Source: a virus
Direction: 5' to 3' (one strand)
IMG/VR virus record: IMGVR_UViG_3300021185_001461
Location: 1 to 64,000 of that record
Length of the DNA: 64,000 bases
Shown: positions 1-64,000 of the stretch, one piece after another
How positions within the stretch are numbered: the stretch's first letter is position 1
Layout of the letters: every line of letters begins with the position of its first letter
Position numbers and translations under genes: made by a program
The notes under the pieces: model-generated
Databases searched by the model: none
What the model was told of the DNA's origin: nothing
Seen by the model: only the letters and a program-made list of their open reading frames with translations

Positions 1-132
1 TGGCATCTGTAACGAGTCTACTTTAGCCTCGAGTCTGTTTAATTTTTCTTCTAACACGCGATATCTCTCCGCACATAAATCTACATGTGCCTCTAGATTT
101 TCACGCTCAAGTCTTGACTGATTCATTGCCAT
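1..132 (-). CDS. Small coiled-coil protein, N-terminal part only
   Basis: The first 44 codons of a minus-strand gene that runs off the left edge. The start is the ATG at 132; a second in-frame ATG lies two codons later. The visible peptide is charged and leucine-rich, with heptad-like spacing (LEREN, VLEEKLNRLEAKV), so a short coiled coil is likely. A late-type ATAAATAC box lies about 70 bases upstream, which suggests expression with virion genes. I do not recognise a function. The C-terminus and total length cannot be seen. Confidence 0.6.
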   Translation of the reverse strand, partial: MAMNQSRLERENLEAHVDLCAERYRVLEEKLNRLEAKVDSLQMP

Positions 133-203
133 ATTTTGTTCTCACAATCTTTAGCAGCGTCTTAATAGAGCTGATTTAATTAAAGTACATCCTTGCACTT
201 ATT

Positions 204-211
204 GTATTTAT
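204..211 (-). promoter_or_regulatory. Late promoter-like box (ATAAATAC)
   Basis: Minus-strand ATAAATAC, a match to the T4 late consensus TATAAATA, 71 bases before the ATG at 132. It overlaps the stop of the preceding gene. It is further from its gene than most copies, so it is less certain. Confidence 0.45.
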
Positions 212-663
212 ATGTTTTCTCTATATTTAAAGTATGTGTTTTTACTCACTGTCTTTGTATCTATAATTTCAGGATTAATAATTGCCGTTTCATCTAAAGT
301 TCCATGAACTGGCGTTGCATTAAAATCCTCATCTAACATATAAACACTATTATTCTCTTTATTCCAAGCATCTGCTGTTTCACTAGCAAATTTTAATACC
401 CAAACATCATGTAATCCGGTAAAATTACTACCAAATTGATGATCAGCTAAATCTTCTGCGTCTAACTTTTCAACACTGCTTAATACAGGTTGAGATCTTA
501 AACTTATACTTTGAATAAAAGTATTTAAATTTTGGGCTTGAAAAAATCCTTTAGAGTTACCCTTAGGACTGACTACACCCGTGTCTGTTATATCTATCAG
601 TGTATACACTGTATAAAAATCTGTTGAACCCGTTAAGACCTCTACAGGTCTACTTGTTCCCAT
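208..663 (-). CDS. Conserved-type phage protein of unknown function (151 aa)
   Basis: Its ATG at 663 overlaps the stop of the upstream gene by one base (TAATG), so the two are probably translationally coupled. The protein is soluble, mixed alpha/beta, and lacks a signal peptide or membrane segment. The N-terminus has a hydrophobic strand pattern (YTVYTLIDITDTGV) followed by an aromatic and Gln-rich stretch. The general layout resembles a small uncharacterised protein often seen in marine T4-like phages, but that is from memory. I assign no function. Confidence 0.6.
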   Translation of the reverse strand: MGTSRPVEVLTGSTDFYTVYTLIDITDTGVVSPKGNSKGFFQAQNLNTFIQSISLRSQPVLSSVEKLDAEDLADHQFGSNFTGLHDVWVLKFASETADAWNKENNSVYMLDEDFNATPVHGTLDETAIINPEIIDTKTVSKNTYFKYRENI

Positions 664-1430
664 TACTCTTGGTCCATGCCAGTCAATTTACCAGCAGTAT
701 AACCTGCCGCAAAAGCTGCCGCACCACGCATAATACGTTTTCCAATACTTTGCTTTTCGCCATCTTTTAAGTTTAAACCATGTTCTTCGGAATACTTTTT
801 AAATGGAATCATTAAGTCACTTCGTCTAGCATTTATTCTATAATGTTTATTTAATTGTGTAGCCGCCAATTGTTGTTGTTGTGTAGTTAACTTAGTCCAG
901 TCACCTACTAATCTTCTGGCTGCTCTTAATTTTGGATCTTGTATAGCTAATTGTCCTTCAAGTTTATAAAAAAATGCTTGTGCTTGACCGGCTGTCATAT
1001 TTCCTGATTGAAGTTGTTTTAAAAATTGTCTTATCTTAGGCTGACTTATTTGCACTTTATTGAATAGTAATTTATCTGCTTCTGTATTTGTAAACCCTTC
1101 TGGTTTTAAAAGAGCGTGTAATGTTTGGTAAACATCTGTGCCACTTGGACTAGGTCTACTAAACCCACCATACATTCCTGTTTTACGTGCATACTCTTTA
1201 GCCACTGGTGCATACTTATAATCATTTGACATAGCATATAAACTCATAAGACCTACAAACAGATGATCAGTTAATCCTCTAGCACCTTCTTTACTAAGTT
1301 GTTGTCTTGTTTTAAACATACGAGCTTCGCCTAGAGATTGAATAAACTCTAAACCATTATTTTCGTCACCTAATGTATGTCCGCCTTCCATGGCTGCATA
1401 CTGTTTTAATGTATATTTTTCTTCGCTCAT
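663..1430 (-). CDS. Unknown phage protein (255 aa)
   Basis: The start is placed at the ATG at 1430 (MSEEKYTLKQ), which overlaps the stop of the upstream gene by one base; a start 10 codons further upstream would overlap that gene more. The protein is mostly helical and basic, with a glycine/proline-containing segment near residue 90 (GGFSRPSPSGTDVYQ) and a C-terminal run of small residues (RGAAAFAAGYTAG) that could be a short amphipathic or membrane-touching helix. It belongs to the run of tightly coupled genes from 3054 down to 208. I recognise no family. Confidence 0.6.
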   Translation of the reverse strand: MSEEKYTLKQYAAMEGGHTLGDENNGLEFIQSLGEARMFKTRQQLSKEGARGLTDHLFVGLMSLYAMSNDYKYAPVAKEYARKTGMYGGFSRPSPSGTDVYQTLHALLKPEGFTNTEADKLLFNKVQISQPKIRQFLKQLQSGNMTAGQAQAFFYKLEGQLAIQDPKLRAARRLVGDWTKLTTQQQQLAATQLNKHYRINARRSDLMIPFKKYSEEHGLNLKDGEKQSIGKRIMRGAAAFAAGYTAGKLTGMDQE

Positions 1431-1624
1431 TATATATTCTCTTTTGCTATCATATCGCATGTGTTACTTGCATAAGTCTTAAACCATCTAGGAGCAAATG
1501 CATGTATAAACACTGCAAGCATTGCCTTCTTTAATCTCCATGCAATACCCATTGCATGTTTAAAGTGTTGCCAACGTGTCATGTTAACTTCTTCTAAATG
1601 TAATTTACATTGCTTACTATACAT
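1430..1624 (-). CDS. DUF6356-like small protein (64 aa)
   Basis: A short basic protein whose core (MTRWQHFKHAMGIAWR, then a hydrophobic helix ending HAFAPRWF) fits the pattern I recall for the DUF6356 family: a YxxHxxxA helix, a hydrophobic segment and an HAxxPxxF motif. The helix around residues 33-46 may associate with the membrane. Its start overlaps the stop of the 394-aa gene upstream and its stop overlaps the next start, so it is embedded in a coupled operon. The function is unknown; the family assignment is by eye. Confidence 0.6.
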   Translation of the reverse strand: MYSKQCKLHLEEVNMTRWQHFKHAMGIAWRLKKAMLAVFIHAFAPRWFKTYASNTCDMIAKENI

Positions 1625-2809
1625 TTATCTTTCCTTTGCCATGTTAGCCGCTGTAAAGCCTGCTCTATTTACCAATTTAACATCTTTGTCTACTACATAT
1701 CCTTCGCCGCCTCGTTCGCCACTTGTGTATGATTCAACATCTGCGTCTTGTGAATCTAATGCAGTAATAACCATATTCTTAACTTTCATAATTCCTCTAA
1801 TGAAATTAAACGTTGCATTAAACCCATCTATATTACTATTTATATACTCGCCCAGACGTTGTTTTTTAGGTGCTGATAGTTTACTACCATCTAACCATTT
1901 CATAAAGTCTGAACCTAATTTATCTAAGCCGCCTGTTTTTACTGTTGCATTAATATATGCATAAAGTATTTTGCCAAAGTCGGCCATTTTTAATTCTGGT
2001 GGTACATTGAATAACTTATCAATTGCACCTGCATGTTTGCCTACAAACGCATCTAATTCGTCTATTGCAGGAACATCTATACCTGGTGATTTTTGTACCA
2101 TTACTGGTGGCATAATAAATGTTGGTCCACCTTGAAACTGTGTCATATCAATATTACTTTTTTCGCCGTCTAGTCCAATTGCCATATGTACAACTACACC
2201 AACATCGCTTTCTGCAATTTTTTTACCTACGTCACTATCTACTTTTACTTTATATGTTGTAGTGTTTGGAGTGAATACATATTTGTTATCTTCTACTTGT
2301 GGCGTTGTAAACCATAGTAAATCTCCATGTGCGTATCCTCTAAAATCTGCTGGTACTGTTGCTTCTACTTTAGGCCAAATGCTTTTCATTTTGCCAGCAA
2401 ACTCACCATAATCTTGTGGGTTCTTAGCATATCCAGGACGATTTTTTAACATGCCTTCTAAATCATCTGCACTAGTAACTTTACCGTCATAACCTTTTGC
2501 ACTAAATCCACTTTTATCTGTTAATACAAATTCACCCTTTTCGTTGCGGCCAAATATAACCGCAGGTGAACCGTCCCATTTAACAGTAACAGTATTAGGT
2601 TGTTGTTCTACTTGATGTAATGTTGCGATGGCTTTTTTAGCACCGTTGCTACCATCCCATAAGATAAGATCTTCTAAATGTTGAATACGTGCATCTTCAT
2701 TTAGGTCTTGTGCTGTAGGTGTATATAAACCTTTGCCTTTTAATCTAATGTTTCTGAAGTTTCTAGGTTTACGCTTTTTAGTACCTGCTAAAATATCATC
2801 TATTTTCAT
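1625..2809 (-). CDS. Nucleotidyltransferase (ligase-fold)-like protein, 394 aa
   Basis: The sequence carries, in the correct order, the hallmarks of covalent nucleotidyltransferases (DNA/RNA ligases): motif I K77-W-D-G80 followed by SPAV; a motif III-like G162-D-L-L-W166; motif IV E369-G-Y-V-V; and a motif V-like K378-L-V. T4 RNA ligase 1 also has EGYV as motif IV. About 200 residues separate motifs III and IV, longer than in standard ligases, so it may carry an inserted domain or be an inactive relative. It may be what databases call DUF6267, which I cannot verify. The 4-base ATGA overlap with the upstream gene indicates coupling. Ligase or nucleotide-transfer activity is an inference. Confidence 0.65.
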   Translation of the reverse strand: MKIDDILAGTKKRKPRNFRNIRLKGKGLYTPTAQDLNEDARIQHLEDLILWDGSNGAKKAIATLHQVEQQPNTVTVKWDGSPAVIFGRNEKGEFVLTDKSGFSAKGYDGKVTSADDLEGMLKNRPGYAKNPQDYGEFAGKMKSIWPKVEATVPADFRGYAHGDLLWFTTPQVEDNKYVFTPNTTTYKVKVDSDVGKKIAESDVGVVVHMAIGLDGEKSNIDMTQFQGGPTFIMPPVMVQKSPGIDVPAIDELDAFVGKHAGAIDKLFNVPPELKMADFGKILYAYINATVKTGGLDKLGSDFMKWLDGSKLSAPKKQRLGEYINSNIDGFNATFNFIRGIMKVKNMVITALDSQDADVESYTSGERGGEGYVVDKDVKLVNRAGFTAANMAKER

Positions 2810-3054
2810 TTTGGACCCCTGATCTTTTTAACACCTCGGTTAAAACGTTCTGGGTCCCTATTTTTGATACTTAACATGATACGTTTAGTAAGATCCTGAG
2901 CGGTATCATCGTCGTAGTTAGTGTCGATCATCTCTAGAATATTAATAATACTGCTAATAGCATTGTTTCCTTTGCTTTCAAGAATAGCAGTTTTATCTTT
3001 TTTTGGTGCTAAAGAGTTAATTTCCTCTAATAAGCTACGAGTACGTTTTTTCAT
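2806..3054 (-). CDS. Small conserved-type phage protein (82 aa)
   Basis: A charged, helical protein starting MKKRTRSLLEEINSL and ending with a basic tail (RGVKKIRGPK). It is the first gene of a coupled operon and overlaps the ligase-like gene by four bases. A late-type box lies 31 bases upstream, with a GGAG ribosome-binding site between. I recall similar short proteins in marine T4-like phages but no function is known. Confidence 0.65.
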   Translation of the reverse strand: MKKRTRSLLEEINSLAPKKDKTAILESKGNNAISSIINILEMIDTNYDDDTAQDLTKRIMLSIKNRDPERFNRGVKKIRGPK

Positions 3055-3085
3055 GTGTTATATCTCCAGTATAGTTACCTATATA

Positions 3086-3093
3086 GTATTTAT
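3086..3093 (-). promoter_or_regulatory. Late promoter-like box (GATAAATAC)
   Basis: Minus-strand GATAAATAC in the gap between gene 41 and the 82-aa gene, 31 bases before the ATG at 3054. It would drive the coupled run 3054 to 208. Confidence 0.65.
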
Positions 3094-3101
3094 CTATTTT
3101 A

Positions 3102-4505
3102 CTAACTATTACTACGTTTTAGCAAACCGCGAAGTTTATCATGCCCTGCTATTGTATTCTCTACCACACTATTTTCTGCAATATTCTTCTCTTGATGTGT
3201 TACTTTGTTCTGTGCTTTAATCTTTTCAAACATAGCACTAGGTTGATTCATAGTAGATCCTGCTTCATCTTCATCTAAATCTTCAATACGTAAGCCTGCT
3301 ATATCAAATTTTAAGTCTACTTTTTGTCCAACACCACTACTACTACGTGTTTTCATAAATTGTACTTGATAACGCCCTCGTTCACGCATTGCTTGGCTTG
3401 TAAAGATACCAATTACATTATCTGCTGTTTGTACTTTACTTAAACCACCTGCAATATGCGAATGATCAAACTCTACTTCTTCGACTGCTGCCCTGTTTAA
3501 CTGTGATGCAGTAGCAAACAATATATCATGTTCTACTGCAAAATTACGCATTTCTTCTGATACAAACTTGTCTTTGATATATAAATCACTTGGACTAACT
3601 TTGCTTTGTGCTGGCATCATAAGATCTAAATAGTCAATTAATACGCCGTCTACTTTAATATCATTTTTAACTTCAAACTCACGCAAATAACTAGAAACAC
3701 TATTAATAGTAATACCATTTGGTAATTGTACAATTTGTAATTTACCTGCTTTTTTACCTTGCATACGTACTTTTAAATCTACATCATCTTTGTTCTTAAA
3801 CACATCACGTGTATTCATTCCAGTAATCATACTATCTAATCGCATACTAGATAATTCTTCACTAAGCTCTAATGTAATGTATACAACATTAAGTCCTGCA
3901 ATTGACCAGTTAAGTGCTAAGTTCTGCAAGAACAAACTTTTACCACCACCCGATGGTGCAGCAAATATGTTTAGTTCGCCTCTGTTAAATCCACCATATA
4001 ATTTACTATCAATTTCTTTCCAACCAGTACTTGTTCCACCTCGTTGATTACGAACTCGTTCAATACGCTCTGCTGGATCTTCCCAATAATCAGTACCCAT
4101 GTGTTTAGCAAGTCCAATTTGAACTGCTTCTTTAATTCTTCTTTCTACAGGACCATATTGTCCTTTTTCTAACATATCAGCACTTTCAAGTATTGCACCT
4201 TCTAATGCTTTGTGTTTACAAAATGTTTCAAACTCATCAATAAACCAATTTTGATGACGCTCATCTACATCTTTTAATTCTTGTAATTCTATATTTGTTG
4301 TTGCTTTGATTTGTTCTAATGTAGGTAATGCACTATAACCAGATGCATGTTCTTGTATAAATTCTACTGCCTTTCTCAATTCTCTATCAAAGTATAACGG
4401 ATCAATAATTCCGTTAACCCTAGCAAATAGATCCTTGTCTTGTGCTAAAAATTCTACAAACAATCGTTGTAAGTCTACGTTATATTCTTTTACCTGTTCA
4501 TTCAT
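3102..4505 (-). CDS. 41: Replicative DNA helicase (T4 gp41 homologue)
   Basis: A DnaB-type hexameric helicase that unwinds the fork and works with primase gp61 as the primosome. The Walker A motif is A183-PSGGGKS190, and a Walker B-like stretch VDGVLIDYLDL follows; further RecA-fold motifs are present (ASQLNRAA; TADNVIGIF). The 467-aa length is normal for gp41. The start is the ATG at 4505, which overlaps the primase stop by four bases; a TTG two codons upstream is in frame but less likely. The adjacency of 61 and 41 with translational coupling fits their joint function. Confidence 0.95.
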   Translation of the reverse strand: MNEQVKEYNVDLQRLFVEFLAQDKDLFARVNGIIDPLYFDRELRKAVEFIQEHASGYSALPTLEQIKATTNIELQELKDVDERHQNWFIDEFETFCKHKALEGAILESADMLEKGQYGPVERRIKEAVQIGLAKHMGTDYWEDPAERIERVRNQRGGTSTGWKEIDSKLYGGFNRGELNIFAAPSGGGKSLFLQNLALNWSIAGLNVVYITLELSEELSSMRLDSMITGMNTRDVFKNKDDVDLKVRMQGKKAGKLQIVQLPNGITINSVSSYLREFEVKNDIKVDGVLIDYLDLMMPAQSKVSPSDLYIKDKFVSEEMRNFAVEHDILFATASQLNRAAVEEVEFDHSHIAGGLSKVQTADNVIGIFTSQAMRERGRYQVQFMKTRSSSGVGQKVDLKFDIAGLRIEDLDEDEAGSTMNQPSAMFEKIKAQNKVTHQEKNIAENSVVENTIAGHDKLRGLLKRSNS

Positions 4506-5515
4506 TTGCAATACTTTCTCATCATTAATTCAATTTTTGTTTTATTACTTTCAGCACTATTAAGTATACTACTTATTGTATACAATCTTCCGTATTTTGT
4601 CAAGCTATCTGATGCATCTTTGCAATCTTTCCATTCGGGAAACGCAACGCTCCAACCATGCTTTATTGCTGCCTTGCACATTAACTTTCCGGCTTCGTCT
4701 GCATCTGGTAATATTATAATACGTTTATTTAAACTATGTAATATATCTGCTTGATCTTCGTTTATGTTATTACTACCAATTGCACACCCGTCTGTTACAA
4801 TAGCATCAAGTTGTCCTTCGCTCACAATAACAATTTCTTTATCAGATGTTTGTCTATCTAAACCATATACAAAATCTTTTTTAGGTTGCTGATTATAGTA
4901 CTTAGGCATTCCGTCAGGAATATTATTGCCTGCCCATCTTGCAGTATAACCTACTACTTTGCCTTTGTATGTAAATGGCAATATAAAACGTTTACTAACT
5001 CTGCCATGTTGTTTACTTGGACTCCACATAAACCTATCATCTGTAATATCAAATCCACGATCAGTTAAGTACATTACTGCATTTGTCCAATCTTCATTTG
5101 GTTCTGTAAATTCCATAAAAGGTTTAGCATCTTCTGGTAGTTCTTTTTCATCCCAATCAATAACTAGTTTTTTACGCTTTTCAGTTTTTATTAATAGTGT
5201 TGCTACATCTTGTTCACGCAATAATTCAAGTTGTATACGTTGTATATCTGCCTCATCGGCACCTAATGTAGTTAATAGTTGCTTTAGCCTTAGTGTAATC
5301 TTACCCTGTGGACTCCAACCAGTTTTAAAATTACAATTAAAACAATTATACTGAAATTTATCACTATCGAAATGAAACCCGCCTCTGCCTTTAGTATCTG
5401 GTCTTGCTTGCCCATTACGTACACACATAGGACAATTACCATGTACCCAACCACTAGGAGTTGTTCGCCAATTGCTAGGAACCAGAGTTCTGACGTATTC
5501 ATTCATTATAGTCAT
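4502..5515 (-). CDS. 61: DNA primase (T4 gp61 homologue)
   Basis: Synthesises RNA primers for lagging-strand replication together with gp41. The N-terminal zinc ribbon is visible as C28-x2-C31 and C58-x2-C61, with an aromatic linker (WVHGNCPMC; YNCFNCNF). The middle carries a TOPRIM-type domain: the strand IVIVSEGQLDAI with its acidic residue, then ILPDADEAGK with the DxD. The length of 337 aa matches phage primases. The start at 5515 has no obvious Shine-Dalgarno sequence; the ATG three codons in (5506) is an alternative. It is co-transcribed with 41. Confidence 0.93.
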   Translation of the reverse strand: MTIMNEYVRTLVPSNWRTTPSGWVHGNCPMCVRNGQARPDTKGRGGFHFDSDKFQYNCFNCNFKTGWSPQGKITLRLKQLLTTLGADEADIQRIQLELLREQDVATLLIKTEKRKKLVIDWDEKELPEDAKPFMEFTEPNEDWTNAVMYLTDRGFDITDDRFMWSPSKQHGRVSKRFILPFTYKGKVVGYTARWAGNNIPDGMPKYYNQQPKKDFVYGLDRQTSDKEIVIVSEGQLDAIVTDGCAIGSNNINEDQADILHSLNKRIIILPDADEAGKLMCKAAIKHGWSVAFPEWKDCKDASDSLTKYGRLYTISSILNSAESNKTKIELMMRKYCK

Positions 5516-5524
5516 GTGTATATA

Positions 5525-6358
5525 TTACACTCTAACTACGACTTTGTCAAGTGTTCCTGCGGAAGATGTGTGTTTTGTTCTAATAAAGTTTACATTTGTA
5601 CGGAATGTCCATGGATCTATTCCAGTATGTCCACTATATGGGAAGAATGTTTGTGTATAAGAACCAAGTGTAATATCAAACCAGTCACCTTCAGTGGGAT
5701 TTTCGCTTAATGCACCCTGTACTGTAAAGTTACCAGTATATCCTGTTCCATACACTGCAATTGTAATTAGTCCATTTGGTTTATTATAATAGCCTGTTGC
5801 TTTTAAGTCACTGCTATAATAGTATGTATCTGATCCAACTACTTGAGAAGTAAATGAGTCATTTATTTGTGTAGTTAGTGGTAATGCATCGCCTTCTTCT
5901 GAACATTCTACTGTAAAGTTAGGACGCATATTTAAGTCACAAAATAGAGGTAATACTAATCCCTTGTCGTTTGTGTAACTAAACACAAGATCGTACAAGC
6001 CTTGCGAGAATAACGCACTCTCACCTACTGTTAATACAACTTTAATACCACCTGCTTCGTAATCAGTAATTATTGCTTTCTTACTTACAACTGTTGATCT
6101 ATCTGTCCTGTCAATAAAAGATGCATTAACCGTAACGCCTTGTAACATTATTGGTTTTCTATCTTGATTTTTTATAAAGAAGAAAAACTGTGAATCAAAT
6201 CCACGAAACAGTTTTAAAAACCTATAGTTTAATGGGCTATTTACTGATGTACCTTTTGCACTAGCGTATTTTCCTAGTCCTGGTGCTGACCCGTGATCCT
6301 CAAGTGTGTATAAATCACCTACTTGGTTAATATTATATGTTGATCCGTAATTTGACAT
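5525..6358 (-). CDS. Putative virion structural protein (277 aa)
   Basis: A beta-rich, Gly/Ser/Thr/Tyr/Asn-rich protein without membrane segments. It has repeated strand-turn patterns such as GLITIAVYGTGYTGNFTV, typical of baseplate or fibre components. It sits just upstream of primase in the direction of transcription and has a late-type box 18 bases before its ATG, plus a ribosome-binding site (GGAG). Late promoter and composition both favour a virion role. No T4 homologue is recognised. Confidence 0.55.
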   Translation of the reverse strand: MSNYGSTYNINQVGDLYTLEDHGSAPGLGKYASAKGTSVNSPLNYRFLKLFRGFDSQFFFFIKNQDRKPIMLQGVTVNASFIDRTDRSTVVSKKAIITDYEAGGIKVVLTVGESALFSQGLYDLVFSYTNDKGLVLPLFCDLNMRPNFTVECSEEGDALPLTTQINDSFTSQVVGSDTYYYSSDLKATGYYNKPNGLITIAVYGTGYTGNFTVQGALSENPTEGDWFDITLGSYTQTFFPYSGHTGIDPWTFRTNVNFIRTKHTSSAGTLDKVVVRV

Positions 6359-6376
6359 GTGTTAGACTCCTGTAAT

Positions 6377-6384
6377 GTATTTAT
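6377..6384 (-). promoter_or_regulatory. Late promoter-like box (GATAAATAC)
   Basis: Minus-strand GATAAATAC 18 bases before the ATG at 6358. The same short divergent gap has a plus-strand ATAAATAA at 6409-6416, immediately before the plus-strand gene at 6422. Confidence 0.65.
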
Positions 6385-6421
6385 CAAAATCTTCCAAATT
6401 TTTTCTGCATAAATAAAAGTA

Positions 6422-6793
6422 ATGCAAACAAAACACCAGAAGCTTTTAGACGAATATCCGTTCTTAACCGTTATTGAATATGCAGGCAAAGAGTATCTTG
6501 GCATAGTCCAAAATATAGATAGTCATGTTGCCAGCGTATATATCTACGAAAGACTTAACGATACAAAAGAAAGAGTTAAATTTTTACAACTAGGCGAAGA
6601 ATGGTGGTGGGAAACAAATAGAAAACTACCTATAAACATTGCATTACTTAATAGATGGAATTTTGCTCATTGTGTAATGAGTTTTAATGTAAAACAATTA
6701 GAAATAGTAGCAGGCCCCGAAGTTAGGTTAAGTAACAGCATCACTAAACGTATCAAACGTAGAAGTATTAATCTTGTAAAGAAAAACCCGTAG
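6422..6793 (+). CDS. Unknown plus-strand small protein (123 aa)
   Basis: One of few plus-strand genes. It encodes a basic, Trp-rich protein (EEWWWETNRKLP) with an SH3-like or small-barrel strand pattern near the N-terminus (FLTVIEYAGKEYLGIVQNI) and a strongly basic C-terminus (KRIKRRSINLVKK). It is divergent from the 277-aa structural gene, and its last 26 bases overlap, tail to tail, the 3' end of the DnaE-like gene. The basic tail hints at nucleic-acid binding. The function is unknown. Confidence 0.6.
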   Translation: MQTKHQKLLDEYPFLTVIEYAGKEYLGIVQNIDSHVASVYIYERLNDTKERVKFLQLGEEWWWETNRKLPINIALLNRWNFAHCVMSFNVKQLEIVAGPEVRLSNSITKRIKRRSINLVKKNP

Positions 6794-7352
6794 CCAACAT
6801 ATTTAACTGTAGAACAATAGCCATTGCATATGCGTGAGCGTGTGCTTTTTTAAAGAAGTAATCATCGTTAGTTGGCTTAACCCATACATCTTTATTAATT
6901 GTATCCCAATCCTTACCTATTAAATGTCTTTTAGCAGGACGTATAACTGCTAGTACGGCCGCTAGTTGCGATACACTTTTTGGTTTCATTTGACTTACAA
7001 TGCCAAAGTGTTTGTGAATATGAAAGCATTGTTCTACAACTTCTTTATGCTCTAACAACTCCCACATTGGTTCTTTGTTTAATAATTCAATTAATTGTTG
7101 CTTAGTTTTAATATGTTTATACAAACTAACATTAAGAACATCAATTTTAAAGTAGCCCATCTTTTCTGCTTCTTTATGATCAATTGTACTAAGTCCACTA
7201 AATGGATTACTTGGAATATCATGAAAGTAAACGCCTGTATTATGCTTTACTTGTTTATTGTCTCTGGCAATCATTGCAGGTGTGCCTTTGATTATTTTTA
7301 ACAACTGATCTCTGTCAGCAATATCAATGTCAATATCTGTGTTTACTATCAT
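6768..7352 (-). CDS. DNA polymerase III alpha (DnaE)-derived mini-protein (194 aa)
   Basis: The protein reads like the C-family polymerase core with most of it removed. TDIDID (residues 5-10) matches the DnaE palm motif PDxDxDF holding a catalytic aspartate. EAEKMGYFKIDVLN (61-74) matches the DnaE block around GLVKFDFLGL. KPKSVSQLAAVLAVIRP (123-139) matches the block with RPG. FKKAHAHAYAMA (167-178) matches FNKSHAAAYALV. The palm aspartates that lie upstream in DnaE, the PHP domain and the beta-binding region are absent, so polymerase activity is unlikely. It is coupled by an ATGA overlap to a 29-aa peptide. The real role is unknown; it may be a template-, clamp- or host-polymerase-interacting protein. 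Confidence 0.6.
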   Translation of the reverse strand: MIVNTDIDIDIADRDQLLKIIKGTPAMIARDNKQVKHNTGVYFHDIPSNPFSGLSTIDHKEAEKMGYFKIDVLNVSLYKHIKTKQQLIELLNKEPMWELLEHKEVVEQCFHIHKHFGIVSQMKPKSVSQLAAVLAVIRPAKRHLIGKDWDTINKDVWVKPTNDDYFFKKAHAHAYAMAIVLQLNMLATGFSLQD

Positions 7353-7438
7353 TGTTTAGGATCCTCATTATTCATTTTGCAGAGCAATAGTATAGGTATA
7401 ACATAGCAACATAATACAAAAAATACAGCTACTATCAT
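7349..7438 (-). CDS. 29-aa hydrophobic peptide between two coupled genes
   Basis: A very short reading frame that joins its neighbours by ATGA overlaps at both ends: its ATG (7438) overlaps the stop of the zinc-finger gene, and its TGA overlaps the ATG of the DnaE-like gene. The peptide starts MIVAVFFVLCCYVIPILLLC, long enough for one membrane span, then ends with a charged tail (KMNNEDPKQ). The double overlap in an otherwise fully coupled operon supports real translation. The function is unknown. Confidence 0.5.
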   Translation of the reverse strand: MIVAVFFVLCCYVIPILLLCKMNNEDPKQ

Positions 7439-8106
7439 ATTCCTGCTTGCTCCAATATTCCTTCTACCCACCTAGTATCTTGTGGGTTAACGCTCATAGT
7501 ACGTTGCCAGTAATCTATTTCTAAATAGTCTGTTATCATTTTTAATTGCTCGCCGTTGAACCTGTCAATAAGTCCTTGTGCTTCTGTACTATTAAAAAGT
7601 ACCCACGGTGATATCTTTCCACTACAAATATGAAACACTGCTAAACTTGGTGCAATGTCATTAAAGTATCTATTGTATGTTGTATTATTTTCTTCTGCCC
7701 AAGTTTGTAAAAATATAATTGTACGTTCTACGCCTCTATCAACTGATTCTGTTTTTAATCTTTCTTTCATCCACTTTGTAAATTGTTTATCTTTGCCCCA
7801 TATATCAAGTCTTACACTATTCTTTATTAACCAAGTAGCATAACCTTGCACATCGTCAATACCAATGTCGCGACAGTAATAACCAAACTTACAAAAACTA
7901 ATGTAATATTGACTTTTTGCAAAATCTTCGTATGTTTTATCTTTCTTTGCATTTGTTCCTATTTTATAAAATAATTGATATGATCTAAATCCAAGTTGTA
8001 CATGCTTTTCATCTTTTTGCATGAACCTTCTTTTTTGCTCACACAGATGTACTGCTAATGTGCTTTCTTTCTTAAAAGATTTACCACAGTATTGACATTT
8101 GTGCAT
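7435..8106 (-). CDS. C2H2 zinc-finger protein of unknown function (223 aa)
   Basis: The N-terminus has a classical finger: C4-x2-C7, then FKKESTLAVHLC with H20 and a following Cys/His, so one C2H2-type zinc site is plausible. The rest is helical and rich in Trp, Tyr and Lys with no recognisable enzyme motif. It lies one base downstream of the gp62-like gene and overlaps the 29-aa peptide, in the replication-associated cluster. DNA or protein binding is inferred from the finger only. Confidence 0.65.
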   Translation of the reverse strand: MHKCQYCGKSFKKESTLAVHLCEQKRRFMQKDEKHVQLGFRSYQLFYKIGTNAKKDKTYEDFAKSQYYISFCKFGYYCRDIGIDDVQGYATWLIKNSVRLDIWGKDKQFTKWMKERLKTESVDRGVERTIIFLQTWAEENNTTYNRYFNDIAPSLAVFHICSGKISPWVLFNSTEAQGLIDRFNGEQLKMITDYLEIDYWQRTMSVNPQDTRWVEGILEQAGI

Positions 8107-8107
8107 T

Positions 8108-8569
8108 TTATTTTTTCAACAACTCTTTGATTTGTTTTTTATTCATACCGTGTTCTTCAAACAACTCAACAAAATCTTCTTTTGTTTTAGTACTAATAAA
8201 AATTTCTACTTCGTCATCATTTAAATGACTATAATTCTCTATGACCCATTTTTGTACTTTGCTTTGCTTCATTGCCTTGCCGGGTGCTATCCAAGGATGA
8301 AATGTACTTTTACCTAATCCTACTAACTGCATCAGTTGATACTGCAATTGTGGATGTTTACGTAATTTATTGAAGTGTACATTAACTACTTCATTTGTCC
8401 ATTCTAAGTAATGCTCACTGAACATCTTATCGCCACAACTACTAGTATAACGCATTAGTAACCATATGCCAACTTTTTTCTTTTCTTCTTCTGTTAAACT
8501 ATCATACCAGCCTCTATCTTTAGTATCAATAGATCTCATTTCTTCTTTGATGTTTAATTTATTTGACAA
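8108..8569 (-). CDS. Possible clamp-loader small subunit (gp62-like), 153 aa
   Basis: A helical, acidic/basic protein. The block near residues 7-40 (EEMRSID, WYDSLTEEEKKKVGIWLLMRY) follows the layout of gp62 from marine T4-like phages (a helix, then W-x-L-x-E/D-x2-K, then a hydrophobic helix ending R-[YW]). The LVGLGKSTFHPW segment is reminiscent of the middle of T4 gp62. If correct, it pairs with clamp-loader gp44 to load gp45, but neither 44 nor 45 is adjacent here or present in the window, which is unusual. The assignment is tentative. Confidence 0.45.
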   Translation of the reverse strand: MSNKLNIKEEMRSIDTKDRGWYDSLTEEEKKKVGIWLLMRYTSSCGDKMFSEHYLEWTNEVVNVHFNKLRKHPQLQYQLMQLVGLGKSTFHPWIAPGKAMKQSKVQKWVIENYSHLNDDEVEIFISTKTKEDFVELFEEHGMNKKQIKELLKK

Positions 8570-8780
8570 TGATTACTTCTCCTTCAGTTTCTATCCAAAC
8601 CTTTGCACCACATGATAATGGCTTGTCTGGGCTATATACTACTTTTGAGTCACCCTTAATAACAACTTCGTGTGCGTAGTTATTATTTTTAGATGTTTTA
8701 CATGTTAACACAGGTTCTCTTTCGCCTGTTTTACTATTGCGTTTTATAACGTGTTGATTAACATGTATTCTAGTCTTCAT
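8559..8780 (-). CDS. Small conserved-type beta protein (73 aa)
   Basis: The start is set at the ATG at 8780 (MKTRIHVNQHVIKRN), which lies after the stop of the upstream gene rather than inside it. The protein is all-beta in pattern: several short strands separated by basic turns (NQHVIKRNSKTGEREPVLT; EVVIKGDSKVVY; KVWIETEGEVIIVK). I recall highly similar short proteins in marine T4-like phages with no known function. It overlaps the next gene by 11 bases. Confidence 0.65.
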   Translation of the reverse strand: MKTRIHVNQHVIKRNSKTGEREPVLTCKTSKNNNYAHEVVIKGDSKVVYSPDKPLSCGAKVWIETEGEVIIVK

Positions 8781-8784
8781 TGTA

Positions 8785-9285
8785 CTACCAAAGCTCACTA
8801 ATGTCAAGTACTTCGGGCAATTTGTTTGCTTCTTTCACAAATAATACACAAGGAGGGTTTTCTCCGTCATGTAATGGAACATTTAGCAAATGTCCAAACT
8901 TTAATTTAGGTGCATACCATTTTACATCTGTATAAATGTTAGTAATGTTAACATCTAAATATTTAGGTGTAAATCCAGACATTGGATTAAATCCAAGTAC
9001 ACTAAAGCCTCTGTCATTTAAACTCATTAAACTTATTACTTCTGGATCACCTACATCTGGATCACAGATAACTATACTCCAATCTAAAGGCATAGTAATT
9101 TGATGCTGACCAATTTGCAATACTGCCGCTGGTGCATAAAAACTTTCTAAGAACACTAATGGAATAAAATAATAATCTATGTGTCCTGGGTTACTATAAT
9201 CTAAAATGCTATATCGTAGGTCGTCTATTGTATCTGGTATATCGTCTAACTCATACGTCTTGTTTTCTACTGTTAATATTTTCAT
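8785..9285 (-). CDS. Unknown phage protein downstream of uvsW (166 aa)
   Basis: An acidic, beta-rich protein with several aromatic strands (IDYYFIPLVFLESFYAP, LDWSIVICDPDVGDPEV). It has a good ribosome-binding site (AAGGA) located across the end of uvsW. No motif or membrane segment is recognised. The position directly after uvsW suggests co-transcription with a recombination helicase but does not define a role. Confidence 0.6.
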   Translation of the reverse strand: MKILTVENKTYELDDIPDTIDDLRYSILDYSNPGHIDYYFIPLVFLESFYAPAAVLQIGQHQITMPLDWSIVICDPDVGDPEVISLMSLNDRGFSVLGFNPMSGFTPKYLDVNITNIYTDVKWYAPKLKFGHLLNVPLHDGENPPCVLFVKEANKLPEVLDISELW

Positions 9286-9294
9286 ACTTTTTCC

Positions 9295-10746
9295 TTATTG
9301 CCAATCTACTTTTTCAATAGTAAATGGATAGTTCGCTTCTTTGTAAAATTTCTTACGTTGTGTTAAGTGCCTTTTACTAAATTTTGCTGAACTTGTGATG
9401 TCCCATATTTGAACATTGTCTTTGTCTTCTGCTTTACGTATTCCACGACCAATACTTTGAATTACTCTAACAAAACTTTTGCCAGGCTCAATAAGTACTA
9501 GATTAAAAATACGTGGAATATTAATTCCAACCGCCGCAACTCCGTATGTTGCTACTACAATTTGATTAGTGCCTTCGTTGATATCATCATAATGATCTTT
9601 ACGATCTGTTGATTTCATTGCACCACTAACAAAATTAGCATGTGGTAAATTATCACAAATTAAGCCACCTGCTTTAATTCTGTCTACTAATACAAGTGTG
9701 TTTCCTGATTGTGAAATTTTATCAATCAATCCACTTATATGTTGCATACGAGCTTTATCTGTAGTAAGATATGTTAGCTCACTTTGGTAATTATTATATT
9801 CAGCAAATTCTTTTAACTGAACAACGTTAACATGACACTGACTAAGTACGTCCATGTCTTGTAATTCACTTGCACTAAGTTTATTAGTTACTTCACCTAA
9901 ACATGCTTGTAAACTAACCTTCTCATGATCTGCTTTAGGAATAGTTCCTGTTAGTCCCCAACGCAATGGAATATGTGCAAACTCTTTTGTTAGCAAATCT
10001 TTTAATACATCTGCTTTTGCTTGATGTACTTCGTCAACTATAACACAAGTTACATCAGCAGTAAATTCGTGTAAACTAAGCTCATCAAGTCCATCACGAA
10101 AACGTTTTCTAATACTGTTTAAACTTTGCCATGTGCAAATTGTGTGGGTATGTCCTAATTCTTTTTTGTCTCCAAAATAAACGCCTACATCTAATCCGAG
10201 GTTTGCATAATCATCAGCAGTCTGCCTAACTAAATCTTTGTTAGGTACAATAACGATTGATCTTCCGTATTTTTCTACACGCTCACTAAGTGCCGCAGTA
10301 ATTAATGTTTTACCTGCACCAGTGGCAATTTCTTGTAAACAATGTGGTGTACTTAAAAACTTGTTTACAATTTCAATTTGATAATCACGTAACGTAATAG
10401 GCTCGCCTGCCATTTGATGTTTCTCTGGCCAGAGCTTGTGTTGAAATGTTGTTTCATCAACAATAGGGAAATCAAAAGTGTGTACTTTTCTTAGGTCATT
10501 AATATCAATTTCATAACCTTGTTCCATTATAAGAGGAAGTACTCTATCTAATAAGTTAATGTATGTAACACCACCTACAGTAAAGTAACTCTGACACCCG
10601 TCCCATCTACCTAACTTATATGCTGGCACGTGGAATGCATAAGGTAAAAAGAACTTTAATTCTTTTTCACATTTTCTACGAGTGTTTACATCAAGATTTT
10701 CAATCTTACAGTTAACTTCGTCTTTAAGGATAATTTTACATTTCAT
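9295..10746 (-). CDS. uvsW: UvsW-type DNA/RNA helicase
   Basis: A superfamily 2 helicase that in T4 processes recombination intermediates and R-loops and moves replication from origin- to recombination-dependent mode. Visible motifs are ATGAGKT (residues 141-147, Walker A), DEVHQ (motif II), GLTGT (motif III) and SIGRGIRK (motif VI). Before the motor is a small N-terminal domain with YKLGRWDG, typical of UvsW. The start is the ATG at 10746; a GTG five codons upstream lies within the predicted promoter. There is no Shine-Dalgarno sequence and the predicted transcription start coincides with the ATG, so the mRNA may be leaderless. The length, about 483 aa, is normal. Confidence 0.94.
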   Translation of the reverse strand: MKCKIILKDEVNCKIENLDVNTRRKCEKELKFFLPYAFHVPAYKLGRWDGCQSYFTVGGVTYINLLDRVLPLIMEQGYEIDINDLRKVHTFDFPIVDETTFQHKLWPEKHQMAGEPITLRDYQIEIVNKFLSTPHCLQEIATGAGKTLITAALSERVEKYGRSIVIVPNKDLVRQTADDYANLGLDVGVYFGDKKELGHTHTICTWQSLNSIRKRFRDGLDELSLHEFTADVTCVIVDEVHQAKADVLKDLLTKEFAHIPLRWGLTGTIPKADHEKVSLQACLGEVTNKLSASELQDMDVLSQCHVNVVQLKEFAEYNNYQSELTYLTTDKARMQHISGLIDKISQSGNTLVLVDRIKAGGLICDNLPHANFVSGAMKSTDRKDHYDDINEGTNQIVVATYGVAAVGINIPRIFNLVLIEPGKSFVRVIQSIGRGIRKAEDKDNVQIWDITSSAKFSKRHLTQRKKFYKEANYPFTIEKVDWQ

Positions 10747-10752
10747 ATTAGT

Positions 10753-10781
10753 ATAATACACTATTGTATAGGATAAGTCAA
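10753..10781 (-). promoter_or_regulatory. Sigma70-type promoter for uvsW
   Basis: Minus strand: -35 TTGACT (10776-10781), 17-base spacer, -10 TATTAT (10753-10758). The start point would fall at about 10746, the A of the uvsW ATG. Confidence 0.65.
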
Positions 10782-10795
10782 GCTCGAACGCTTGA

Positions 10796-11125
10796 TTATG
10801 TTAGATATTTTAAAAGTAAATAAAGGCAGAACAATGTAAATGATATTGATACAGTCAATGATATCCAAAAACCATTTTGTAATACCATATATGCAAAGAT
10901 AGGAAAGAAAACTAAACTTACAACTACAAAGTAAACAGTTTCCTTTGCCAGTTGAGCAAACACTTCTGGTTGTACTCCACTAAGATGCATAAAGATAACA
11001 CTTATTACACTACCCAACGGTATTCCTAATATTAATGCACCCATGGTTGGATTGCCACGCTCGGCTGCAGTTACTACACCTGCTATAACTAGCCCACCTA
11101 TGATTGCTTTAATTACAAATTCCAT
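10796..11125 (-). CDS. DUF3147-type four-helix membrane protein (109 aa)
   Basis: Four strongly hydrophobic segments fill the protein (about residues 3-20, 28-47, 62-80 and 86-107). The first has IGGLVIAGVVTAAERGNP and the next IPLGSVISVIFMHLSG, resembling the small bacterial inner-membrane family DUF3147. It probably sits in the host inner membrane. An ATAAATAC box ends three bases before the ATG. It lies between the uvsW promoter and the AAA-ATPase terminator as a single-gene unit. Function is unknown in bacteria and phage; acquisition from a bacterium is likely. Confidence 0.65.
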   Translation of the reverse strand: MEFVIKAIIGGLVIAGVVTAAERGNPTMGALILGIPLGSVISVIFMHLSGVQPEVFAQLAKETVYFVVVSLVFFPIFAYMVLQNGFWISLTVSISFTLFCLYLLLKYLT

Positions 11126-11128
11126 CTT

Positions 11129-11136
11129 GTATTTAT
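11129..11136 (-). promoter_or_regulatory. Late promoter-like box (ATAAATAC) abutting the DUF3147-type gene
   Basis: Minus-strand ATAAATAC only three bases before the ATG at 11125. If it works as a -10 element the message would be nearly or fully leaderless. Confidence 0.4.
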
Positions 11137-11141
11137 GTCAT

Positions 11142-11167
11142 AAAAAAAGCCCCGAAGGGCTTTTTCT
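11142..11167 (-). terminator. Intrinsic terminator after the AAA-ATPase gene
   Basis: A-rich arm, stem AAAGCCC/GGGCTTT with CGAA loop, then T-rich tract. It is symmetrical enough to work on both strands; the minus-strand AAA-ATPase gene ends just before it. Confidence 0.8.
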
Positions 11168-11179
11168 TTTTAAATTTTA

Positions 11180-12049
11180 TTATGCAACTCTTCGCATACA
11201 AGTGACTTCAGCAGTTCGTTTCCACTTTTCATCACCAAAACTCTTTTTAAGATCTGCAAGTTTAGTAACCATACGCAAACTAATCTCACGCATTTTTTCT
11301 TTGTTATCAAACATGAAGTTCATTAAGTCTTCTTGTTCTTCTTGTGTAAACTGATACTCATTAAGCATACCATCTGCAACAATCTGCTTACAACGTAATA
11401 CTTTTTCACGCATTGTATCCATTGTAAGATCTAAGTAGTGACATCTTGACATGATTGCCGCTAAGTGATCTTTAATTTTACCTCTTACATTATCAAACTT
11501 AAGGTTAGTAATAAAGATAACACTACCTTGGAATTCAAAAGTATCTGGAATACCCTCACGTCTTAGCAATGCACTATCTGTGTTCCAACTTAATTTTCTT
11601 TTCTTACAAGAATCAAGTGCCGCTTTAAGCAAGTTAAGTGATGTCTCATCATACAATACTGTATCACAATCATCTAAAACAAGAACACTATTCTTGTCTG
11701 CGTTATTATAAAGTACTTTGTACAAACCAATTGCACTTGAGGCACCTTTAATAACTTCAAACCTTAGTTTATTGTTAGCAAGTACATCAAACAAACTGTT
11801 CTTTTCTAGTACTTTCTCAACTCCAAAACTTTTACCAACTCCTGGAGGGCCTGTTACAACCATACCACGCACAACACCATCAATTGAGGCTTGTGTCATA
11901 TCATCTAGTATGCTAAAACGCTCACGCATACGCTCGATAATTTGATTATCAGTTTCATTTGGATTGTCCTTCACATTATTAGGAAGAACTTCAATAATAG
12001 TCTCGCCTTTTTTGTTTTTACGAGCCTTCTTAAGTTGCATTTGTGTCAT
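11180..12049 (-). CDS. AAA-family ATPase (289 aa)
   Basis: A single AAA+ domain: Walker A GPPGVGKS (67-74), Walker B VLVLDDCD (122-129), a sensor-1-like stretch VIFITN, and MSRCHYLDL with a possible arginine finger. It is not gp44: it lacks the RFC box pattern and the gp44 C-terminus. The C-terminal lid is helical. The ribosome-binding site is AGGAG. It is a monocistronic unit with a near-consensus sigma70 promoter carrying an inverted repeat, and a terminator, so it is probably made early and under specific control. The substrate is unknown; similar ATPases occur in marine T4-like phages. Confidence 0.8.
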   Translation of the reverse strand: MTQMQLKKARKNKKGETIIEVLPNNVKDNPNETDNQIIERMRERFSILDDMTQASIDGVVRGMVVTGPPGVGKSFGVEKVLEKNSLFDVLANNKLRFEVIKGASSAIGLYKVLYNNADKNSVLVLDDCDTVLYDETSLNLLKAALDSCKKRKLSWNTDSALLRREGIPDTFEFQGSVIFITNLKFDNVRGKIKDHLAAIMSRCHYLDLTMDTMREKVLRCKQIVADGMLNEYQFTQEEQEDLMNFMFDNKEKMREISLRMVTKLADLKKSFGDEKWKRTAEVTCMRRVA

Positions 12050-12082
12050 TTAAAACTCCTGTTTTTTATTAACTATACTTAC

Positions 12083-12111
12083 AGTATACAGTAAGACGTC
12101 TTACTTGTCAA
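12083..12111 (-). promoter_or_regulatory. Sigma70-type promoter with spacer operator (AAA ATPase)
   Basis: Minus strand: -35 TTGACA (12106-12111), 17-base spacer, -10 TATACT (12083-12088). The spacer contains the perfect inverted repeat GTAAGACGTCTTAC (12091-12104), also seen nearly unchanged in two other promoters of this window. Confidence 0.8.
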
Positions 12112-12158
12112 CCTATATACTAAACTTTTTTTACTCTTTTTTGACGTTTTATTCATAG

Positions 12159-12189
12159 AATTGGGCCCTATAAGAAAAAGGGCCCAATA
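12159..12189 (-). terminator. Stable hairpin after the winged-helix gene
   Basis: Nine-base-pair stem ATTGGGCCC/GGGCCCAAT with an 11-base loop, about 20 bases after the stop at 12207. The T-tract following on the minus strand is poor, so it could be a terminator or an RNA-stabilising 3' hairpin. Confidence 0.5.
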
Positions 12190-12206
12190 TGTGTTTTTAT
12201 TAAATA

Positions 12207-12476
12207 TTATACTAATACTCTTTTTTTAGCGATTGTGTACTCGTTTGCTGCTCTTCCAACATCACCCGATTCAATTGCTACTGCTTTTACGTTAAAACCT
12301 TCTTCTCTTAACTCAGAAAGTCTTGCACCCGGAGATGCGATGTCTAATTTTTCTCTTAGATCATCCATTGTAAAAGATTTACCTGTACCCCAGAATTTAG
12401 CTAGGATTTTTTGGTTTTGAGTACCTTCTTTGAAAAATTTAGTACCCACTGCACTTGTTTTTTTAGTTCTTGGCAT
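12207..12476 (-). CDS. Winged helix-turn-helix protein (89 aa)
   Basis: A small basic protein. Residues about 20-62 (QNQKILAKFWGTGKSFTMDD, then the helix REKLDIASPGARLSELREEGF) fit the phage winged-helix family of the HTH_39 type, with a recognition helix around SPGARLSELREEG. It has its own near-consensus promoter and a GGAG ribosome-binding site, making it a single-gene early-type unit. It is a candidate regulator, possibly for the GTAAGA..TCTTAC operators nearby, but that link is only inference. It could equally be a nucleoid- or tail-assembly-associated DNA-binding protein. Confidence 0.7.
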   Translation of the reverse strand: MPRTKKTSAVGTKFFKEGTQNQKILAKFWGTGKSFTMDDLREKLDIASPGARLSELREEGFNVKAVAIESGDVGRAANEYTIAKKRVLV

Positions 12477-12526
12477 TTTAACTCCTTTATTATTAATTAT
12501 AATAACTTTATGTTATTGTTAAATAT

Positions 12527-12555
12527 AATATATACTAGGAATTGGATCCTGTCAA
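12527..12555 (-). promoter_or_regulatory. Sigma70-type promoter for the winged-helix gene
   Basis: Minus strand: -35 TTGACA (12550-12555), 17-base spacer, -10 TATATT (12527-12532). Expected leader about 44 bases. It lacks the shared spacer palindrome. Confidence 0.75.
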
Positions 12556-12569
12556 CCTTTAAAAAACCC

Positions 12570-13271
12570 TTATAATTGTAGGATTTTTACCCTATTTACA
12601 ACAGTTTCTTTGGCATTTGAGTACTTTGATAGCTCATGTTTGTTGACTGTACCACGAATTTTAATGGTTTTATCCGAAATAATATCACTAATATCCGGTT
12701 GATCTCGCCACCAAAACTTAATAATATCTTTTTCAGCGTAAACTGTGGTAATCATATAAACATCACTAGTTTGAATAAACTTAACATCTAGTACTTTTAC
12801 ATTAATATCGTATCTTTTACCCCTAGTACCAAAATACATACTACTATGCTTTAATGCTGACATTTTATCTTCAACTGCTTCACGCTTTTTGTCAATTTCA
12901 ACACTATGTGGTAAACTAGCAATAATACTTACTGCAAAATTATTAATTTGTGGGTCTGATAATGCTTTAGCAACGTTTTGCTCAAAATTATTGAGATTAT
13001 TAGTCATCTTTTTGATCATTAATTTACCATTAATACTATCAATAAGATCATTAGCATTTTTAGTTTCTTCGTCGGTAAACGACATATTTGGATCTTCTAA
13101 AATATCAACAATACAAGATTTATTATCTCGTATTTCTACAGGTTCACCACTTTGGGGCGAAGTATCAGTATATCCTTGTCCACTACGAACAAATCCCTGA
13201 TCTTTGTATACAAGAACTGCCGCACACATTACATCTATAACGGTAACTGTTGGCCATGGTGTTTTTTTCAT
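12570..13271 (-). CDS. Unknown protein of the uvsX-region cluster (233 aa)
   Basis: The start is the ATG at 13271 (MKKTPWPTVTVIDVMCAA), chosen because GGAG lies eight bases before it; a start 12 codons further up has no such site. The protein is helical in the middle and beta-rich at the C-terminus (WWRDQP, then IKIRGTVNKHE), where a small OB-like fold is conceivable. It is preceded by the third copy of the promoter carrying the shared inverted repeat. I recall similar proteins in marine T4-like phages, without a function. Confidence 0.65.
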   Translation of the reverse strand: MKKTPWPTVTVIDVMCAAVLVYKDQGFVRSGQGYTDTSPQSGEPVEIRDNKSCIVDILEDPNMSFTDEETKNANDLIDSINGKLMIKKMTNNLNNFEQNVAKALSDPQINNFAVSIIASLPHSVEIDKKREAVEDKMSALKHSSMYFGTRGKRYDINVKVLDVKFIQTSDVYMITTVYAEKDIIKFWWRDQPDISDIISDKTIKIRGTVNKHELSKYSNAKETVVNRVKILQL

Positions 13272-13323
13272 TTTTGACTCCACTGGTAAAATTGAATATT
13301 TGAACATTTTCTACTTTAACTAT

Positions 13324-13352
13324 AGTATACGGTAAGAGTTCTTGCTTGTCAA
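13324..13352 (-). promoter_or_regulatory. Sigma70-type promoter with degenerate spacer operator
   Basis: Minus strand: -35 TTGACA (13347-13352), 17-base spacer, -10 TATACT (13324-13329). The spacer holds the plus-strand sequence GTAAGAGTTCTTGC (13332-13345), one arm mismatch from the palindrome in the two sister promoters. It drives the 233-aa gene starting at 13271. Confidence 0.75.
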
Positions 13353-13356
13353 CCTT

Positions 13357-13815
13357 TTATAATGAAATATCTTCTAATCCTGCGGCACGTAGTTTAACTA
13401 CATTATTAATCTGAAACTGTTTGGCTTCTAATGCCTTAATAACACCTATATATTTGTTTCGTACTAAACTAAAATCATTAATAAGGTATTGTAAATCTAC
13501 TACATTTTGCTCACCATCTACAAATTTATCTGCATCACGTGAGCTAAGTGCTTTATTATAATTTTCTAAAAACTTACGGAATGTTTGGGATCGTAATTTA
13601 CGCATTTCTGTATTGAGAAACTCAAGTATTGCTTCTACTTCTTGTAATTGATTAAACCTATGTTCAACAATACCAGGCATATCTCTACTTTGCTTTTCTA
13701 ATACACCTTTCATACTACACTCAAATCGTGCTTCATCAATTTGTTTCTCAAAGTGAGAGATAGCATTAACTATCTCTCCTAAATTTGCCGTAACTTTACG
13801 ATACCATGCACTCAT
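13357..13815 (-). CDS. Coiled-coil protein next to uvsX (152 aa), possible recombination accessory
   Basis: A helical protein with long charged heptad-like stretches (HFEKQIDEARFECSM; VEAILEFLNTEMRKLRSQTF) and a C-terminal segment (FQINNVVKLRAAGLE) vaguely like the C-terminus of T4 UvsY. It is the third gene after uvsX, overlapping the second by one base. Similar proteins occur beside uvsX in marine T4-like phages as far as I recall. A mediator role like UvsY is possible but not shown by any motif; unknown function is the safe call. Confidence 0.55.
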   Translation of the reverse strand: MSAWYRKVTANLGEIVNAISHFEKQIDEARFECSMKGVLEKQSRDMPGIVEHRFNQLQEVEAILEFLNTEMRKLRSQTFRKFLENYNKALSSRDADKFVDGEQNVVDLQYLINDFSLVRNKYIGVIKALEAKQFQINNVVKLRAAGLEDISL

Positions 13816-14084
13816 TAGTATTCATGCTCCTCGTCATCTTCGTTGTATTCGTCAAAAACATCTTCATCTTCTTCTTCTTGCTCTAAATGTTCATCAAGTG
13901 CTTCACCTAAGTATTCGCAATGATCCGCTATTTCTTTATATGCTGGTTTTAATTCAAAACCAAAGTCTAGCAGTTGATAGATAGTTCTTCGAGCAAATTC
14001 TAGTTTATCTTTATCAGATATAAAGTTTTGTGCTTCGTCATATAAGTTAAATATAAACTCAAAATCTCCTTCATCAAGATTCAT
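13815..14084 (-). CDS. Acidic protein downstream of uvsX (89 aa)
   Basis: A small helical protein whose C-terminus is almost entirely acidic (EQEEEDEDVFDEYNEDDEEH). Acidic tails of this kind often mimic DNA or regulate ssDNA-binding proteins; gp32 also has one in T4. Its ATG overlaps the end of uvsX by 11 bases and its stop overlaps the next start. Coupling to uvsX suggests a recombination-linked role, by inference only. Confidence 0.65.
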   Translation of the reverse strand: MNLDEGDFEFIFNLYDEAQNFISDKDKLEFARRTIYQLLDFGFELKPAYKEIADHCEYLGEALDEHLEQEEEDEDVFDEYNEDDEEHEY

Positions 14085-15177
14085 TTACCACCTCCGTTGT
14101 AGTTTCTTCAATGTTATCCATAATTTCTTCTTCTGCATCAGCTAGATCATTGTCATATTCTGACATGACGATATCTAATGCGCCGTCCTTATTTGCATTC
14201 CAAGGTTTACGGAACATTTTAATTACTTCACCTGTTACCGGGCTAATGTATTCTAAACTGTTTCCACTTTTCTTTAACAAACCTTTTGCTTCAAAGAAGT
14301 CAGTCAAGCCACTGTATGGGCTCATACCTGTTTCATATGGGATTTCAACTTGCACACTTTCAAATGGTTTAGCGTAACGAGATTTCATTACTTTACACGC
14401 CGCTCTAATACCAAATACTTGTGATGTTTTGTTGCCATCTGCATCAACTTTTAGTTTAAGTTTACGCATTGCAATAACAATACTACTTGCATAGATAAAG
14501 CCCTGTCCGCCTGAGATCTTATCATCTGGATCGAACATGTCTTGTGATGCATATGTATGGTTAGTTGCTAGTAGTCCTACATTGTACTGTCCAAACATAT
14601 TAACTGTGTTACGAACTAATGAAGTTAGTGCTTTAGGCTTACGACCCATATCACCTTTCATATCACCTTTGTTAAACTGGTCAACATCAGTGGGTGTTAA
14701 TAACATACCTAACGAGTCAACTACAAACAATACCTTAGGTCTGTCTTCGTCTTCTGCTTCGGCGTATTCTGCCTTGTAATCCTTCATAAAGTCACTAATT
14801 GTTTTAGCAACATCATCAATCATACTCATGTTAAGTTTTAATAGTTTTTCTGGTGTAGTATCTACATTCAGTGCGTGTAGCCATTTCTCATCTAATGCAT
14901 TTTCTGTGTCAATTAGAATAACAAATATGCCTTGTTCTTGTGCTGATCTAACTACATTACCTGCCGCGATAAACGATTTACCTGCGCCTGATTCTCCTGC
15001 TAGAACAGTTACCTTACCTAGTGGAATTCCTTTGTCAAATTCGTTACTGATAAGTTTGTTTAGTGTGTAATTTCCTGTACTAATCCAAGTGTCAGGGTCA
15101 TTAAAGCCTACGCTTAACCCAGGAACACTTTTAGTAATAGCTTTTCGGAATTTACTTACGTCAAATGGTCTTGCCAT
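14074..15177 (-). CDS. uvsX: UvsX recombinase (RecA-like)
   Basis: Strand-exchange protein for recombination-dependent replication and repair. The RecA core is clear: Walker A G61-ESGAGKS68, Walker B-like PKVLFVVDSLGML, the L1/L2 region with NTVNMFGQYNVGLLATNH, and a C-terminal acidic tail. The 367-aa length is standard. The ribosome-binding site AGGAG lies upstream, and a stem-loop sits between gp32 and uvsX. It is followed by two coupled small genes. Confidence is high. Confidence 0.95.
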   Translation of the reverse strand: MARPFDVSKFRKAITKSVPGLSVGFNDPDTWISTGNYTLNKLISNEFDKGIPLGKVTVLAGESGAGKSFIAAGNVVRSAQEQGIFVILIDTENALDEKWLHALNVDTTPEKLLKLNMSMIDDVAKTISDFMKDYKAEYAEAEDEDRPKVLFVVDSLGMLLTPTDVDQFNKGDMKGDMGRKPKALTSLVRNTVNMFGQYNVGLLATNHTYASQDMFDPDDKISGGQGFIYASSIVIAMRKLKLKVDADGNKTSQVFGIRAACKVMKSRYAKPFESVQVEIPYETGMSPYSGLTDFFEAKGLLKKSGNSLEYISPVTGEVIKMFRKPWNANKDGALDIVMSEYDNDLADAEEEIMDNIEETTTEVVNES

Positions 15178-15199
15178 AATGTTTTTTCTCCTATGTTAA

Positions 15200-15224
15200 A
15201 GTGAGGGCACTAAGGACCCTCACT
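15200..15224 (-). terminator. gp32-uvsX intergenic hairpin, possible attenuator
   Basis: Perfect eight-base-pair stem AGTGAGGG/CCCTCACT with a nine-base loop, right after the gp32 stop and before the uvsX ribosome-binding site. The following T-run is short (TTTA), so partial termination or 3'-end protection of gp32 mRNA is more likely than full termination. Confidence 0.55.
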
Positions 15225-15237
15225 CAATTTATATTAC

Positions 15238-16251
15238 TTATTGCTTACGATTTCTAATCTGTGCTAGAATATCTTGAGCACTCGGCTGATCACCTGCTGG
15301 TGCTGCCGCTGGCGCCACTTCAGCCGTTGCCATTTCTGGCTCTGGTGCTGGCGCTGGTGCTACTGCTTCAGCAACTGGTGCCGCTGGTGCAGGTGCAGGT
15401 GCTGGTGTTGGTGGTGGAGTAGTTGCCGCTGCTTCAGGTTTTGCTCCTGTAGTAGCTGGTGCATCTACACCATATGGACGATAGTACTGACCAAAACGTG
15501 CTGGATCATACAGTTGTCCATCAACACTTGCTTCGAACATTTCGAAGATAGCATTTAGATGCTCTGCATCAGGCTTCTTAGGTAAGAAGTCATTTAGATT
15601 GTGCAGGTCGTGTGTTGCAATTGCATCACGTTCTGTTTGATCTAAACTACGTTCTCTACGAGCCCAATTAGATGTTGAATAGTCAGCATATTGACCTTTG
15701 GTAGATTTTCTGATTACGAAATCTGTACCAGCTTCATAGTCTGTAGGAATTTCCTGGAATTCAGGATCCATTAATGCTGAACTAATGATTTTATAAATTT
15801 GAGGTGAAATAACAAAACGTCTAATAGGATTCTCAGGTACTGAGTCTTCCTGTAGATCACTTTGTGTTACAAAGCCTTGGAAAATGTAACTACGCTTTTT
15901 CCAATACTTACGACCCATGTCTTCCATAGTAGGGTCTTTAAACCAAGGACGAATTTCTGCATGTACTGGACATGTATCTCCCCACATTTCAACACAAGGT
16001 ACTTGTATTGTAACTGGTTTGTTTTCGTCTCCGCCTTTTACACCTGGAAATGATAGACGGATCATTTGACGTTCTTTCCAAAAGAAAGTGTTGTCGGGAT
16101 CTGCGTCTGGTAGGAATCGTAGTGTTGCACTACTGCCTTCTGGAATATTCCAGTGTGTGAAGATAGCGTTATCGCCGCCACCTTGTGATGAGCCTGAGCT
16201 CTTTGTTTCTTGTGCTTGTAATTTTGCACGGATTTCTGCTAAAGATGCCAT
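15238..16251 (-). CDS. 32: Single-stranded DNA-binding protein gp32
   Basis: Coats ssDNA during replication, recombination and repair. The N-terminal basic/Ser-Gly region is followed by the OB-fold core. A zinc-ligand-like cluster (VPCVEMWGDTCPVHAEI) corresponds to the T4 gp32 His/Cys site. The C-terminus is an unusually long Ala/Pro-rich linker (APAPAPAAP type) before the short end QDILAQIRNRKQ, in contrast to T4's acidic tail. The 337-aa length is close to the family norm. A sigma70-type promoter and a repeat-bearing leader of about 115 bases lie upstream. Confidence is high from context and core pattern. Confidence 0.92.
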   Translation of the reverse strand: MASLAEIRAKLQAQETKSSGSSQGGGDNAIFTHWNIPEGSSATLRFLPDADPDNTFFWKERQMIRLSFPGVKGGDENKPVTIQVPCVEMWGDTCPVHAEIRPWFKDPTMEDMGRKYWKKRSYIFQGFVTQSDLQEDSVPENPIRRFVISPQIYKIISSALMDPEFQEIPTDYEAGTDFVIRKSTKGQYADYSTSNWARRERSLDQTERDAIATHDLHNLNDFLPKKPDAEHLNAIFEMFEASVDGQLYDPARFGQYYRPYGVDAPATTGAKPEAAATTPPPTPAPAPAPAAPVAEAVAPAPAPEPEMATAEVAPAAAPAGDQPSAQDILAQIRNRKQ

Positions 16252-16310
16252 TATTAGTTTCTCCTATATTAGCCTTTATTTGTAACAAAACTTATAGTTC
16301 TGCTTTGTTT

Positions 16311-16362
16311 GTGTAGCTAGTGCTACTTTGCCTTTGTGTAGCTCTTAACTACTTTTGCCTTT
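16311..16362 (-). promoter_or_regulatory. Tandem hairpin repeats in the gene 32 leader
   Basis: Two directly adjacent near-identical units in the transcript: unit 1 (16336-16362, 27 bases) and unit 2 (16311-16335, 25 bases). Each begins AAAGGCAAA(A) and contains a small hairpin, GTAG..GCTAC or GTAGC-ACTA-GCTAC, then AC. T4 gp32 represses its own translation through a leader pseudoknot and adjacent unstructured repeats; these units are candidate equivalents. Confidence 0.55.
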
Positions 16363-16374
16363 AGTTGCCATTAC

Positions 16375-16403
16375 AGTATATAATAAATTGTGCCTACTGT
16401 CAA
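16375..16403 (-). promoter_or_regulatory. Sigma70-type promoter for gene 32
   Basis: Minus strand: -35 TTGACA (16398-16403), 17-base spacer, -10 TATACT (16375-16380). It lies at the 3' end of the upstream 940-aa gene, whose stop is at 16422, and gives a leader of roughly 115 bases. Confidence 0.8.
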
Positions 16404-16421
16404 GCACTTTTTGAAGAAAAA

Positions 16422-19244
16422 TTATGCAATCTTTCTTCTTAGACTATTTAACGTGGCTTCAGCAAGATCTTCCATTGCTGGTTCCTTTGCTGGAGCTTTG
16501 TTATTTTTGTCTAAATATTTTGCAATCTTGGCTAATAATATAACATGCTCTTTCGGCAAGCTATACATTTCGCCTGAAATTTGACTTAGTAAGTTAAATA
16601 CTTCGTCATTTTTACTGTTCATTGCTAGAAAAGATAAGTGTGATACTAACTTAGCCATTGCACCATTACCACCTGAGTATTTAATTGGATCTTCATTATC
16701 AGGATGTTCTGGATCATTTGGATCAATGTTAAGTTTGAAATCTTCCTTGTTTTTAATCATATCGTATAAACGATTCATGTTACTTTTAGTTAGATCTGTC
16801 ATACTGTCTCTCTCCTTTATAATACGGGCTACTGTTTCTAAGACTGAATCCATATTTGCAGTCTCGAATGTATTATACATGAACTTGTCAGTTAAGTCAA
16901 CCGATTCTTTATCATTATCTTCTACAATCGCAGTAGTAGGTGCTTGATAGGCGTTATAACCTCTTGAAGTCTGTAGACTCTTAACTGTATTCTTAAATTC
17001 TTTTAATTTTTGTTTAATTGTTTCAACAATGTTTTCATTGCCTTCATTTGTTAATTTGTTTGTACGCACATGTCTCAAAAACTGTGTACATTGTGCTACT
17101 TCTGTACATAAATTAACTATTGATTCACCAATTGCATCATATGGCGTTCCGCCATTGCTTACATGGTTGGCCATAGCTTTAGCGCCTTGTAAATATTTAT
17201 GTGGGAATCTAAATCTTTCTCCTGCACTGTTTTCAATAAACAATGCTTTAATGTTACGTGATCTGCTACCACGCACTTCTTCATTAACACCTTTTGTATG
17301 CTTAATAATAAGTTTAGTGTTTTCTGGTAATTGAATATAACTTGTTTTCATACTACCTGTTGCAGGTGAATAACTTTCCATTTGTGGTTTAACTGTTCCA
17401 GTTTGTGGCTTTCTAAGGTCAGTAGTGAATTTAACTCCTTTTTTACCAAACTTAACTCCGCCGTGTCTAAGAGTATCAACACCTTTTTTAACTGCATTTT
17501 TAATGCCATCCCAACTTTCGTAATATTCTTCTTCTGATTCGCCGGCTGCCATTTCTTTACAATCTGAACATCTACCATGTCCATCATTGTAGTCCATTAA
17601 TTGAGCGCCACAGCAATTACTTACTACGCCATCTTCCATTTCATCACCTGGTGAATATGATTCAGTTTCTGCTTCAAGTAATTCGCCTGATGCTAAAACA
17701 TCAATTGCATGTTTGATATCTGTGTTTTCCATATCCACATGTGGTATTGCTTTTAATATAGCTTGCACTTGTGGCATACTCATAAATTCTTCATCGTCTG
17801 TATCTATTTCATCTGTAAATTCGTAATATGAACTATCAGTCATTCTATAGTTATCTGCTTGAATTTCTTTAGCATGATCAACTACATGTGACATAAATGC
17901 CTCTACTGAATTTCCACCTGCTTCGCCTAAATTATCTGGGCGTAACTTTGGCTTAGTTGTTGGAAATTTCTTACCAAGATTTGCTGGACGTAACTTTGGC
18001 TTAGTTTTAATTCCTGGGCCTGTGCCCATTTGATTTTCTGGATGTGCCATTTGGTCTCTGTGTCCTGCATTTGGGTTAACTTCAAACGATTCAACAAATA
18101 CTTCTACCATGTCATCGCCATTACGCAATGCACCTTTTTTAACTTTTACGTTTTCTTTGCCGTATTTTGCTATTGCTTCTTCTGGAGACATACTAGTTTG
18201 TTTCCAACGCTTTTCTGCTTCAGTAACTTTTTTAGATTCAGTAGTATTCAAAGCGTCTAACTCAGCATCATTTCTTTCTACTTCACCTGAATTATATGCT
18301 GACTTTGGATTAGGTTTTGCGTTTGGTGGTAGAACGTCATTGTCTACTCCATAAATAGAAGTCTTTTTGCCTTTTAACTTGGCAATAGCTTCTCTGTATA
18401 AACCTCTATAATCATCGTTTACTGCTGTATCAAAATAAGGTTCATGTTCGCCAATATCAACGGCTTCAATCATATCGTTAACATCACGTAATTCTGATGA
18501 AACCATGTTTGGATCCATTTCTTCATTCTCAAGATACCACTTGTGTCTTAATAATGATTTTTTCATTATTTGAAATACTGGTGAACTTGCATCTTCTTTA
18601 ATACCAGATAGTTCTCTTAATCTGCGAACATCTTCATTCTTTGATTCCAATTGAGCAATCATGTCATCAAATGTCATATCGTCTTTTTTGTTCCTCAATG
18701 CGTCAACTACTATTGCTAATGTACGTTTTGCTAATTCATCTCTGTCTCTAGTGGCTGTTGTCATTTCAATCCAAGTCCACTCATAAATCATTTGCATCAC
18801 TTCGTCAACACTTTTGTCCCACATCTGCGTGTGTTCTTTCCAGAAGTCTGTGATCTCGTAATAGCCTGTAACTGCACTTGGTTGCATGTCTTTCATTGCC
18901 TTTTCAGTACGGTCGTCTTCTTTTACTACATCGTGAGCGAAGTCTTTTGGTTCAATATTCTTATCAAATTTTCTAATGCTATATTCTGCCATGGCGTTGT
19001 GTCCTGCTTGTTTAATACTATCTAATACATCTTTGTGTTTATCAAAGTTGAAACTAGCTCCTGCTTGTACAACTAGCTCAACTTCGTCCTCTTCTTCTCT
19101 AATAGTGACAAGAAAATCATTATCATATGCGTAAAATCTCGCTGATAACTCAGGATCTAGTGTTTTATTTCCCATTGGATCAAACAGTTTTAATTTAACG
19201 TTTGCACCCTTTAGGATATTAAAAATCTCATTTGATAGTTGCAT
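16422..19244 (-). CDS. Very large acidic protein with RLRELSGIKE motif (940 aa)
   Basis: A mostly helical, acidic protein with a late-type box 17 bases upstream. Visible elements are RRLRELSGIKE at 207-217, matching the T4 prohead-protease target (I/L)-x-E; a proline/lysine repeat KTKPKLRPANLGKK / TTKPKLRPDNLGE near the middle; and a zinc ribbon CC..C..C around residues 540-570 (VSNCCGAQ, then GRCSDCKE) followed by EEYYES. The same motifs recur in the 281-aa gene at 26400. Late timing, acidity and the protease-like site suggest an internal head or core protein, but no T4 equivalent is known. The function is inferred. Confidence 0.6.
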   Translation of the reverse strand: MQLSNEIFNILKGANVKLKLFDPMGNKTLDPELSARFYAYDNDFLVTIREEEDEVELVVQAGASFNFDKHKDVLDSIKQAGHNAMAEYSIRKFDKNIEPKDFAHDVVKEDDRTEKAMKDMQPSAVTGYYEITDFWKEHTQMWDKSVDEVMQMIYEWTWIEMTTATRDRDELAKRTLAIVVDALRNKKDDMTFDDMIAQLESKNEDVRRLRELSGIKEDASSPVFQIMKKSLLRHKWYLENEEMDPNMVSSELRDVNDMIEAVDIGEHEPYFDTAVNDDYRGLYREAIAKLKGKKTSIYGVDNDVLPPNAKPNPKSAYNSGEVERNDAELDALNTTESKKVTEAEKRWKQTSMSPEEAIAKYGKENVKVKKGALRNGDDMVEVFVESFEVNPNAGHRDQMAHPENQMGTGPGIKTKPKLRPANLGKKFPTTKPKLRPDNLGEAGGNSVEAFMSHVVDHAKEIQADNYRMTDSSYYEFTDEIDTDDEEFMSMPQVQAILKAIPHVDMENTDIKHAIDVLASGELLEAETESYSPGDEMEDGVVSNCCGAQLMDYNDGHGRCSDCKEMAAGESEEEYYESWDGIKNAVKKGVDTLRHGGVKFGKKGVKFTTDLRKPQTGTVKPQMESYSPATGSMKTSYIQLPENTKLIIKHTKGVNEEVRGSRSRNIKALFIENSAGERFRFPHKYLQGAKAMANHVSNGGTPYDAIGESIVNLCTEVAQCTQFLRHVRTNKLTNEGNENIVETIKQKLKEFKNTVKSLQTSRGYNAYQAPTTAIVEDNDKESVDLTDKFMYNTFETANMDSVLETVARIIKERDSMTDLTKSNMNRLYDMIKNKEDFKLNIDPNDPEHPDNEDPIKYSGGNGAMAKLVSHLSFLAMNSKNDEVFNLLSQISGEMYSLPKEHVILLAKIAKYLDKNNKAPAKEPAMEDLAEATLNSLRRKIA
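18592..18625 (-). repeat. Dispersed about 33-bp repeat, copy 1
   Basis: About 33 bases (from CTTCTTTAATACC to TTAATCTGC on the plus strand) are identical to 27193-27226; the last 22 are also at 26602-26623. Here it encodes LRELSGIKE in the 940-aa gene. Confidence 0.85.
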
Positions 19245-19261
19245 TATAGTATTCCTTTTAT

Positions 19262-19269
19262 GTATTTAT
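19262..19269 (-). promoter_or_regulatory. Late promoter-like box (GATAAATAC)
   Basis: Minus-strand GATAAATAC 17 bases before the ATG at 19244 of the 940-aa gene. Confidence 0.7.
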
Positions 19270-19285
19270 CTAATTGATGTAATTT

Positions 19286-20161
19286 TTACTTAAATATTAC
19301 AGGTTTATAATTATCTACTGCTTCTGAATAATCAAATGCAGTTCTCCATAACTGTCTATCTTTGTTTTTAACTGCTGATCTTCTATGACTTGTAGTTAAT
19401 TGATCCATGAATAATAAGTCGCCTTCGCGGAATACATGATGAAACATATATCTTGATTGTGTAATAACATCATATAATTTATCTTTAAATTCAGCAAAAT
19501 TTTCTAATTCTGTGCCATCTTTGTACCATGCATTAAACAAATATATAAACATAGGATAAAAATATTCTCTGCCACTTACAGGGTGTTTAGCAATTAACGG
19601 TCGTCTGTCTATCTCTTCTTGGTAATGCTCTTGTCCTAATCTAAACTGATCTTCTTTACCTGCAGTTTGATATGCTTTAGAATAAACTCCATCATCTCTC
19701 CAAATTGATCGTGCAACTCCACGTGTATTATCCAAGTGAATATCTATGTTACGATAATAGTCTTTTTCTTCCTCTGGTAAGTCTTCAAACGCTTTGCACT
19801 GGTCAACTATTGATAATACTGTATCAACACATTCTGTTTCACAATATAATCCTACACAAATTTCAGTAAAATTATATCTACCAGTACCATTTGCATGCCA
19901 CTCTAGTTCAGTAGGACCAAACATACCAATAGCTTTACCGTTTTCATCAATTGCTCCTGATACAATACTAATTTGTGGACTATCTTTTGGATTCATAAAG
20001 TAATCTAGTTCTTCTACTTTACCCATTTTAGAACATGCATATGCTAATTCTTGTCTAGTTAAATTTTGATCATGTAATACTGCTGATCCATCGTTTACAA
20101 TTTTATTTACTAAATGAGCAAACTCTTCATCTGTGTATTCTAATATACTTTTATGTTTCAT
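19286..20161 (-). CDS. TauD-like oxygenase-fold protein with altered HxD (291 aa)
   Basis: The layout fits TauD/TfdA-type Fe(II)/2-oxoglutarate dioxygenases: TELEWHANGTG at 85-95 stands where the family has W-H-x-D, and a distal H259 (TTSHRRSA) plus R273 (LWRTAFDY) stand where the third iron ligand and the 2-oxoglutarate arginine lie. The iron-binding aspartate is replaced by N91, so activity may be lost, altered (for example halogenase-like) or dependent on another ligand. It ends the island and overlaps the neighbouring oxygenase by four bases, so it is made from the same message. The substrate is unknown. Confidence 0.65.
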   Translation of the reverse strand: MKHKSILEYTDEEFAHLVNKIVNDGSAVLHDQNLTRQELAYACSKMGKVEELDYFMNPKDSPQISIVSGAIDENGKAIGMFGPTELEWHANGTGRYNFTEICVGLYCETECVDTVLSIVDQCKAFEDLPEEEKDYYRNIDIHLDNTRGVARSIWRDDGVYSKAYQTAGKEDQFRLGQEHYQEEIDRRPLIAKHPVSGREYFYPMFIYLFNAWYKDGTELENFAEFKDKLYDVITQSRYMFHHVFREGDLLFMDQLTTSHRRSAVKNKDRQLWRTAFDYSEAVDNYKPVIFK

Positions 20162-20898
20162 AGTTTTTCCTCAATCATATCTTTAAATGTATGTATATCT
20201 ACCTCTTTTGGTAAATTTATCCACCTAGTTACCCAAGCCACTCTTGGTGCTTCCTGAACTGTAACTCTATGCATTGTGTTTGTATCTATTATTAATGGCC
20301 TATCTATTACAAATTGAGCAATTAATCTTTCTTGTAAAAATTCTTCATAGCCTTCGTGTGTTCTGTTTTTAAATTCGTGATAGTAAAATTCGTTATGACA
20401 ATTAACTTCTGGCATTTGTACTTCATCTTCATTTGTTTGAAAATATTCAATTGTGCTTTTACCATGTACTGGTATTACTATATTAAAGTAATGTGGATGC
20501 TCTTGATCAAAATCAAGATCTGAATGAGCATATAAATCATCTTCAGTACTTGTACTTAAATTAAATCCAGTTGAACGCTTTTGTATGTGTGGGTGAAATT
20601 CTCTGTGTGGAGCTAGTATTGGTTCAAAGTGTTCAAGATATTCAGTGTCGCCACCTTTTTTATGTTCTAGAGCAAAACTATGCCATTTTGTTTTACCAAA
20701 TGAATTAAACTTTCCATCACAAAACTTGTATAATTCTTTAAGTAAATCTGTGTGCGGTTCTACATCAACATACACAGCTAAATCTTTTATACTATTTCTT
20801 GTAAATTCTTTCCATATAGCTTCTTCTTTTATGCTATCTTTTTCAATGTCGTCTAATCCCAATCCTGCTCTACTGGTTTTTATTTTATTATCTATCAT
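20158..20898 (-). CDS. 2-oxoglutarate/Fe(II) oxygenase-like protein (246 aa)
   Basis: The start is the ATG at 20898, six bases after GGAG; an in-frame ATG 12 bases upstream lacks a site. The double-stranded beta-helix signature is intact: H125-S-D127 (YAHSDLDFD), H210 (TMHRVTVQ), and R219 or R225 (APRVAWVTRW) for 2-oxoglutarate. It is a clear paralogue of the gene at 22823 (shared FGKT, HRxxHPH, STGFN, YYHEFK, MHRV, EAPR..WVTRW blocks). It overlaps the PLP-enzyme gene by 11 bases. The substrate is unknown; peptide, lipid or small-molecule hydroxylation are all possible. Confidence 0.72.
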   Translation of the reverse strand: MIDNKIKTSRAGLGLDDIEKDSIKEEAIWKEFTRNSIKDLAVYVDVEPHTDLLKELYKFCDGKFNSFGKTKWHSFALEHKKGGDTEYLEHFEPILAPHREFHPHIQKRSTGFNLSTSTEDDLYAHSDLDFDQEHPHYFNIVIPVHGKSTIEYFQTNEDEVQMPEVNCHNEFYYHEFKNRTHEGYEEFLQERLIAQFVIDRPLIIDTNTMHRVTVQEAPRVAWVTRWINLPKEVDIHTFKDMIEEKL

Positions 20899-21805
20899 TT
20901 TCTTCTCCATTACTATTTATTAAACTGGTTATACATATTCTAGCATCGTCATTCCAACGCATGCGTCTTCGTCTTCTATAAAACGAGTCTCTGGTTGTTG
21001 CTAAGAAAAAACAATCCGATGGTTTAAAATTATATTCATTACAAATTTTTATTTGTTGTTCTCTGTGTTTTTTCCACATCTCATCCACTGCAAAATTCTT
21101 TATTATTAATTCTATTGTTTTTACTCCACTGTAATTCCAATTTTCAAACTCTTTTAATAGTTGTAATGTTGGATGAGGTTCTTTAGTATATACTAATCCT
21201 AGACGTTGTCCTACTAATCCAAAGCCTTTACTAAAACTAAAAAATACTTGCTCGGTATTTATTGGAACATCTATTTTTTGTATGTCAGTGGAACTAACAT
21301 ATGTACAGTCTAATATAACAGGTGCTTGTATATTTCCTAAATTAAAATAATTTCCATCTGCGGCACTTGGTATACTAATGTAAAGAGGTTTGCTAGAATC
21401 AATATTTCCTGGTAACGCTGAACGCCCTGTTTCTTCGTTCATATACTGTCCTGGTACATCACAAGTAACAGATCCTTTAGAACCTATCATATCTCTATAT
21501 TCATATTCACCATAACATAATTTCTGCCATGGTCTTTTATCTGTCATTTCCCAATGATGTATGGCATCTGTTGCACCATTAACAAAATAACAATGCTTAA
21601 AATCTTTTAGATCTATAATTTCTTTAACCCATTCTCTATGAGCAGACTCAACTGCATCTAAATCACGTGTTGCTTCTCCGCTACCTCTTTTGTAATATGT
21701 ATCTGATGTGCGTTGGCTTTTTAGTATGTTCATAACATCTTTGTGACAGGGCACATCTACCCATGCATTTTTTCTTAACTCTTTTTTTACTGAGTCTGAT
21801 TGCAT
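20888..21805 (-). CDS. PLP-dependent aminotransferase-fold enzyme (305 aa)
   Basis: A fold-type I PLP enzyme signature. SFSKGFGLVGQRLGLVY holds the Schiff-base lysine. VILDCTYVSSTDIQ holds the aspartate that contacts the PLP nitrogen, and HCYFVNGATDAIHHW corresponds to the phosphate-binding region. It is shorter than typical aminotransferases (about 400 aa), lacking part of the small domain. The ATG at 21805 has AGGAA nine bases upstream and follows the previous stop by a few bases; an upstream ATG at 21835 is possible. It is embedded between oxygenase genes, which argues for one modification pathway. Reaction and substrate are unknown. Confidence 0.7.
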   Translation of the reverse strand: MQSDSVKKELRKNAWVDVPCHKDVMNILKSQRTSDTYYKRGSGEATRDLDAVESAHREWVKEIIDLKDFKHCYFVNGATDAIHHWEMTDKRPWQKLCYGEYEYRDMIGSKGSVTCDVPGQYMNEETGRSALPGNIDSSKPLYISIPSAADGNYFNLGNIQAPVILDCTYVSSTDIQKIDVPINTEQVFFSFSKGFGLVGQRLGLVYTKEPHPTLQLLKEFENWNYSGVKTIELIIKNFAVDEMWKKHREQQIKICNEYNFKPSDCFFLATTRDSFYRRRRRMRWNDDARICITSLINSNGEENDR

Positions 21806-21809
21806 TATT

Positions 21810-22277
21810 CTATTTCCTAAAATATGTTTTTTCATCAAATGATTTATTTAAACCAAACACAACTAAATCACCTACTCCTTGTATATCATGCATAAATTCT
21901 GTATGATATAAACACATAGCATTTTTATTATTAAGAATACGAGATTCTAGTACTTCTTTGGTTTCTTTATCATGCATAGTAACGGTTAATTCTCCTCGAG
22001 GACAAAAGAACACAACTGCATTTTCAATAGATCCAGTATCTACATGAGGGCCTAAATCATCAACAAATCCCTCATAGTAATCCCATACACCCATATATTC
22101 TATAGGACCAACATATTCTTCTATTGCATTTCTTAGATCAAGTGTTTCTTTAGAGAATGTTTCTCTCTCATAAATTGCCCACCATTTTTCATTATTTTCT
22201 TTATTTGCATCAAGGAATGGTACTAGATTATATTGATCTACGTCCATGTCCCATGTACGACACCAGTTATATGTCAT
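21810..22277 (-). CDS. Small cupin-type 2OG/Fe(II) oxygenase-like protein (155 aa)
   Basis: A compact beta-helix protein with H78-V-D80 (GPHVDTG) and H130 in EFMHDIQGVGDLVVFGL, giving an HxD..H iron triad. No unambiguous 2-oxoglutarate arginine is seen. It is a paralogue of the next gene (22267), which repeats the same end block (PHSVEGQGDLIVFTTSK). The ribosome-binding site is GGAG seven bases before the ATG. It could be a 2OG oxygenase, a cupin dioxygenase, or a non-enzymatic cupin. It overlaps its upstream neighbour by 11 bases. Confidence 0.62.
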   Translation of the reverse strand: MTYNWCRTWDMDVDQYNLVPFLDANKENNEKWWAIYERETFSKETLDLRNAIEEYVGPIEYMGVWDYYEGFVDDLGPHVDTGSIENAVVFFCPRGELTVTMHDKETKEVLESRILNNKNAMCLYHTEFMHDIQGVGDLVVFGLNKSFDEKTYFRK

Positions 22278-22836
22278 TAAAATACTCCTCTATGTTTAAT
22301 TGTTTACTAGTTGTAAACACTATAAGATCACCTTGACCTTCTACTGAATGTGGAAATACAGTATTGTTTAATGCAACTAGTTTAGTATCATCTATATTTA
22401 TTGTATTTATTATAGGTGAATCAGCCTTATCTTCTTCATGTAAATGTAATTTAAAACTGCCAGATATACATGTAACTATAGAACCTGTATGTTCTCCGCC
22501 AACATCTATGTGTACTGGACAATGTTTAAAGTTTTCATCATACCTCCATATAGCAAGAACAGGCGGGTTGTCTTCTAATTGTGACTTAGTAATATGTGTT
22601 ACTAGCTCTCTAACATTAGATAGTTTATCATTTGCTCCACCATCATCTAATCTTACTCTATTACTTCCAGTAGCCACAGCTTCATTTGATCCTAAAGGTG
22701 GAATAACCCACATCTTAGAATCTACCACAGACTTATAAGTATTAAAGGGTTCGTAATCATATGTTTTAGTATAACGGTCAGCAACCAACTTTAGGTTTTC
22801 TGGCATACTAACTTTAAATTCTTTAGCCCAGATCAT
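22267..22836 (-). CDS. Cupin-type 2OG/Fe(II) oxygenase-like protein (189 aa)
   Basis: The iron triad is visible as H109-I-D111 (CPVHIDVGG) and H163 (FPHSVEGQGD). The middle is a beta-sandwich pattern (GSFKLHLHEEDK). It resembles the 155-aa neighbour along the whole C-terminal half and probably arose with it by duplication. Its start lies 14 bases inside the end of the 232-aa oxygenase gene, so it is coupled. The substrate is unknown. Confidence 0.62.
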   Translation of the reverse strand: MIWAKEFKVSMPENLKLVADRYTKTYDYEPFNTYKSVVDSKMWVIPPLGSNEAVATGSNRVRLDDGGANDKLSNVRELVTHITKSQLEDNPPVLAIWRYDENFKHCPVHIDVGGEHTGSIVTCISGSFKLHLHEEDKADSPIINTINIDDTKLVALNNTVFPHSVEGQGDLIVFTTSKQLNIEEYFNDI

Positions 22837-23521
22837 TGAGAGTACTCTCTACTTTGTTTTTAAATGTTTGAAAATCTGATAACTCTGGTGGAATATTAAC
22901 CCACCTTGTTACAAACGCACACCTAGGTGCTTCTGTAATAACAACTCTATGCATTATTTCTGTATCAATAAAACATGGCTTATCAATTATAATTTCACCT
23001 ATTTTTCTATCTGCAAGGAACTTTTCATATTCAGGAGATCCTTGTCCCATTTTTGCTTGAGCTTTAAATTCGTGATAGTAATAATATCCTTGAGCATTAT
23101 GTTCTGGAAGAAATACTTCATCTGGATTAGTTTCATAATAATCTAATCTACTGCTACCAAACACAGGATAGATAATATTATACCCTTGACTATATTTTTG
23201 ATTTTGGTCAATATCAGTATGTGGGAACACATCTTTCTCTGTAGTATTTGCCGTATTAAATCCTGTTGACCTAAATTGATAATGTGGATGAACTTTTCTA
23301 TGTTGAGAAAGAATTGGATCAAACACTTCTTCATATCCTGTTAATAAACTTTCTCTGCCTTCTTTGGGATATGCATATTCTAGAGAATAACTCTCAAATG
23401 GTGTTTTTCCAAATACATTAAAATCTTCTCCAGGCAAACTACCTTTTACTTTTTTATATAACTCAAGTAAAAGGTCTATTTGTGGATTAACATCTAAATA
23501 TTCAGCAATGTTAGGTATCAT
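22823..23521 (-). CDS. 2-oxoglutarate/Fe(II) oxygenase-like protein (232 aa)
   Basis: A paralogue of the gene at 20158. Iron ligands H101-T-D103 (FPHTDIDQN) and H191 (IMHRVVIT), and candidate 2-oxoglutarate arginines R200/R206 (APRCAFVTRW), are all present. The block EHNAQGYYYYHEFKAQ matches the paralogue's NEFYYHEFKN. The start has AAGGCG nearby and lies within the end of the peroxiredoxin gene (11-base overlap), so peroxiredoxin and all five oxygenases plus the PLP enzyme form one message. The role is unknown. Confidence 0.7.
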   Translation of the reverse strand: MIPNIAEYLDVNPQIDLLLELYKKVKGSLPGEDFNVFGKTPFESYSLEYAYPKEGRESLLTGYEEVFDPILSQHRKVHPHYQFRSTGFNTANTTEKDVFPHTDIDQNQKYSQGYNIIYPVFGSSRLDYYETNPDEVFLPEHNAQGYYYYHEFKAQAKMGQGSPEYEKFLADRKIGEIIIDKPCFIDTEIMHRVVITEAPRCAFVTRWVNIPPELSDFQTFKNKVESTLNDLG

Positions 23522-23924
23522 TTAATGCGCCTTCCACAAACGGATCTTTAAATTCTTTAACAAATTCTCCATCTTGTAAAAGTATCGCAAAACGCTTACA
23601 ACGGATTCCCATTGTTTCGCCATAGTCTACATCTTTACCAATGCTTTTGCTAAAAACTGCTAACGGGTCTGCAACGGCATCAATGTCTTTATGTCCATGT
23701 AAGTTATTCCATGCATCCATTACGCTAGGATCATTTACTCCAACAAAAACAACTTTACAACCTAATTTTTCTAAATTATTTGCATAACCTGGCAAATGTT
23801 TGTTTGTACAACCAGATGTAAATGCACCCGGTACTCCACACACAATAACTTTACCTTGTGGTATTTCATATGGTTTATAATCATTATCTTTAAATATGTA
23901 TAAACCTTTATTATTAATTTCCAT
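23511..23924 (-). CDS. Peroxiredoxin (Prx5/redoxin type), 137 aa
   Basis: A thioredoxin-fold peroxidase that reduces peroxides. The active-site block P32-GAFTSGC39 fits the P-x3-T-x2-C signature, followed by HLPGY typical of the Prx5 group. GIRCKRFAILLQDGEF near the C-terminus supplies a conserved-type arginine and a possible second cysteine. The protein is slightly shorter than bacterial Prx5 (about 160 aa). It is the first gene of the oxygenase message, which suggests protection from oxidants or redox support for iron enzymes. It was probably acquired from a bacterium. Confidence 0.82.
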   Translation of the reverse strand: MEINNKGLYIFKDNDYKPYEIPQGKVIVCGVPGAFTSGCTNKHLPGYANNLEKLGCKVVFVGVNDPSVMDAWNNLHGHKDIDAVADPLAVFSKSIGKDVDYGETMGIRCKRFAILLQDGEFVKEFKDPFVEGALNDT

Positions 23925-23943
23925 AATTTACTCCTTTGTATTG

Positions 23944-25500
23944 TTATATTAAACTAAATGGCATTGGTTCCATACCATCATTGTCATCAAAATCTTCATT
24001 TAAATATTCAAATGCATCTTCTTCGTATTTTGATACTTCTAAACTCATACGCACAATTAAGTTAAGCGCCATTACAAGATCATCATTTTCTCCATCTTTG
24101 GCTGCATAACTATTACCACGTGCAATAAATGTTTTTAATTCTCTTAGCAATGGCTTACTTGCTACTTCTAATTTCTCTGTTTCAACCCAGTATTTTAGTT
24201 TACTACATGCATTTATTTTTGCTTTGTGTGTAGTTGTAAAGCCTCGTCTATAGCGTTTGGCATTTCCATGTTGTCTTGTTTCACTTAAAAACGTACCTGG
24301 AAAATTTTCTTCTCCAGTTTCTTCTACAACAACTAATGCTGCCTCACCAAGTGTATTGTTTTCCATACTGTAATATATTTCGCAATCACCTTGTGTTTCA
24401 CTTTCTATAAACTGTGCTATTTCTCGCAAAATTTTTATCTGCCCTTGAACTGTTGTTCTATTGTGCATCCATTCTGCTACTTGTTTCATGCCTGGCATTT
24501 GATAAACTTGAATAGCACTGTTATCTCCACCTGTACCTAAACTAGGATCTAATCCTATCATATATAATTTACCCTTAGCAACTGGTGTGTACCAACGTAC
24601 TTGTCCTGATATAGCGTATGGATCCCGAGCTTCCATGTTACTTAGTTTAATACTATCAATAAGTGTTTCGTCAAACGCAATAAATTCACATTTGTGTTCA
24701 CGCCTAAATCTTTCTTCACCAATTTTACCTTGTTCAACATCTGCCCATTCTTGATCTCTATCTGGATGTACTTCCCATGTAGCAAGATAATGTGCAAATC
24801 CATTAATACCTTCATTTGTTTCATTACCAAATTCGTCTTGATTCTTTTGTGCATCTCTCCAAATTTGTGCAAATTGATCATCGTCCATATTTGGTGTTGA
24901 TGTAATAATACATTTACCACCTGTTGCTAATGTAGGTGAAAGTGAAGTCCAAAACTCTTTGGCTATGTTTGGTCTAACAAATGCAAACTCGTCTAAGTAT
25001 GCTAACGATATAGACAAACCACGTCCAGTATTTTCTGTTGTACTCTGTGCTACAATACGAGAACCGTTATCAAATTCCAACGATCCTTTGTTATATGCAG
25101 TAACACCAGCTCTAATAAAATCAGGTAGTGTTTCGTATGCAAAACGTATACGTTGCATAATTTCACTAGCACCTGAATATTTGTGTGCCGCTATAAGAAT
25201 AGTTTGATCTGGATTAAACATTGCATACCATAACAAATAACCTGCCGCACAGGTACTTTTACCTGTTTGTCGTGCAAGCATACTAATACTGTATCTGTTA
25301 TTATGATATGTATCAACTAGCTCTTCTTGGAAATCATATAGTGCAAACTTCATACGACCTTGTGTAGGATGCTGAATATAACAGTGTTCCTTCATAAAGT
25401 GTTTAGGATCTTGTGAACATAGTGCAAGTTCTAACAACTGCTCTTCAGTGTATTTTTCTTTTCTATATGGGGTTTTAGTTAATTTTGTATCTACTGCCAT
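23944..25500 (-). CDS. 17: Terminase large subunit gp17
   Basis: The DNA-packaging motor and nuclease. The N-terminal ATPase has Walker A ARQTGKS (76-82) and Walker B LAYLDEF (166-172). The C-terminal RNase H-like nuclease has MIGLDPSLGTGGD with its first acidic residue, and later acidic residues (ENDDLVMAL). The 518-aa length is slightly below T4's 610, as in marine relatives. A late-type box lies 17 bases upstream. The small subunit (gene 16) is not adjacent; it lies about 3.5 kb upstream, separated by the QueC-like and acidic genes. Confidence 0.95.
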   Translation of the reverse strand: MAVDTKLTKTPYRKEKYTEEQLLELALCSQDPKHFMKEHCYIQHPTQGRMKFALYDFQEELVDTYHNNRYSISMLARQTGKSTCAAGYLLWYAMFNPDQTILIAAHKYSGASEIMQRIRFAYETLPDFIRAGVTAYNKGSLEFDNGSRIVAQSTTENTGRGLSISLAYLDEFAFVRPNIAKEFWTSLSPTLATGGKCIITSTPNMDDDQFAQIWRDAQKNQDEFGNETNEGINGFAHYLATWEVHPDRDQEWADVEQGKIGEERFRREHKCEFIAFDETLIDSIKLSNMEARDPYAISGQVRWYTPVAKGKLYMIGLDPSLGTGGDNSAIQVYQMPGMKQVAEWMHNRTTVQGQIKILREIAQFIESETQGDCEIYYSMENNTLGEAALVVVEETGEENFPGTFLSETRQHGNAKRYRRGFTTTHKAKINACSKLKYWVETEKLEVASKPLLRELKTFIARGNSYAAKDGENDDLVMALNLIVRMSLEVSKYEEDAFEYLNEDFDDNDGMEPMPFSLI

Positions 25501-25517
25501 TTGGGTTCCATTGTAAT

Positions 25518-25525
25518 ATATTTAT
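25518..25525 (-). promoter_or_regulatory. Late promoter-like box (TATAAATAT)
   Basis: Minus-strand TATAAATAT 17 bases before the gene 17 ATG; a second ATAAATAG copy lies at 25532-25539. Confidence 0.6.
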
Positions 25526-25545
25526 ACATTACTATTTATGTATAG

Positions 25546-26247
25546 TTATAACTGCCCAAATGCCCATTTACGTTCTTGACACCACCAGCATTCGCCACAA
25601 TGCTCATCTTTTGGATCAGTAAGTAATTCTCCATTAACTTCAAATCCTTCGTGCCATTCACAACTTCTTGTATGTGTAAACAAGGTATCTGTTAAATCAA
25701 AGTGCTTATACAAGTGTGCTATCATGCGTTTATCTACATTTATAAAAGGAACCCAAGTTGTAGTATCGTTATTATCATACATTACTGGTCTCCCATGTCC
25801 TGGATCACGTGGTTTATAACTTTCTAAACTAAATGCATCTCTAACTTCAAGTGGTGGGTTTTGTGTAGTTCCATGTAAAATAAATGTTATTCCAGATAAA
25901 TCTTTTTGTATTTGTTCTGCTTCAGTAATCTCAGATCTAATCTGATCTGTACTATAAAATGTGTAATGATTTTTAATTAATGTTGTGCCTGTATCCTGGA
26001 GTACTTTGTTGAGTACCCTAGTACTCCAGGTAGCATTATACCAGCCCTTAATAGGATTAGCTGATGTTATAACATATATTTCAGCTTCTGGTATATGTTT
26101 TTCACAGTATTGTATTAGCATCCATAATAGTATGGCACTATCTGCACCACCCGAGATGTTAATACAAATCTTTTTATGAGGGTCAGGAATTATAAATTCG
26201 ATAGTTTGACCAAAACTATCTGTATACGTTTCTAATGGTCTTTCCAT
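25546..26247 (-). CDS. QueC-like PP-loop ATP pyrophosphatase (233 aa)
   Basis: The PP-loop SGGADS (32-37) identifies an N-type ATP pyrophosphatase. The C-terminus has four cysteines, C196 (TRSCEWH), C217, C220 and C223 (HCGECWWCQERKWAF), spaced as in the zinc site of QueC, which makes 7-cyano-7-deazaguanine. The length matches QueC. No queD, queE or folE gene is in the window, so either the other genes lie elsewhere, the host supplies precursors, or the enzyme acts on something different. It lies between terminase and a terminator. Confidence 0.62.
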   Translation of the reverse strand: MERPLETYTDSFGQTIEFIIPDPHKKICINISGGADSAILLWMLIQYCEKHIPEAEIYVITSANPIKGWYNATWSTRVLNKVLQDTGTTLIKNHYTFYSTDQIRSEITEAEQIQKDLSGITFILHGTTQNPPLEVRDAFSLESYKPRDPGHGRPVMYDNNDTTTWVPFINVDKRMIAHLYKHFDLTDTLFTHTRSCEWHEGFEVNGELLTDPKDEHCGECWWCQERKWAFGQL

Positions 26248-26334
26248 TTTCTATACTCCATGTTAAATGTGTATAGTCTTTCTCAAGGATTCACATATAC
26301 GTCTTGCTACTATTATTTACTCAATTAAGTAACG

Positions 26335-26367
26335 AAAAAACGGTGCAGTTAATAAAAACTACACCGC
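26335..26367 (-). terminator. Intrinsic terminator after the 281-aa gene
   Basis: Ten-pair stem CGGTGTAGTT/AACTGCACCG (one wobble pair), TTTATT loop, then TTTTTT on the minus strand. It ends the unit that starts near 31 kb. Confidence 0.85.
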
Positions 26368-26399
26368 TTTAGTTTCACCTGGGAGGAAACGTGAACTTT

Positions 26400-27245
26400 T
26401 TAAATTTTTAAAACTGCTTCTTCTTCTACTGATTCATCTGTGTAAAGAGAATTTTCAATTTCGTCTGATACTTGCCTTGCAAGACCAGAGGCTTTTTGTA
26501 TGCTTTTTACTGCATCGTCCATACTATTTTGCACACCTGCCAATGCATCATGCATATCGCCTTTGTCTGACATATCGTATTGATATGGAGCTTCTGTAAT
26601 GCCAGATAGTTCTCTTAATCTGCGTACTTCTGATTCGTAGTATTCTTCAGAATCTGCTTCAAGATCACTTATTTCAAAATCTTCTGGTTTTATTGTTGCT
26701 TCTGGCTTTACATTGCCATTTTCGTCTTTGTGCCAATCGTTAATTTCCGGCCAATCAACTTCGCCGTCATTCATTGCATTGCCCATATAATCATAATCTG
26801 GCGAACCATCTGTAAATGTCATACCATCAAGTAATCCATGAGGCATATCGTCTACTAAATTCTCTTTAACTGGAGTTAGTGATTCAAACATGTCTGCGTA
26901 TTCGCCCTGGGCAAATTTAATATCTTCACCTGGGAATAACATATTATATAATGCAGGATCTTGTGATATTGAAACTTGAAAATAAAATATTAAACTATCT
27001 CTTGCTTCAGTATCCATATAGTCTGGTTGCATCATGTCTACAACCTCTACATCACCAGCATCCATCATATCATCTAAATGTTCAATAAATTCTCTTGCTT
27101 CACTAGGATCTTCTTGAGCGTGTCTCACCATTGCCGCTTTAACGTTTTTAATGTGAGGTAAAAGTTGAGCGTGTGTAACATCACTTCTATCTGCTTCTTT
27201 AATACCAGATAGTTCTCTTAATCTGCTAAGGTCCTTGTAATTCAT
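26400..27245 (-). CDS. Acidic virion-type protein with two LSGI(K/T)E motifs (281 aa)
   Basis: A strongly acidic protein. RLRELSGIKEA lies at residues 8-18 and RRLRELSGITEA at 208-219, each matching the I-x-E target of T4-type prohead proteases; EEYYES precedes the second, as a related block does in the 940-aa protein. The middle is Asp/Glu/Met-rich with no enzyme motif. It overlaps the 415-aa gene by one base and precedes a terminator. An internal head protein cut by gp21 is a reasonable guess but unproven. Confidence 0.6.
   Translation of the reverse strand: MNYKDLSRLRELSGIKEADRSDVTHAQLLPHIKNVKAAMVRHAQEDPSEAREFIEHLDDMMDAGDVEVVDMMQPDYMDTEARDSLIFYFQVSISQDPALYNMLFPGEDIKFAQGEYADMFESLTPVKENLVDDMPHGLLDGMTFTDGSPDYDYMGNAMNDGEVDWPEINDWHKDENGNVKPEATIKPEDFEISDLEADSEEYYESEVRRLRELSGITEAPYQYDMSDKGDMHDALAGVQNSMDDAVKSIQKASGLARQVSDEIENSLYTDESVEEEAVLKI
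26602..26623 (-). repeat. Dispersed repeat, 22-bp copy
   Basis: The 22-base core of the repeat seen at 18592 and 27193; encodes RLRELSG before ITEA in the 281-aa gene. Confidence 0.85.
27193..27226 (-). repeat. Dispersed about 33-bp repeat, copy 2
   Basis: Identical to the copy at 18592-18625 over about 33 bases; encodes RLRELSGIKE at the N-terminus of the 281-aa protein. Confidence 0.85.
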
Positions 27246-28492
27246 TACTTTTCCCCTTTAGATTTCTTATATGCTTCTTTGATATCTTCAACTTTATGTT
27301 CTTTTAAGCCTACTTTCATGTCTTCTGCGTCTAAGTATCTTTTTAAACTTAGGTTAACGCTTTGTGCATAATTCTCATATGGTTCACCATGTGATGTAGC
27401 TTCTTCTTCTGCTGCACCGGCTGGTGTGTTTGCCCATTCGTCTAATTTTGTTTTAATTTTCTCTTCGCTTAAACCTGAGTTTTTCATTAAGTTAATTAAT
27501 TGTGTTGTATCCATAGTCGGAGACTCCTCTAATTCTTCTTTGTCAGTTTCTGATTCTTCTGATTCTACTTTGTATTTTTTACCATCAACTTCAAATTCTT
27601 TTTTACCATTTTTCTTAGCATCAGCTAATGCACCTGAGAATTCATTGCCTTCATTTGGAGCTTCTTCTAATGAATCTGGAACACCGTTGCCGTCTTTGTC
27701 TTTCCACCAGCTACCTGTTTCGTCATCACAATCATGTGAACAATCTGTAGTAGGTTTGTGCATTGTGTCGCCACAGTCTTCGCATTTGTATTCTGATGCG
27801 TTTAATTTTGTTTTCTTTTTATATGCTTCGTCCATATCATCACCCATTGGTAAATCATGGTTACGTCTAAAGTCTGCAACAAAATCTTCAATTTGATCAC
27901 CACTTAAATAACGAACTAAATCATCAAATACTGGTTGACAGTCGCCTTCAAAATGCATATCAATTAAATCATAAATTGGTTCTGCAAATTCGCCAACTGC
28001 TTCAGTTGTTGTTTCCATACATGCATTTTTAACAATATCATAAACACCTTGCATTGTTGATTCGTCATCGTTGCCCATAATAGCTATAAATTCATCTTGC
28101 ATTTTATTTGTCAATGGCAAGTGCTTTTGAATTTCATAATCACCCCAATCAACATCATGTGCATGAGCATCACCGTCGTTCATGTCGCCTTTCATTTCAG
28201 CGCCTTTGCCTGGATATATAATTTCCATTGCTTTATCGGCTTCGCCTGCTTCAATTCCGTCTGTTGTAATACCTGAATCTACTTTAGCTAGTACCATTCC
28301 CATTGGTAATGGATCGCCATTCATTCCTTTATACTTGGACCATCTTTTACACCAATCTTCTAGTGCCAATTTGGCATGTGGTTTTAATTCTCTACCTGGT
28401 GCTTCTTTTAATTCTCTTTCTGCTGGAGCCGGGCTTTGAGCATCTGCTGTGCCGTGGCTAGCAAGTTTTAATATTCTGTCTAAATCACTCAT
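27245..28492 (-). CDS. Acidic protein with zinc ribbon and EF-hand-like loop (415 aa)
   Basis: It starts MSDLDRILKLASHGTADAQS, a shorter relative of the N-terminal motif of the neighbouring protein. Near the middle is a Cys-rich zinc-binding candidate (YKCEDCGDTMHKP, then DCSHDC), directly followed by DKDGNGVPDSLEE, an EF-hand/dockerin-type calcium loop with D-x-D-x-N-G-x3-D. The C-terminus is Lys/Glu-rich. It overlaps both neighbours (eight bases and one base). Probably a virion or head-associated protein; no T4 equivalent is recognised. Confidence 0.6.
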   Translation of the reverse strand: MSDLDRILKLASHGTADAQSPAPAERELKEAPGRELKPHAKLALEDWCKRWSKYKGMNGDPLPMGMVLAKVDSGITTDGIEAGEADKAMEIIYPGKGAEMKGDMNDGDAHAHDVDWGDYEIQKHLPLTNKMQDEFIAIMGNDDESTMQGVYDIVKNACMETTTEAVGEFAEPIYDLIDMHFEGDCQPVFDDLVRYLSGDQIEDFVADFRRNHDLPMGDDMDEAYKKKTKLNASEYKCEDCGDTMHKPTTDCSHDCDDETGSWWKDKDGNGVPDSLEEAPNEGNEFSGALADAKKNGKKEFEVDGKKYKVESEESETDKEELEESPTMDTTQLINLMKNSGLSEEKIKTKLDEWANTPAGAAEEEATSHGEPYENYAQSVNLSLKRYLDAEDMKVGLKEHKVEDIKEAYKKSKGEK

Positions 28493-28979
28493 TGCCTTTT
28501 TCCTTTTCTTTTTTTACTTTCATTAATTCTTTAATGAAACTGGAGTTATACTCGTCACCGTAATGATCTGATGCATTTACTTTTTCTGCATCTTTATATT
28601 CGCCATCAGCTAGTACGCTTTCAACACGTTCGCTCATTGGTGGAATTAATTCATCTGGTTCATGTTCGCCTTTTACTTTAAGTACACCGTCAGTTAATCC
28701 AAGCATGTTACGAATATCGTTTTGTATTTGCCAACCGCTAGCGACGATATTAGTTTCAAAATCATGTGTAAAAACTTCGTATCCTTTGTGATTTGGAAAA
28801 TCACGTGGAGCACTTTGTAAGATTGTTTTCTTTGCAGCACCGAGTCCTTTAGAGTCGTATTTACCGAGGTGCTTCTCTATGCGATCACATTGTTCATCAG
28901 TTAGATCATGTACTGTTTTAATACAAAACTTCCACGATTTTTTTGATTCGTTTAAGTATTGCGAAAATAGTTTGTTCAT
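28485..28979 (-). CDS. Unknown protein (164 aa)
   Basis: A helix-rich basic protein with no membrane segment, having a central glycine-containing loop (KYDSKGLGAAKKTILQSAP) and a Lys/Glu C-terminus (KVKKEKEKGNE). A late-type box lies 21 bases before the ATG. It heads the run of acidic virion-type genes down to 26400. Its stop overlaps the next start by eight bases. No family is recognised. Confidence 0.6.
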   Translation of the reverse strand: MNKLFSQYLNESKKSWKFCIKTVHDLTDEQCDRIEKHLGKYDSKGLGAAKKTILQSAPRDFPNHKGYEVFTHDFETNIVASGWQIQNDIRNMLGLTDGVLKVKGEHEPDELIPPMSERVESVLADGEYKDAEKVNASDHYGDEYNSSFIKELMKVKKEKEKGNE

Positions 28980-29000
28980 TGCGGTTATCTCCTATTAATA

Positions 29001-29008
29001 CTATTTAT
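29001..29008 (-). promoter_or_regulatory. Late promoter-like box (GATAAATAG)
   Basis: Minus-strand GATAAATAG overlapping the stop of gene 16, 21 bases before the ATG at 28979. Confidence 0.55.
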
Positions 29009-29540
29009 CTTTTTCAGGCAAATTTTTCATAATTTCGGCAAGCATAGCAGTTCTATCTCCTACTATACGTCCTTCTGTTTCTTCTTCTTCGCCTAATTCG
29101 TGTTTTTTACCGGCTACATACGCATCTATCTTCTCACTGTCTTTTTCAAGTCTAGCTTGACGCATTTGTAACTCAATCATTTTCATTTTTTTATCCATTT
29201 TGGCTTGTTTTGCCTGTAATGCTGCCGCTATCATTTTTGCCGCACTATCAAATATTGGTGCTGCATGTCTATCTTCTACGTTCTTGCCTAAATCAACTAA
29301 ATCTTCAAATGTTTCCATGGCCTTTGTAGCATATGCATCCATTTCTCTATCTAATTGTTCTAGTCCTTCAACAGTAGGTAGTGCCGCTTGAGCACGTTCT
29401 ACCATACTCATTTCGCCTTCTATGTTAGCAATTTCGTTTTTTACTTCTTCAGTTGTAGGTTCCTTATCTTCCTGTTCTACGTCAGGAAGTAATTCATCTA
29501 AATCTGGTAAGTTTAATTCTTCTTCTAATTTTTTTGTCAT
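29001..29540 (-). CDS. 16: Terminase small subunit gp16
   Basis: An acidic N-terminus, then a long amphipathic helix region (residues about 85-145; HAAPIFDSAAKMIAAALQAK, QAKMDKKMKMIELQMRQARL) and a charged tail, the architecture of T4-type gp16, a ring-forming DNA-recognition subunit that stimulates gp17. The length of 179 aa is near T4's 164. It overlaps gene 4 by four bases. The gene is separated from 17, which is uncommon. The call rests on architecture and neighbours. Confidence 0.68.
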   Translation of the reverse strand: MTKKLEEELNLPDLDELLPDVEQEDKEPTTEEVKNEIANIEGEMSMVERAQAALPTVEGLEQLDREMDAYATKAMETFEDLVDLGKNVEDRHAAPIFDSAAKMIAAALQAKQAKMDKKMKMIELQMRQARLEKDSEKIDAYVAGKKHELGEEEETEGRIVGDRTAMLAEIMKNLPEKDK

Positions 29541-29983
29541 TTTCGTTTCTTTTTAGAATTTTGAGGTTTATTAAAAATCTGATTTTCAGTTATAACCCTA
29601 AAACTCATCCCTTGTGATTTACACCATGCGTGTGCTGCCGCCCATTTGGAATGATTGACTACTGCCGCTGCCTTTTGAGCTTGTGTTCTTGCCTCACTCA
29701 ATGTCTGACTAGCTGGTTTAATCTCAACCATCTCAGCATGATTCTGTCCTTTCTTGTCTTTGTATACCAATAACAAGTCAGGTACATAAGTACTCATTTT
29801 TCCAGTAAGTGGATTTTTATATGGAATTCTATGTGTTTCACTGCCCCAGCCTAGTATTGCTGGATGATTATCACACATACGCATTACTGCTAATTCCCAC
29901 CCACTTCTATAATGAGGTGTTCTTTTGCCTAAGTATTTATCAGGGTTAGATGGTATGAATTTTCCGTTTTGGAATTTGGGCAT
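29537..29983 (-). CDS. 4: Head completion protein gp4
   Basis: The N-terminus FIPSNPDKYLGKRTPHYRSG followed by W-E-L and then a nuclease-like core (WGSETHRIPYKNP; VPDLLLVYKD; EMVEIKPASQT) matches T4 gp4 (also called 50), which has a PD-(D/E)XK-like fold and completes filled heads. E-I-K-P supplies the catalytic-type Glu and Lys. The C-terminus is basic. The length of 148 aa equals the family norm. It overlaps neighbours by four and one bases. Confidence 0.85.
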   Translation of the reverse strand: MPKFQNGKFIPSNPDKYLGKRTPHYRSGWELAVMRMCDNHPAILGWGSETHRIPYKNPLTGKMSTYVPDLLLVYKDKKGQNHAEMVEIKPASQTLSEARTQAQKAAAVVNHSKWAAAHAWCKSQGMSFRVITENQIFNKPQNSKKKRK

Positions 29984-30579
29984 TAGTTACTCCCAAGAGG
30001 AGTATCAATTCTATAGCCTTCGTATGCAAATGTTACTCTAAAAGTAGTAGGACTACTGTCTGAGTAGTCTAATGTATCTGCATCTGCATTTTGTATAAAT
30101 GGGTGAAATATTTCTATTATGTTTTTTTGTTTACTAGTATCAGTTCTAGTAATAACCATAGATGTAATATAATGATTAGATGTTTTTAGATTAAAACCTT
30201 TAGGGCTATTAAGCCATTCAGCATAACTGCCCTCGTTCATTGGTCCTGTATAATAATGGTCAGCGTACTTCTTAAGGAAATTTTCAAATACAGCATCTTT
30301 AGTATCATATGCTGTCAGTGTTATAGGAGTATAATCTATTCCTGTTTGAACTACGCTTTTATTATTATAGTTGTTTAACGTTTGTGTTCTATATACAAAC
30401 GATGGCATTGCCACGTTAGCTATTCTAGGTAAGTAAACTACTCTGTCATTGCCATTAGCAATTGTATTTAACTTTACATCGAAATTATATTTATTTCTTG
30501 GTATAGCTAATAGTTTTTCATCTCTTTTGTGTGGTAAACTTTGACCATACAAAATATGTGCGTCATTACCCAATGCCAT
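29983..30579 (-). CDS. Tail tube or baseplate-tube-like protein (198 aa)
   Basis: A beta-rich protein with short helix, located between gp19 and gp4. Strand patterns (YTPITLTAYDTKDAVFENFL; SMVITRTDTSKQKNIIEIF; TTFRVTFAYEGYRI) resemble the tube-initiator fold shared by gp19, gp48 and gp54. It is probably part of the tail or baseplate tube. I cannot tell which, and a distinct marine structural protein is also possible. It overlaps gene 4 by one base. Confidence 0.5.
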   Translation of the reverse strand: MALGNDAHILYGQSLPHKRDEKLLAIPRNKYNFDVKLNTIANGNDRVVYLPRIANVAMPSFVYRTQTLNNYNNKSVVQTGIDYTPITLTAYDTKDAVFENFLKKYADHYYTGPMNEGSYAEWLNSPKGFNLKTSNHYITSMVITRTDTSKQKNIIEIFHPFIQNADADTLDYSDSSPTTFRVTFAYEGYRIDTPLGSN

Positions 30580-30597
30580 TGTATTAGTTCCTAACTA

Positions 30598-31203
30598 TTA
30601 ACTAGTTGCGCCTGATTCACCAACTGTTTTAGCTTTTTGGCCCGACAATACATCATCACCGTCTATTGTATGTACTGCGTGATCGTAACGTACTGTTAAT
30701 GTAACTTGCACCATATTCGAATCTGCATAGTTTAAATCACCATATTGTATATTACTAATAAACGAACCTTGTAAGTCCCATGTATCAAATGGTTTTGGTT
30801 TAGTTGCACCATTGGCACCATCTAATGTTTCAATTTTTACGTTAAATTTATATGCACTACCGGCTATAGGGCTTGATTGATCTGCATGATCAACTTGCTT
30901 GTTTAGTTGTTCGCCTAATACTTTGATAACGTTTGAATCCATATCATCACGTAATACAATAGTTACTGGTTCCCAAGTATGCTTACCTGCTAGATACATT
31001 TTTGAGTTGTATGAATCAACAACAACTTCTTCGTGTGTTAAGTTTGGACGTGAAGCACTGATAACGTTTTGCGTTGTCTGGTCTTTAAGGCTTCCGCCGC
31101 CTAAATTTGTAAATGACACTCTAAATCTATATTGTAGTTTAGGCATCAAAGTAGTACCTACTGCCGAGTCTGTTGGTACTCCAAAATTTGTAATTACAGC
31201 CAT
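30598..31203 (-). CDS. 19: Tail tube protein gp19
   Basis: Polymerises into the inner tail tube. The N-terminal segment (LMPKLQYRFRVSF) and C-terminal beta sheet (VQVTLTVRYDHAVH) are typical of gp19; the middle has the expected NVISASRPNLTHEEV loop and the HTWEPVTIVLRDD strand. Length 201 aa, slightly above T4's 163. A late-type box lies 44 bases upstream, and the sheath gene precedes it across a terminator. Confidence 0.9.
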   Translation of the reverse strand: MAVITNFGVPTDSAVGTTLMPKLQYRFRVSFTNLGGGSLKDQTTQNVISASRPNLTHEEVVVDSYNSKMYLAGKHTWEPVTIVLRDDMDSNVIKVLGEQLNKQVDHADQSSPIAGSAYKFNVKIETLDGANGATKPKPFDTWDLQGSFISNIQYGDLNYADSNMVQVTLTVRYDHAVHTIDGDDVLSGQKAKTVGESGATS

Positions 31204-31247
31204 TTGTTTTCTCCTATAATACTATACTGTAGTATTTCTGTTATATT

Positions 31248-31255
31248 GTATTTAT
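31248..31255 (-). promoter_or_regulatory. Late promoter-like box (GATAAATAC)
   Basis: Minus-strand GATAAATAC 44 bases before the gp19 ATG at 31203. Confidence 0.7.
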
Positions 31256-31302
31256 CAAAACATCGTCGAAAAATAACAATCTTTAAGATTTATCACATTA
31301 AA

Positions 31303-31326
31303 GGCTACTATATTTCTATAGTAGCC
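31303..31326 (-). terminator. Intrinsic terminator after gene 18
   Basis: Stem GGCTACTATA/TATAGTAGCC with a GAAA loop, then TTTAATG on the minus strand, downstream of the sheath stop at 31351. Confidence 0.75.
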
Positions 31327-31350
31327 CTTATTTTAACTAAAATTAAAGTT

Positions 31351-33783
31351 TTAGTTTAATTCGCCAGTATTTACAATTCTAATTGGAATGTAAATAAATT
31401 CTGCTGATTTTGTAGGCTCAATTGCTACGTCAACATAGAATTCATTAGCATCAATTCTTGCTGGTGTGTTGTTTGTTTCATCACATACTACTGCGAAGTC
31501 ATAAACACCACGTTGCCTCATGATATTTGATAAAAATCCTTCAAAAGTTGCTTTAGCATTTTCTCTTGTACCTGCATCATTTGGTTCAAACAAGTAAGGT
31601 CTTGCTATTACGGCAAAACGTTCTCTTAGATAAGCAGTAAGTCTTGCAACGTTAACTCTGTCTAATGCTGAAGCACCTGCATGTAATGATTTTTGACCAA
31701 ATACAACTACTCCGTCTGTCGGGAATGTTGCAATTGGATTCATCTTTTGTTCATACATTGCATCTCTAGAACCTTGTGTTAATGATAGTTTAACAAACTC
31801 GTCTTCATTGTTTAAGTAACCAACGCTAGTTGCATTTTGTACAACACCACGTGTTAAACCTGCTGGTGCAAACCATTGGAAGCTCACGTTATCACTGTAT
31901 GCATATGTGTATAATGCAATGTGTGATGCTGGAGCAACAACGTTATCACCTGTAGAAGGGTTAGTTGTTAATGCATGTGGATAATAAACTGCACTGTAAG
32001 TGTTTGATGTTACTAATCCGTCTTCGCCATTTTCTGTAGCAGTAGTTCCTTGTTTCCAAGCAATTGCTTCAGTTTGGTTTAAACGGAATGGAGCGTCAAC
32101 AATAACAAATGCTGTTTCATCTCTATCACTATTTAATGTTACCATTTCATCATACATTTCTGTATAACCTGGAGCTGCAATTAAACGGAACGCTACTGTA
32201 TCTTCACGTAGTTCTGAACCACTTGCTGCTGCCTGCATTGCTGTTGTAACAACTTTACGCTGAGCTAATCTACCAAACGAACCTTTGCCGTTTGCTTGAT
32301 TGCCTGCTTTGTTACGCCATTTCCATGTAGTTCCTAATGAACCATCATATTCTCTAACTGTGTTAGCTGAACGACACATGTTAATACCAGTCATTCCAGT
32401 TGGGTGTACTAATGGATCTGGAGCACCTGCTAATAGAGTTGCTTCAAATGTATCTACAGTTGTATCGTTAGCAGTAATATCGCCAAATACAACACCACCA
32501 CTTGTGCTTTGATCTGTACCATCTTTAACTACCCATGCAGTACCATTGTGTCTGTAAATTACAGGGTAACCGCTTGCGTCTGTATCAACCCAATAGTCAC
32601 CGTCAGCTAGTGCGTTACCGCCTGTGTCTGATGTTGGTGCTGTTGTAGTGTATTGTACATCTGCTGCACGTTTCCATTTTTGTGTACCTGAGTCTGATAC
32701 AACTTCGTAAACTGCTAATTCGTTTACATCTGGATCAAACCACATAGTACCAGTTACTGGATTACCAGTTGGTTGTGTAGTTGAAGCAGTCATAATAAAA
32801 CCGCCTGTTCCTGCAGAACCGTCTGATGAGATTGAATCCCAATCGTTGCCTGAACTGTCATAGCGTTTAAGTTCAATTGATGATGTTGTATCATCAAAAT
32901 CAAACCAAAGGTCGCCTTCGCCTAATGATCTAGCTACACCGCTACTACCGTCTTGTGGAATATCGCCTGTTGTTCCATCTGGAGCTGAATCATCTGCATA
33001 TGTAATTGCTTTACTTACAAATGAACCTGCTGTTGTTGTAAACAAACTAGGTGCAATATCTAAACCTGAACCTGGAGTTGTTGTTTTAATCCAAACATCA
33101 TCTGCTGATGGGCTTGATGGTGCTGAGTAATGTGGAGCAAATGTAGTATCTGCGTTTACTAATGCATCCCAACTACCACTTACACCTTTATAGTAATGTA
33201 ATTTAGTACTAGATGTACTGTTTACTATTTCAACTAAGTAGTTACCATTAACTACTGTGGCTGTTGCTGCGCCTGCCGTAGAAACTATTTCTACTGTAGG
33301 AGTTTGCTCAACCCATGCTGTTCCTGACCATTCAAAAATACCCATGCTTGCACCTGTTGGATTTAACCAATAAGTATTATTTGCTGGATCACCTGCTGGT
33401 GCTGATGAACTTGGTCTAAGTTCTGTTAGGTTAACATCAGCACGTACTATGTGTGCCGCTGACGCTTGTCCTAAAAATGAATATGCTGCCAAAAGCCCGT
33501 ATTCGTTAGTTTCGTCACCTTGTTGAACTGTACCAGCTACTTTATGGAAATCAACGTTTCCAAAGTATTGTGTAAGTTCTCTTTGTGAAGTAACTAGAAT
33601 AGGCTTTCCTGCGTTTGCAGACTTTGTATATTTTGCAATGCCATCTGATTCAGTAAGGGTAGGATCCGCCTTATCCTCACCAGTAGCAATGAATAACATA
33701 GGAACAGTGCCGGCTCCGGCTGGGCCGTATACTGATTCGTCTGTTACTGAAACCTGTACGCCAGGTGAAGTAAGATTTGCCAT
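31351..33783 (-). CDS. 18: Tail sheath protein gp18 with inserted surface repeats (810 aa)
   Basis: Forms the contractile sheath. The N-terminus (SPGVQVSVTDESVY) and C-terminus (RINANEFYVDVAIEPT-like block and FIYIPIRI) match the sheath family. At 810 aa it exceeds T4's 659: residues about 135-430 hold some five copies of a beta module of the form GdxWxD...xxxYxxxGxxW (for example NTYWLNP..FEWSGTAW; GDYWVDTDASGYPVIYRHNG). In T4 the matching region protrudes outward, so these are probable surface decorations. A late-type box lies 49 bases upstream. Confidence 0.93.
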   Translation of the reverse strand: MANLTSPGVQVSVTDESVYGPAGAGTVPMLFIATGEDKADPTLTESDGIAKYTKSANAGKPILVTSQRELTQYFGNVDFHKVAGTVQQGDETNEYGLLAAYSFLGQASAAHIVRADVNLTELRPSSSAPAGDPANNTYWLNPTGASMGIFEWSGTAWVEQTPTVEIVSTAGAATATVVNGNYLVEIVNSTSSTKLHYYKGVSGSWDALVNADTTFAPHYSAPSSPSADDVWIKTTTPGSGLDIAPSLFTTTAGSFVSKAITYADDSAPDGTTGDIPQDGSSGVARSLGEGDLWFDFDDTTSSIELKRYDSSGNDWDSISSDGSAGTGGFIMTASTTQPTGNPVTGTMWFDPDVNELAVYEVVSDSGTQKWKRAADVQYTTTAPTSDTGGNALADGDYWVDTDASGYPVIYRHNGTAWVVKDGTDQSTSGGVVFGDITANDTTVDTFEATLLAGAPDPLVHPTGMTGINMCRSANTVREYDGSLGTTWKWRNKAGNQANGKGSFGRLAQRKVVTTAMQAAASGSELREDTVAFRLIAAPGYTEMYDEMVTLNSDRDETAFVIVDAPFRLNQTEAIAWKQGTTATENGEDGLVTSNTYSAVYYPHALTTNPSTGDNVVAPASHIALYTYAYSDNVSFQWFAPAGLTRGVVQNATSVGYLNNEDEFVKLSLTQGSRDAMYEQKMNPIATFPTDGVVVFGQKSLHAGASALDRVNVARLTAYLRERFAVIARPYLFEPNDAGTRENAKATFEGFLSNIMRQRGVYDFAVVCDETNNTPARIDANEFYVDVAIEPTKSAEFIYIPIRIVNTGELN

Positions 33784-33832
33784 GTTATAGCTCCTTTTCT
33801 ATTATAGGCTATTGCCTAAATTTACTATACAT

Positions 33833-33840
33833 GTATTTAT
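33833..33840 (-). promoter_or_regulatory. Late promoter-like box (AATAAATAC)
   Basis: Minus-strand ATAAATAC 49 bases before the gp18 ATG at 33783. Confidence 0.65.
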
Positions 33841-33876
33841 TTGTTTTTGCTTAAATCGGGGGTTTATAGAGTTAAC

Positions 33877-34674
33877 TTAGTTGTTATTTGAGGCTATATT
33901 TATCAAAAGGTCCTCAAAACTTTCACAAATGCACCTTTCAAATCCATCTGCCCACAGTCCATGAATAATCATATGGATTCTATTTTCTGTTCCTGTATGC
34001 AATACACTGTGATTCCTTCCAATATCAATAGCACGAGCCTCGCCTGGTTGCCATGGTATTAGTCCTGCTTCTTCTAGTGCAAACTCTACGCCTGGGGGAT
34101 TGCTAAGAGCTACATTAAATGCAGCCATTCGTCTTTCTTTAAAATCACTATGTGGCTGAATAAAACCCTCTGGCTCTAATAACATATATCTGACTCTATG
34201 ATATTCTTTAATTGGAAAAGTATTCTTTAACCATTCAACTGTAACTGGGCAATCTTTTGCAATTTCTGTCCAAGTATACGGTGCTATATTATCTTCAGAA
34301 TCAATTCCTTCTTCTACATAATAATTTGCAGGTTGTGTTCTTTCTGCTGACTGTCCGTGTACTGCAATACTGCTCCATCCTGGATTCCACCCACCTCTAT
34401 GTTTAACAAACCTATCAAGGAATTGTTCAGCTTCAGCAGTCATTTCTTTATAAGGTACTGGTATATTTAAAAGTAAACTAGGACAGTTACTATCTTGTAT
34501 AATCCATTTTGCATATTTATTTTCAACACGTTTATCATTTTTCCAATTATCAAATTCATTACCTGGTATTTTTAAACCATGATAATGGTTTGTAGTTTGT
34601 TTGCATTCAGTAATAAATTCTTTTACTTCTTTTAAATTATTAAAGTACTCACTGTCTTTTTTTATTTGTTCCAT
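33877..34674 (-). CDS. Aspartyl/asparaginyl beta-hydroxylase-like oxygenase (265 aa)
   Basis: Another Fe(II)/2OG-type protein, of the beta-hydroxylase class: H175-S-D177 (IQPHSDFKE), H222 or H226 (RNHSVLHTG) and R232 (ENRIHMIIH). The tryptophan-rich N-terminal half could bind its target. It overlaps the 474-aa gene upstream by 13 bases, forming a two-gene late message. In bacteria such enzymes hydroxylate Asp, Asn, Arg or Pro residues; here the substrate may be a virion or host protein. Confidence 0.7.
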   Translation of the reverse strand: MEQIKKDSEYFNNLKEVKEFITECKQTTNHYHGLKIPGNEFDNWKNDKRVENKYAKWIIQDSNCPSLLLNIPVPYKEMTAEAEQFLDRFVKHRGGWNPGWSSIAVHGQSAERTQPANYYVEEGIDSEDNIAPYTWTEIAKDCPVTVEWLKNTFPIKEYHRVRYMLLEPEGFIQPHSDFKERRMAAFNVALSNPPGVEFALEEAGLIPWQPGEARAIDIGRNHSVLHTGTENRIHMIIHGLWADGFERCICESFEDLLINIASNNN

Positions 34675-36086
34675 TTTAAAAGCCTAAATATATGTTGTTC
34701 TGATAATTCAGAAAAATCTGTACGAGCAATATGTTCATCTATCCAATTTATTCGTCGAAAATCACTGTTACAATCAGCATTGTATACTAGCATATTATTA
34801 TCTACGCTACGTTCATGTAATTTATGTAATAATTCTCTACCTAATTCATACCTTTGTTGTAGGCTATAATAAAACGAAGTAGGCATATAATGAAAAACAT
34901 TACTAAGATGAATGTATGTCATTTTATTTTCAATACGTCTTGTAAATCCTTTATATTGATGTACATCAAACAAATTAAGTTGTTCAGTTCTTATATTGAT
35001 TAAACCAAATTCTTCTTTTTTCCATTCAGCAAAACCTTCTTTGTTTAATTCGTCTATTAGTTCTTGAGCATTAATTAGTTGGTTTTGTCCCTTAAAGTTT
35101 ATTCCCTCTGCAGAGTCCATAATCTTTTTTGCAAATTCAATATAAGAAGTATTTGGATCATATTCATCAAATATCTTTAAGGTATATTTTATTGCACTAG
35201 GAGAAACATCATATATAAGAACAGTATCTCGGCGTTTTAGTCCTAATTTAAATGCAAAAATAAGTGCAGTTAATCCAGAAGCAGGACAGACTATTTGCTC
35301 AAATAAAGGCCATCGGTGTTTGGCAGTAGCTAATTCCATAAGTTCAAATGGAATTGTTTCAGTATTAGCAATAAAAAATGAGTTATTAAATTGAATCTCT
35401 TCTAGAAATTGTGACCTATGTCGAGGCCCATCTTCTTTTACTTCTGCATATGCATATTGCTTTGCTACTCTACATTCATGTGACCATGATAATATTTTTT
35501 CTCCAGATTCTATTAAAGACTTTACTATATTCCAACCTTCGCCTCGTTGTCCCTGATATGTTTTTAAATCTTTACCAGGAGCAATCCAATGTGGTGTATA
35601 TTGATCATGATGATTTTCTTTACTACGTATAGGTACTATTGTTTCAAGTGGTGAATCCCATGTTCTTTCTCCCCATTCAGGAAAGCCAGCTTCTGCCCAC
35701 CAATTGAGATCTATAAAAAATGCTTGTGGATGTACTTCGTAATAACCTTCTTGTCTGTCTAATACGTGACCAATAAACTTAGCATCTGGGTTTGCTTCAT
35801 GAAACTTTTTAAACTCTGGTAAAAAGCTATCTCCACGTAAAGTAGTTCCTTGTTTAAATACAATTATCTGTGAAAAACCGTCTTTGTGTGCTTGAGTTAA
35901 TAAATCAAATATAGTGTCGCCTGCAAACTGTTTATCAAAAAATATTCCAAATTCAACTGACCAATAATCGGTCATATTTTTTGTATAACCTTTTGCAAAA
36001 TCATCTTTAATATTGTTGTTATATAACCAACCAACTGTTATTTCTTTGTTTTGGCTTTTTGATTTCCACCATTCTTCATTAAACAT
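34662..36086 (-). CDS. Two-domain protein with methyltransferase-like C-terminal half (474 aa)
   Basis: The N-terminal domain (residues about 1-250) is aromatic, with a Rossmann-like strand pattern (SQIIVFKQGTTLRG; DAKFIGHVLDR), and unidentified. The C-terminal half has VCPASGLTALIFAFKLGL followed by VLIYDVSPSA, a possible SAM-binding motif I and acidic second strand. LSNVFHYMP and the C-terminus add weak support. It is coupled with the beta-hydroxylase-like gene and driven by a late-type box. A glycosyltransferase-plus-methyltransferase fusion is one reading. Motifs are weak, so the call is cautious. Confidence 0.5.
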   Translation of the reverse strand: MFNEEWWKSKSQNKEITVGWLYNNNIKDDFAKGYTKNMTDYWSVEFGIFFDKQFAGDTIFDLLTQAHKDGFSQIIVFKQGTTLRGDSFLPEFKKFHEANPDAKFIGHVLDRQEGYYEVHPQAFFIDLNWWAEAGFPEWGERTWDSPLETIVPIRSKENHHDQYTPHWIAPGKDLKTYQGQRGEGWNIVKSLIESGEKILSWSHECRVAKQYAYAEVKEDGPRHRSQFLEEIQFNNSFFIANTETIPFELMELATAKHRWPLFEQIVCPASGLTALIFAFKLGLKRRDTVLIYDVSPSAIKYTLKIFDEYDPNTSYIEFAKKIMDSAEGINFKGQNQLINAQELIDELNKEGFAEWKKEEFGLINIRTEQLNLFDVHQYKGFTRRIENKMTYIHLSNVFHYMPTSFYYSLQQRYELGRELLHKLHERSVDNNMLVYNADCNSDFRRINWIDEHIARTDFSELSEQHIFRLLKWNK

Positions 36087-36108
36087 ATACTACACTCCTA
36101 TTATGTAT

Positions 36109-36116
36109 ATATTTAT
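36109..36116 (-). promoter_or_regulatory. Late promoter-like box (TATAAATATA)
   Basis: Minus-strand ATAAATAT, with T before it (TATAAATA, exactly the T4 consensus), 22 bases before the ATG at 36086. Confidence 0.65.
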
Positions 36117-36134
36117 ACATAACGAGTTTGAGAT

Positions 36135-36776
36135 TTATGCTAACTTTTCTATAGTGTGAATTTTAAGATCTTCAATAGTAGATGTGTTCAGTAATTCAAC
36201 ATCAAAATCCCAACCTGCCCAGCTCCATTCACTTTTATGTACATTTGAATATTTGCCGGCCATTCCATCTACAAGATGTGTTCGTTTATTTGTTGCGGTA
36301 GCTATGTTCATTGTAGAAGCAATGTTCCACCAATCAGGTTTATCGTCTCTCCATACAACTGCTGTAGTTCCACCTAAGTTTTTGATTGCTTGTAATTCGT
36401 TAAAGAATCTACAATCACTTATTACTACATTTTTTTCTGAATTTATGATTTGTCTTTCGCAAGCCGCTACCCATATATCAGGATGCCAATGTGTTCTTAA
36501 TGCATCAGTTCCTATTTGTTGTAACGCAAGTCGCGGTGTGAAGTTTGGCATATCTAAACGGTCAGCCCACCATTCATCAACTGTTTCTCTCCATACTCTG
36601 CCTTCTGGAGTATTGCCTTCTAATAGTATTCTATCCCATCCAAATATATTAGCACATGCATCTTTTAATACACCTGCAAAACTAACCCTTTCAAATCCCT
36701 CTTCAATTAGGAATCCTGCGGCTGTATCTTTGCCGTGTCCGATAAGTCCACATATGCCAATTATTTTTTTCTTCAT
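36135..36776 (-). CDS. 1: Deoxynucleoside monophosphate kinase (T4 gene 1)
   Basis: Phosphorylates dNMPs for phage DNA synthesis. The P-loop is G10-LIGHGKDT18; the following region (FERVSFAGVLKDACANIFGW) and LALQQIGTDALR match the dNMP-kinase family, and VVISDCRFFNEL provides the Walker B-type acidic residue. Length 213 aa (T4 241). The sigma70 promoter puts the start of transcription at the ATG, and there is no Shine-Dalgarno sequence, so the message is probably leaderless. Confidence 0.9.
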   Translation of the reverse strand: MKKKIIGICGLIGHGKDTAAGFLIEEGFERVSFAGVLKDACANIFGWDRILLEGNTPEGRVWRETVDEWWADRLDMPNFTPRLALQQIGTDALRTHWHPDIWVAACERQIINSEKNVVISDCRFFNELQAIKNLGGTTAVVWRDDKPDWWNIASTMNIATATNKRTHLVDGMAGKYSNVHKSEWSWAGWDFDVELLNTSTIEDLKIHTIEKLA

Positions 36777-36782
36777 GTTTAT

Positions 36783-36811
36783 ATTATACTAACTTTCTAT
36801 AAAAATGTCAA
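36783..36811 (-). promoter_or_regulatory. Sigma70-type promoter for gene 1
   Basis: Minus strand: -35 TTGACA (36806-36811), 17-base spacer, -10 TATAAT (36783-36788), a perfect consensus. It overlaps the end of the upstream Cys-rich gene. The expected start is at about 36776, the ATG itself. Confidence 0.8.
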
Positions 36812-37086
36812 GTTCTTCTTTTACTTAAATCACGCATATGTTTTAATAATTGCTTCCAAGTAGGTGTTGGCTTTTTTTCTATTTTGGGTATGATGTATGT
36901 TTTTGGTTTAGTGGTTGTTGTACACTGATTACATCTGCAATGATCACAAATTTTAATTTGTCTATATTCTCCGCCGTCTATTGCATAGTCTTGTGCTTCT
37001 GCATATCTGGCTGTTCCACAATGTGAACCCCAACCGCAATTCTGACAAGAACCGCCGTTGTGATCGTGAATTGTGTTTAGATGCAT
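36808..37086 (-). CDS. Cysteine-rich zinc-binding-type protein (92 aa)
   Basis: Two Cys clusters: C14-x2-C17-x5-C23 (GSCQNCGWGSHC) and C47-x2-C50-x-C52-x2-C55 (CDHCRCNQC), plus several histidines, enough for two zinc sites. The C-terminus is basic and proline-rich. Its ATG abuts the stop of gene 13. There is no recognisable family; zinc-ribbon proteins of this size often bind DNA or RNA polymerase. Confidence 0.65.
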   Translation of the reverse strand: MHLNTIHDHNGGSCQNCGWGSHCGTARYAEAQDYAIDGGEYRQIKICDHCRCNQCTTTTKPKTYIIPKIEKKPTPTWKQLLKHMRDLSKRRT

Positions 37087-37824
37087 TTAACCAATAACAA
37101 ATCCAAGCCCAGTGCTTCCATCGTTATACAATGTAAGTTCTGTCTCTAGCTTATCAATTTCTGTCAAAGCGTCTGTACGTAATTGGTCTGCGTTCATTGT
37201 AGTACCACCTTGTGGTCCTGCTATCTGTGTAAATTTACCACGTGCTTCTGCAAGCATTAATCTTGCGTGTGCAAATGCGTAATCCTTTATCCAAGGACCA
37301 GCATATGTATCTTCTAGTAAACTTTCTGTAGGTCTGAAGTTATAACAATGCAGTACTGCATTGTCATCTGCTTTAATTTTTCTTTGTAGGATTAATTTTT
37401 TATCTTGTGGGCGCCAAGTAAACAATAGTTCTGCGCCAAATAGTCTACCCATTGTTTCTCTGTTTTGTTGTAGGAAATCAAAACTTGATAGTCCACCGTT
37501 TCTGCTACTACCTAACAAGTATGTGTTAAGGTAAGCCGCTTGGAATGGTTCTATGTCATTTCCTGTTCCACTGCTTACACCAGTTGTACGTCTGTAAATA
37601 TCACGTACTTCCATTACTTCTGATGGGAGTGTATATTCGCTTTGATCTTTTATCATTTCAAGAATGATAAAACTTTCTTCTACGGCATTTTCGGCACGTT
37701 GTCTATATTTTGCTAATGCCTTATCGGCGGCAAGTTCGTAGTGTTCTGGATCGAGTTCAACATCGACCATTCCACCGCCTAAGCGTAGTTCTATTTCTTT
37801 TTGAAGTTTGTTTATAGCTGCCAT
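37087..37824 (-). CDS. 13: Neck protein gp13-like (245 aa)
   Basis: The protein begins with a helical block (IELRLGGGMVDVELDPEHYE) and contains SEYTLPSEVMEVRDIYRRTTG and WIKDYAFAHARLMLAEARG, features I associate with the gp13 neck/head-closure protein of marine T4-like phages. Gp13 and gp14 seal the filled head and form the neck. It is shorter than T4 gp13 (309 aa). A late-type box lies 17 bases upstream. Its usual partner gp14 is not adjacent but on the other strand at 41837. Confidence 0.7.
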   Translation of the reverse strand: MAAINKLQKEIELRLGGGMVDVELDPEHYELAADKALAKYRQRAENAVEESFIILEMIKDQSEYTLPSEVMEVRDIYRRTTGVSSGTGNDIEPFQAAYLNTYLLGSSRNGGLSSFDFLQQNRETMGRLFGAELLFTWRPQDKKLILQRKIKADDNAVLHCYNFRPTESLLEDTYAGPWIKDYAFAHARLMLAEARGKFTQIAGPQGGTTMNADQLRTDALTEIDKLETELTLYNDGSTGLGFVIG

Positions 37825-37841
37825 TTAAATTCTCCTACTAT

Positions 37842-37849
37842 GTATTTAT
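37842..37849 (-). promoter_or_regulatory. Late promoter-like box (GATAAATAC)
   Basis: Minus-strand GATAAATAC within the imperfect hairpin CTATGATAAATACATAG, 17 bases before the gp13 ATG at 37824. Confidence 0.7.
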
Positions 37850-37856
37850 CATAGTA

Positions 37857-39143
37857 TCACTTATTAAAGGCGGCTAATAAGATAGTCTCTCCATTAATAC
37901 GTCCATTTAACTTAGTTTCAGTTGTTTTTAATGTTTCAAACAATTTTTCTGTCTTTGCTCTAGTGGCTTTTTTAACTTCTGGTAAAAACTCTTGTGGTTT
38001 ACGTATTGTTCGTTGCAAGCTCTTTTCTTCGTCATAACCAGTTATAGTAGTTCCTTTAACACTTAGTCCACTGCCTTCACGTTTTAGTCCCATAGGGTCT
38101 ACGTTCTTAGCATAGTACATTCCAATCTTACGGTTTTTAGTGTTAAAAACCACCAGTATACGGGCGTAAACGATTTCTGCTGGCATTATGCTACCTAAAC
38201 CGTATTCGGTGTCTGTTTGCTTAAATTTGAGCTTCTTAACAATGTCTTCTGGGCTCTTTGTACGTGTCTTACGTGGCTTGCGATTTGCTTTGCTTTCTGC
38301 TTCAACAATATCACATGCATCAATAATTTTACGATATACTTCTAATGCACCTTTTTGTTGATCAGTGGACATGTGTTCATATCCTTCTTCCAACTGCAAA
38401 CGCATATCGTCTTTGTCTTCTTTTTTAACTTTCTTAGCAAGTTCTGTAAACTCTGCAAGATTGTCTTTGTATAAGTTGCGAATAATTCGTACATGTGCCT
38501 GTTTTGCAGTTGCTCTACGTAGCAATGTATCTGGTTTAAAATCTTTTATAAGTTTTGGGTCATACCCACTAACTACCCATTGCTCTAAAAATTCTTCTAT
38601 CTCATCAGTCATTTGCAATGCGGCTGCATGTAATAGTTGTTGAATTGAAGGCTTTGGTCTACTTGCCCTTTTTGCTTCTGCTTCTGCTAAACGCTCAGCT
38701 TCTTCTACGTGTTCTTTGCCATCTTCAATTGCTCGTTTAACTGTTTTATGAATAAACTCACTGATTGGAGTTGGAGTGCCACTTGTGCCTGCTAAACTTT
38801 CCCAATATGCATTCCAGGCCAAATGCTGATCTGGGCAACCCATTGTAAGCATACGGCAATAATATCCTGTAGTTGCATTAATGGCTCCGGCTTTAGCTGC
38901 CTTAACACATTTTATGTCTTTTTTAGTATACCCATTTGCAAGCATCCAATCCCATGCATAATCAATAAGAACAGAAGTCTTATAATTACGATAATAATAA
39001 TCAGTCGCGGCTTGTCGTGCCTGATGATACTCTTTGCCAGACCATCCGTCTGCACCTTCCCAACTAGGATCTTTTAATTGATTTGCTCTAATTCGTTCTG
39101 ATGGCCTGCGTGGTTGCTTACGCTTTGTCTTAGGTAGTGCCAT
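37857..39143 (-). CDS. Unknown basic protein (428 aa)
   Basis: The start is the ATG at 39143, one base after the stop of a 53-aa gene; an in-frame start nine codons earlier would overlap that gene. The N-terminus is Arg/Lys/Pro-rich (MALPKTKRKQPRRPSERI). Next comes an aromatic helical region, a highly charged middle (KRASRPKPSIQQ; KKVKKEDKDDMRLQLEEG) and a beta-rich end (IVYARILVVFNTKNRKIGMY). Nucleic-acid binding is plausible given charge. I recall related proteins in marine T4-like phages without a known role. Confidence 0.6.
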   Translation of the reverse strand: MALPKTKRKQPRRPSERIRANQLKDPSWEGADGWSGKEYHQARQAATDYYYRNYKTSVLIDYAWDWMLANGYTKKDIKCVKAAKAGAINATTGYYCRMLTMGCPDQHLAWNAYWESLAGTSGTPTPISEFIHKTVKRAIEDGKEHVEEAERLAEAEAKRASRPKPSIQQLLHAAALQMTDEIEEFLEQWVVSGYDPKLIKDFKPDTLLRRATAKQAHVRIIRNLYKDNLAEFTELAKKVKKEDKDDMRLQLEEGYEHMSTDQQKGALEVYRKIIDACDIVEAESKANRKPRKTRTKSPEDIVKKLKFKQTDTEYGLGSIMPAEIVYARILVVFNTKNRKIGMYYAKNVDPMGLKREGSGLSVKGTTITGYDEEKSLQRTIRKPQEFLPEVKKATRAKTEKLFETLKTTETKLNGRINGETILLAAFNK

Positions 39144-39144
39144 T

Positions 39145-39306
39145 TTACTTTTCTCCGTTATAATCGTCAAACATTCGACGTTCCATGTCGTCGGCTATTT
39201 TTTGATACTTATCAATTACCGAAGAAATTCGTCGTTTAGCGGTTAAATCAGTGGTTTTAGAATATAATTCATTTAATTCGTCTATAAAAGATAAAATCTC
39301 TATCAT
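39145..39306 (-). CDS. Small helical protein (53 aa)
   Basis: A short reading frame starting MIEILSFIDELNELYSKTTD and ending just before the 428-aa gene (one-base gap). It is charged and helical, with KRRISSVIDKYQKIADDMER suggesting a coiled coil. It is the first gene after a sigma70-type promoter, which supports expression together with the 428-aa gene. The function is unknown. Confidence 0.55.
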   Translation of the reverse strand: MIEILSFIDELNELYSKTTDLTAKRRISSVIDKYQKIADDMERRMFDDYNGEK

Positions 39307-39340
39307 TGATTGTCACTCCAGGTTGGTATAATTTAAAACA

Positions 39341-39369
39341 AGTTTACGCTAAAACTTTTATTTCGTCAA
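39341..39369 (-). promoter_or_regulatory. Weak sigma70-type promoter for the 53-aa and 428-aa genes
   Basis: Minus strand: -35 TTGACG (39364-39369), 17-base spacer, -10 TAAACT (39341-39346). It lies across the 3' end of the upstream gene. Confidence 0.5.
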
Positions 39370-39712
39370 CCTTTTTAAATCCAAAATCTGCAACAACGTG
39401 TTTTACACCGTCTGTGCCTTCAACAATATCACCAACACTAAGACTGTGCATAGGTGCTAATCTTTCAATTAATTCTTCTGGACCCATGTTACCTACATGG
39501 AAAACACCTTCAAGATCTTCAGCAGTAATATTACTAACATGTGTATAATATCCTCTGTTGAATGCATCTGCAGAAATTTCATTTATATCATTTTTTCCAA
39601 AATTCATACTCAACCTTAGAGAATTTTTATGAACTGCGTCATGTCCTTCATCGTTAATAATATCGATTTCAGCATCTGTTAATCTAATTTGATATACTTT
39701 AAATTTTTCCAT
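39344..39712 (-). CDS. Small protein with HSLSVGD motif (122 aa)
   Basis: The C-terminal half (APMHSLSVGDIVEGTDGVKH, then VVADFGFKKVDEI) matches the SLSVGD-...-GF pattern of YodL-like domains found in mobile elements and phages. The N-terminal YQIRLTDAEIDIINDEGH is a strand-helix element. It is the third gene of the small early operon that starts at 40607. Function is unknown; such domains are suspected anti-defence or conjugation accessories, which is not established. Confidence 0.6.
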   Translation of the reverse strand: MEKFKVYQIRLTDAEIDIINDEGHDAVHKNSLRLSMNFGKNDINEISADAFNRGYYTHVSNITAEDLEGVFHVGNMGPEELIERLAPMHSLSVGDIVEGTDGVKHVVADFGFKKVDEIKVLA

Positions 39713-39714
39713 TG

Positions 39715-40215
39715 TTATACTCCTATGTTGTTAAATTCAGTTTTCATACTGTATGGTAATCCAAGACTATAACAAATATAGTCTGCATCTTTTTCATTGT
39801 CAAGTTCTTCTGCTTGCAATATCCAACGAATAGCGTCTTTACGAGTTTGACCCATATCCATGTATTTTTTAATTGAAGATTCAAACTTAGAAACTGCGTC
39901 TGCTTCCCATTTAGCTTCTTCTTCCATTTGTTCTTTAACTGCTACAGAAATTCTATCAGCTTCATTTTTAAGATCTTGTGTAGTCATTGCTTCAAAATTA
40001 TAATGACGACCTTTTGTACCATAAGCATCTTTATGACCTTCGTAAATATAAGTTGCTAACTCATCACGTTCAAGCTCTACGAGATTAGTAATACCACGTT
40101 CAATCCAATAAGCCTCATCTTCAGGATACATACCTGACCAACTACCTGGATTTGCTTCCATCCAAGCCTTAGCTTTGATATTACGTGATTTAATTTCTGC
40201 AATTAGTTCTTTCAT
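39715..40215 (-). CDS. Unknown early-type protein (166 aa)
   Basis: The start is the ATG at 40215 with GGAGAG eight to nine bases upstream; its ATG overlaps the stop of the preceding gene by one base. A GTG three codons upstream sits too close to the site. The protein is acidic-helical, with YEGHKDAYGTKGRHYNFEAM resembling a short motif (YxDxYGxKxR) that recurs in uncharacterised phage proteins. It is the second gene of the operon under the palindrome-bearing promoter. Confidence 0.6.
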   Translation of the reverse strand: MKELIAEIKSRNIKAKAWMEANPGSWSGMYPEDEAYWIERGITNLVELERDELATYIYEGHKDAYGTKGRHYNFEAMTTQDLKNEADRISVAVKEQMEEEAKWEADAVSKFESSIKKYMDMGQTRKDAIRWILQAEELDNEKDADYICYSLGLPYSMKTEFNNIGV

Positions 40216-40607
40216 TATGCCCACTCTCCTATACCTTCATGCATTGCATGAATACAAATTTTATAATTTTCTTGTGTAGGCTTCAAACCATTTTGTTTAC
40301 ACAATTTCTTTGCTTGAGGAGTCATAAAACCTTTTTCCTCTAACATACTTAAAGGTGACTTACCAGCTTTGTAACCTTCAGCAAATTCTTCAACTGTAAA
40401 GTTTTTAACTAGGAAGTTCTTAAAAGCACCTTGAAAGAACACATACTTAAACCTAGCAATAAAAAGTTCTACTGGCATACCAATACGTGAAGGATGAATT
40501 TTATCCTTACCATATACTTCTTCATATGTAGGTTGACCTTCATATGTACCATTATACATCAAATATCCACCGTGGTAACTAAATTTTGTTTTATCAAATT
40601 GTGTCAT
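40215..40607 (-). CDS. Unknown early-type protein (130 aa)
   Basis: The first gene of the operon 40607 to 39344. A basic protein with an aromatic N-terminus (KFSYHGGYLMYNGTYEG) and helical C-terminus with two cysteines. It has a good ribosome-binding site (AGGAGC) and a near-consensus promoter upstream. No family is recognised. Confidence 0.6.
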   Translation of the reverse strand: MTQFDKTKFSYHGGYLMYNGTYEGQPTYEEVYGKDKIHPSRIGMPVELFIARFKYVFFQGAFKNFLVKNFTVEEFAEGYKAGKSPLSMLEEKGFMTPQAKKLCKQNGLKPTQENYKICIHAMHEGIGEWA

Positions 40608-40639
40608 TTGTTGCTCCTTTTTTTATTAACTATACTTAT

Positions 40640-40668
40640 AGTATACGGTAAGATGTCTTACTTGTCAA
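40640..40668 (-). promoter_or_regulatory. Sigma70-type promoter with spacer operator (small early operon)
   Basis: Minus strand: -35 TTGACA (40663-40668), 17-base spacer, -10 TATACT (40640-40645). The spacer contains the plus-strand sequence GTAAGATGTCTTAC (40648-40661), nearly identical to the palindrome in the AAA-ATPase promoter; the flanking bases of the two promoters are also conserved. Confidence 0.8.
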
Positions 40669-40681
40669 CCTTTTCAGTCAT

Positions 40682-40730
40682 AAAAAAACCCTGTAAAATC
40701 AAAGACTTACAGGGTTTTTATTTTTTTTTT
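40682..40730 (-). terminator. Bidirectional intrinsic terminator after the SbmA-like gene
   Basis: 13-base arms (40684-40696 and 40707-40719, core CCCTGTAA/TTACAGGG) with A/T tracts on both sides, so it can end transcription on either strand. It isolates the SbmA-like gene from the early operon. Confidence 0.85.
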
Positions 40731-40752
40731 GGCTTTTATTTAATTTTTTTTG

Positions 40753-41724
40753 CTATTTTTCGTTAATTTGACGTTCAAATTCTCTTAAACGTTTGAATAC
40801 ACTCATTAACTCAATAAGTGTTGGCCACGCTCTGAAGAGATATTGCATACTGCCTTCTACTCTTCCAAATGCACGAATAATCTGTTGCATTACACCAAGT
40901 GTTACTACACCTGCTACAATAGCCGGTGCTAAGAACACATATGCACTTAGTACGTTTGCTTGTAAGTATGTAATACGTCCAACATTAAAATACAAGTAAC
41001 GCAAATAAGACTTAAAGTGAATACCACGAACATCTTGGAAAAGTTCGTTAATAGTTTTTGGTCTTACTGTTGCATCGTCTTCTGCAATAACAAGTATTTT
41101 TCTGTATGCCGCTTCTTTTTTCTGCAAATCATATTCAACACCAACTAAGCGTAATATCCAACCTAGTGCTATTAAGAATAATGTTCCGCCCACTGACCAA
41201 ACAATAGCACCTGTAACAAGTCCATATTGCCAATCACCAAAGAAGAAGATAGGAATACCTACTGATAGTCCTAATAGAATAGGAACGAACTGTACTAGAA
41301 CCATTATTGATTCAATAAAACTTGTACCTAATCCTTCCATAATACGACTAAACTTAATCGTATCTTCTTGTACCCTTTGTGCGGCACCTTCAATAGTTCT
41401 AGCTTTGTCATATACTGAATGATACCATTCTACCATTGCAGTACGCCATCTAAATAGATAGTGTGCAGTAAAGTAACTTACTACAACCGCAATACCTACA
41501 TATATAGCCGCTAGGTATAAGAAACTTGCTAAACTACTCCAATACTCACCTATAGTGATTGCATTAGGTGTTGCTAGGGCTTTCTGGATCATATCATAGA
41601 ATTGACCGAACCATTCGTTAATTTTAACATCAATTTCGACTTGTACCCAAAGTGATGATAAAATTATTGCGGAACCTACCCAGGACCACAAAAGCCATTT
41701 CTTTTCTGTAAAAAATCTAAACAT
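40753..41724 (-). CDS. SbmA/BacA-family peptide transporter homologue (323 aa)
   Basis: It matches the inner-membrane SbmA/BacA proteins (proton-driven uptake of peptides such as microcins, bleomycin and proline-rich antimicrobial peptides) over nearly the whole length. Recognisable blocks are HYLFRWRTAM (88-97), IEGAAQRVQEDT (111-122), AAYRK..V..EDDA, a YLYFNVGRITYLQ block, IVAGVVTLGVMQQI and TLIELMSVFKRLREFE. At least five hydrophobic segments are present. It is shorter than E. coli SbmA (406 aa), lacking the first N-terminal membrane region. The start is the ATG at 41724 with AAGGA upstream. It is a stand-alone gene before a strong terminator and was certainly acquired from bacteria. Confidence 0.85.
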   Translation of the reverse strand: MFRFFTEKKWLLWSWVGSAIILSSLWVQVEIDVKINEWFGQFYDMIQKALATPNAITIGEYWSSLASFLYLAAIYVGIAVVVSYFTAHYLFRWRTAMVEWYHSVYDKARTIEGAAQRVQEDTIKFSRIMEGLGTSFIESIMVLVQFVPILLGLSVGIPIFFFGDWQYGLVTGAIVWSVGGTLFLIALGWILRLVGVEYDLQKKEAAYRKILVIAEDDATVRPKTINELFQDVRGIHFKSYLRYLYFNVGRITYLQANVLSAYVFLAPAIVAGVVTLGVMQQIIRAFGRVEGSMQYLFRAWPTLIELMSVFKRLREFERQINEK

Positions 41725-41808
41725 AGTGTTTATCCTTATATAAATGCAGAATATTAACTGCATACATAACTATTTAGCCTTTTCTACGATGGGTTATTAT
41801 AAAAATGG

Positions 41809-41816
41809 ATAAATAC
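41809..41816 (+). promoter_or_regulatory. Late promoter-like box (GATAAATAC) for gene 14
   Basis: Plus-strand GATAAATAC 20 bases before the gp14 ATG, with AAGGA between them. It has the same form and spacing as the minus-strand boxes, which supports its function. Confidence 0.75.
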
Positions 41817-41836
41817 AATATAACAAGGAAAACCAC

Positions 41837-42904
41837 ATGCCAAGACTCAGTTTATACAAACCCTATAAGGGAAACGATTACACTTTTATGGATCATGCGA
41901 TCCGTGAACAGTTTGATATAGGTGGAACAGGTATACATGTACACAAATACCTAGGACCAGATGTACAAAACAAAAGTAATGACCCAAGTGAGCCTAATTA
42001 TGGCAGTGGATTAGAGATTGATAACATAACAGGTGAAGAAATTAATCCTGATGGATTAATAGACGAAACTAATATACAAGACTTGTTGTTTATGGAAAAC
42101 AGAGATCGTAAGTACGATCCAGATGTTTATGAACTACGTGGTGTATATAATGTTAGTGATAATGACTTTGATTTAACACAATTTGGTTTGTTTTTAACAA
42201 ACGATACGTTGTTTATTAGTTTTCATATTAATGACATGGTAGAACGTATGGGGCGTAGACTTATGCCCGGTGATGTAATTGAATTACCTCATTTACGTGA
42301 TGAATTATTACTTACTAACGACAGAGATGCTATTAATAAGTTTTACGTTGTACAAGATGCTGCAAGAGGAAGTGAAGGATTTTCACAAACTTGGTATCCA
42401 CACATTTGGCGTGTTAAAGTAGCACCATTAACAGATACACAAGAATACGCAGATATACTTGGTACTGCTGATAATCCAGATAGTCTTAAAAATGATATTA
42501 GTTCTTACAAAACAGAACTTAACATTAGTAATGCTATTGTTAAAAGTGCTGAAGCAGCCAATCCAAATAACTTACCACTAGCTGATCATTTATTTGGTGT
42601 AGAAGATAATAGTACAACATATGAACATGGTGAAGTGTTACAACAAGGTGATCAATTTCCTGCTCAACCAAGCGAAGGTGAGTATTTTGTGAGAACAGAT
42701 TTTACGCCTAACAGACTTTTTGTTAGACGAGGAAGCAAATGGCACAGATTATACGATAATATTACTGAGCAAACATGGAGTGATAGAACTTATAATGCAA
42801 GTGGATTTATTAACAATGATACAACAACTATAGTTAATAATCAAGAAACTCCAGAGAAACAACCCCTGTCTCAGGTAATTAAACCAAAGAGTGATTTTGA
42901 ATAA
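41837..42904 (+). CDS. 14: Neck protein gp14
   Basis: Forms the neck with gp13 and joins head to tail. Features shared with T4 gp14 include RGVYNVSDNDFD-type strands, a MPGDVIELPHLRDE block (T4: GDLIYFPMD) and GEEINPDG (T4 also has GEEINP). At 355 aa it is longer than T4's 256; the C-terminal extra part has EGEYFVRTDFTPNRLFVRRG followed by SKW, one copy of the surface beta module also seen in gp18. Late-type promoter on the plus strand; it overlaps gene 15 by one base. Confidence 0.82.
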   Translation: MPRLSLYKPYKGNDYTFMDHAIREQFDIGGTGIHVHKYLGPDVQNKSNDPSEPNYGSGLEIDNITGEEINPDGLIDETNIQDLLFMENRDRKYDPDVYELRGVYNVSDNDFDLTQFGLFLTNDTLFISFHINDMVERMGRRLMPGDVIELPHLRDELLLTNDRDAINKFYVVQDAARGSEGFSQTWYPHIWRVKVAPLTDTQEYADILGTADNPDSLKNDISSYKTELNISNAIVKSAEAANPNNLPLADHLFGVEDNSTTYEHGEVLQQGDQFPAQPSEGEYFVRTDFTPNRLFVRRGSKWHRLYDNITEQTWSDRTYNASGFINNDTTTIVNNQETPEKQPLSQVIKPKSDFE

Positions 42905-44262
42905 TGGCACAACAATACTTTTACGATAAACAAATTAGAAGATACATTCAACAGTTTATAAGACTGTTTAGTGGATTCAATGTACAAATGGGAAAAAACG
43001 ATAACGACCTTCCTATATTTCAACAAGTACCTGTACGCTATGGTGACATTAATAGAATGGCTGCACACATAACAAGAGAGAATAGTGAGAACATTGTTAA
43101 CACTGTTCCGTTTATTAGTTGTTATGTAACATCATTAGATATGTTTGCTGAAAGACGTACATATCAAGATCACGTAGACAAAGTTCAAGTAAACGAAAAG
43201 AAATACAATCAAGCAACTGGAGAATATGTTAACGAATTAGGTAATCAATATACAGTTGAAAGACACGCACCTGTTCCTTATATGTTAGTAATGAACTGTG
43301 ATGTTTGGACTTCAAATACAGATCAAAAACTACAACTCATGGAACAAATACTAGTATTGTTTAACCCAACATTAGATATTAGAACCAATGATAGTCCAGT
43401 TGACTGGACTTCTTTAAGTCATGTTGAATTAACTAATACAACTTGGAGTACTAGAAGTGTGGGATCAAGTATTGACGATATTATTGATGTTGCCACACTA
43501 ACTTTTAATATTCCTATATATATTACTCCACCAGCAAAATTAAAACAACAAAAACTAATTCATACTATTATTAGTGAACTATATAGTTTAGATGACGATG
43601 ACTTGGATAACTTTAAAGAACAAAAAGTATTTGATAAAGACTCATTGAAGTATACTATTGTCACCTACAAAGATAGAAAAGTTAAATATGAAAATGGTAA
43701 TTTACAATTATTAAACGATAAGGGTGCAAATTTAGACGACGATGGATTAGTATTAGAATGGGACAAAGCATTATTACCATTTGGTACATTAAGATCTGGA
43801 ATAAGTCAATTAAGACTTAGAAAAGGAAGCGATATTAGTGATAAAGACAATGATATTATTGGTAGATTAGAAGAGCATCCAAGTGATCCTAACTTATTAA
43901 GTGTTACTATAGATAATTCTACATTGCCTACAAATACACTAACGGCTGTTGATGCTATAGTCGATCCAAGTAAAAATTATCCCGGAGACGGAAGTGTTCC
44001 TTCAGCAGTTACAGGACAACGTTACGTTGTATTAGAAAGTACTCCTATAAATGCATTATGGACTAATGTAGTTGCAAATAAAAATGACATTATAGAATAC
44101 AACGGTACCGCATGGACTGTTAGTTTTGATAGCTCTACTAATAATACAACTCAATACGTAACGAATGTTTCAAGTAACGATCAGCTTGAATGGAATGGAT
44201 CAGAGTGGATTAACAGTTATGAAGGAATTTATAATTCTGGATACTGGCGAATATATCTGTAA
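42904..44262 (+). CDS. 15: Tail completion/sheath-stabilising protein gp15
   Basis: Caps the tail tube and sheath. The N-terminus (YDKQIRRYIQQFIRLFSGFN, VPVRYGDINRMAA) matches gp15 (T4: FYNSSFRRY...VPITYA), as do the Arg-rich strands and the ITPPAKLKQQ region (T4: MYPPV). It is longer than T4's 272 aa (452 aa); the extra C-terminus carries beta modules (GQRYVVLEST, then IIEYNGTAWTVSF and LEWNGSEWINS) like those in gp18 and gp14. Coupled to gene 14. Confidence 0.88.
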   Translation: MAQQYFYDKQIRRYIQQFIRLFSGFNVQMGKNDNDLPIFQQVPVRYGDINRMAAHITRENSENIVNTVPFISCYVTSLDMFAERRTYQDHVDKVQVNEKKYNQATGEYVNELGNQYTVERHAPVPYMLVMNCDVWTSNTDQKLQLMEQILVLFNPTLDIRTNDSPVDWTSLSHVELTNTTWSTRSVGSSIDDIIDVATLTFNIPIYITPPAKLKQQKLIHTIISELYSLDDDDLDNFKEQKVFDKDSLKYTIVTYKDRKVKYENGNLQLLNDKGANLDDDGLVLEWDKALLPFGTLRSGISQLRLRKGSDISDKDNDIIGRLEEHPSDPNLLSVTIDNSTLPTNTLTAVDAIVDPSKNYPGDGSVPSAVTGQRYVVLESTPINALWTNVVANKNDIIEYNGTAWTVSFDSSTNNTTQYVTNVSSNDQLEWNGSEWINSYEGIYNSGYWRIYL

Positions 44263-44307
44263 AATTGACGACCCGTGCGATGATTGTACTCACTGGATAG
44301 GACATAT

Positions 44308-44739
44308 ATGATAACAGCAAGCGGATGTATATTTTTAAGTATAGATACTGGCAGAGTAATGCTACAACAAAGAAGTGGCGAAGTTAATCATCCTAGAACA
44401 TGGGGCTTTTTTGGTGGTAAATCAGAAGGCAATGAGAGACCTATTGAAACTTTATATAGAGAAATAGAAGAAGAAGTAGGAATAGTTCCATCTATTGAAA
44501 AGGTTATTCCTTTAAACAAATTTACAAGTCCTAATAAGAAATTTATATATCACAGTTTTGTTGTTACAGTAGAAGATGAGTTCATTCCTGTACTAAACAA
44601 CGAAAGTGATGGATATTGTTGGGTTAAAATTGGGAATTGGCCTAGACCTGTTCATCCAGGAGCAAAGATACAATTTAATTCAAAACAGTTTATTAAGAAA
44701 CTTAGAACTGTACACACACATCAAACAAAACAAAAATAA
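44308..44739 (+). CDS. Nudix hydrolase (143 aa)
   Basis: A full Nudix box is present: G37-x5-E43-x7-R51-E52-I53-x-E55-E56-x-G58-I59. Such enzymes cleave nucleoside diphosphates linked to another group (oxidised dNTPs, ADP-ribose, capped RNA). The start is the ATG at 44308, five to six bases after AGGA; an in-frame TTG upstream is less likely. Third gene of the plus-strand unit. T4 has a Nudix protein (NudE), but orthology is not shown. Confidence 0.85.
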   Translation: MITASGCIFLSIDTGRVMLQQRSGEVNHPRTWGFFGGKSEGNERPIETLYREIEEEVGIVPSIEKVIPLNKFTSPNKKFIYHSFVVTVEDEFIPVLNNESDGYCWVKIGNWPRPVHPGAKIQFNSKQFIKKLRTVHTHQTKQK

Positions 44740-44740
44740 C

Positions 44741-45823
44741 TTATCGTTTTTTCATACTAGCAACAAACTGTTCACGTAACCATTCAAAGTCATTAATTTT
44801 ATTTAATGCTTCTGTATTGTCTTTGTGTTCAAGTCCATATGCTTTGCCTTCGTTTGCACCTTTAAGACAATAGCGTCCAAAACGTCCACCGTTGTCTACA
44901 GTTGTCCAAGTTTCAAGTCTTGCATCTGTTTCTTCTTGTTTTTGATTAGGGTTTACAGAACTTGCTAGTTTAACACATTCACGGAATGCACTACGCCATG
45001 TTCTATATGGGTCTTTATTGAATCGTGTAATATTTGATATATCACTAATTGGTTGATAAAATGCTACGCCTGTTGTATAATCTGGCAATGTGTGTCCTAA
45101 TGATAGTAACTGTTCGCGTGGGAATAATTTAACACCACCATAACCGTATTCTAAATCATTAATTGGATTTCTTGCACTCCATACAAATGTTGTATTTTTT
45201 CTACTACTCATTGGTGGAATATAATCAAAACTAAAATGCCCTGTTATGTCTGCATCAGCATCAACAATATATACCATTTCTGATTTTGCTAATTCTCCTG
45301 CACGTTTATGTGCATTACCAATGCCTTCTACATTCTTTACGTGTTGTGCATCTTTGAATCTATCTCTTAATTTTTGGAAATTTTCATCTGCTTCTGCTTC
45401 GTGAAAACTAATCATGAATATATCAAACTCTGCTACATGATAGCTTGATACAAGTTTGTTTTGCAGTACTCCATGTGATACTCCATGTGTAGGAACTAAA
45501 TGAATATCACCCCAACTAACTGGTCTGCTAGTTCGTTTAACTACTCTAGGAAACGTATGGATAAAACTCTTTCCAATTTCTCCATCGGGTCTGTATTGCC
45601 ATGCAAAATTTGGATTTACTTCAATTTCATCAAATACTACCCAAACCATATCATGTGTATCTTTATATTTGGATGCTACTTCAAGTAATGCACCTTCGTC
45701 TGTTAATTTGATAGGTGTTTTAACTACTGGATATGAATCGAACATAAACCTTTTTAATCTATCCCAAGGTGTTACAACACTTTGCCCTTGGAATTCTTTG
45801 TTTCTATTAATTAAATTAATCAT
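44741..45823 (-). CDS. Glycosyltransferase-like protein (360 aa)
   Basis: A GT-A type reading is supported by MVYIVDADADITGHFSFDYI, a strand ending in a D-x-D pair, followed by a variable region and KLFPREQLLSLG, as in nucleotide-sugar-dependent transferases. The first 130 residues are an extra domain with WVVFDEIEVNPNFAW. The start is the ATG at 45823 with AAGGG upstream; it overlaps the next gene by eight bases. It may glycosylate virion proteins, DNA or host surface; the target is unknown. Confidence 0.65.
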   Translation of the reverse strand: MINLINRNKEFQGQSVVTPWDRLKRFMFDSYPVVKTPIKLTDEGALLEVASKYKDTHDMVWVVFDEIEVNPNFAWQYRPDGEIGKSFIHTFPRVVKRTSRPVSWGDIHLVPTHGVSHGVLQNKLVSSYHVAEFDIFMISFHEAEADENFQKLRDRFKDAQHVKNVEGIGNAHKRAGELAKSEMVYIVDADADITGHFSFDYIPPMSSRKNTTFVWSARNPINDLEYGYGGVKLFPREQLLSLGHTLPDYTTGVAFYQPISDISNITRFNKDPYRTWRSAFRECVKLASSVNPNQKQEETDARLETWTTVDNGGRFGRYCLKGANEGKAYGLEHKDNTEALNKINDFEWLREQFVASMKKR

Positions 45824-46466
45824 TGCAATCGCCCTTAATTGTATATGCACGTGTTCCTATATGTGCTATTCTGTCACTTACATCGTGACTAACATATACG
45901 CTATAACCATTGTCATGTGCTAGGTTACAAAAGTATATATCTTCTCCTACTAATTCAGTATAGCTTTCGTTATACTCAATCTTATAATGAGGTCGAGAAA
46001 TATTTTCGTATACTTCTCTTTTTACTAACATCATTCCGCTTCCAACTGCCCATACTTGTTCGTTTCCTTTTCCTGTAAAAACTCTACTATCTAAATTGTT
46101 TTTACTTTTAAAAGCAACCGGCCTGTGTGGCGGGACTCTTGTTGAGTAATTTCCAGCGACAATATCTTTGTCTGCTGCTAATAATATATTTAGCGTATCT
46201 ACTGGAAATTGCATATCTGCGTCAATCCACATAATGTGAGTGCAATCTGTTTCTAGTGCTTGATCTACTAACTGTTGTCTTTGCATTGCTACTTCACTGC
46301 CCATATTAAAATGCAATGAAGTTGCAAGTCCAGTCTCGCCACACTTTTTTTGAAGCATGGCTAAACTATAAGCAAAGACCGCCGTAGTTTGATTCTGCAC
46401 AGGAACACAAATGGCTACATTCGCGGAATTGTCTTTCTTGTAATAATGGTTAGTTACACTGACCAT
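45816..46466 (-). CDS. Family-2-like glycosyltransferase (216 aa)
   Basis: A compact GT-A core. It has VAICVPVQNQTT at the N-terminus, HIMWIDADMQFPVDTL with the D-x-D, GSGMMLVKREVYE, and ELVGEDIYFCNLA with the E-D pair used as catalytic base region in GT2 enzymes. It overlaps the 360-aa glycosyltransferase-like gene by eight bases, so the two are made together. The substrate is unknown. Confidence 0.75.
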   Translation of the reverse strand: MVSVTNHYYKKDNSANVAICVPVQNQTTAVFAYSLAMLQKKCGETGLATSLHFNMGSEVAMQRQQLVDQALETDCTHIMWIDADMQFPVDTLNILLAADKDIVAGNYSTRVPPHRPVAFKSKNNLDSRVFTGKGNEQVWAVGSGMMLVKREVYENISRPHYKIEYNESYTELVGEDIYFCNLAHDNGYSVYVSHDVSDRIAHIGTRAYTIKGDCND

Positions 46467-46469
46467 TAA

Positions 46470-46892
46470 TTACTTTTCAGAAGCTAGTTCTGACTGAAGT
46501 TCAGCTTCAATTTGCTGTACTTCAAAATTCAATTGTTTAGCAATTGAAGTTGTTTCTTTAACACATGCCGCAAAGGCTTCGTCTTCCAACGCTACCATAT
46601 AATTCATGTGTTCTGGTTGTACTTTACCAATTGTTAAAATATCAACCGCTGCCAATTTTGCTAAACGGTGTACCCAATATTCTTCTTCAGTATCATTGAT
46701 GTTAGACAGTAATGCATCTACATCATGCTCTGCACTAAAGTTTGCATAAACTTCTTCTAATACTTGAAGATCTGGGTGTTGTTGTTCTCTAGCCTGCATA
46801 AGTTCTTGTGTTAATGCATGTGCTTTTCTTGCCGGTGTTGGGTGTGCCCCAAGCACGAACGTTTCAATTTCAAAACGTGTTCTAATACTCAT
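46470..46892 (-). CDS. Unknown helical protein (140 aa)
   Basis: An acidic, fully helical protein (MSIRTRFEIETFVLGAHPTP, then ARKAHALTQELMQAREQQ). It is the first gene of a three-gene unit with two glycosyltransferase-like genes, behind a sigma70-type promoter. I recall similar proteins in marine T4-like phages; no function is known. Confidence 0.6.
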   Translation of the reverse strand: MSIRTRFEIETFVLGAHPTPARKAHALTQELMQAREQQHPDLQVLEEVYANFSAEHDVDALLSNINDTEEEYWVHRLAKLAAVDILTIGKVQPEHMNYMVALEDEAFAACVKETTSIAKQLNFEVQQIEAELQSELASEK

Positions 46893-46936
46893 TGTTTTCT
46901 CCTGTGTTGAGTTTACTTGTGTAATTCATCTAAGTT

Positions 46937-46965
46937 ATTTTACTATAAAATAATAACGTTGTCAA
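46937..46965 (-). promoter_or_regulatory. Sigma70-type promoter for the glycosyltransferase unit
   Basis: Minus strand: -35 TTGACA (46960-46965), 17-base spacer, -10 TAAAAT (46937-46942). The -35 overlaps an 11-bp inverted repeat (46952-46983). Confidence 0.65.
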
Positions 46966-46983
46966 GTTAATAACAACGTTATT
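46952..46983 (-). terminator. 11-bp inverted repeat overlapping a promoter
   Basis: Perfect arms AATAACGTTGT/ACAACGTTATT with a 10-base loop, then TATTTTAT on the minus strand. It could end the 61-aa tail gene, act as an operator over the -35 at 46960-46965, or both. Confidence 0.55.
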
Positions 46984-47007
46984 ATTAGTTTTATTTACCT
47001 ATTCAAA

Positions 47008-47193
47008 TTAAGCGTCTGCGCCAGTTGAATTTGGATTCTGCCATCCGCCAAACGTAGCTGAAAGCTGAATGTTTGATGTTACTGATGGTGAAATAGTATT
47101 TCCTAATGTAGACATAGCGATGTTTCCACTTAGTCCAAAATAGTTACGTACTTGTCCCATACTAATAATGGATCCGGTTGCTGGTAATGCCAT
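47008..47193 (-). CDS. Small tail-fibre-associated protein (61 aa)
   Basis: A Gly/Ser/Asn-rich peptide beginning MALPATGSIISMGQVRNYFG. This LPATG(S/A)ISM..V pattern commonly begins small tail-fibre or structural proteins of marine phages. It has no enzyme motif. It lies at the end of the fibre cluster with its own late-type box 54 bases upstream. Probably a virion component. Confidence 0.55.
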   Translation of the reverse strand: MALPATGSIISMGQVRNYFGLSGNIAMSTLGNTISPSVTSNIQLSATFGGWQNPNSTGADA

Positions 47194-47247
47194 AGTGTGA
47201 CTCCTTGCTTGTAATTATCGATAATCGCAGGCTTATTGCTTGCAGTT

Positions 47248-47255
47248 GTATTTAT
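47248..47255 (-). promoter_or_regulatory. Late promoter-like box (GATAAATAC)
   Basis: Minus-strand GATAAATAC 54 bases before the ATG at 47193. Confidence 0.65.
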
Positions 47256-47285
47256 CTAAAATATATAATTGCTTATATTAGTATA

Positions 47286-48629
47286 TTATTCTTTTGATGA
47301 TTGTATATCTGATATTTGCTTTTGTAAATTCTCAATAGTCTGTTGTTGCTCTTTAATTGCTTCAATTAATAAGCCTGCAATATTTCCATATGCTACAGAC
47401 TTCATTCCTTCAGCGTCAGTGTGAACTACTTCTGGTAAAAATTCTTCTACTTCTTGTGCAATAACACCAGTACTGTGTCTACCGTCTTTTTCAAAATTTA
47501 CACCTCTTAAACAGTTAACTAAATCAACTGCATTACTTATTGTTTCTACATTTCTTTTTAATCTTGCATCTGAGTATGCCGTAACATCTTGTGTTGCAAT
47601 AATATTTCCATCAACATTAAAATCTCCTGTGTATGAACCATCCATTGAAAATTCTGTTCCAACTAATTGTAAACCTTCTCCTGCTGTGTAAGTAGTATCA
47701 CCAGTGTTAGAATAGTTACTTGCATGAATTGTTCCTGCACTTGCTGACGTCCAATCAATATGTTCGTTTGCTACAAAATCTGCAAAACCATCGTGTGTTA
47801 ATGCCGCTATTTGATTTGTTATTGTTGTACTAAAGTTAGCATCATCGCCAAGTGCTGCGGCTAATTCGTTTAATGTGTCTAGTGTTGCTGGTGCAGTATC
47901 TACTAAGTTTGCGATTGCAGTATCTGTGTATGTATTTGCGTCTGTTTCTGCTGTGTCAACATATGTTTCTGTTGCATAAGTAGTACCGCCGCCTCCGGCT
48001 AATAATGCACTAACTCTTGCGTCTGTGTAATATAAGTTAGTACCTTCTGATAAATTTGTTGTTGACTTTGCACTAAATCCTGCGTCAACTCTAGCATCAG
48101 CTCTTGCATCTGTGTAATATAAGTTTGTACCTTCAGCAATATCGTCTGTATCTAATGCACCTGTTCCTGAAGTTATTGCACTGTCAACATATGATTTAGT
48201 TGCGGCGTGAAGAGCATTTGTTGGTGCTCCACTTAATGTTAATAGTCCTGTTAATACTCCACCGCTTAGTGGTAATACTGTTGCAATTTGCGTATCTGTA
48301 TATGTGTTTGCTGATATTTCAGCTGCATCTGTATATAAATTCGAAGTAGCGATTGCATCTGCTTCGGCTGTATCTGCATAAGTTTCTATTGCAGTTTGTC
48401 TAGCTGCTGTATAAAATAAATTTGTGGAACCTTCAGTAAGATTATCAGTATTAATTGAATCTTCAATTGCATCATTAATATCTACATTTTTTAATGTAAT
48501 TGTACTACCATCATGTGTTAGCACATCAGTTCCATTAATTTGTAATCTATCTAAATTACTACTAGTGGAAATACCTGCCGTTGCATCTGTATCTTCAATT
48601 ACTTTGTCTGTTCCTATATAAAAAGCCAT
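47286..48629 (-). CDS. Tail fibre protein with S74 intramolecular chaperone (447 aa)
   Basis: A C-terminal chaperone of the peptidase S74 type: AYSDARLKRNVETI with the Ser and Lys used in self-cleavage, then GVIAQEVEEFLPEVV and SVAYGNIAGLLIEAI, ending in a coiled coil. The upstream part contains repeated modules TDNLTEGSTNLFYTAARQ, NLSEGTNLYYTDARV and LDTLNELAAALGDDANF. It is one of three S74 fibres in a row. The fibre trimer is released after folding. Host-range role inferred. Confidence 0.85.
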   Translation of the reverse strand: MAFYIGTDKVIEDTDATAGISTSSNLDRLQINGTDVLTHDGSTITLKNVDINDAIEDSINTDNLTEGSTNLFYTAARQTAIETYADTAEADAIATSNLYTDAAEISANTYTDTQIATVLPLSGGVLTGLLTLSGAPTNALHAATKSYVDSAITSGTGALDTDDIAEGTNLYYTDARADARVDAGFSAKSTTNLSEGTNLYYTDARVSALLAGGGGTTYATETYVDTAETDANTYTDTAIANLVDTAPATLDTLNELAAALGDDANFSTTITNQIAALTHDGFADFVANEHIDWTSASAGTIHASNYSNTGDTTYTAGEGLQLVGTEFSMDGSYTGDFNVDGNIIATQDVTAYSDARLKRNVETISNAVDLVNCLRGVNFEKDGRHSTGVIAQEVEEFLPEVVHTDAEGMKSVAYGNIAGLLIEAIKEQQQTIENLQKQISDIQSSKE

Positions 48630-48653
48630 CGCTCTTTCTCCGTTCTATTTAAT

Positions 48654-48661
48654 GTATTTAT
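48654..48661 (-). promoter_or_regulatory. Late promoter-like box (ATAAATAC)
   Basis: Minus-strand ATAAATAC overlapping the stop of the 466-aa fibre gene, 24 bases before the ATG at 48629. Confidence 0.65.
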
Positions 48662-50058
48662 GACTTATTAGCTTTTATAAGTTCATCAATTTGTTTCTGT
48701 TGTTCTTTAATTGCTTCAATTAATAAGCCAACAACATTACCATATGCAACAGAGTGTACTCCTTGTTCATCTGTGTGTACTGCTTCCGGAAGTACTTCTT
48801 TGAGTTCTTGTGCAATAACACCAGTAGACGTAGATCCATCTTCTATACGATCAAATGTTACTCCTCGTAGTTGTTCTACTTTACCTACTGCATTGTCAAT
48901 TACTTGTACATTTGTTTTTAAACTATCATCTGAGTAAGCAGTAATATCAGCAGTTGCTAATATACTTCCTACAACATGTAGCACTTCTGTTGGACTACTT
49001 GTACCTAATCCAAGTTTACCATCATTTGCCATGTGCATTTTTGTAGTACCATTTTTCAATACTTGAATTAATTCACCAACATGTCCACTTGTACTGTTTA
49101 CATACAATGCTGCTGAGCCTGTACTACCTCCGCCTAAATTAGCTAATGCAGCCAGTCCATTTACTGACAATTTTGCTCCTGGACTAGTTGTTCCAATACC
49201 AGTGTTGCCACCTGTTGCAATGTACATGCGTGTATCAGCATTCTCTTTTAAACTAATACTACCGTTGCCTGCTGCACCCAAAATTAAGTGATCATCATTG
49301 CCGCGAACATATACACTATTATCACTGTCACTATTTGCACCCGATCCACTAGTGCCTAACTGTATTCTTGCATCAACTCCTGCTGTTAAATAAACATTGG
49401 CTGATACTGACAAATCACCTGTAAGTGTACCACCAGCTAGTGGTAGTTTTGCGGCAATACTGTTTGTAACAGTTGTACTAAAGTTAGCGTCATCTCCAAG
49501 TGCTGCAGCCAACTCATCTAGTGTGTTTAATGCCGAAGGAGCAGCACCTACTAGTTCATCAAATTTTAATTGTGCTCTTGCATCTGCTCTAGCATTTGTG
49601 TAATATAGATTAGTTGAACCTTCGCTTAAATTGTCTGTATTTTTAGTTGCAATCCTAGTATCAAAATCTGCATCTGCTCGTGTTGTTGTGTAGTAAAGGT
49701 TACTTGAACCTTCCGTTAAACTGTTTGTGTTGAAATTACTAATATCACTTACTTGTCCTGTTACATCACCTATTAGATCACCTGTGACTGTGTCTACTAT
49801 AAGATCACCTTTTACTAAACTTAAATCTGTAGCATCAATACTGTTAACTGAGCTTGAAGCTAAATTAATTGATTTTATTAAAAGAAAATCTTCTGTAGTA
49901 CTATCTTTAACAAGTCCTGTATATGATGTAGATCCTATTTTACCTAAAAATCCAACATCAACTGCTGTTGACCCATCTTTATTCAATATGAGAAGTGGGT
50001 CTGTTATTCCAACTTCTGTGCTGATTATATTAGTTGATTGTATTCCTCTAAATGCCAT
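48658..50058 (-). CDS. Tail fibre protein with S74 intramolecular chaperone (466 aa)
   Basis: Starts MAFRGIQSTNIISTEVGITD. It contains NLSEGSTNLYYTNARADARA and LNTLDELAAALGDDANF modules, a knob-like region with GANSDSDNSVYVRGNDDHLI, and the C-terminal S74 domain (AYSDDSLKTNVQVI, TGVIAQELKEVLPEAV). The S74 domain is close to that of the 349-aa fibre and more distant from the 447-aa one. Own late-type box. Probable adhesin or fibre subunit. Confidence 0.85.
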   Translation of the reverse strand: MAFRGIQSTNIISTEVGITDPLLILNKDGSTAVDVGFLGKIGSTSYTGLVKDSTTEDFLLIKSINLASSSVNSIDATDLSLVKGDLIVDTVTGDLIGDVTGQVSDISNFNTNSLTEGSSNLYYTTTRADADFDTRIATKNTDNLSEGSTNLYYTNARADARAQLKFDELVGAAPSALNTLDELAAALGDDANFSTTVTNSIAAKLPLAGGTLTGDLSVSANVYLTAGVDARIQLGTSGSGANSDSDNSVYVRGNDDHLILGAAGNGSISLKENADTRMYIATGGNTGIGTTSPGAKLSVNGLAALANLGGGSTGSAALYVNSTSGHVGELIQVLKNGTTKMHMANDGKLGLGTSSPTEVLHVVGSILATADITAYSDDSLKTNVQVIDNAVGKVEQLRGVTFDRIEDGSTSTGVIAQELKEVLPEAVHTDEQGVHSVAYGNVVGLLIEAIKEQQKQIDELIKANKS

Positions 50059-50084
50059 AATAGTAAATTCCTTTAATTATAGTA

Positions 50085-50092
50085 GTATTTAT
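50085..50092 (-). promoter_or_regulatory. Late promoter-like box (GATAAATAC)
   Basis: Minus-strand GATAAATAC 26 bases before the ATG at 50058. Confidence 0.7.
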
Positions 50093-50130
50093 CAAATAAG
50101 AAGTTTTAACAGAAGTTTTAATCAGCCATA

Positions 50131-50158
50131 AAAAAAGCAGGGCTTTCACCCTGCTTTT
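50131..50158 (-). terminator. Intrinsic terminator after the 349-aa fibre gene
   Basis: Stem AAAAGCAGGG/CCCTGCTTTT with TGAAAG loop and T-tract on the minus strand, right after the stop at 50176. Confidence 0.85.
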
Positions 50159-50175
50159 AATGTTAGTAAAACTAA

Positions 50176-51192
50176 TTACTTTTTAAGTTCTGCTACTTGA
50201 GCCGATAATTCCTTAACCGCTTCAATTAATAGACCTGTAATGTTTCCGTATGCTACTGAATGTAGACCTTCTGCATCTGTATGTACTGCTTCAGGAAGTA
50301 CTTCTTTAAGTTCCTGGGCAATAACACCTGTTGATACTGAACCGTCTGCAATTCTTTCAAATGTAACACCGCGAATTGCTTCAACTTTACCTAATGCACC
50401 GTCGATAACTTGAACGTTAGTTTTTAAGCTATCATCTGAATAAGCAATAATATCACCAGTTGCTGTAAAGCTACCAGTATATGAACCACTCATTGTAAAT
50501 TCAGTGCCACTTAACGTCAAGCCGTTACCAGCTGAGTAAGTTGTGTTGGCATCGTTTGCATCTGCATAGTTTTGAGCTGCTGTTTGAGCTGCCGCAATTG
50601 CTGATGTAACTGATGCTGCATAGTTGGCATCGTCACCTAGTGCCGCCGCAAGTTCATTTAGTGTATCAAGTGAACCTGGAGCTGAATCAACTAAGTTAGC
50701 TACCGCAGTATCAGTATAACCATTTGCTGCTGTCTCTGCCGCATCTGCTTTAGAACTTGCGTCTGCTGATGCAGTTGCTATTGCGTCTGCTTCGGCTGTA
50801 TCTGCATATGATTCCATAGCAGTTTGTAGGGCTGTGTTTGCACCTGCCGCCGTTGCTTCTGCTGCCGCCTGGGCTGCGTTTGCTTTAGATGTTGCATCTG
50901 TAGCCGCAGTTGCTATTGCATCTGCTTCGGCTGTATCTGCATAAGTTTGCAATGATGTTTGCAATGCAGTATCGGCGTTTGTTGCAGCCGTTCCTGCATC
51001 TGTTACGGCTTGTGCTGCCACTGTGTCTGCATAAGTCTTATTAGCTGCATCTGTACCAACAGTTGGTGTCGCGACTTGAATAACCTTGTTATCATCCATG
51101 TCAATTGTACCACCCATAGTCAAGTTAGCTAATAGCTCAGAAGCATCATCAGTTTTAAATCCACCGTCAATTATAAATTTTCTTTGTGCCAT
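50176..51192 (-). CDS. Short tail fibre protein with S74 chaperone (338 aa)
   Basis: The start is the ATG at 51192 (MAQRKFIIDGGFKTDDASEL) with GGAG upstream. The N-terminus recalls a virion-attachment segment. The middle is a long Ala-rich coiled-coil (SYADTAEADAIATASADASS type repeats) with LDTLNELAAALGDDANY, then the S74 chaperone (AYSDDSLKTNVQVI). It is nearly identical at its C-terminus to the 466-aa fibre, indicating duplication or exchange. Confidence 0.85.
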   Translation of the reverse strand: MAQRKFIIDGGFKTDDASELLANLTMGGTIDMDDNKVIQVATPTVGTDAANKTYADTVAAQAVTDAGTAATNADTALQTSLQTYADTAEADAIATAATDATSKANAAQAAAEATAAGANTALQTAMESYADTAEADAIATASADASSKADAAETAANGYTDTAVANLVDSAPGSLDTLNELAAALGDDANYAASVTSAIAAAQTAAQNYADANDANTTYSAGNGLTLSGTEFTMSGSYTGSFTATGDIIAYSDDSLKTNVQVIDGALGKVEAIRGVTFERIADGSVSTGVIAQELKEVLPEAVHTDAEGLHSVAYGNITGLLIEAVKELSAQVAELKK

Positions 51193-51239
51193 TTTATGAC
51201 TCCTTTTTTGCAAAAAAGTTATCAATACATAGAGTATCG

Positions 51240-51247
51240 ATATTTAT
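51240..51247 (-). promoter_or_regulatory. Late promoter-like box (ATAAATAT)
   Basis: Minus-strand AATAAATATC 47 bases before the ATG at 51192. Confidence 0.55.
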
Positions 51248-51264
51248 TTCTTTTCTTTAACTGT

Positions 51265-51330
51265 AAACTGCTAATATTTGCAGTTTCCAATTAATGGGAC
51301 GTTGCTTTCACAACGCCCCGAGTTTTTTTA
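51265..51330. other. Two hairpins between fibre genes, one with a plus-strand T-tract
   Basis: The stem GGGACGTTG/CAACGCCCC (51296-51319) is followed by CGAGTTTTTTT on the plus strand, a good plus-oriented terminator shape although no plus gene is nearby. A second stem AAACTGC/GCAGTTT lies at 51265-51286. Together they may end the minus-strand 881-aa-type gene, or block antisense transcripts. Confidence 0.45.
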
Positions 51331-51334
51331 GGTC

Positions 51335-53962
51335 TTAGACATCAATGTAAGTTGCAATAACTTTCACTGTGACTGAACCCGAAGTTGGTGTGTACTGAAG
51401 TAAAACATCGCTGCCCGACATAGTAACACTTGCATCACCCAATAAATCTGATCCGGTATAAACCATCGCATATTCAGTGATGTATGCATTTGTACCGTCG
51501 TGTACAACCAATGCTTCTCTTGTTTCGTAGTCGCCTGATCCATTATCTACTTGAATGATGTACTTAGCTGAACGGTATGTACCGCCTGCAAAAGTATCAA
51601 TAGTAGTTGAACCTGTTACAGATACATCTGAACCTTGTACATACGCTTTAACGCTTGCACCTAGTTTATCAGCTGTTACTGAAGCCGGTTGTAAGTATGG
51701 AACTGAAGCTACTGCTGGGTTAATTACAACTGCCTGTGTTCCTGATGGAATGTTTGACGTAAATGTAATTGATGAACCAGTAATAGTGTAGTGAGTTGTT
51801 GGATCCTGGATAACACCACCTACAAACACCATAGCATGACTCTGTGAGCCAGTAAAGCCTAGTGAGTAAGTTGCCGTACCCGCACCGTTTAATATTACAC
51901 GTTCTTGTGAACCCCATACAACTGTTGCTGGATCTTTAAGTTCCATAGCAGTTGAGCCAGTGTTAACTTGTAAAACATAACCTGCTTTACTTGTGTAATC
52001 GTTGTCTGTAACATCAGTTAATGTTAAGACTGTTGCTGCTGCATCACCAACGATCCATTTGCTGTTTACGGCATCATATTTCAGAACCTTATCAGCTGCT
52101 GCACCTGTTGTATCAACGTCTGAAAGATCGTCAATTGAAGCTGCTGCAATCTTTGTATCAAACATTGCTTCACCACGTGTTGATGTATAATATAAGTTAC
52201 TTGAACCTTCAGCAATATCATCAGTGTCTAACGCTGAGATTGTGCTGTTGATTGATGTAACTTCACCATCAACATAAGTTTTGTTAGTTGCATCGCCACC
52301 TGCTGCCGGAGCTGCAAGACCTGTAATTGAGTTTGAACCCATTGCGATGTCGCCAGTCATTGTTCCACCAGCTAGTGCTAACTTGCCTGCTAAAGATGTT
52401 GTCATTGTACCTGCGAAGTTGGCGTCATCACCTAGTGCTGCCGCTAATTCGTTCAATGTATCTAAAGCTGCTGGAGCTGAGTCAATAACTGCCTGTACTG
52501 CTGTATCAACATATGTTTCTGTTGCATATGAGTTACTAGAAAGGTAAGAGGCTACACGAGCATCTGTGAAGTATAAGTTACTTGAACCTTCAGATAGGTC
52601 GTCTGTATCAGCCGCCGCCATCTTAGTATCCCAATCTGCATCTTTATATGTTGTTACTGAGAATGCACCCGTAGTTGAGTTATATGATAAATCGCCAGAT
52701 GCACTTAAGGCACCTTTTGCTAAAGCTTCAACTTGTGAGTTAGTTCTTTGTGTGAATGACATAACACCAGTAGATGAGTTATATGATAAATCACCACCTG
52801 CACTTATGGCACCACGTGCTCTTGCATTCGTAAAGTACAGATTTCCTGCACCTTCTGAAATGTCATCTGAGTCAATTGCCGCAATCGCTGCCGCAAAGTC
52901 TGCCGAATCAAAGTGATCTGCAGTTGTAAATGTGTTGTTTGCACCATCCCAAACGATAGTATTACCGCCTGCGATTGATGAGATATCAACGTCTGCTAAG
53001 TCACCAACTGAAGCTGCTGCTATTCTGGCATCTGCTCTTGCGTTAGTGTAGTAAAGGTTACTTGAACCTTCTGACAGACCGTCTGTATCTGCTGCCGCGA
53101 ACTTAGTATCCCAAGCCGAGTTAGCTCTTGCGTCTGTGTAGTAAAGGTTAGTTGAACCTTCAGCTAAATCATCTGAATCAGATGCTGCCAACTGTGCGTC
53201 GAAACGTGCAGTTGTAAAGAAAAGGTTAGTTGAACCTTCAGCTAAGTCATCAGTGTCATGGTTAGCAATTGATGAAACTGTACCAGTTACATTACCAACT
53301 ACGTTACCAATTAATGAAGCTGCCGCAATATTTTCGCCGTCTGTTGACCAACGATCGTTTGTTTCGTCCCAGATAAACGACTTGTCGCCATCTGATCCAC
53401 GTACAACTTTAAGTCCAGCATCTACTGTACCTGATGTTGCGTCTTTGTTTAGTTCTAGAATGTTATCACCAATCTGAACTGTTGTTGAGTCAACTGATGT
53501 AGTTGTACCCTGAACTGTTAAGTTACCACCAACAATCATGTTGCCTGAAGCCGTTACTGTTGCTGCTGTAATGTCGTCTGTTGATAAAGTACCATCAACA
53601 GAAACGTTATTGAACGTTACGTTTGCTGTTGTGGCAACGTCCTGTCCAATAGAAATAGCACCAGATGATACTGTAACACCTGTTCCACCAGTAATATAAC
53701 CGTCTACTGCTGACTCAACACGTGCGTCAGTGTAGTATAAGTTACTTGAACCTTCTGAAATATCGTCAGTATCAAAGTTACCAATAAAGTTAGCAGAAGT
53801 GATCTTTTTCAAGGCACTGTTTGCTGAATCGTGAACTAGTAATTCGTCTGCACCGATAAGCGATGTAACCGCAGAGTGGCCTGAAACTGCTGTAACGTCT
53901 AGCTTGGCTGTGATAACTGCCTGATCTGCTAGAGCAGGAGTTTTAATTTGTCTAAAAGCCAT
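51335..53962 (-). CDS. Large tail fibre protein without S74 domain (875 aa)
   Basis: The start is the ATG at 53962 (MAFRQIKTPALADQAVIT), close to the usual MAF[KR]xI fibre start; an upstream in-frame ATG is less likely. The protein is built from many near-repeats of the type D(T/S)DDL(A/S)EGS(S/T)NLYYT(D/N)AR, with LDTLNELAAALGDDANF once. The C-terminal part (residues about 680-870) is a non-repeated beta domain and probably the receptor-binding tip. No chaperone domain is present, in contrast to the three neighbouring fibres. Confidence 0.8.
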   Translation of the reverse strand: MAFRQIKTPALADQAVITAKLDVTAVSGHSAVTSLIGADELLVHDSANSALKKITSANFIGNFDTDDISEGSSNLYYTDARVESAVDGYITGGTGVTVSSGAISIGQDVATTANVTFNNVSVDGTLSTDDITAATVTASGNMIVGGNLTVQGTTTSVDSTTVQIGDNILELNKDATSGTVDAGLKVVRGSDGDKSFIWDETNDRWSTDGENIAAASLIGNVVGNVTGTVSSIANHDTDDLAEGSTNLFFTTARFDAQLAASDSDDLAEGSTNLYYTDARANSAWDTKFAAADTDGLSEGSSNLYYTNARADARIAAASVGDLADVDISSIAGGNTIVWDGANNTFTTADHFDSADFAAAIAAIDSDDISEGAGNLYFTNARARGAISAGGDLSYNSSTGVMSFTQRTNSQVEALAKGALSASGDLSYNSTTGAFSVTTYKDADWDTKMAAADTDDLSEGSSNLYFTDARVASYLSSNSYATETYVDTAVQAVIDSAPAALDTLNELAAALGDDANFAGTMTTSLAGKLALAGGTMTGDIAMGSNSITGLAAPAAGGDATNKTYVDGEVTSINSTISALDTDDIAEGSSNLYYTSTRGEAMFDTKIAAASIDDLSDVDTTGAAADKVLKYDAVNSKWIVGDAAATVLTLTDVTDNDYTSKAGYVLQVNTGSTAMELKDPATVVWGSQERVILNGAGTATYSLGFTGSQSHAMVFVGGVIQDPTTHYTITGSSITFTSNIPSGTQAVVINPAVASVPYLQPASVTADKLGASVKAYVQGSDVSVTGSTTIDTFAGGTYRSAKYIIQVDNGSGDYETREALVVHDGTNAYITEYAMVYTGSDLLGDASVTMSGSDVLLQYTPTSGSVTVKVIATYIDV

Positions 53963-54071
53963 ATAGATTTCTCCAATCAAATATATTTGATTTCCCTATA
54001 ATCTTTATAAGGAAAGGTCAACTGCGGTATATGAACTCCGCAATTAACACACAGGTAAGTACCCGTGCAAT

Positions 54072-54079
54072 GTATTTAG
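54072..54079 (-). promoter_or_regulatory. Late promoter-like box variant (CTAAATAC)
   Basis: Minus-strand CTAAATACA about 110 bases before the ATG at 53962; the first base of the core differs from the other copies and the distance is long, so it is uncertain. Confidence 0.4.
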
Positions 54080-54135
54080 CTTTATCTGACTGGAATTAAG
54101 TTATTTGTGAACTCTGATTTTAAAAAAATATTTCC

Positions 54136-55650
54136 TTAAATTGGGAAATATCTAAAGTCAACTGTTGAACTAGTTGACGGAGCAGTTGTAAATGTTAAAG
54201 TTGTACCACTAATACTATATTCAGTTGGTTGCAAAATTAATCCATCTACTATGGCTAATACGCTATCAACTGTGTGTCCAGTTGGAATAGTATATTGCGT
54301 TGTAGTATTGTCTCCTGTATACTGGTTACTAGTATATATCAAATCTAAGTGTTGGTTTTCTACAGAGTTATTCACTAAACTTACATTTGTTGCATTTGGA
54401 TATCTATACTTAACATAAATCTCATCATTATTAGCAGGAGTCTCATTGAATGATAATGTTGTTCCACTTAACGAGTATATACTAGGACGTTGCAAAACAT
54501 CATTTACATAAACGTCTATAGATTCTTCATCTGCTGGCGAGTCTGTTAATGTGTAATCAACTGTTGATCCATCTCCTGTAAATTCTTGAGAAGCAGGAAT
54601 TGAATTAGATGTAATACTATTATCTGTAAACGAGAAATTACCATTACCATCTGTTTGTAATACTTGACCAACTGTACCATCACTTATACCAAGGTCTAAT
54701 AAATCACTAATATCACTAGCAATTGTTATTCCTTTGGAACCAGTAGTAGTAACTGGAGTAAGTGTAATATTATTACCAGCACGTATATCAATTTCGTCAA
54801 CTGCACTTGCAACAATATCAGTTGGTGTTGTATCACTAACTGTATCGTAAACATGCCACGTTTTAAACGTTGACTCAAGTGTAATTGTAACTGTACCATC
54901 ACTGTTGTCTGTTAATGCAAAACCACCATCGACATCAAATTTTAGTCCTGTTACATCTGATACACTTACGTTTGATGTTGGATCATTTATTTCTTCAACT
55001 GATAATGACGGTAGATTATTTACAATTTCTGTAAACGAGTCTAATGCTGCTGGATCTGTGTTTGATATTATATTAGCTACATCTGTTTGTAATGCAGTAA
55101 TGTCAGCGGATACACTCGATGATGCAGTACCTTTAGTTCCAGAATATGTTGCACCAGATATATAAACACTCTTACCTGAGAAGTTTACACCATCCGGTAA
55201 GTTTGTGCCAATAAAGTTTAATACACCTGACTGATAATCAAAGAACCATTCGTCATTGTTACCACTACCAGTTGTAAAAACTTTGTTAGATAATGACTCA
55301 GCACCTGCGGCATCACCGCTGGTATGAATATAAACATTTACAAGATATGTTGCACCAAATTCAGTTGGAATCCAATCTGTTACTCCTGTTTTCCAAGTTC
55401 TATTAGTACTTGCAGTAATATCAGCAGTTGCTTCAACAGCCGTTTGTATTGTTACTGGGCTTGTTGTAGTACTGGGCTTAACTGAAGGAATACTACCAGA
55501 TTCTGCCCAAATTGTATCACCACGTATTAATAACGGACTTGGTAAACTTTCGTTGGCAGCAAGTTTGTTAGAATTAGTATCAGTTTTGGTTGCACCAAAA
55601 CCAACTTTCTTAAATAGATAGTCTAACTTTTGATTATCGGAAATTGCCAT
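54136..55650 (-). CDS. Fibre/structural protein (504 aa)
   Basis: A beta-rich, Thr/Ser/Asp-rich protein. It contains two copies of a block YTLTDSPADEESIDVYVNDV / ILQPTEYSISGTTLTFT: (E/Q)FTGDGSTVDYTL followed by ...GTTLSFNETPANNDEIYVKY, and NQYTGDNTTTQYTIPTG followed by GTTLTFTTAPSTSSTVDF. The N-terminus (SDNQKLDYLFKKVGFGATKT) is helical and likely attaches to another fibre or baseplate protein. It overlaps the 1072-aa gene by one base, so the two are coupled and may form one long fibre. Confidence 0.7.
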   Translation of the reverse strand: MAISDNQKLDYLFKKVGFGATKTDTNSNKLAANESLPSPLLIRGDTIWAESGSIPSVKPSTTTSPVTIQTAVEATADITASTNRTWKTGVTDWIPTEFGATYLVNVYIHTSGDAAGAESLSNKVFTTGSGNNDEWFFDYQSGVLNFIGTNLPDGVNFSGKSVYISGATYSGTKGTASSSVSADITALQTDVANIISNTDPAALDSFTEIVNNLPSLSVEEINDPTSNVSVSDVTGLKFDVDGGFALTDNSDGTVTITLESTFKTWHVYDTVSDTTPTDIVASAVDEIDIRAGNNITLTPVTTTGSKGITIASDISDLLDLGISDGTVGQVLQTDGNGNFSFTDNSITSNSIPASQEFTGDGSTVDYTLTDSPADEESIDVYVNDVLQRPSIYSLSGTTLSFNETPANNDEIYVKYRYPNATNVSLVNNSVENQHLDLIYTSNQYTGDNTTTQYTIPTGHTVDSVLAIVDGLILQPTEYSISGTTLTFTTAPSTSSTVDFRYFPI

Positions 55651-58600
55651 TAACTAGTCTCCCCGATAGATATGCTTGTAATTTGCTTACCGCTTGCTAG
55701 TGCTACTCTAACTAACACAACATTGTTTGTTGCATTACTCATATTTTCACTACCTAGTGTCATTGTATAACTTGAATTAATACTTGAACCTGTTGGTACT
55801 GTGTCTGAACCTGTTAACGCACAACCATCACTTCCGTTACCTCCGTTTCCAGTATCACTACCTGGAACACCTGCACCAGCATATTGACTTGTACAGTCTA
55901 GCCAGCCATTTAATCCACTTGCAGTATCAACACCAGTACCTGGTGCTGCAATCCATAGTCCTGCAATACCCGTACTGTTTATACTGATATTAAAGTTAGC
56001 AACAACTTGTCTTCGGAAAGCAAAAGTAAAATACTGTGTTCCAGTATCTGAGCTTCTATCAGGACCTACTGGTAGATAGCCTGTACTATAATCAGTAGTA
56101 TCATGTTTTAGTACACCCCAACGTACAGTTGCTTCTTGTGTTCCACTTACACTAATTGCACCAGTGAATGGTGTAGAAATATAATTAGTAGAACTTGATA
56201 TTGCTGGAGTATCTGTAGTAGAAGATATAAAGTCAGCAACACGAATTCCGTCATCAGTAATTACACCGTTACCTAATCCACTTGCTACAGGTATATCGTC
56301 CTCTAAAACACCCGTAGGATTAGCAGTATGCACCTGTACAGCGGTGTTTGTTAGTTCTGCATAGTTTGAGCTACCATTTACATTATTCGCTTTAAATTTA
56401 AGCGTTTCGACTGCTTTAACACTACTTGTAGTAATGTTAATTGTTTGGTCTGCTAATGCATATGACGAACCAAATCCAGTATTAGCATTTGGTATACCTG
56501 ATGTTAAATAAGAAACTGCTTCTAGGTCTGCATATCCTTTATACTGTGTACTAATAGTAGCACCGCTTGTGCTTTCTGAATTATTACCGTTAGCAATTTC
56601 AAATACATTGTTTGTATCTCTATATGCTTGTCCAATCCAGTTAGAAAGTGATGCACCACTTAGTGTGAGTTGTGGGTTTCCTGTGTTGTAGTATGGAATT
56701 CCAGATATATATCTGTAACTACCTGCGGTGCTTTCTGTCAAAGTAGCACTTGCTAAGTCAATAGTAGGAACGCTAGTTAAGTCATCACAAATAACTGTCA
56801 CGTAGTTAGTATTGCCTGTTGCATTGTGCTCTATTCTTTGATCGTTAACACCTGTTGAATATTCAGCAAATGGTTTAGTAATTTTTGCATCGAATGTTTG
56901 ATAAAAACCTGTAGGATAAGTTGAAGAACTTATACTATCATTTGCATCTCTTTGATCACTAATTACCAAGCTGTCAAAAGTACCGTTTTCATTTAAGGAA
57001 GTAGTAAACGCTTTTGAACCATCTGCTGAACCGTTAACGATTGCAGTTGCAGTACCACTTAAACCATTATATACATTTTGTGCAATGCTGGTGTCAATAG
57101 TACCGTTAGTATATCGTCTTTCGGTATTTGTTTTTAAACTTGCTCCAGCCGAGACTGGTGATGTTGCACTATTATCAGTAAAGTTATTGGCTAGTTTAGG
57201 ATCAATACCCTGTGCGGAATCAGTAAGTGTAATTGTTTTTGTACTTAATCCGCCTGGTGCGTTTGGCACTGCATTAACTTGAAAAGTTAAGCTGGCCGAA
57301 TCTGTTTGAGCTGTTATATCTGGAGTACCTGTTGCAGTAAAATCTAATTGATAGTTACCAGGTGTTACTCCTGTAAAATCATGTTGGACACTGTTTAGTC
57401 CTGCTTCATTGTCATTAGCACTGCCATCGTTCCAATCGTATTCATGATTGTCACCATTTTCACTTGTGTTGTTTACAGTAACTAATGCTCTGTTTACGCC
57501 GTTATAATCTACGCCATCATAAACATCATATATGTTATCGCCGTTACGGTCTGAAACTGTATCAGCACTACCTGAGATGTTAGCTCTAACATCTGGTTCT
57601 ACATGAATTACAAAGTCTGTACTTTCAAAAGGACTGCTAGTGTGATTACTTACAACTTGTAAGTTACCTGTATAATCTGCTGGCGTACTATTATTTGAAA
57701 GTGTGTACTTGTGTGTTATTGTTCTTCCGGTATCACCGCTTTGATTACTTCCTGCGTTTACTGTTGTAATTGTTCCATCACCAAAATCCCATCTATAAGT
57801 TGTTCCATATGTACTGTAACTTCCTATAGTATTTTCAGTGTTGTTAGTAAATGTTACTGTTAATCCTGCATTTGATTCTTCATTAATACCTGTTGTAATA
57901 TTTGAAGTAGTATCAGGTGTATGGTCATCATATATTTTATACGAAGCATCATCATCAAGTGGGAGTATTGATGGCGTAGCTGTGCTATGACTGTCTAATG
58001 TTAGTGTAACGGTTCTTTGTACTTCTGCTTCTGTACTAAGAGCAAACGTGTGAGACAATCGTCCTCCGCCTACACCGCCTGCTACACTATCGCTATTAAT
58101 AACATCATCTGCGGAACCATCACCCCAATCCCATGTGTATTGAATTACTGCTCCTGATGTGTTAGTTGTTGTATTTTCGAAATAGACAGTATCGCCATCA
58201 TCCCAATATGTAATTGCGTTGCCACCAGTTGGTGCATCGTATACTACAAATGAAACTGCTGGATCGCCTGTAAAAATTGTTATATAATCTTCTCTTATTT
58301 TAGTAGAAGTTGAACCTGTTCCAGATCCATTATTATTAAAAGCCGTTACTGTTACATCAAACGGGCTTCCTGTGTTAGTTGAATAGGTATGAGTTGGAGT
58401 TGAATCTGTTGTTGCAGTTGTTGAGGAACCATCGCCCCAATTAATAGTATATCTGTTTGGATTTCCGTCAGCAGTAATAGTAAGAGTAGAAGTTAGACCT
58501 GCGCCGCCTGTAACAATGTTAGCAGTAAAATCAACGCCTTTAACAAATGTATTATTCTGTACGTTTAGAAGTGCTTCGTTAATATCATCAATAGCATCAC

Positions 58601-58868
58601 CTACTGTTGTAGTACTTAACCATCCTTCAATTGCACCGTCTGTCCAACTACTGTCTGAACTTACACCTAATGTTAAATCAATAGCATTACTACCACCACT
58701 ATTTGCTTCTAGGTATGCTTTTGTTACAAGATCTTGTTGATCTACTGGATCAGATGCGTTTTTAACAATCTTCGCTGAAACATCAATATTACTTGTGGAT
58801 CCTGCATCTAATATTAGGTCAGATTCTGATTTAATTTTATCTGCCTGATGATTTATGTTTATAGCCAA
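55650..58868 (-). CDS. Giant PKD-domain fibre/adhesin (1072 aa)
   Basis: Residues about 100-530 contain a run of PKD-like (Ig-fold) domains marked by W-G-D-G and HTY/HKY ends: NWGDGSSTTATTDSTPTHTY, WDWGDGSADD, RWDFGDGTITTVNAG, YDWNDGSANDNEAG. The rest is beta-rich, and the C-terminus holds a Gly/Asn-rich tip (GSDTGNGGNGSDGCALTGSD). The N-terminal part (residues 1-90) resembles the fibre attachment modules of its neighbours. Such Ig-like repeats usually bind glycans on the cell surface. Late-type box upstream. Confidence 0.8.
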   Translation of the reverse strand: MAININHQADKIKSESDLILDAGSTSNIDVSAKIVKNASDPVDQQDLVTKAYLEANSGGSNAIDLTLGVSSDSSWTDGAIEGWLSTTTVGDAIDDINEALLNVQNNTFVKGVDFTANIVTGGAGLTSTLTITADGNPNRYTINWGDGSSTTATTDSTPTHTYSTNTGSPFDVTVTAFNNNGSGTGSTSTKIREDYITIFTGDPAVSFVVYDAPTGGNAITYWDDGDTVYFENTTTNTSGAVIQYTWDWGDGSADDVINSDSVAGGVGGGRLSHTFALSTEAEVQRTVTLTLDSHSTATPSILPLDDDASYKIYDDHTPDTTSNITTGINEESNAGLTVTFTNNTENTIGSYSTYGTTYRWDFGDGTITTVNAGSNQSGDTGRTITHKYTLSNNSTPADYTGNLQVVSNHTSSPFESTDFVIHVEPDVRANISGSADTVSDRNGDNIYDVYDGVDYNGVNRALVTVNNTSENGDNHEYDWNDGSANDNEAGLNSVQHDFTGVTPGNYQLDFTATGTPDITAQTDSASLTFQVNAVPNAPGGLSTKTITLTDSAQGIDPKLANNFTDNSATSPVSAGASLKTNTERRYTNGTIDTSIAQNVYNGLSGTATAIVNGSADGSKAFTTSLNENGTFDSLVISDQRDANDSISSSTYPTGFYQTFDAKITKPFAEYSTGVNDQRIEHNATGNTNYVTVICDDLTSVPTIDLASATLTESTAGSYRYISGIPYYNTGNPQLTLSGASLSNWIGQAYRDTNNVFEIANGNNSESTSGATISTQYKGYADLEAVSYLTSGIPNANTGFGSSYALADQTINITTSSVKAVETLKFKANNVNGSSNYAELTNTAVQVHTANPTGVLEDDIPVASGLGNGVITDDGIRVADFISSTTDTPAISSSTNYISTPFTGAISVSGTQEATVRWGVLKHDTTDYSTGYLPVGPDRSSDTGTQYFTFAFRRQVVANFNISINSTGIAGLWIAAPGTGVDTASGLNGWLDCTSQYAGAGVPGSDTGNGGNGSDGCALTGSDTVPTGSSINSSYTMTLGSENMSNATNNVVLVRVALASGKQITSISIGETS

Positions 58869-58910
58869 CTTCTTCTATTCCTCACAATTTCGCTTCGCTC
58901 TTGCGTTTTT

Positions 58911-58918
58911 GTATTTAT
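58911..58918 (-). promoter_or_regulatory. Late promoter-like box (AATAAATAC)
   Basis: Minus-strand ATAAATAC 42 bases before the ATG at 58868. Confidence 0.65.
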
Positions 58919-58939
58919 TTTGTTTTTTCTAGCTTTGCT

Positions 58940-59539
58940 TTATGCTATGCTAGAACCATAAACAGAAAGAATAGACCAACCAGAACTTGTATAAATTAAA
59001 TCTATACTTTGTCCTGCTGTTGTAAAAGATATTGTATTAAAACCATTTGCAGTATCCGGTGTTACAACTACTGTACCACTTGGTGCTGATATAACAACTA
59101 TTGTTTTTCTTTCACCTACTTCTCCATTTGCTAAACTTAATGCCAAATCAGTACTTACATCTATATACAACATTCCTGTTGTGCTAGAAGATGCTGAGTT
59201 TGTTACTGATTGCGGTATTGTTACTGCTTTTTGAGAATAAGATGTATTCCAAGGTTTTATAGTGCTACCTATGTTATATATGATCCCAGAGGCTGTGTTT
59301 GGAATAACATGGCTGCTTATATTGGCATTTATTGCCAATGAGCCTCCTCCATTGCCTAGTGATATAACATCTCCGTTTACTAAAAGAGTTCCACCTACAT
59401 ACATATTTCCTGATGTATAATGGCCTCCTTTAATATGAAGTGCTGCACCTACTGGATCAACAGGAGATACGCTAACGTCTAATGCATTAGTGCTTTCAAT
59501 TACTAGTGTTCCAGAATCTGGGTTAATGTGTGATGACAT
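58940..59539 (-). CDS. Small structural/fibre protein (199 aa)
   Basis: A Gly/Ser/Thr/Val-rich beta protein with short strand repeats (ALHIKGGHYTSGNMYVGGTL, VVVTPDTANGFNTISF). It is not clearly related to the neighbouring fibres but shares their composition and a late-type box 35 bases upstream. It could be a tip, a head-decoration protein or a fibre connector. No chaperone or enzyme motif. Confidence 0.6.
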   Translation of the reverse strand: MSSHINPDSGTLVIESTNALDVSVSPVDPVGAALHIKGGHYTSGNMYVGGTLLVNGDVISLGNGGGSLAINANISSHVIPNTASGIIYNIGSTIKPWNTSYSQKAVTIPQSVTNSASSSTTGMLYIDVSTDLALSLANGEVGERKTIVVISAPSGTVVVTPDTANGFNTISFTTAGQSIDLIYTSSGWSILSVYGSSIA

Positions 59540-59574
59540 AATACTTTTTCCTACTACTTCCTATTATTATATAT

Positions 59575-59582
59575 GTATTTAT
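59575..59582 (-). promoter_or_regulatory. Late promoter-like box (GATAAATAC)
   Basis: Minus-strand GATAAATAC 35 bases before the ATG at 59539. Confidence 0.7.
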
Positions 59583-59610
59583 CAAAGACAGAGAGTTTTT
59601 GCTGCTCAAA

Positions 59611-59634
59611 GAAAAAGACGCTCTAAAGCGCCTT
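59611..59634 (-). terminator. Intrinsic terminator of the structured RNA unit
   Basis: Stem AAGGCGCT/AGCGTCTT (one G-U pair), four-base loop, then TTTTTC on the minus strand. It ends the transcript predicted to start near 59856. Confidence 0.8.
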
Positions 59635-59856
59635 TTAAAAAATAAGCAAAATAGGTAGGACTCGGTTATACCTACAAGCACGTACACAGAATACCATTCT
59701 ATCACGCACAACCTAGTTCCGCTCGGTAGAGCAATGTGATCCTTAGTCTCTCAACCTCGAACCTGGGTACCACCCCTAACTAGTCAAGTTCGACCCTTCT
59801 GGTAAAGGCCTCTTCCTTGCACTATAAACAAAAGTTAATTATTCTCTTGTTGCTAT
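59611..59856 (-). ncRNA. Candidate structured non-coding RNA (about 245 nt)
   Basis: Flanked by a sigma70-type promoter and an intrinsic terminator and containing no convincing reading frame. Its minus-strand sequence is locally G/C-richer than the surroundings and has many complementary arms: CTAGTT/AACTAG closing a 71-nt unit (59713-59718 with 59778-59783), which encloses hairpins GGGT-GGT-ACCC (59765-59775) and GCTC-TACC-GAGC (59721-59732); then AGAAT-GGT-ATTCT (59688-59700) and GTAGG/CCTAC (59655-59659 with 59671-59675); and AAGG/CCTT (59805-59818) near the 5' end. The tRNA-sized unit lacks a proper T-arm and CCA, so it is not a standard tRNA. Function unknown; T4 also makes stable RNAs (C and D) besides tRNAs. 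Confidence 0.6.
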
Positions 59857-59862
59857 GTACTT

Positions 59863-59891
59863 AATATACAACGTTTTTGCATAAAGGTCAA
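59863..59891 (-). promoter_or_regulatory. Sigma70-type promoter of the structured RNA
   Basis: Minus strand: -35 TTGACC (59886-59891), 17-base spacer, -10 TATATT (59863-59868). It lies just after the 50-aa basic gene. Confidence 0.7.
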
Positions 59892-59909
59892 CCTTTTTTT
59901 TAAAAAAAA

Positions 59910-60062
59910 TTAAATTTTTTGTAATCTAGGGTCTGATGCAAGAATATTCTTGTCAGCACGTGGTCTTGACAATGGTCTTTGCAGTTGTTTTTTGTGAATT
60001 GCTTTGTGTGATCGTTTAGTACGCTCTTTTTTACGAGCTATTTCGAAGTCTCTATGATTCAT
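59910..60062 (-). CDS. Small, very basic protein (50 aa)
   Basis: ATG at 60062 preceded by AGGAAGAG, a strong ribosome-binding site. The peptide starts MNHRDFEIARKKERTKRSHK and stays rich in Lys, Arg, His and Gln, which suggests binding to nucleic acid. It lies between the gp23 terminator and the structured RNA promoter. The function is unknown; an internal, DNA-associated head protein or a host-RNA-polymerase effector are both conceivable. Confidence 0.5.
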   Translation of the reverse strand: MNHRDFEIARKKERTKRSHKAIHKKQLQRPLSRPRADKNILASDPRLQKI

Positions 60063-60139
60063 AACACTCTTCCTTTTAAAGTTAAGTGCGTTCCTTCGCT
60101 AGTGCTACTTCCGTCCTAATTTAGGATGAACGTGAGAAA

Positions 60140-60167
60140 AAAATAGGCCCAATAAAGGGCCTATTTT
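60140..60167 (-). terminator. Intrinsic terminator after gene 23
   Basis: Stem AAAATAGGCCC/GGGCCTATTTT with a six-base loop, then TTTTTCTC on the minus strand, about 30 bases after the gp23 stop. It ends the 68-21-22-23 unit. Confidence 0.9.
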
Positions 60168-60195
60168 CATATTGAATATGTATTCTAGTAAAATA

Positions 60196-61359
60196 TTACT
60201 GGAATGACAAGTTACCTGAGTTAACATCAATTTTAGATAGGTAATCAGCTGCGTTACCAAGAGATGAAGCTTGGTTGTTTAGCTCAACATAACCATAACG
60301 TGTCATAAATGATACTGTTGGTTCGAATGTTGCCGGATCTAATACTGTGCCTGAGCTCATTAGTGGGATGTATGGGCAGTAAAATGCTGCTGCATCAATC
60401 TCACCGTCGCCTTTATAGCCAACTAGTACTGGAGCATTATCTGCCGCGTACTGGTCAACAAAAACACGCATAGTGCCGTTCAAAGTACCAACAAATTTAG
60501 TGTTAGTTGGAGCTTCGAATGGTCCTTCAGTTGTTCTTGCGAACGCTGAAGTTGTTGCACTTTGTAGTACAGTTAACATTGTTGGTGAAATAACAACGTA
60601 GTTACCTGCGCCTCTACGTGTACGTGCTGCGATTAAGTTAGCTGATCTGTTAATAAGAACTGCCAACGCCGCATGCTGGTCTCCAACAAACGTTGCTGTA
60701 CCAGAAACGTTACCCTGGTCATATGTGTCTGTTGCCGTACCCGCTAATGTGCGAAGTGAAGTTAAAACTTCTTGATCAATCTCAGCAGTAATTTCTTGTG
60801 CAAGTGCTTGCATAATTTCTGCTTCAACGTCTAGACCGTGCATTGAATTAGCATCTTGTGCCGCTTCAAAAGTCCAACGTGCTGATAATTTACGTGTTTT
60901 CGCTTCAACAGTTTGTTTCAATACTTGGATTGAAAGCTTCTTACCAGCTTCTGCCTCTAGTGCTGAAGTTGAAGTTGCTGTACCGTTTGATGCGTCACCT
61001 GAGTAACCTTTTGCAATTGCGAAAGGTGATAGTGCTTCATCACCAGCTGTTACGCCAGCTGCTGTTTGGCCATATCTTACTCTTAATGTGTGAATTTGTC
61101 CTACTGGACCTGTCATAGGTTGTACACCTACTAGTTCGTTTGCGATAACTGTTGGCATCACACGACGAATAACTGGAAGAATCACTTTGTTAAGTGATGC
61201 TACGTTACCTGCCATAGTTGTGCCAGCATTAGCTGATTCTGAAAGGTAGCCCTTAGTGTTTTCTAGGACTGATTCCATTACAACCTTTTTGTTACCTTCT
61301 AAGCCATCTGTAAGGGCGTCTTTTGTAACGTCCCAATTTTCAAATAGATTCTGTGTCAT
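60196..61359 (-). CDS. 23: Major capsid protein gp23
   Basis: HK97-fold major capsid protein. Length (387 aa) and blocks such as VASLNKVILPVIRRVMPTVI, ANELVGVQPMTGPVGQIHTL and RTRRGAGNYVVISPTMLTVL match marine T4-like gp23. L39-S-E41 followed by SANAG fits the prohead-protease target (L/I-x-E), so cleavage after residue 41 is expected. It is followed by a strong terminator. No gene 24 (vertex) is present in the window, in line with marine relatives. Confidence 0.96.
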   Translation of the reverse strand: MTQNLFENWDVTKDALTDGLEGNKKVVMESVLENTKGYLSESANAGTTMAGNVASLNKVILPVIRRVMPTVIANELVGVQPMTGPVGQIHTLRVRYGQTAAGVTAGDEALSPFAIAKGYSGDASNGTATSTSALEAEAGKKLSIQVLKQTVEAKTRKLSARWTFEAAQDANSMHGLDVEAEIMQALAQEITAEIDQEVLTSLRTLAGTATDTYDQGNVSGTATFVGDQHAALAVLINRSANLIAARTRRGAGNYVVISPTMLTVLQSATTSAFARTTEGPFEAPTNTKFVGTLNGTMRVFVDQYAADNAPVLVGYKGDGEIDAAAFYCPYIPLMSSGTVLDPATFEPTVSFMTRYGYVELNNQASSLGNAADYLSKIDVNSGNLSFQ

Positions 61360-61371
61360 TTGGAATTCTCC

Positions 61372-62469
61372 TTAGTTGATTCCTGCTAACTTTTTAAGGT
61401 TAATAATTTCGGCTTTACTATCAGTTTCCTGAGTCGTGTCTGCCTTGTTACCGGTAATCTCAGTCTTCTGAGATTCTGTTAGTTTTTGTGACTTAACTGG
61501 GCTTGATTCGTTTAATACTGTTGGTAAGTATTTGTTGAATTGAGCTTTAAGTTTACTTGTGCTTACGCTTTCAAGTAAATTGTTCATTAATTCACGCTTA
61601 TCTTTAGATAGTGGAGACATAAGTTCAGTCATAACTGCCTCACGCTCACGGCTTTCATTGATCTTCGCAACTTGTTTTTCTGCTACATCAATCTTTGCCT
61701 CTCTATCTGCAATTTCTTTTTGTGATTCGTCAAGTTGACTTTTCACATCTGAAAGTTCTTTTGAAAGTTTTGAAATGTGTGTTCCTTCAGCTATATGAGA
61801 ACTCATAAACTCAGCTGCAAAAGTTTCGAACAATTTACGTCCGAACATATTTTCTTTTGCTTGCTTGATGTCTTCTTTCAACGTACCTAATTCTGTTGAC
61901 AATGTTGTATCAACAATACTAGCTAGTTTGCCAGAAGCTTTGTTTATAAAGTCTTCTTTTGCTTTAGTGATCATTTCTTTACCTTCCGCGACAAGTTTTA
62001 CCTTTTGTTCAATAAGGTCTTTCTTATCACTATGGAATTCATTAAGTTCTGAAGTAAGTTGTTCCATCACAAAATCTTCTAGCTTCTCAAAGTTGCCTTC
62101 TTGTAGCTTTCTGTCTTTGCGTAGTTCTGTAATTTCCTTGTTAAGCGTTTCCATAACAAACTTATCAAGTATTTCTGCATGTTGCGAAATTTGACGTTTA
62201 TACTCAACTTGAGCTTCTACTGCCGCTTTTTTGTCCGCTGCAAATTCTTTCAATTCGGTATTAATCGTATCTGATACCATGGCATCTAGTGCTTCCACCA
62301 TTGATGTCTTATCAGTTTCGTACCTGTTAGCGAATTCTTCACGTAATTCAGCAGTGATCTCTTCACGAGCTTCTGTTAAACGTTCTTCCCATGCTTCTGA
62401 AAGTGTTGAACGCACTTCCTCAGAAAGGACTTCGGAACTTAGGAGTTGTTCTATTGCATTATTAGCCAT
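61372..62469 (-). CDS. 22: Prohead scaffold protein gp22
   Basis: The main internal scaffold, degraded by gp21 during head maturation. The 365-aa protein is a long, highly charged alpha-helical coiled coil with Glu/Lys heptads almost throughout and a short C-terminus (EIINLKKLAGIN) that may contact the shell; this end resembles the LSGI motif of other late proteins here. Position directly before gene 23 and after 21 is as in T4. There is a 12-base gap to 23. Confidence 0.9.
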   Translation of the reverse strand: MANNAIEQLLSSEVLSEEVRSTLSEAWEERLTEAREEITAELREEFANRYETDKTSMVEALDAMVSDTINTELKEFAADKKAAVEAQVEYKRQISQHAEILDKFVMETLNKEITELRKDRKLQEGNFEKLEDFVMEQLTSELNEFHSDKKDLIEQKVKLVAEGKEMITKAKEDFINKASGKLASIVDTTLSTELGTLKEDIKQAKENMFGRKLFETFAAEFMSSHIAEGTHISKLSKELSDVKSQLDESQKEIADREAKIDVAEKQVAKINESREREAVMTELMSPLSKDKRELMNNLLESVSTSKLKAQFNKYLPTVLNESSPVKSQKLTESQKTEITGNKADTTQETDSKAEIINLKKLAGIN

Positions 62470-63099
62470 CTAGCTTCTCCTAATGTTTAGTTTTTCAATG
62501 AACTTTAATACTTCCTTCTGGAGGTATGTTTCGGCTAAATTATCGTCTTTTGCCGCAGCAGCAACGTCAAGTAAGATGTTACCACGATGACCATTCATAA
62601 TTTGTTCATATAAAGGATCTGGGTAGGCATCTGGTGCACTTGGGTTAGCAACAATATCAACAGTTTGTATTTCAAAATCACTGACATTACCGCTTTCTGC
62701 TACATTACCACTACCTCTTGACGAAACGCCAAGTTTTACTCCATTCTCTAATAGGGTTTTACAAATATTTCCCATCGGAGTAGGTAGCAATTTTAAACGA
62801 CCATAACCGTCTTGACCGTCCATCCACATTTTTTCAATCATGTGAGATACACGGTCTAAATTAACTTGCAAATCATCTGGATGATCTGCTTCGCCTAATA
62901 CTGAATAACCAGTTTCAATTTTTTCTTGTATTGCCTTAACGGCTTTTGAAATTTCATTAACTGGATAAACTCTACTATTCTGATTACGCTTGTCACCTTG
63001 TACAAAGATACCTTGCATAAACAAGTTCTTACCTTCCTGATCTGACTCAGTAATGATTTTCGCTTGATCATAACTTAGATTCTCTTTAAGTGTAAGCAT
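62470..63099 (-). CDS. 21: Prohead core protease gp21
   Basis: A serine protease of the herpesvirus-assemblin-like fold that cleaves scaffold, core and capsid proteins at L/I-x-E. The visible blocks are LFMQGIFVQGDKRNQNSRVY near the start, the histidine in GEADHPDDLQV and LGVSSRGSGNV with the catalytic serine region. Length of 209 aa matches T4 (212). Only two bases separate it from the core protein gene. Confidence 0.92.
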   Translation of the reverse strand: MLTLKENLSYDQAKIITESDQEGKNLFMQGIFVQGDKRNQNSRVYPVNEISKAVKAIQEKIETGYSVLGEADHPDDLQVNLDRVSHMIEKMWMDGQDGYGRLKLLPTPMGNICKTLLENGVKLGVSSRGSGNVAESGNVSDFEIQTVDIVANPSAPDAYPDPLYEQIMNGHRGNILLDVAAAAKDDNLAETYLQKEVLKFIEKLNIRRS

Positions 63100-63101
63100 A
63101 A

Positions 63102-63956
63102 TTAGTTACTCTTGCCTTTTTTCTCAGCGCCGTGTCCTTTTGGTTCTGCTTTAAGATCGCCTGCCTCTTGTGGGCCAGTTACGTTCATATCTTTAGCATC
63201 GCCTGTTAGACCTTTTTTTGCACCTTCTGAAGATTTCTTAGACATGTCTACTGCTTTGCCGCCCATGTCGTTCTTACCTGCAACTGGTGACGCTTTACCG
63301 TCATCGCCTGCTGGCATACTTACTGGAGCTGCTTTTAGTTCTGCACCTTCTTCGATTTCTTCTGAGTCTTCATCAGTTTCAGCATCAGTTTCTTCAATTA
63401 CTGGAGATACTGCTTCTTCCATTTCTGGTTCCATTTCTGGTTCCATTTCTGGTTCCATTTCTGGCATAGCTTCTTCTTCTGAATCACCCATTACTTTGGC
63501 AAATTCTGCTTTAAGATCAGCTAGTGCGTCTTCGACGTTTACTAACTTATCTTCAATTTCTTCATGCTCTTCTTCGTGATCGTCTGTTTCACCGTCACTG
63601 TCGAAGTCCATGTCGCCATCTTCATCAGATAGTTCCATTTCAGCTTCTGGCTCTGTTAGCTCAGATTCAGGTGCGTCTTCGCCCTCTTCATCTTCGCCGT
63701 ACATTTCCTCGGCTTTAATTTCCTCATCGTCTTCTTCGATGTCGTCGATAAAGTCATCAGCTTTTTCTCCGCCGATCGCTTCATCTATTTCTTCTTCCGC
63801 TACTTCATCTTCAACAACTTCGTCAGCTTCGACTAGGTCATTCCAGATTTCACGTGCTTTTTCTACGAATGCTTCGTGTAATAAATCAGAAGCTTTTGCT
63901 TCTTCACCATTAACTAGGCTTTCTATCACTTTAATATAACGTTCGCGAGTACTCAT
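63102..63956 (-). CDS. 68: Prohead core protein, gp68-like (284 aa)
   Basis: The start is the ATG at 63956 (MSTRERYIKVIESLVNGEEA). After a helical N-terminal domain of about 60 residues, the protein is extremely acidic with a short tandem repeat of MEPE (four units, 63419-63466), and ends in a Lys/Gly-rich tail. The N-terminus and location before 21 fit gp68 of marine T4-like phages; the acidic repeats are longer than in T4 (141 aa). It is probably cleaved during maturation. Confidence 0.78.
   Translation of the reverse strand: MSTRERYIKVIESLVNGEEAKASDLLHEAFVEKAREIWNDLVEADEVVEDEVAEEEIDEAIGGEKADDFIDDIEEDDEEIKAEEMYGEDEEGEDAPESELTEPEAEMELSDEDGDMDFDSDGETDDHEEEHEEIEDKLVNVEDALADLKAEFAKVMGDSEEEAMPEMEPEMEPEMEPEMEEAVSPVIEETDAETDEDSEEIEEGAELKAAPVSMPAGDDGKASPVAGKNDMGGKAVDMSKKSSEGAKKGLTGDAKDMNVTGPQEAGDLKAEPKGHGAEKKGKSN
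63419..63466 (-). repeat. 12-bp tandem repeat, four units
   Basis: Four consecutive copies of a 12-base unit (CCATTTCTGGTT on the plus strand, last copy diverging) inside the core-protein gene, encoding MEPE repeats. Likely slippage-prone. Confidence 0.9.
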
Positions 63957-63989
63957 TTGACATTCTCCTTTATCGAGGTTATAACACAT

Positions 63990-63997
63990 GTATTTAG
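63990..63997 (-). promoter_or_regulatory. Late promoter-like box variant (CTAAATAC)
   Basis: Minus-strand CTAAATACA 33 bases before the core protein ATG at 63956, a one-base variant of the other boxes, close to the window edge. Confidence 0.5.
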
Positions 63998-64000
63998 TCT

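Follow-up and report, generated by a model that had tools for sequence, protein, structure and literature searches.

Layout of an RNA unit downstream of gp23

The window analyzed here is a 64,000-nt section of a 121-kb IMG/VR virus record. On its minus strand, a promoter, a structured RNA and a terminator follow one another downstream of gp23, in agreement with a sequence-only reading that had proposed a dedicated phage RNA gene at this position. The features, listed in the orientation used throughout, are as follows.

61359-60196, minus: gp23, major head protein gene (PHROG 138), upstream of the unit
60134-60085, minus: glutamine riboswitch (RF01739, 52.5 bits), flanked by gp23 and the 50-aa basic ORF
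60062-59910, minus: 50-aa basic ORF, between the glutamine riboswitch and the promoter of the manA unit
59611-59891, minus: the phage RNA unit
59891-59863, minus: sigma70-type promoter; -35 TTGACC (59891-59886), 17-nt spacer, -10 TATATT (59868-59863)
near 59856, minus: predicted transcription start
59850-59645, minus: manA RNA (RF01745, entire model 1-192, divergent clade; Infernal against Rfam)
59850-59828, minus: 5' hairpin P1, at the transcript start (covariation)
59825-59822 with 59654-59651, minus: outer closing helix P2, around a multi-branched core (covariation)
59784-59711, minus: cloverleaf-like domain (71-nt unit); closing stem 59784-59778 with 59718-59711
59783-59778 and 59718-59713, minus: CTAGTT and AACTAG of the closing stem
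59771-59769 with 59727-59725, minus: loop-loop contact (D-loop with T-loop-like), GGU with ACC (matched triplets)
59675-59655, minus: 3' hairpin P9 (GTAGG...CCTAC), with the 3' strand of the closing helix immediately after it (covariation)
59634-59612, minus: intrinsic terminator core GGCGCTTTAGAGCGTC, then a U-rich tail, about 10 nt past the RNA domain
approximately 59585-59575, minus: late-promoter-like GATAAATA, past the terminator and ahead of the next gene (sequence)
59539-58940, minus: downstream 199-aa ORF with its own late-promoter-like site

Promoter and terminator calls are predictions throughout. The promoter of the unit matches the consensus at 10 of 12 positions. Its intrinsic terminator, AAAAGGCGCTTTAGAGCGTCTTTT followed by TCTTT (-10.8 kcal/mol by energy calculation), is present as previously described; it was absent from the list of the first signal scan and was identified by a later, energy-based one. 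The predicted 245-nt transcript folds with -72.7 kcal/mol (z = -2.7). No PHROG match was obtained for the 199-aa ORF at 59539-58940.

The nearest isolates of the window gp23 (60196-61359) are the jumbo T4-like phages Phosso, PA5oct and 121Q (64-70% identity); among isolates, it is not nearest to cyanophages. Glutamine riboswitches, known from Mosig and Melnitz (PMC9004378), were present in 7 of 12 scanned relatives and in tandem in L332. Freshwater-2 RNA (RF02980) lies near the manA unit in L185, L215, L257, L261, L291 and L300, about 70 nt past it in L215. Because freshwater-2 RNA adjoins the manA unit in relatives, the region past gp23 gathers several structured RNAs.

Family assignment and relatives

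Infernal aligned the element to the full model (1-192) of the manA RNA family, RF01745 (Weinberg et al. 2010, PMC2864571; Rfam 14 update, PMC7779021), at 59.8 bits against a gathering cut-off of 55.2 (E 9.7e-13 in the window). The window RNA is a member of this family; because RF01745 matches the whole element above cut-off, it is not the new RNA that had been proposed. As judged from sequence, it is part of a divergent manA clade. The window element and the RF01745 type share helix order and marine T4-like phage carriers, but the closing helix is AUAG/CUAU in the window clade and GGGAG/CUCCC in the RF01745 type, and the clade has AGUGCAAGGAAGAGGC where the type has AGUGACUGAAUAAAC. Furthermore, the window element is a free-standing unit, whereas manA has been filed as a 5' UTR element. 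Rfam assigns RF01745 the type 'Cis-reg', an annotation that lies outside the sequence definition of the family; in place of the corresponding 5' UTR arrangement, the window has a terminator just past the element and then a late-promoter-like site.

Many members of the window clade score under the Rfam cut-off, and most relatives of the window element are either under it or go undetected. Among 24 IMG/VR records, nearly all of the window clade, RF01745 placed six above cut-off (including G114, of group A) and found no match at all in four. A clade covariance model, R1, built from 15 clade members, gives those four about 200 bits and thus recovers members missed by Rfam. R1 scores the window element at 208.4 bits, the sole copy in the 121-kb record.

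Relatives were collected from viral contigs with three pattern scans, two on other parts of the RNA and one on both loops, plus a few other fetches. In total, 325 loci with a profile match yielded 204 distinct full-length sequences, which fall into groups A (cyanophage type, 89), B (window type, 104) and C (11); since relatives share ancestry, these and the following counts are of distinct sequences and not of independent evolutionary events. The element is carried by the isolates Mosig, S-CREM1, P-SSM2, P-SSM4, P-HM1 and S-SSM7. Mosig, a Pelagibacter phage (MT647606), is the closest isolate relative (73% over 225 nt) and was alone in matching the window region in blastn against phages; blastn of the S-CREM1 element returned nothing beyond itself. 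With RF01745 and R1, no match was found in T4, KVP40, HTVC008M, S-PM2, Syn9, S-RSM4, Syn19, S-SM2, S-B68, S-H34 or S-CREM2, in isolate searches run with stricter Infernal filters that weak members could escape. The jumbo T4-like phages closest in capsid protein likewise gave no R1 match and, in a run without a positive control, no RF01745 match.

In genome contigs (L386-L397), 7 of 12 pattern matches were not manA. Copies of manA occur in contigs binned as Prochlorococcus, Nonlabens, Euryarchaeota and others (L387, L388, L389, L391, L396); these are probably phage contigs inside those assemblies. The hypothetical proteins PHM1_121 of P-HM1 and PSSM4_169.1 of P-SSM4 overlap manA RNA and are probably not genes.

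Covariation, fold and comparison with tRNA

Covariation in the clade was assessed on 62 sequences with a home-made R-scape-like test, in which substitutions placed by Fitch reconstruction were re-dealt along the tree. Twelve pairs were significant (E<0.02), a level reached by no null alignment, and five of these belong to the CTAGTT/AACTAG stem. The closed 71-nt unit of the sequence-only reading therefore exists, as the cloverleaf-like domain of RF01745 closed by this stem, and the compensatory changes expected there are strong: in alignment A2, 6 of the 7 pairs of the closing stem show them and 99% of cells are paired. Within P1, pairs 59845-59833 and 59844-59834 covary (E<0.02) and five of seven pairs carry double changes. 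P2 covaries in the clade at 59825-59651, and the matching pair across all groups changes from GC to AT to TA. P9 covaries at 59674-59656, with 100% of cells paired. Over the whole of alignment A2, 89.6% of cells pair; the figure falls to 75.3% for shuffles and to 34-49% for slid versions. Double changes occur in 136 cells as opposed to 45.5 in shuffles, and 0 of 500 shuffles reached that count. Covariation is also strong across all 204 distinct relatives. No conserved reading frame was detected, no frame being open in more than 7 of 104 relatives. Neither outcome that the sequence-only reading had named as refuting it, a lack of covariation or a conserved frame, was observed. A chance structure or a cryptic coding region could be invoked since a promoter scan of the window by itself performs at chance level (16 found, 16.4 expected); however, the covariation already refutes this explanation, the conserved flanking signals described below and the lack of an open frame also count against it, and we regard its probability as negligible.

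Within the 71-nt unit, hairpin loop 1 base-pairs with hairpin loop 3, as established by a register-free triplet test in relatives. Of 177 sequences with GGU in loop 1, 167 have ACC as its partner, a class inflated by the third scan, which fixed GGU and ACC; the remainder mostly have the wobble partner ACU. The four other classes are free of this selection: AGU/ACU (13/13), UGU/ACA (11/11), UAU/AUA (2/2) and UGC/GCA (1/1). There are thus five matched types with few cross-matches. An initial global run for covariation yielded only 11 significant pairs, the contact not among them, and in a fixed register the contact shows a modest excess over shuffles (76% in the A2 count), partly because MAFFT shifts the loop by one base in one subgroup. 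The register-free test settles the contact. A 'pseudoknot?' with weak covariation, which may or may not correspond to it, had been drawn in manA in 2010 (Weinberg et al., PMC2864571).

By analogy, the contact resembles a tRNA elbow, with D-loop- and T-loop-like partners inside the 71-nt unit. A comparison of covariance models had independently noted that manA weakly resembles tRNA in its cloverleaf (PMC3692125). Like tRNA and the tRNA-like domain of tmRNA, manA has cloverleaf-like branching and a contact between the first and third hairpin loops; unlike them, it is without a CCA end and an anticodon, and its cloverleaf is internal and not formed from the termini of the RNA. Neither the length nor the sequence of the middle arm is constant, and this arm has no conserved anticodon-like loop. 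ARAGORN found no tRNA or tmRNA on either strand of the window, and an Rfam search of the window likewise gave no tmRNA; Mosig has a separate annotated tmRNA. The suggestion of a degenerate tRNA is at odds with these results, the covarying structure not being a tRNA acceptor/CCA arrangement. The D-arm-like string noticed on the plus strand, GGTAGAGC, is the complement of GCTCTACC in the third arm of the RNA and hence a coincidence of complementarity. A tRNA mimic survives only in a weaker form, as an elbow within a larger RNA. CCA-like 3' ends seen in L057 and S-SSM7 were discarded as inconsistent among relatives.

Some members abut tRNA genes. In S-CREM1 (OP535465), manA lies between tRNA-Leu and tRNA-Asn with gaps of 0-2 nt; in S-SSM7, manA ends at 151563 and tRNA-Gly starts at 151564; abutment was also seen in L017, L056 and L119. 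The S-CREM1 RNA (PMC9964418) belongs to the same family as the window RNA and has the same GGU/ACC loop contact, but it sits inside a tRNA array with no promoter seen, whereas the window RNA is promoter-led and the window is without tRNA by ARAGORN. The kissing loops, the reported cloverleaf similarity and the positions inside tRNA arrays would fit a decoy, whose elbow binds a host tRNA-cleaving defense or tRNA-processing enzyme and so shields phage translation. We consider such a decoy, a narrower version of the explanation preferred below, rather improbable, given an acceptor-like stem buried in a larger RNA, the missing CCA and conserved anticodon-like loop, and the negative ARAGORN result.

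A relationship to the T4 stable RNAs had also been raised. T4 rnaC and rnaD (139 and 119 nt), reported as late RNAs (PMC9697503), are like manA phage-encoded and structured, and they lie directly beside tRNA genes, as do some manA members. Homology is not supported, since neither RF01745 nor R1 matched T4 (AF158101) under strict filters that weak similarity could escape. The likeness is therefore one of analogy.

Flanking signals, neighboring genes and mode of action

A sigma70-type promoter, sought up to 55 nt upstream with its -10 ending 0-15 nt before the motif, abuts the element in 79/87 sequences of group A, 99/103 of group B and 8/10 of group C, against 3.5-5.6% in controls (3.5% for group B); overall, 186 of 200 relatives have one at the element start (control about 4%). 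The consensus-like promoter noted earlier is thus a conserved feature of the clade. Five of the eight misses in group A carry TTGACA with TATAAA. Two others, L057 and L153 (S-CREM1), come immediately after a tRNA; the last, L104, comes after a sequence that by eye resembles tRNA-Asn and that ARAGORN missed.

On the 3' side, the energy-based scan found a terminator in 71 of 97 clade B sequences (control 11/241, 5%), nearly all beginning 4-12 nt past the element. These 71 terminators comprise 50 distinct hairpin sequences, and 49 of the 71 sequences have a late promoter, NATAAATA, 20-140 nt downstream (control 12/579). In group A, terminators were found in 20/87 (control 18/221). In most group A members and in 26 of the 97 clade B sequences, no terminator was found and a gene follows closely; in many group A members, the downstream gene starts a median of 33 nt away. 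Mosig has the same promoter placement as the window but a rubrerythrin gene directly downstream and no terminator found, whereas the window has one. In P-HM1, a terminator-like hairpin lies right past the element and gp23 is just upstream, as in the window.

Two further arrangements were observed. In 33 of 87 group A sequences (for example L005, L009 and L095), the -35 TTGAC lies in the loop of a terminator whose T-run forms the promoter spacer; such a composite terminator-promoter would insulate the RNA from upstream transcription. A hairpin, GACCTAAGATGCAACTC...GGGCAGATGGTC, recurs downstream of manA in L009, L031, L035 and L061, has a T-run in some of them and precedes different genes; it is possibly another conserved element.

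Records of up to 252 kb hold at most one copy (in the incomplete contig G008, a single copy shows as two fragments). The neighboring genes are diverse: in group A those upstream form 46 clusters and those downstream 36, and in group B the figures are 22 and 25. They include gp32, transaldolase, rubrerythrin, Hsp20, peroxiredoxin, phosphomannomutase, a cytidylyltransferase/mannose-6-phosphate isomerase protein and virion proteins. Such genes are common cargo of such phages. They are also of the kinds behind the metabolic link of 2010, given as mannose and fructose metabolism, nucleotide synthesis, ibpA and photosynthesis (PMC2864571); that link may therefore be positional.

It was from adjacent genes that manA of marine cyanophages was filed, since 2010, as a candidate riboswitch (PMC2864571). 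In that scheme, an aptamer that senses a metabolite would control the next gene through the terminator or ribosome site located after the aptamer. Its complex, ligand-pocket-like fold, the filing in Rfam and the literature (PMC2864571; PMC9964418) and the many closely spaced group A genes without a terminator speak for this explanation, and cis-action may apply to the group A members and the 26 clade B sequences in which no terminator was found. However, the clade terminator hairpins vary freely while the RNA stays similar, which makes a shared antiterminator unlikely. In many cases the terminator is succeeded by a late promoter, the genes downstream share no relationship or are tRNA genes, and each genome has a single copy. 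A Shine-Dalgarno-like site was found at only 14 of 64 group A downstream starts, and the 3' CCUCCC strand is swapped for compensatory AU pairs in other groups. Overall, we consider a cis-regulatory element or riboswitch unlikely. Two specific versions were rejected: an attenuator with a terminator overlapping the aptamer, for the clade, because terminator sequences vary, and a general anti-Shine-Dalgarno role of CCUCCC, because of the few such sites in group A and the compensatory replacement of the strand.

Alternatively, the element could be a general 5' leader that stabilizes any transcript or aids read-through, the short RNA being a by-product where a terminator follows. Its position at transcript 5' ends before very different genes and tRNAs, with a hairpin right at the transcript start, is consistent with such a role. 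Yet a leader would be expected in several operons per genome and never exceeds one copy per record, most of the clade has nothing between element and terminator, and the S-CREM1 and L057 elements follow a tRNA rather than head a transcript. We regard this reading as very improbable.

Because the neighbors are diverse and no record has two copies, we read the element as an RNA gene. We think it probable that the window carries a stand-alone RNA gene from a T4-like phage, the product of which is a divergent manA-family RNA that is likely trans-acting. As the conserved signals suggest, host RNA polymerase carrying the principal sigma factor would initiate at the 5' boundary of the RNA domain and, at the terminator, release a transcript of about 245 nt. 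As the covariation shows, this RNA has a hairpin at its 5' end followed by a closed, multi-branched core, in which the D-loop/T-loop-like kissing contact holds the cloverleaf-like domain. It would most likely act in trans as a stable, protein-bound RNA. A target in tRNA or the translation machinery is a guess with a small chance of being right, prompted by the elbow and by relatives that lie in tRNA arrays.

More tentatively, and with more doubt than confidence, we hypothesize that the entire manA family is not a riboswitch class but an RNA specific to phages that acts in trans, has a tRNA-like elbow and occurs once per genome, being transcribed from a promoter of its own or excised from a tRNA precursor. 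In role, it might be the marine counterpart of T4 RNAs C and D, with host translation or tRNA metabolism as its target.

Hundreds of relatives suggest that the constants of manA are its own promoter and its fold, and not the genes behind it. If this is true, searches for a manA ligand have been aimed at the wrong place, and marine T4-like phages hold a widespread trans-acting RNA that is amenable to testing. The family may then bear on the old question of the role of phage stable RNAs.
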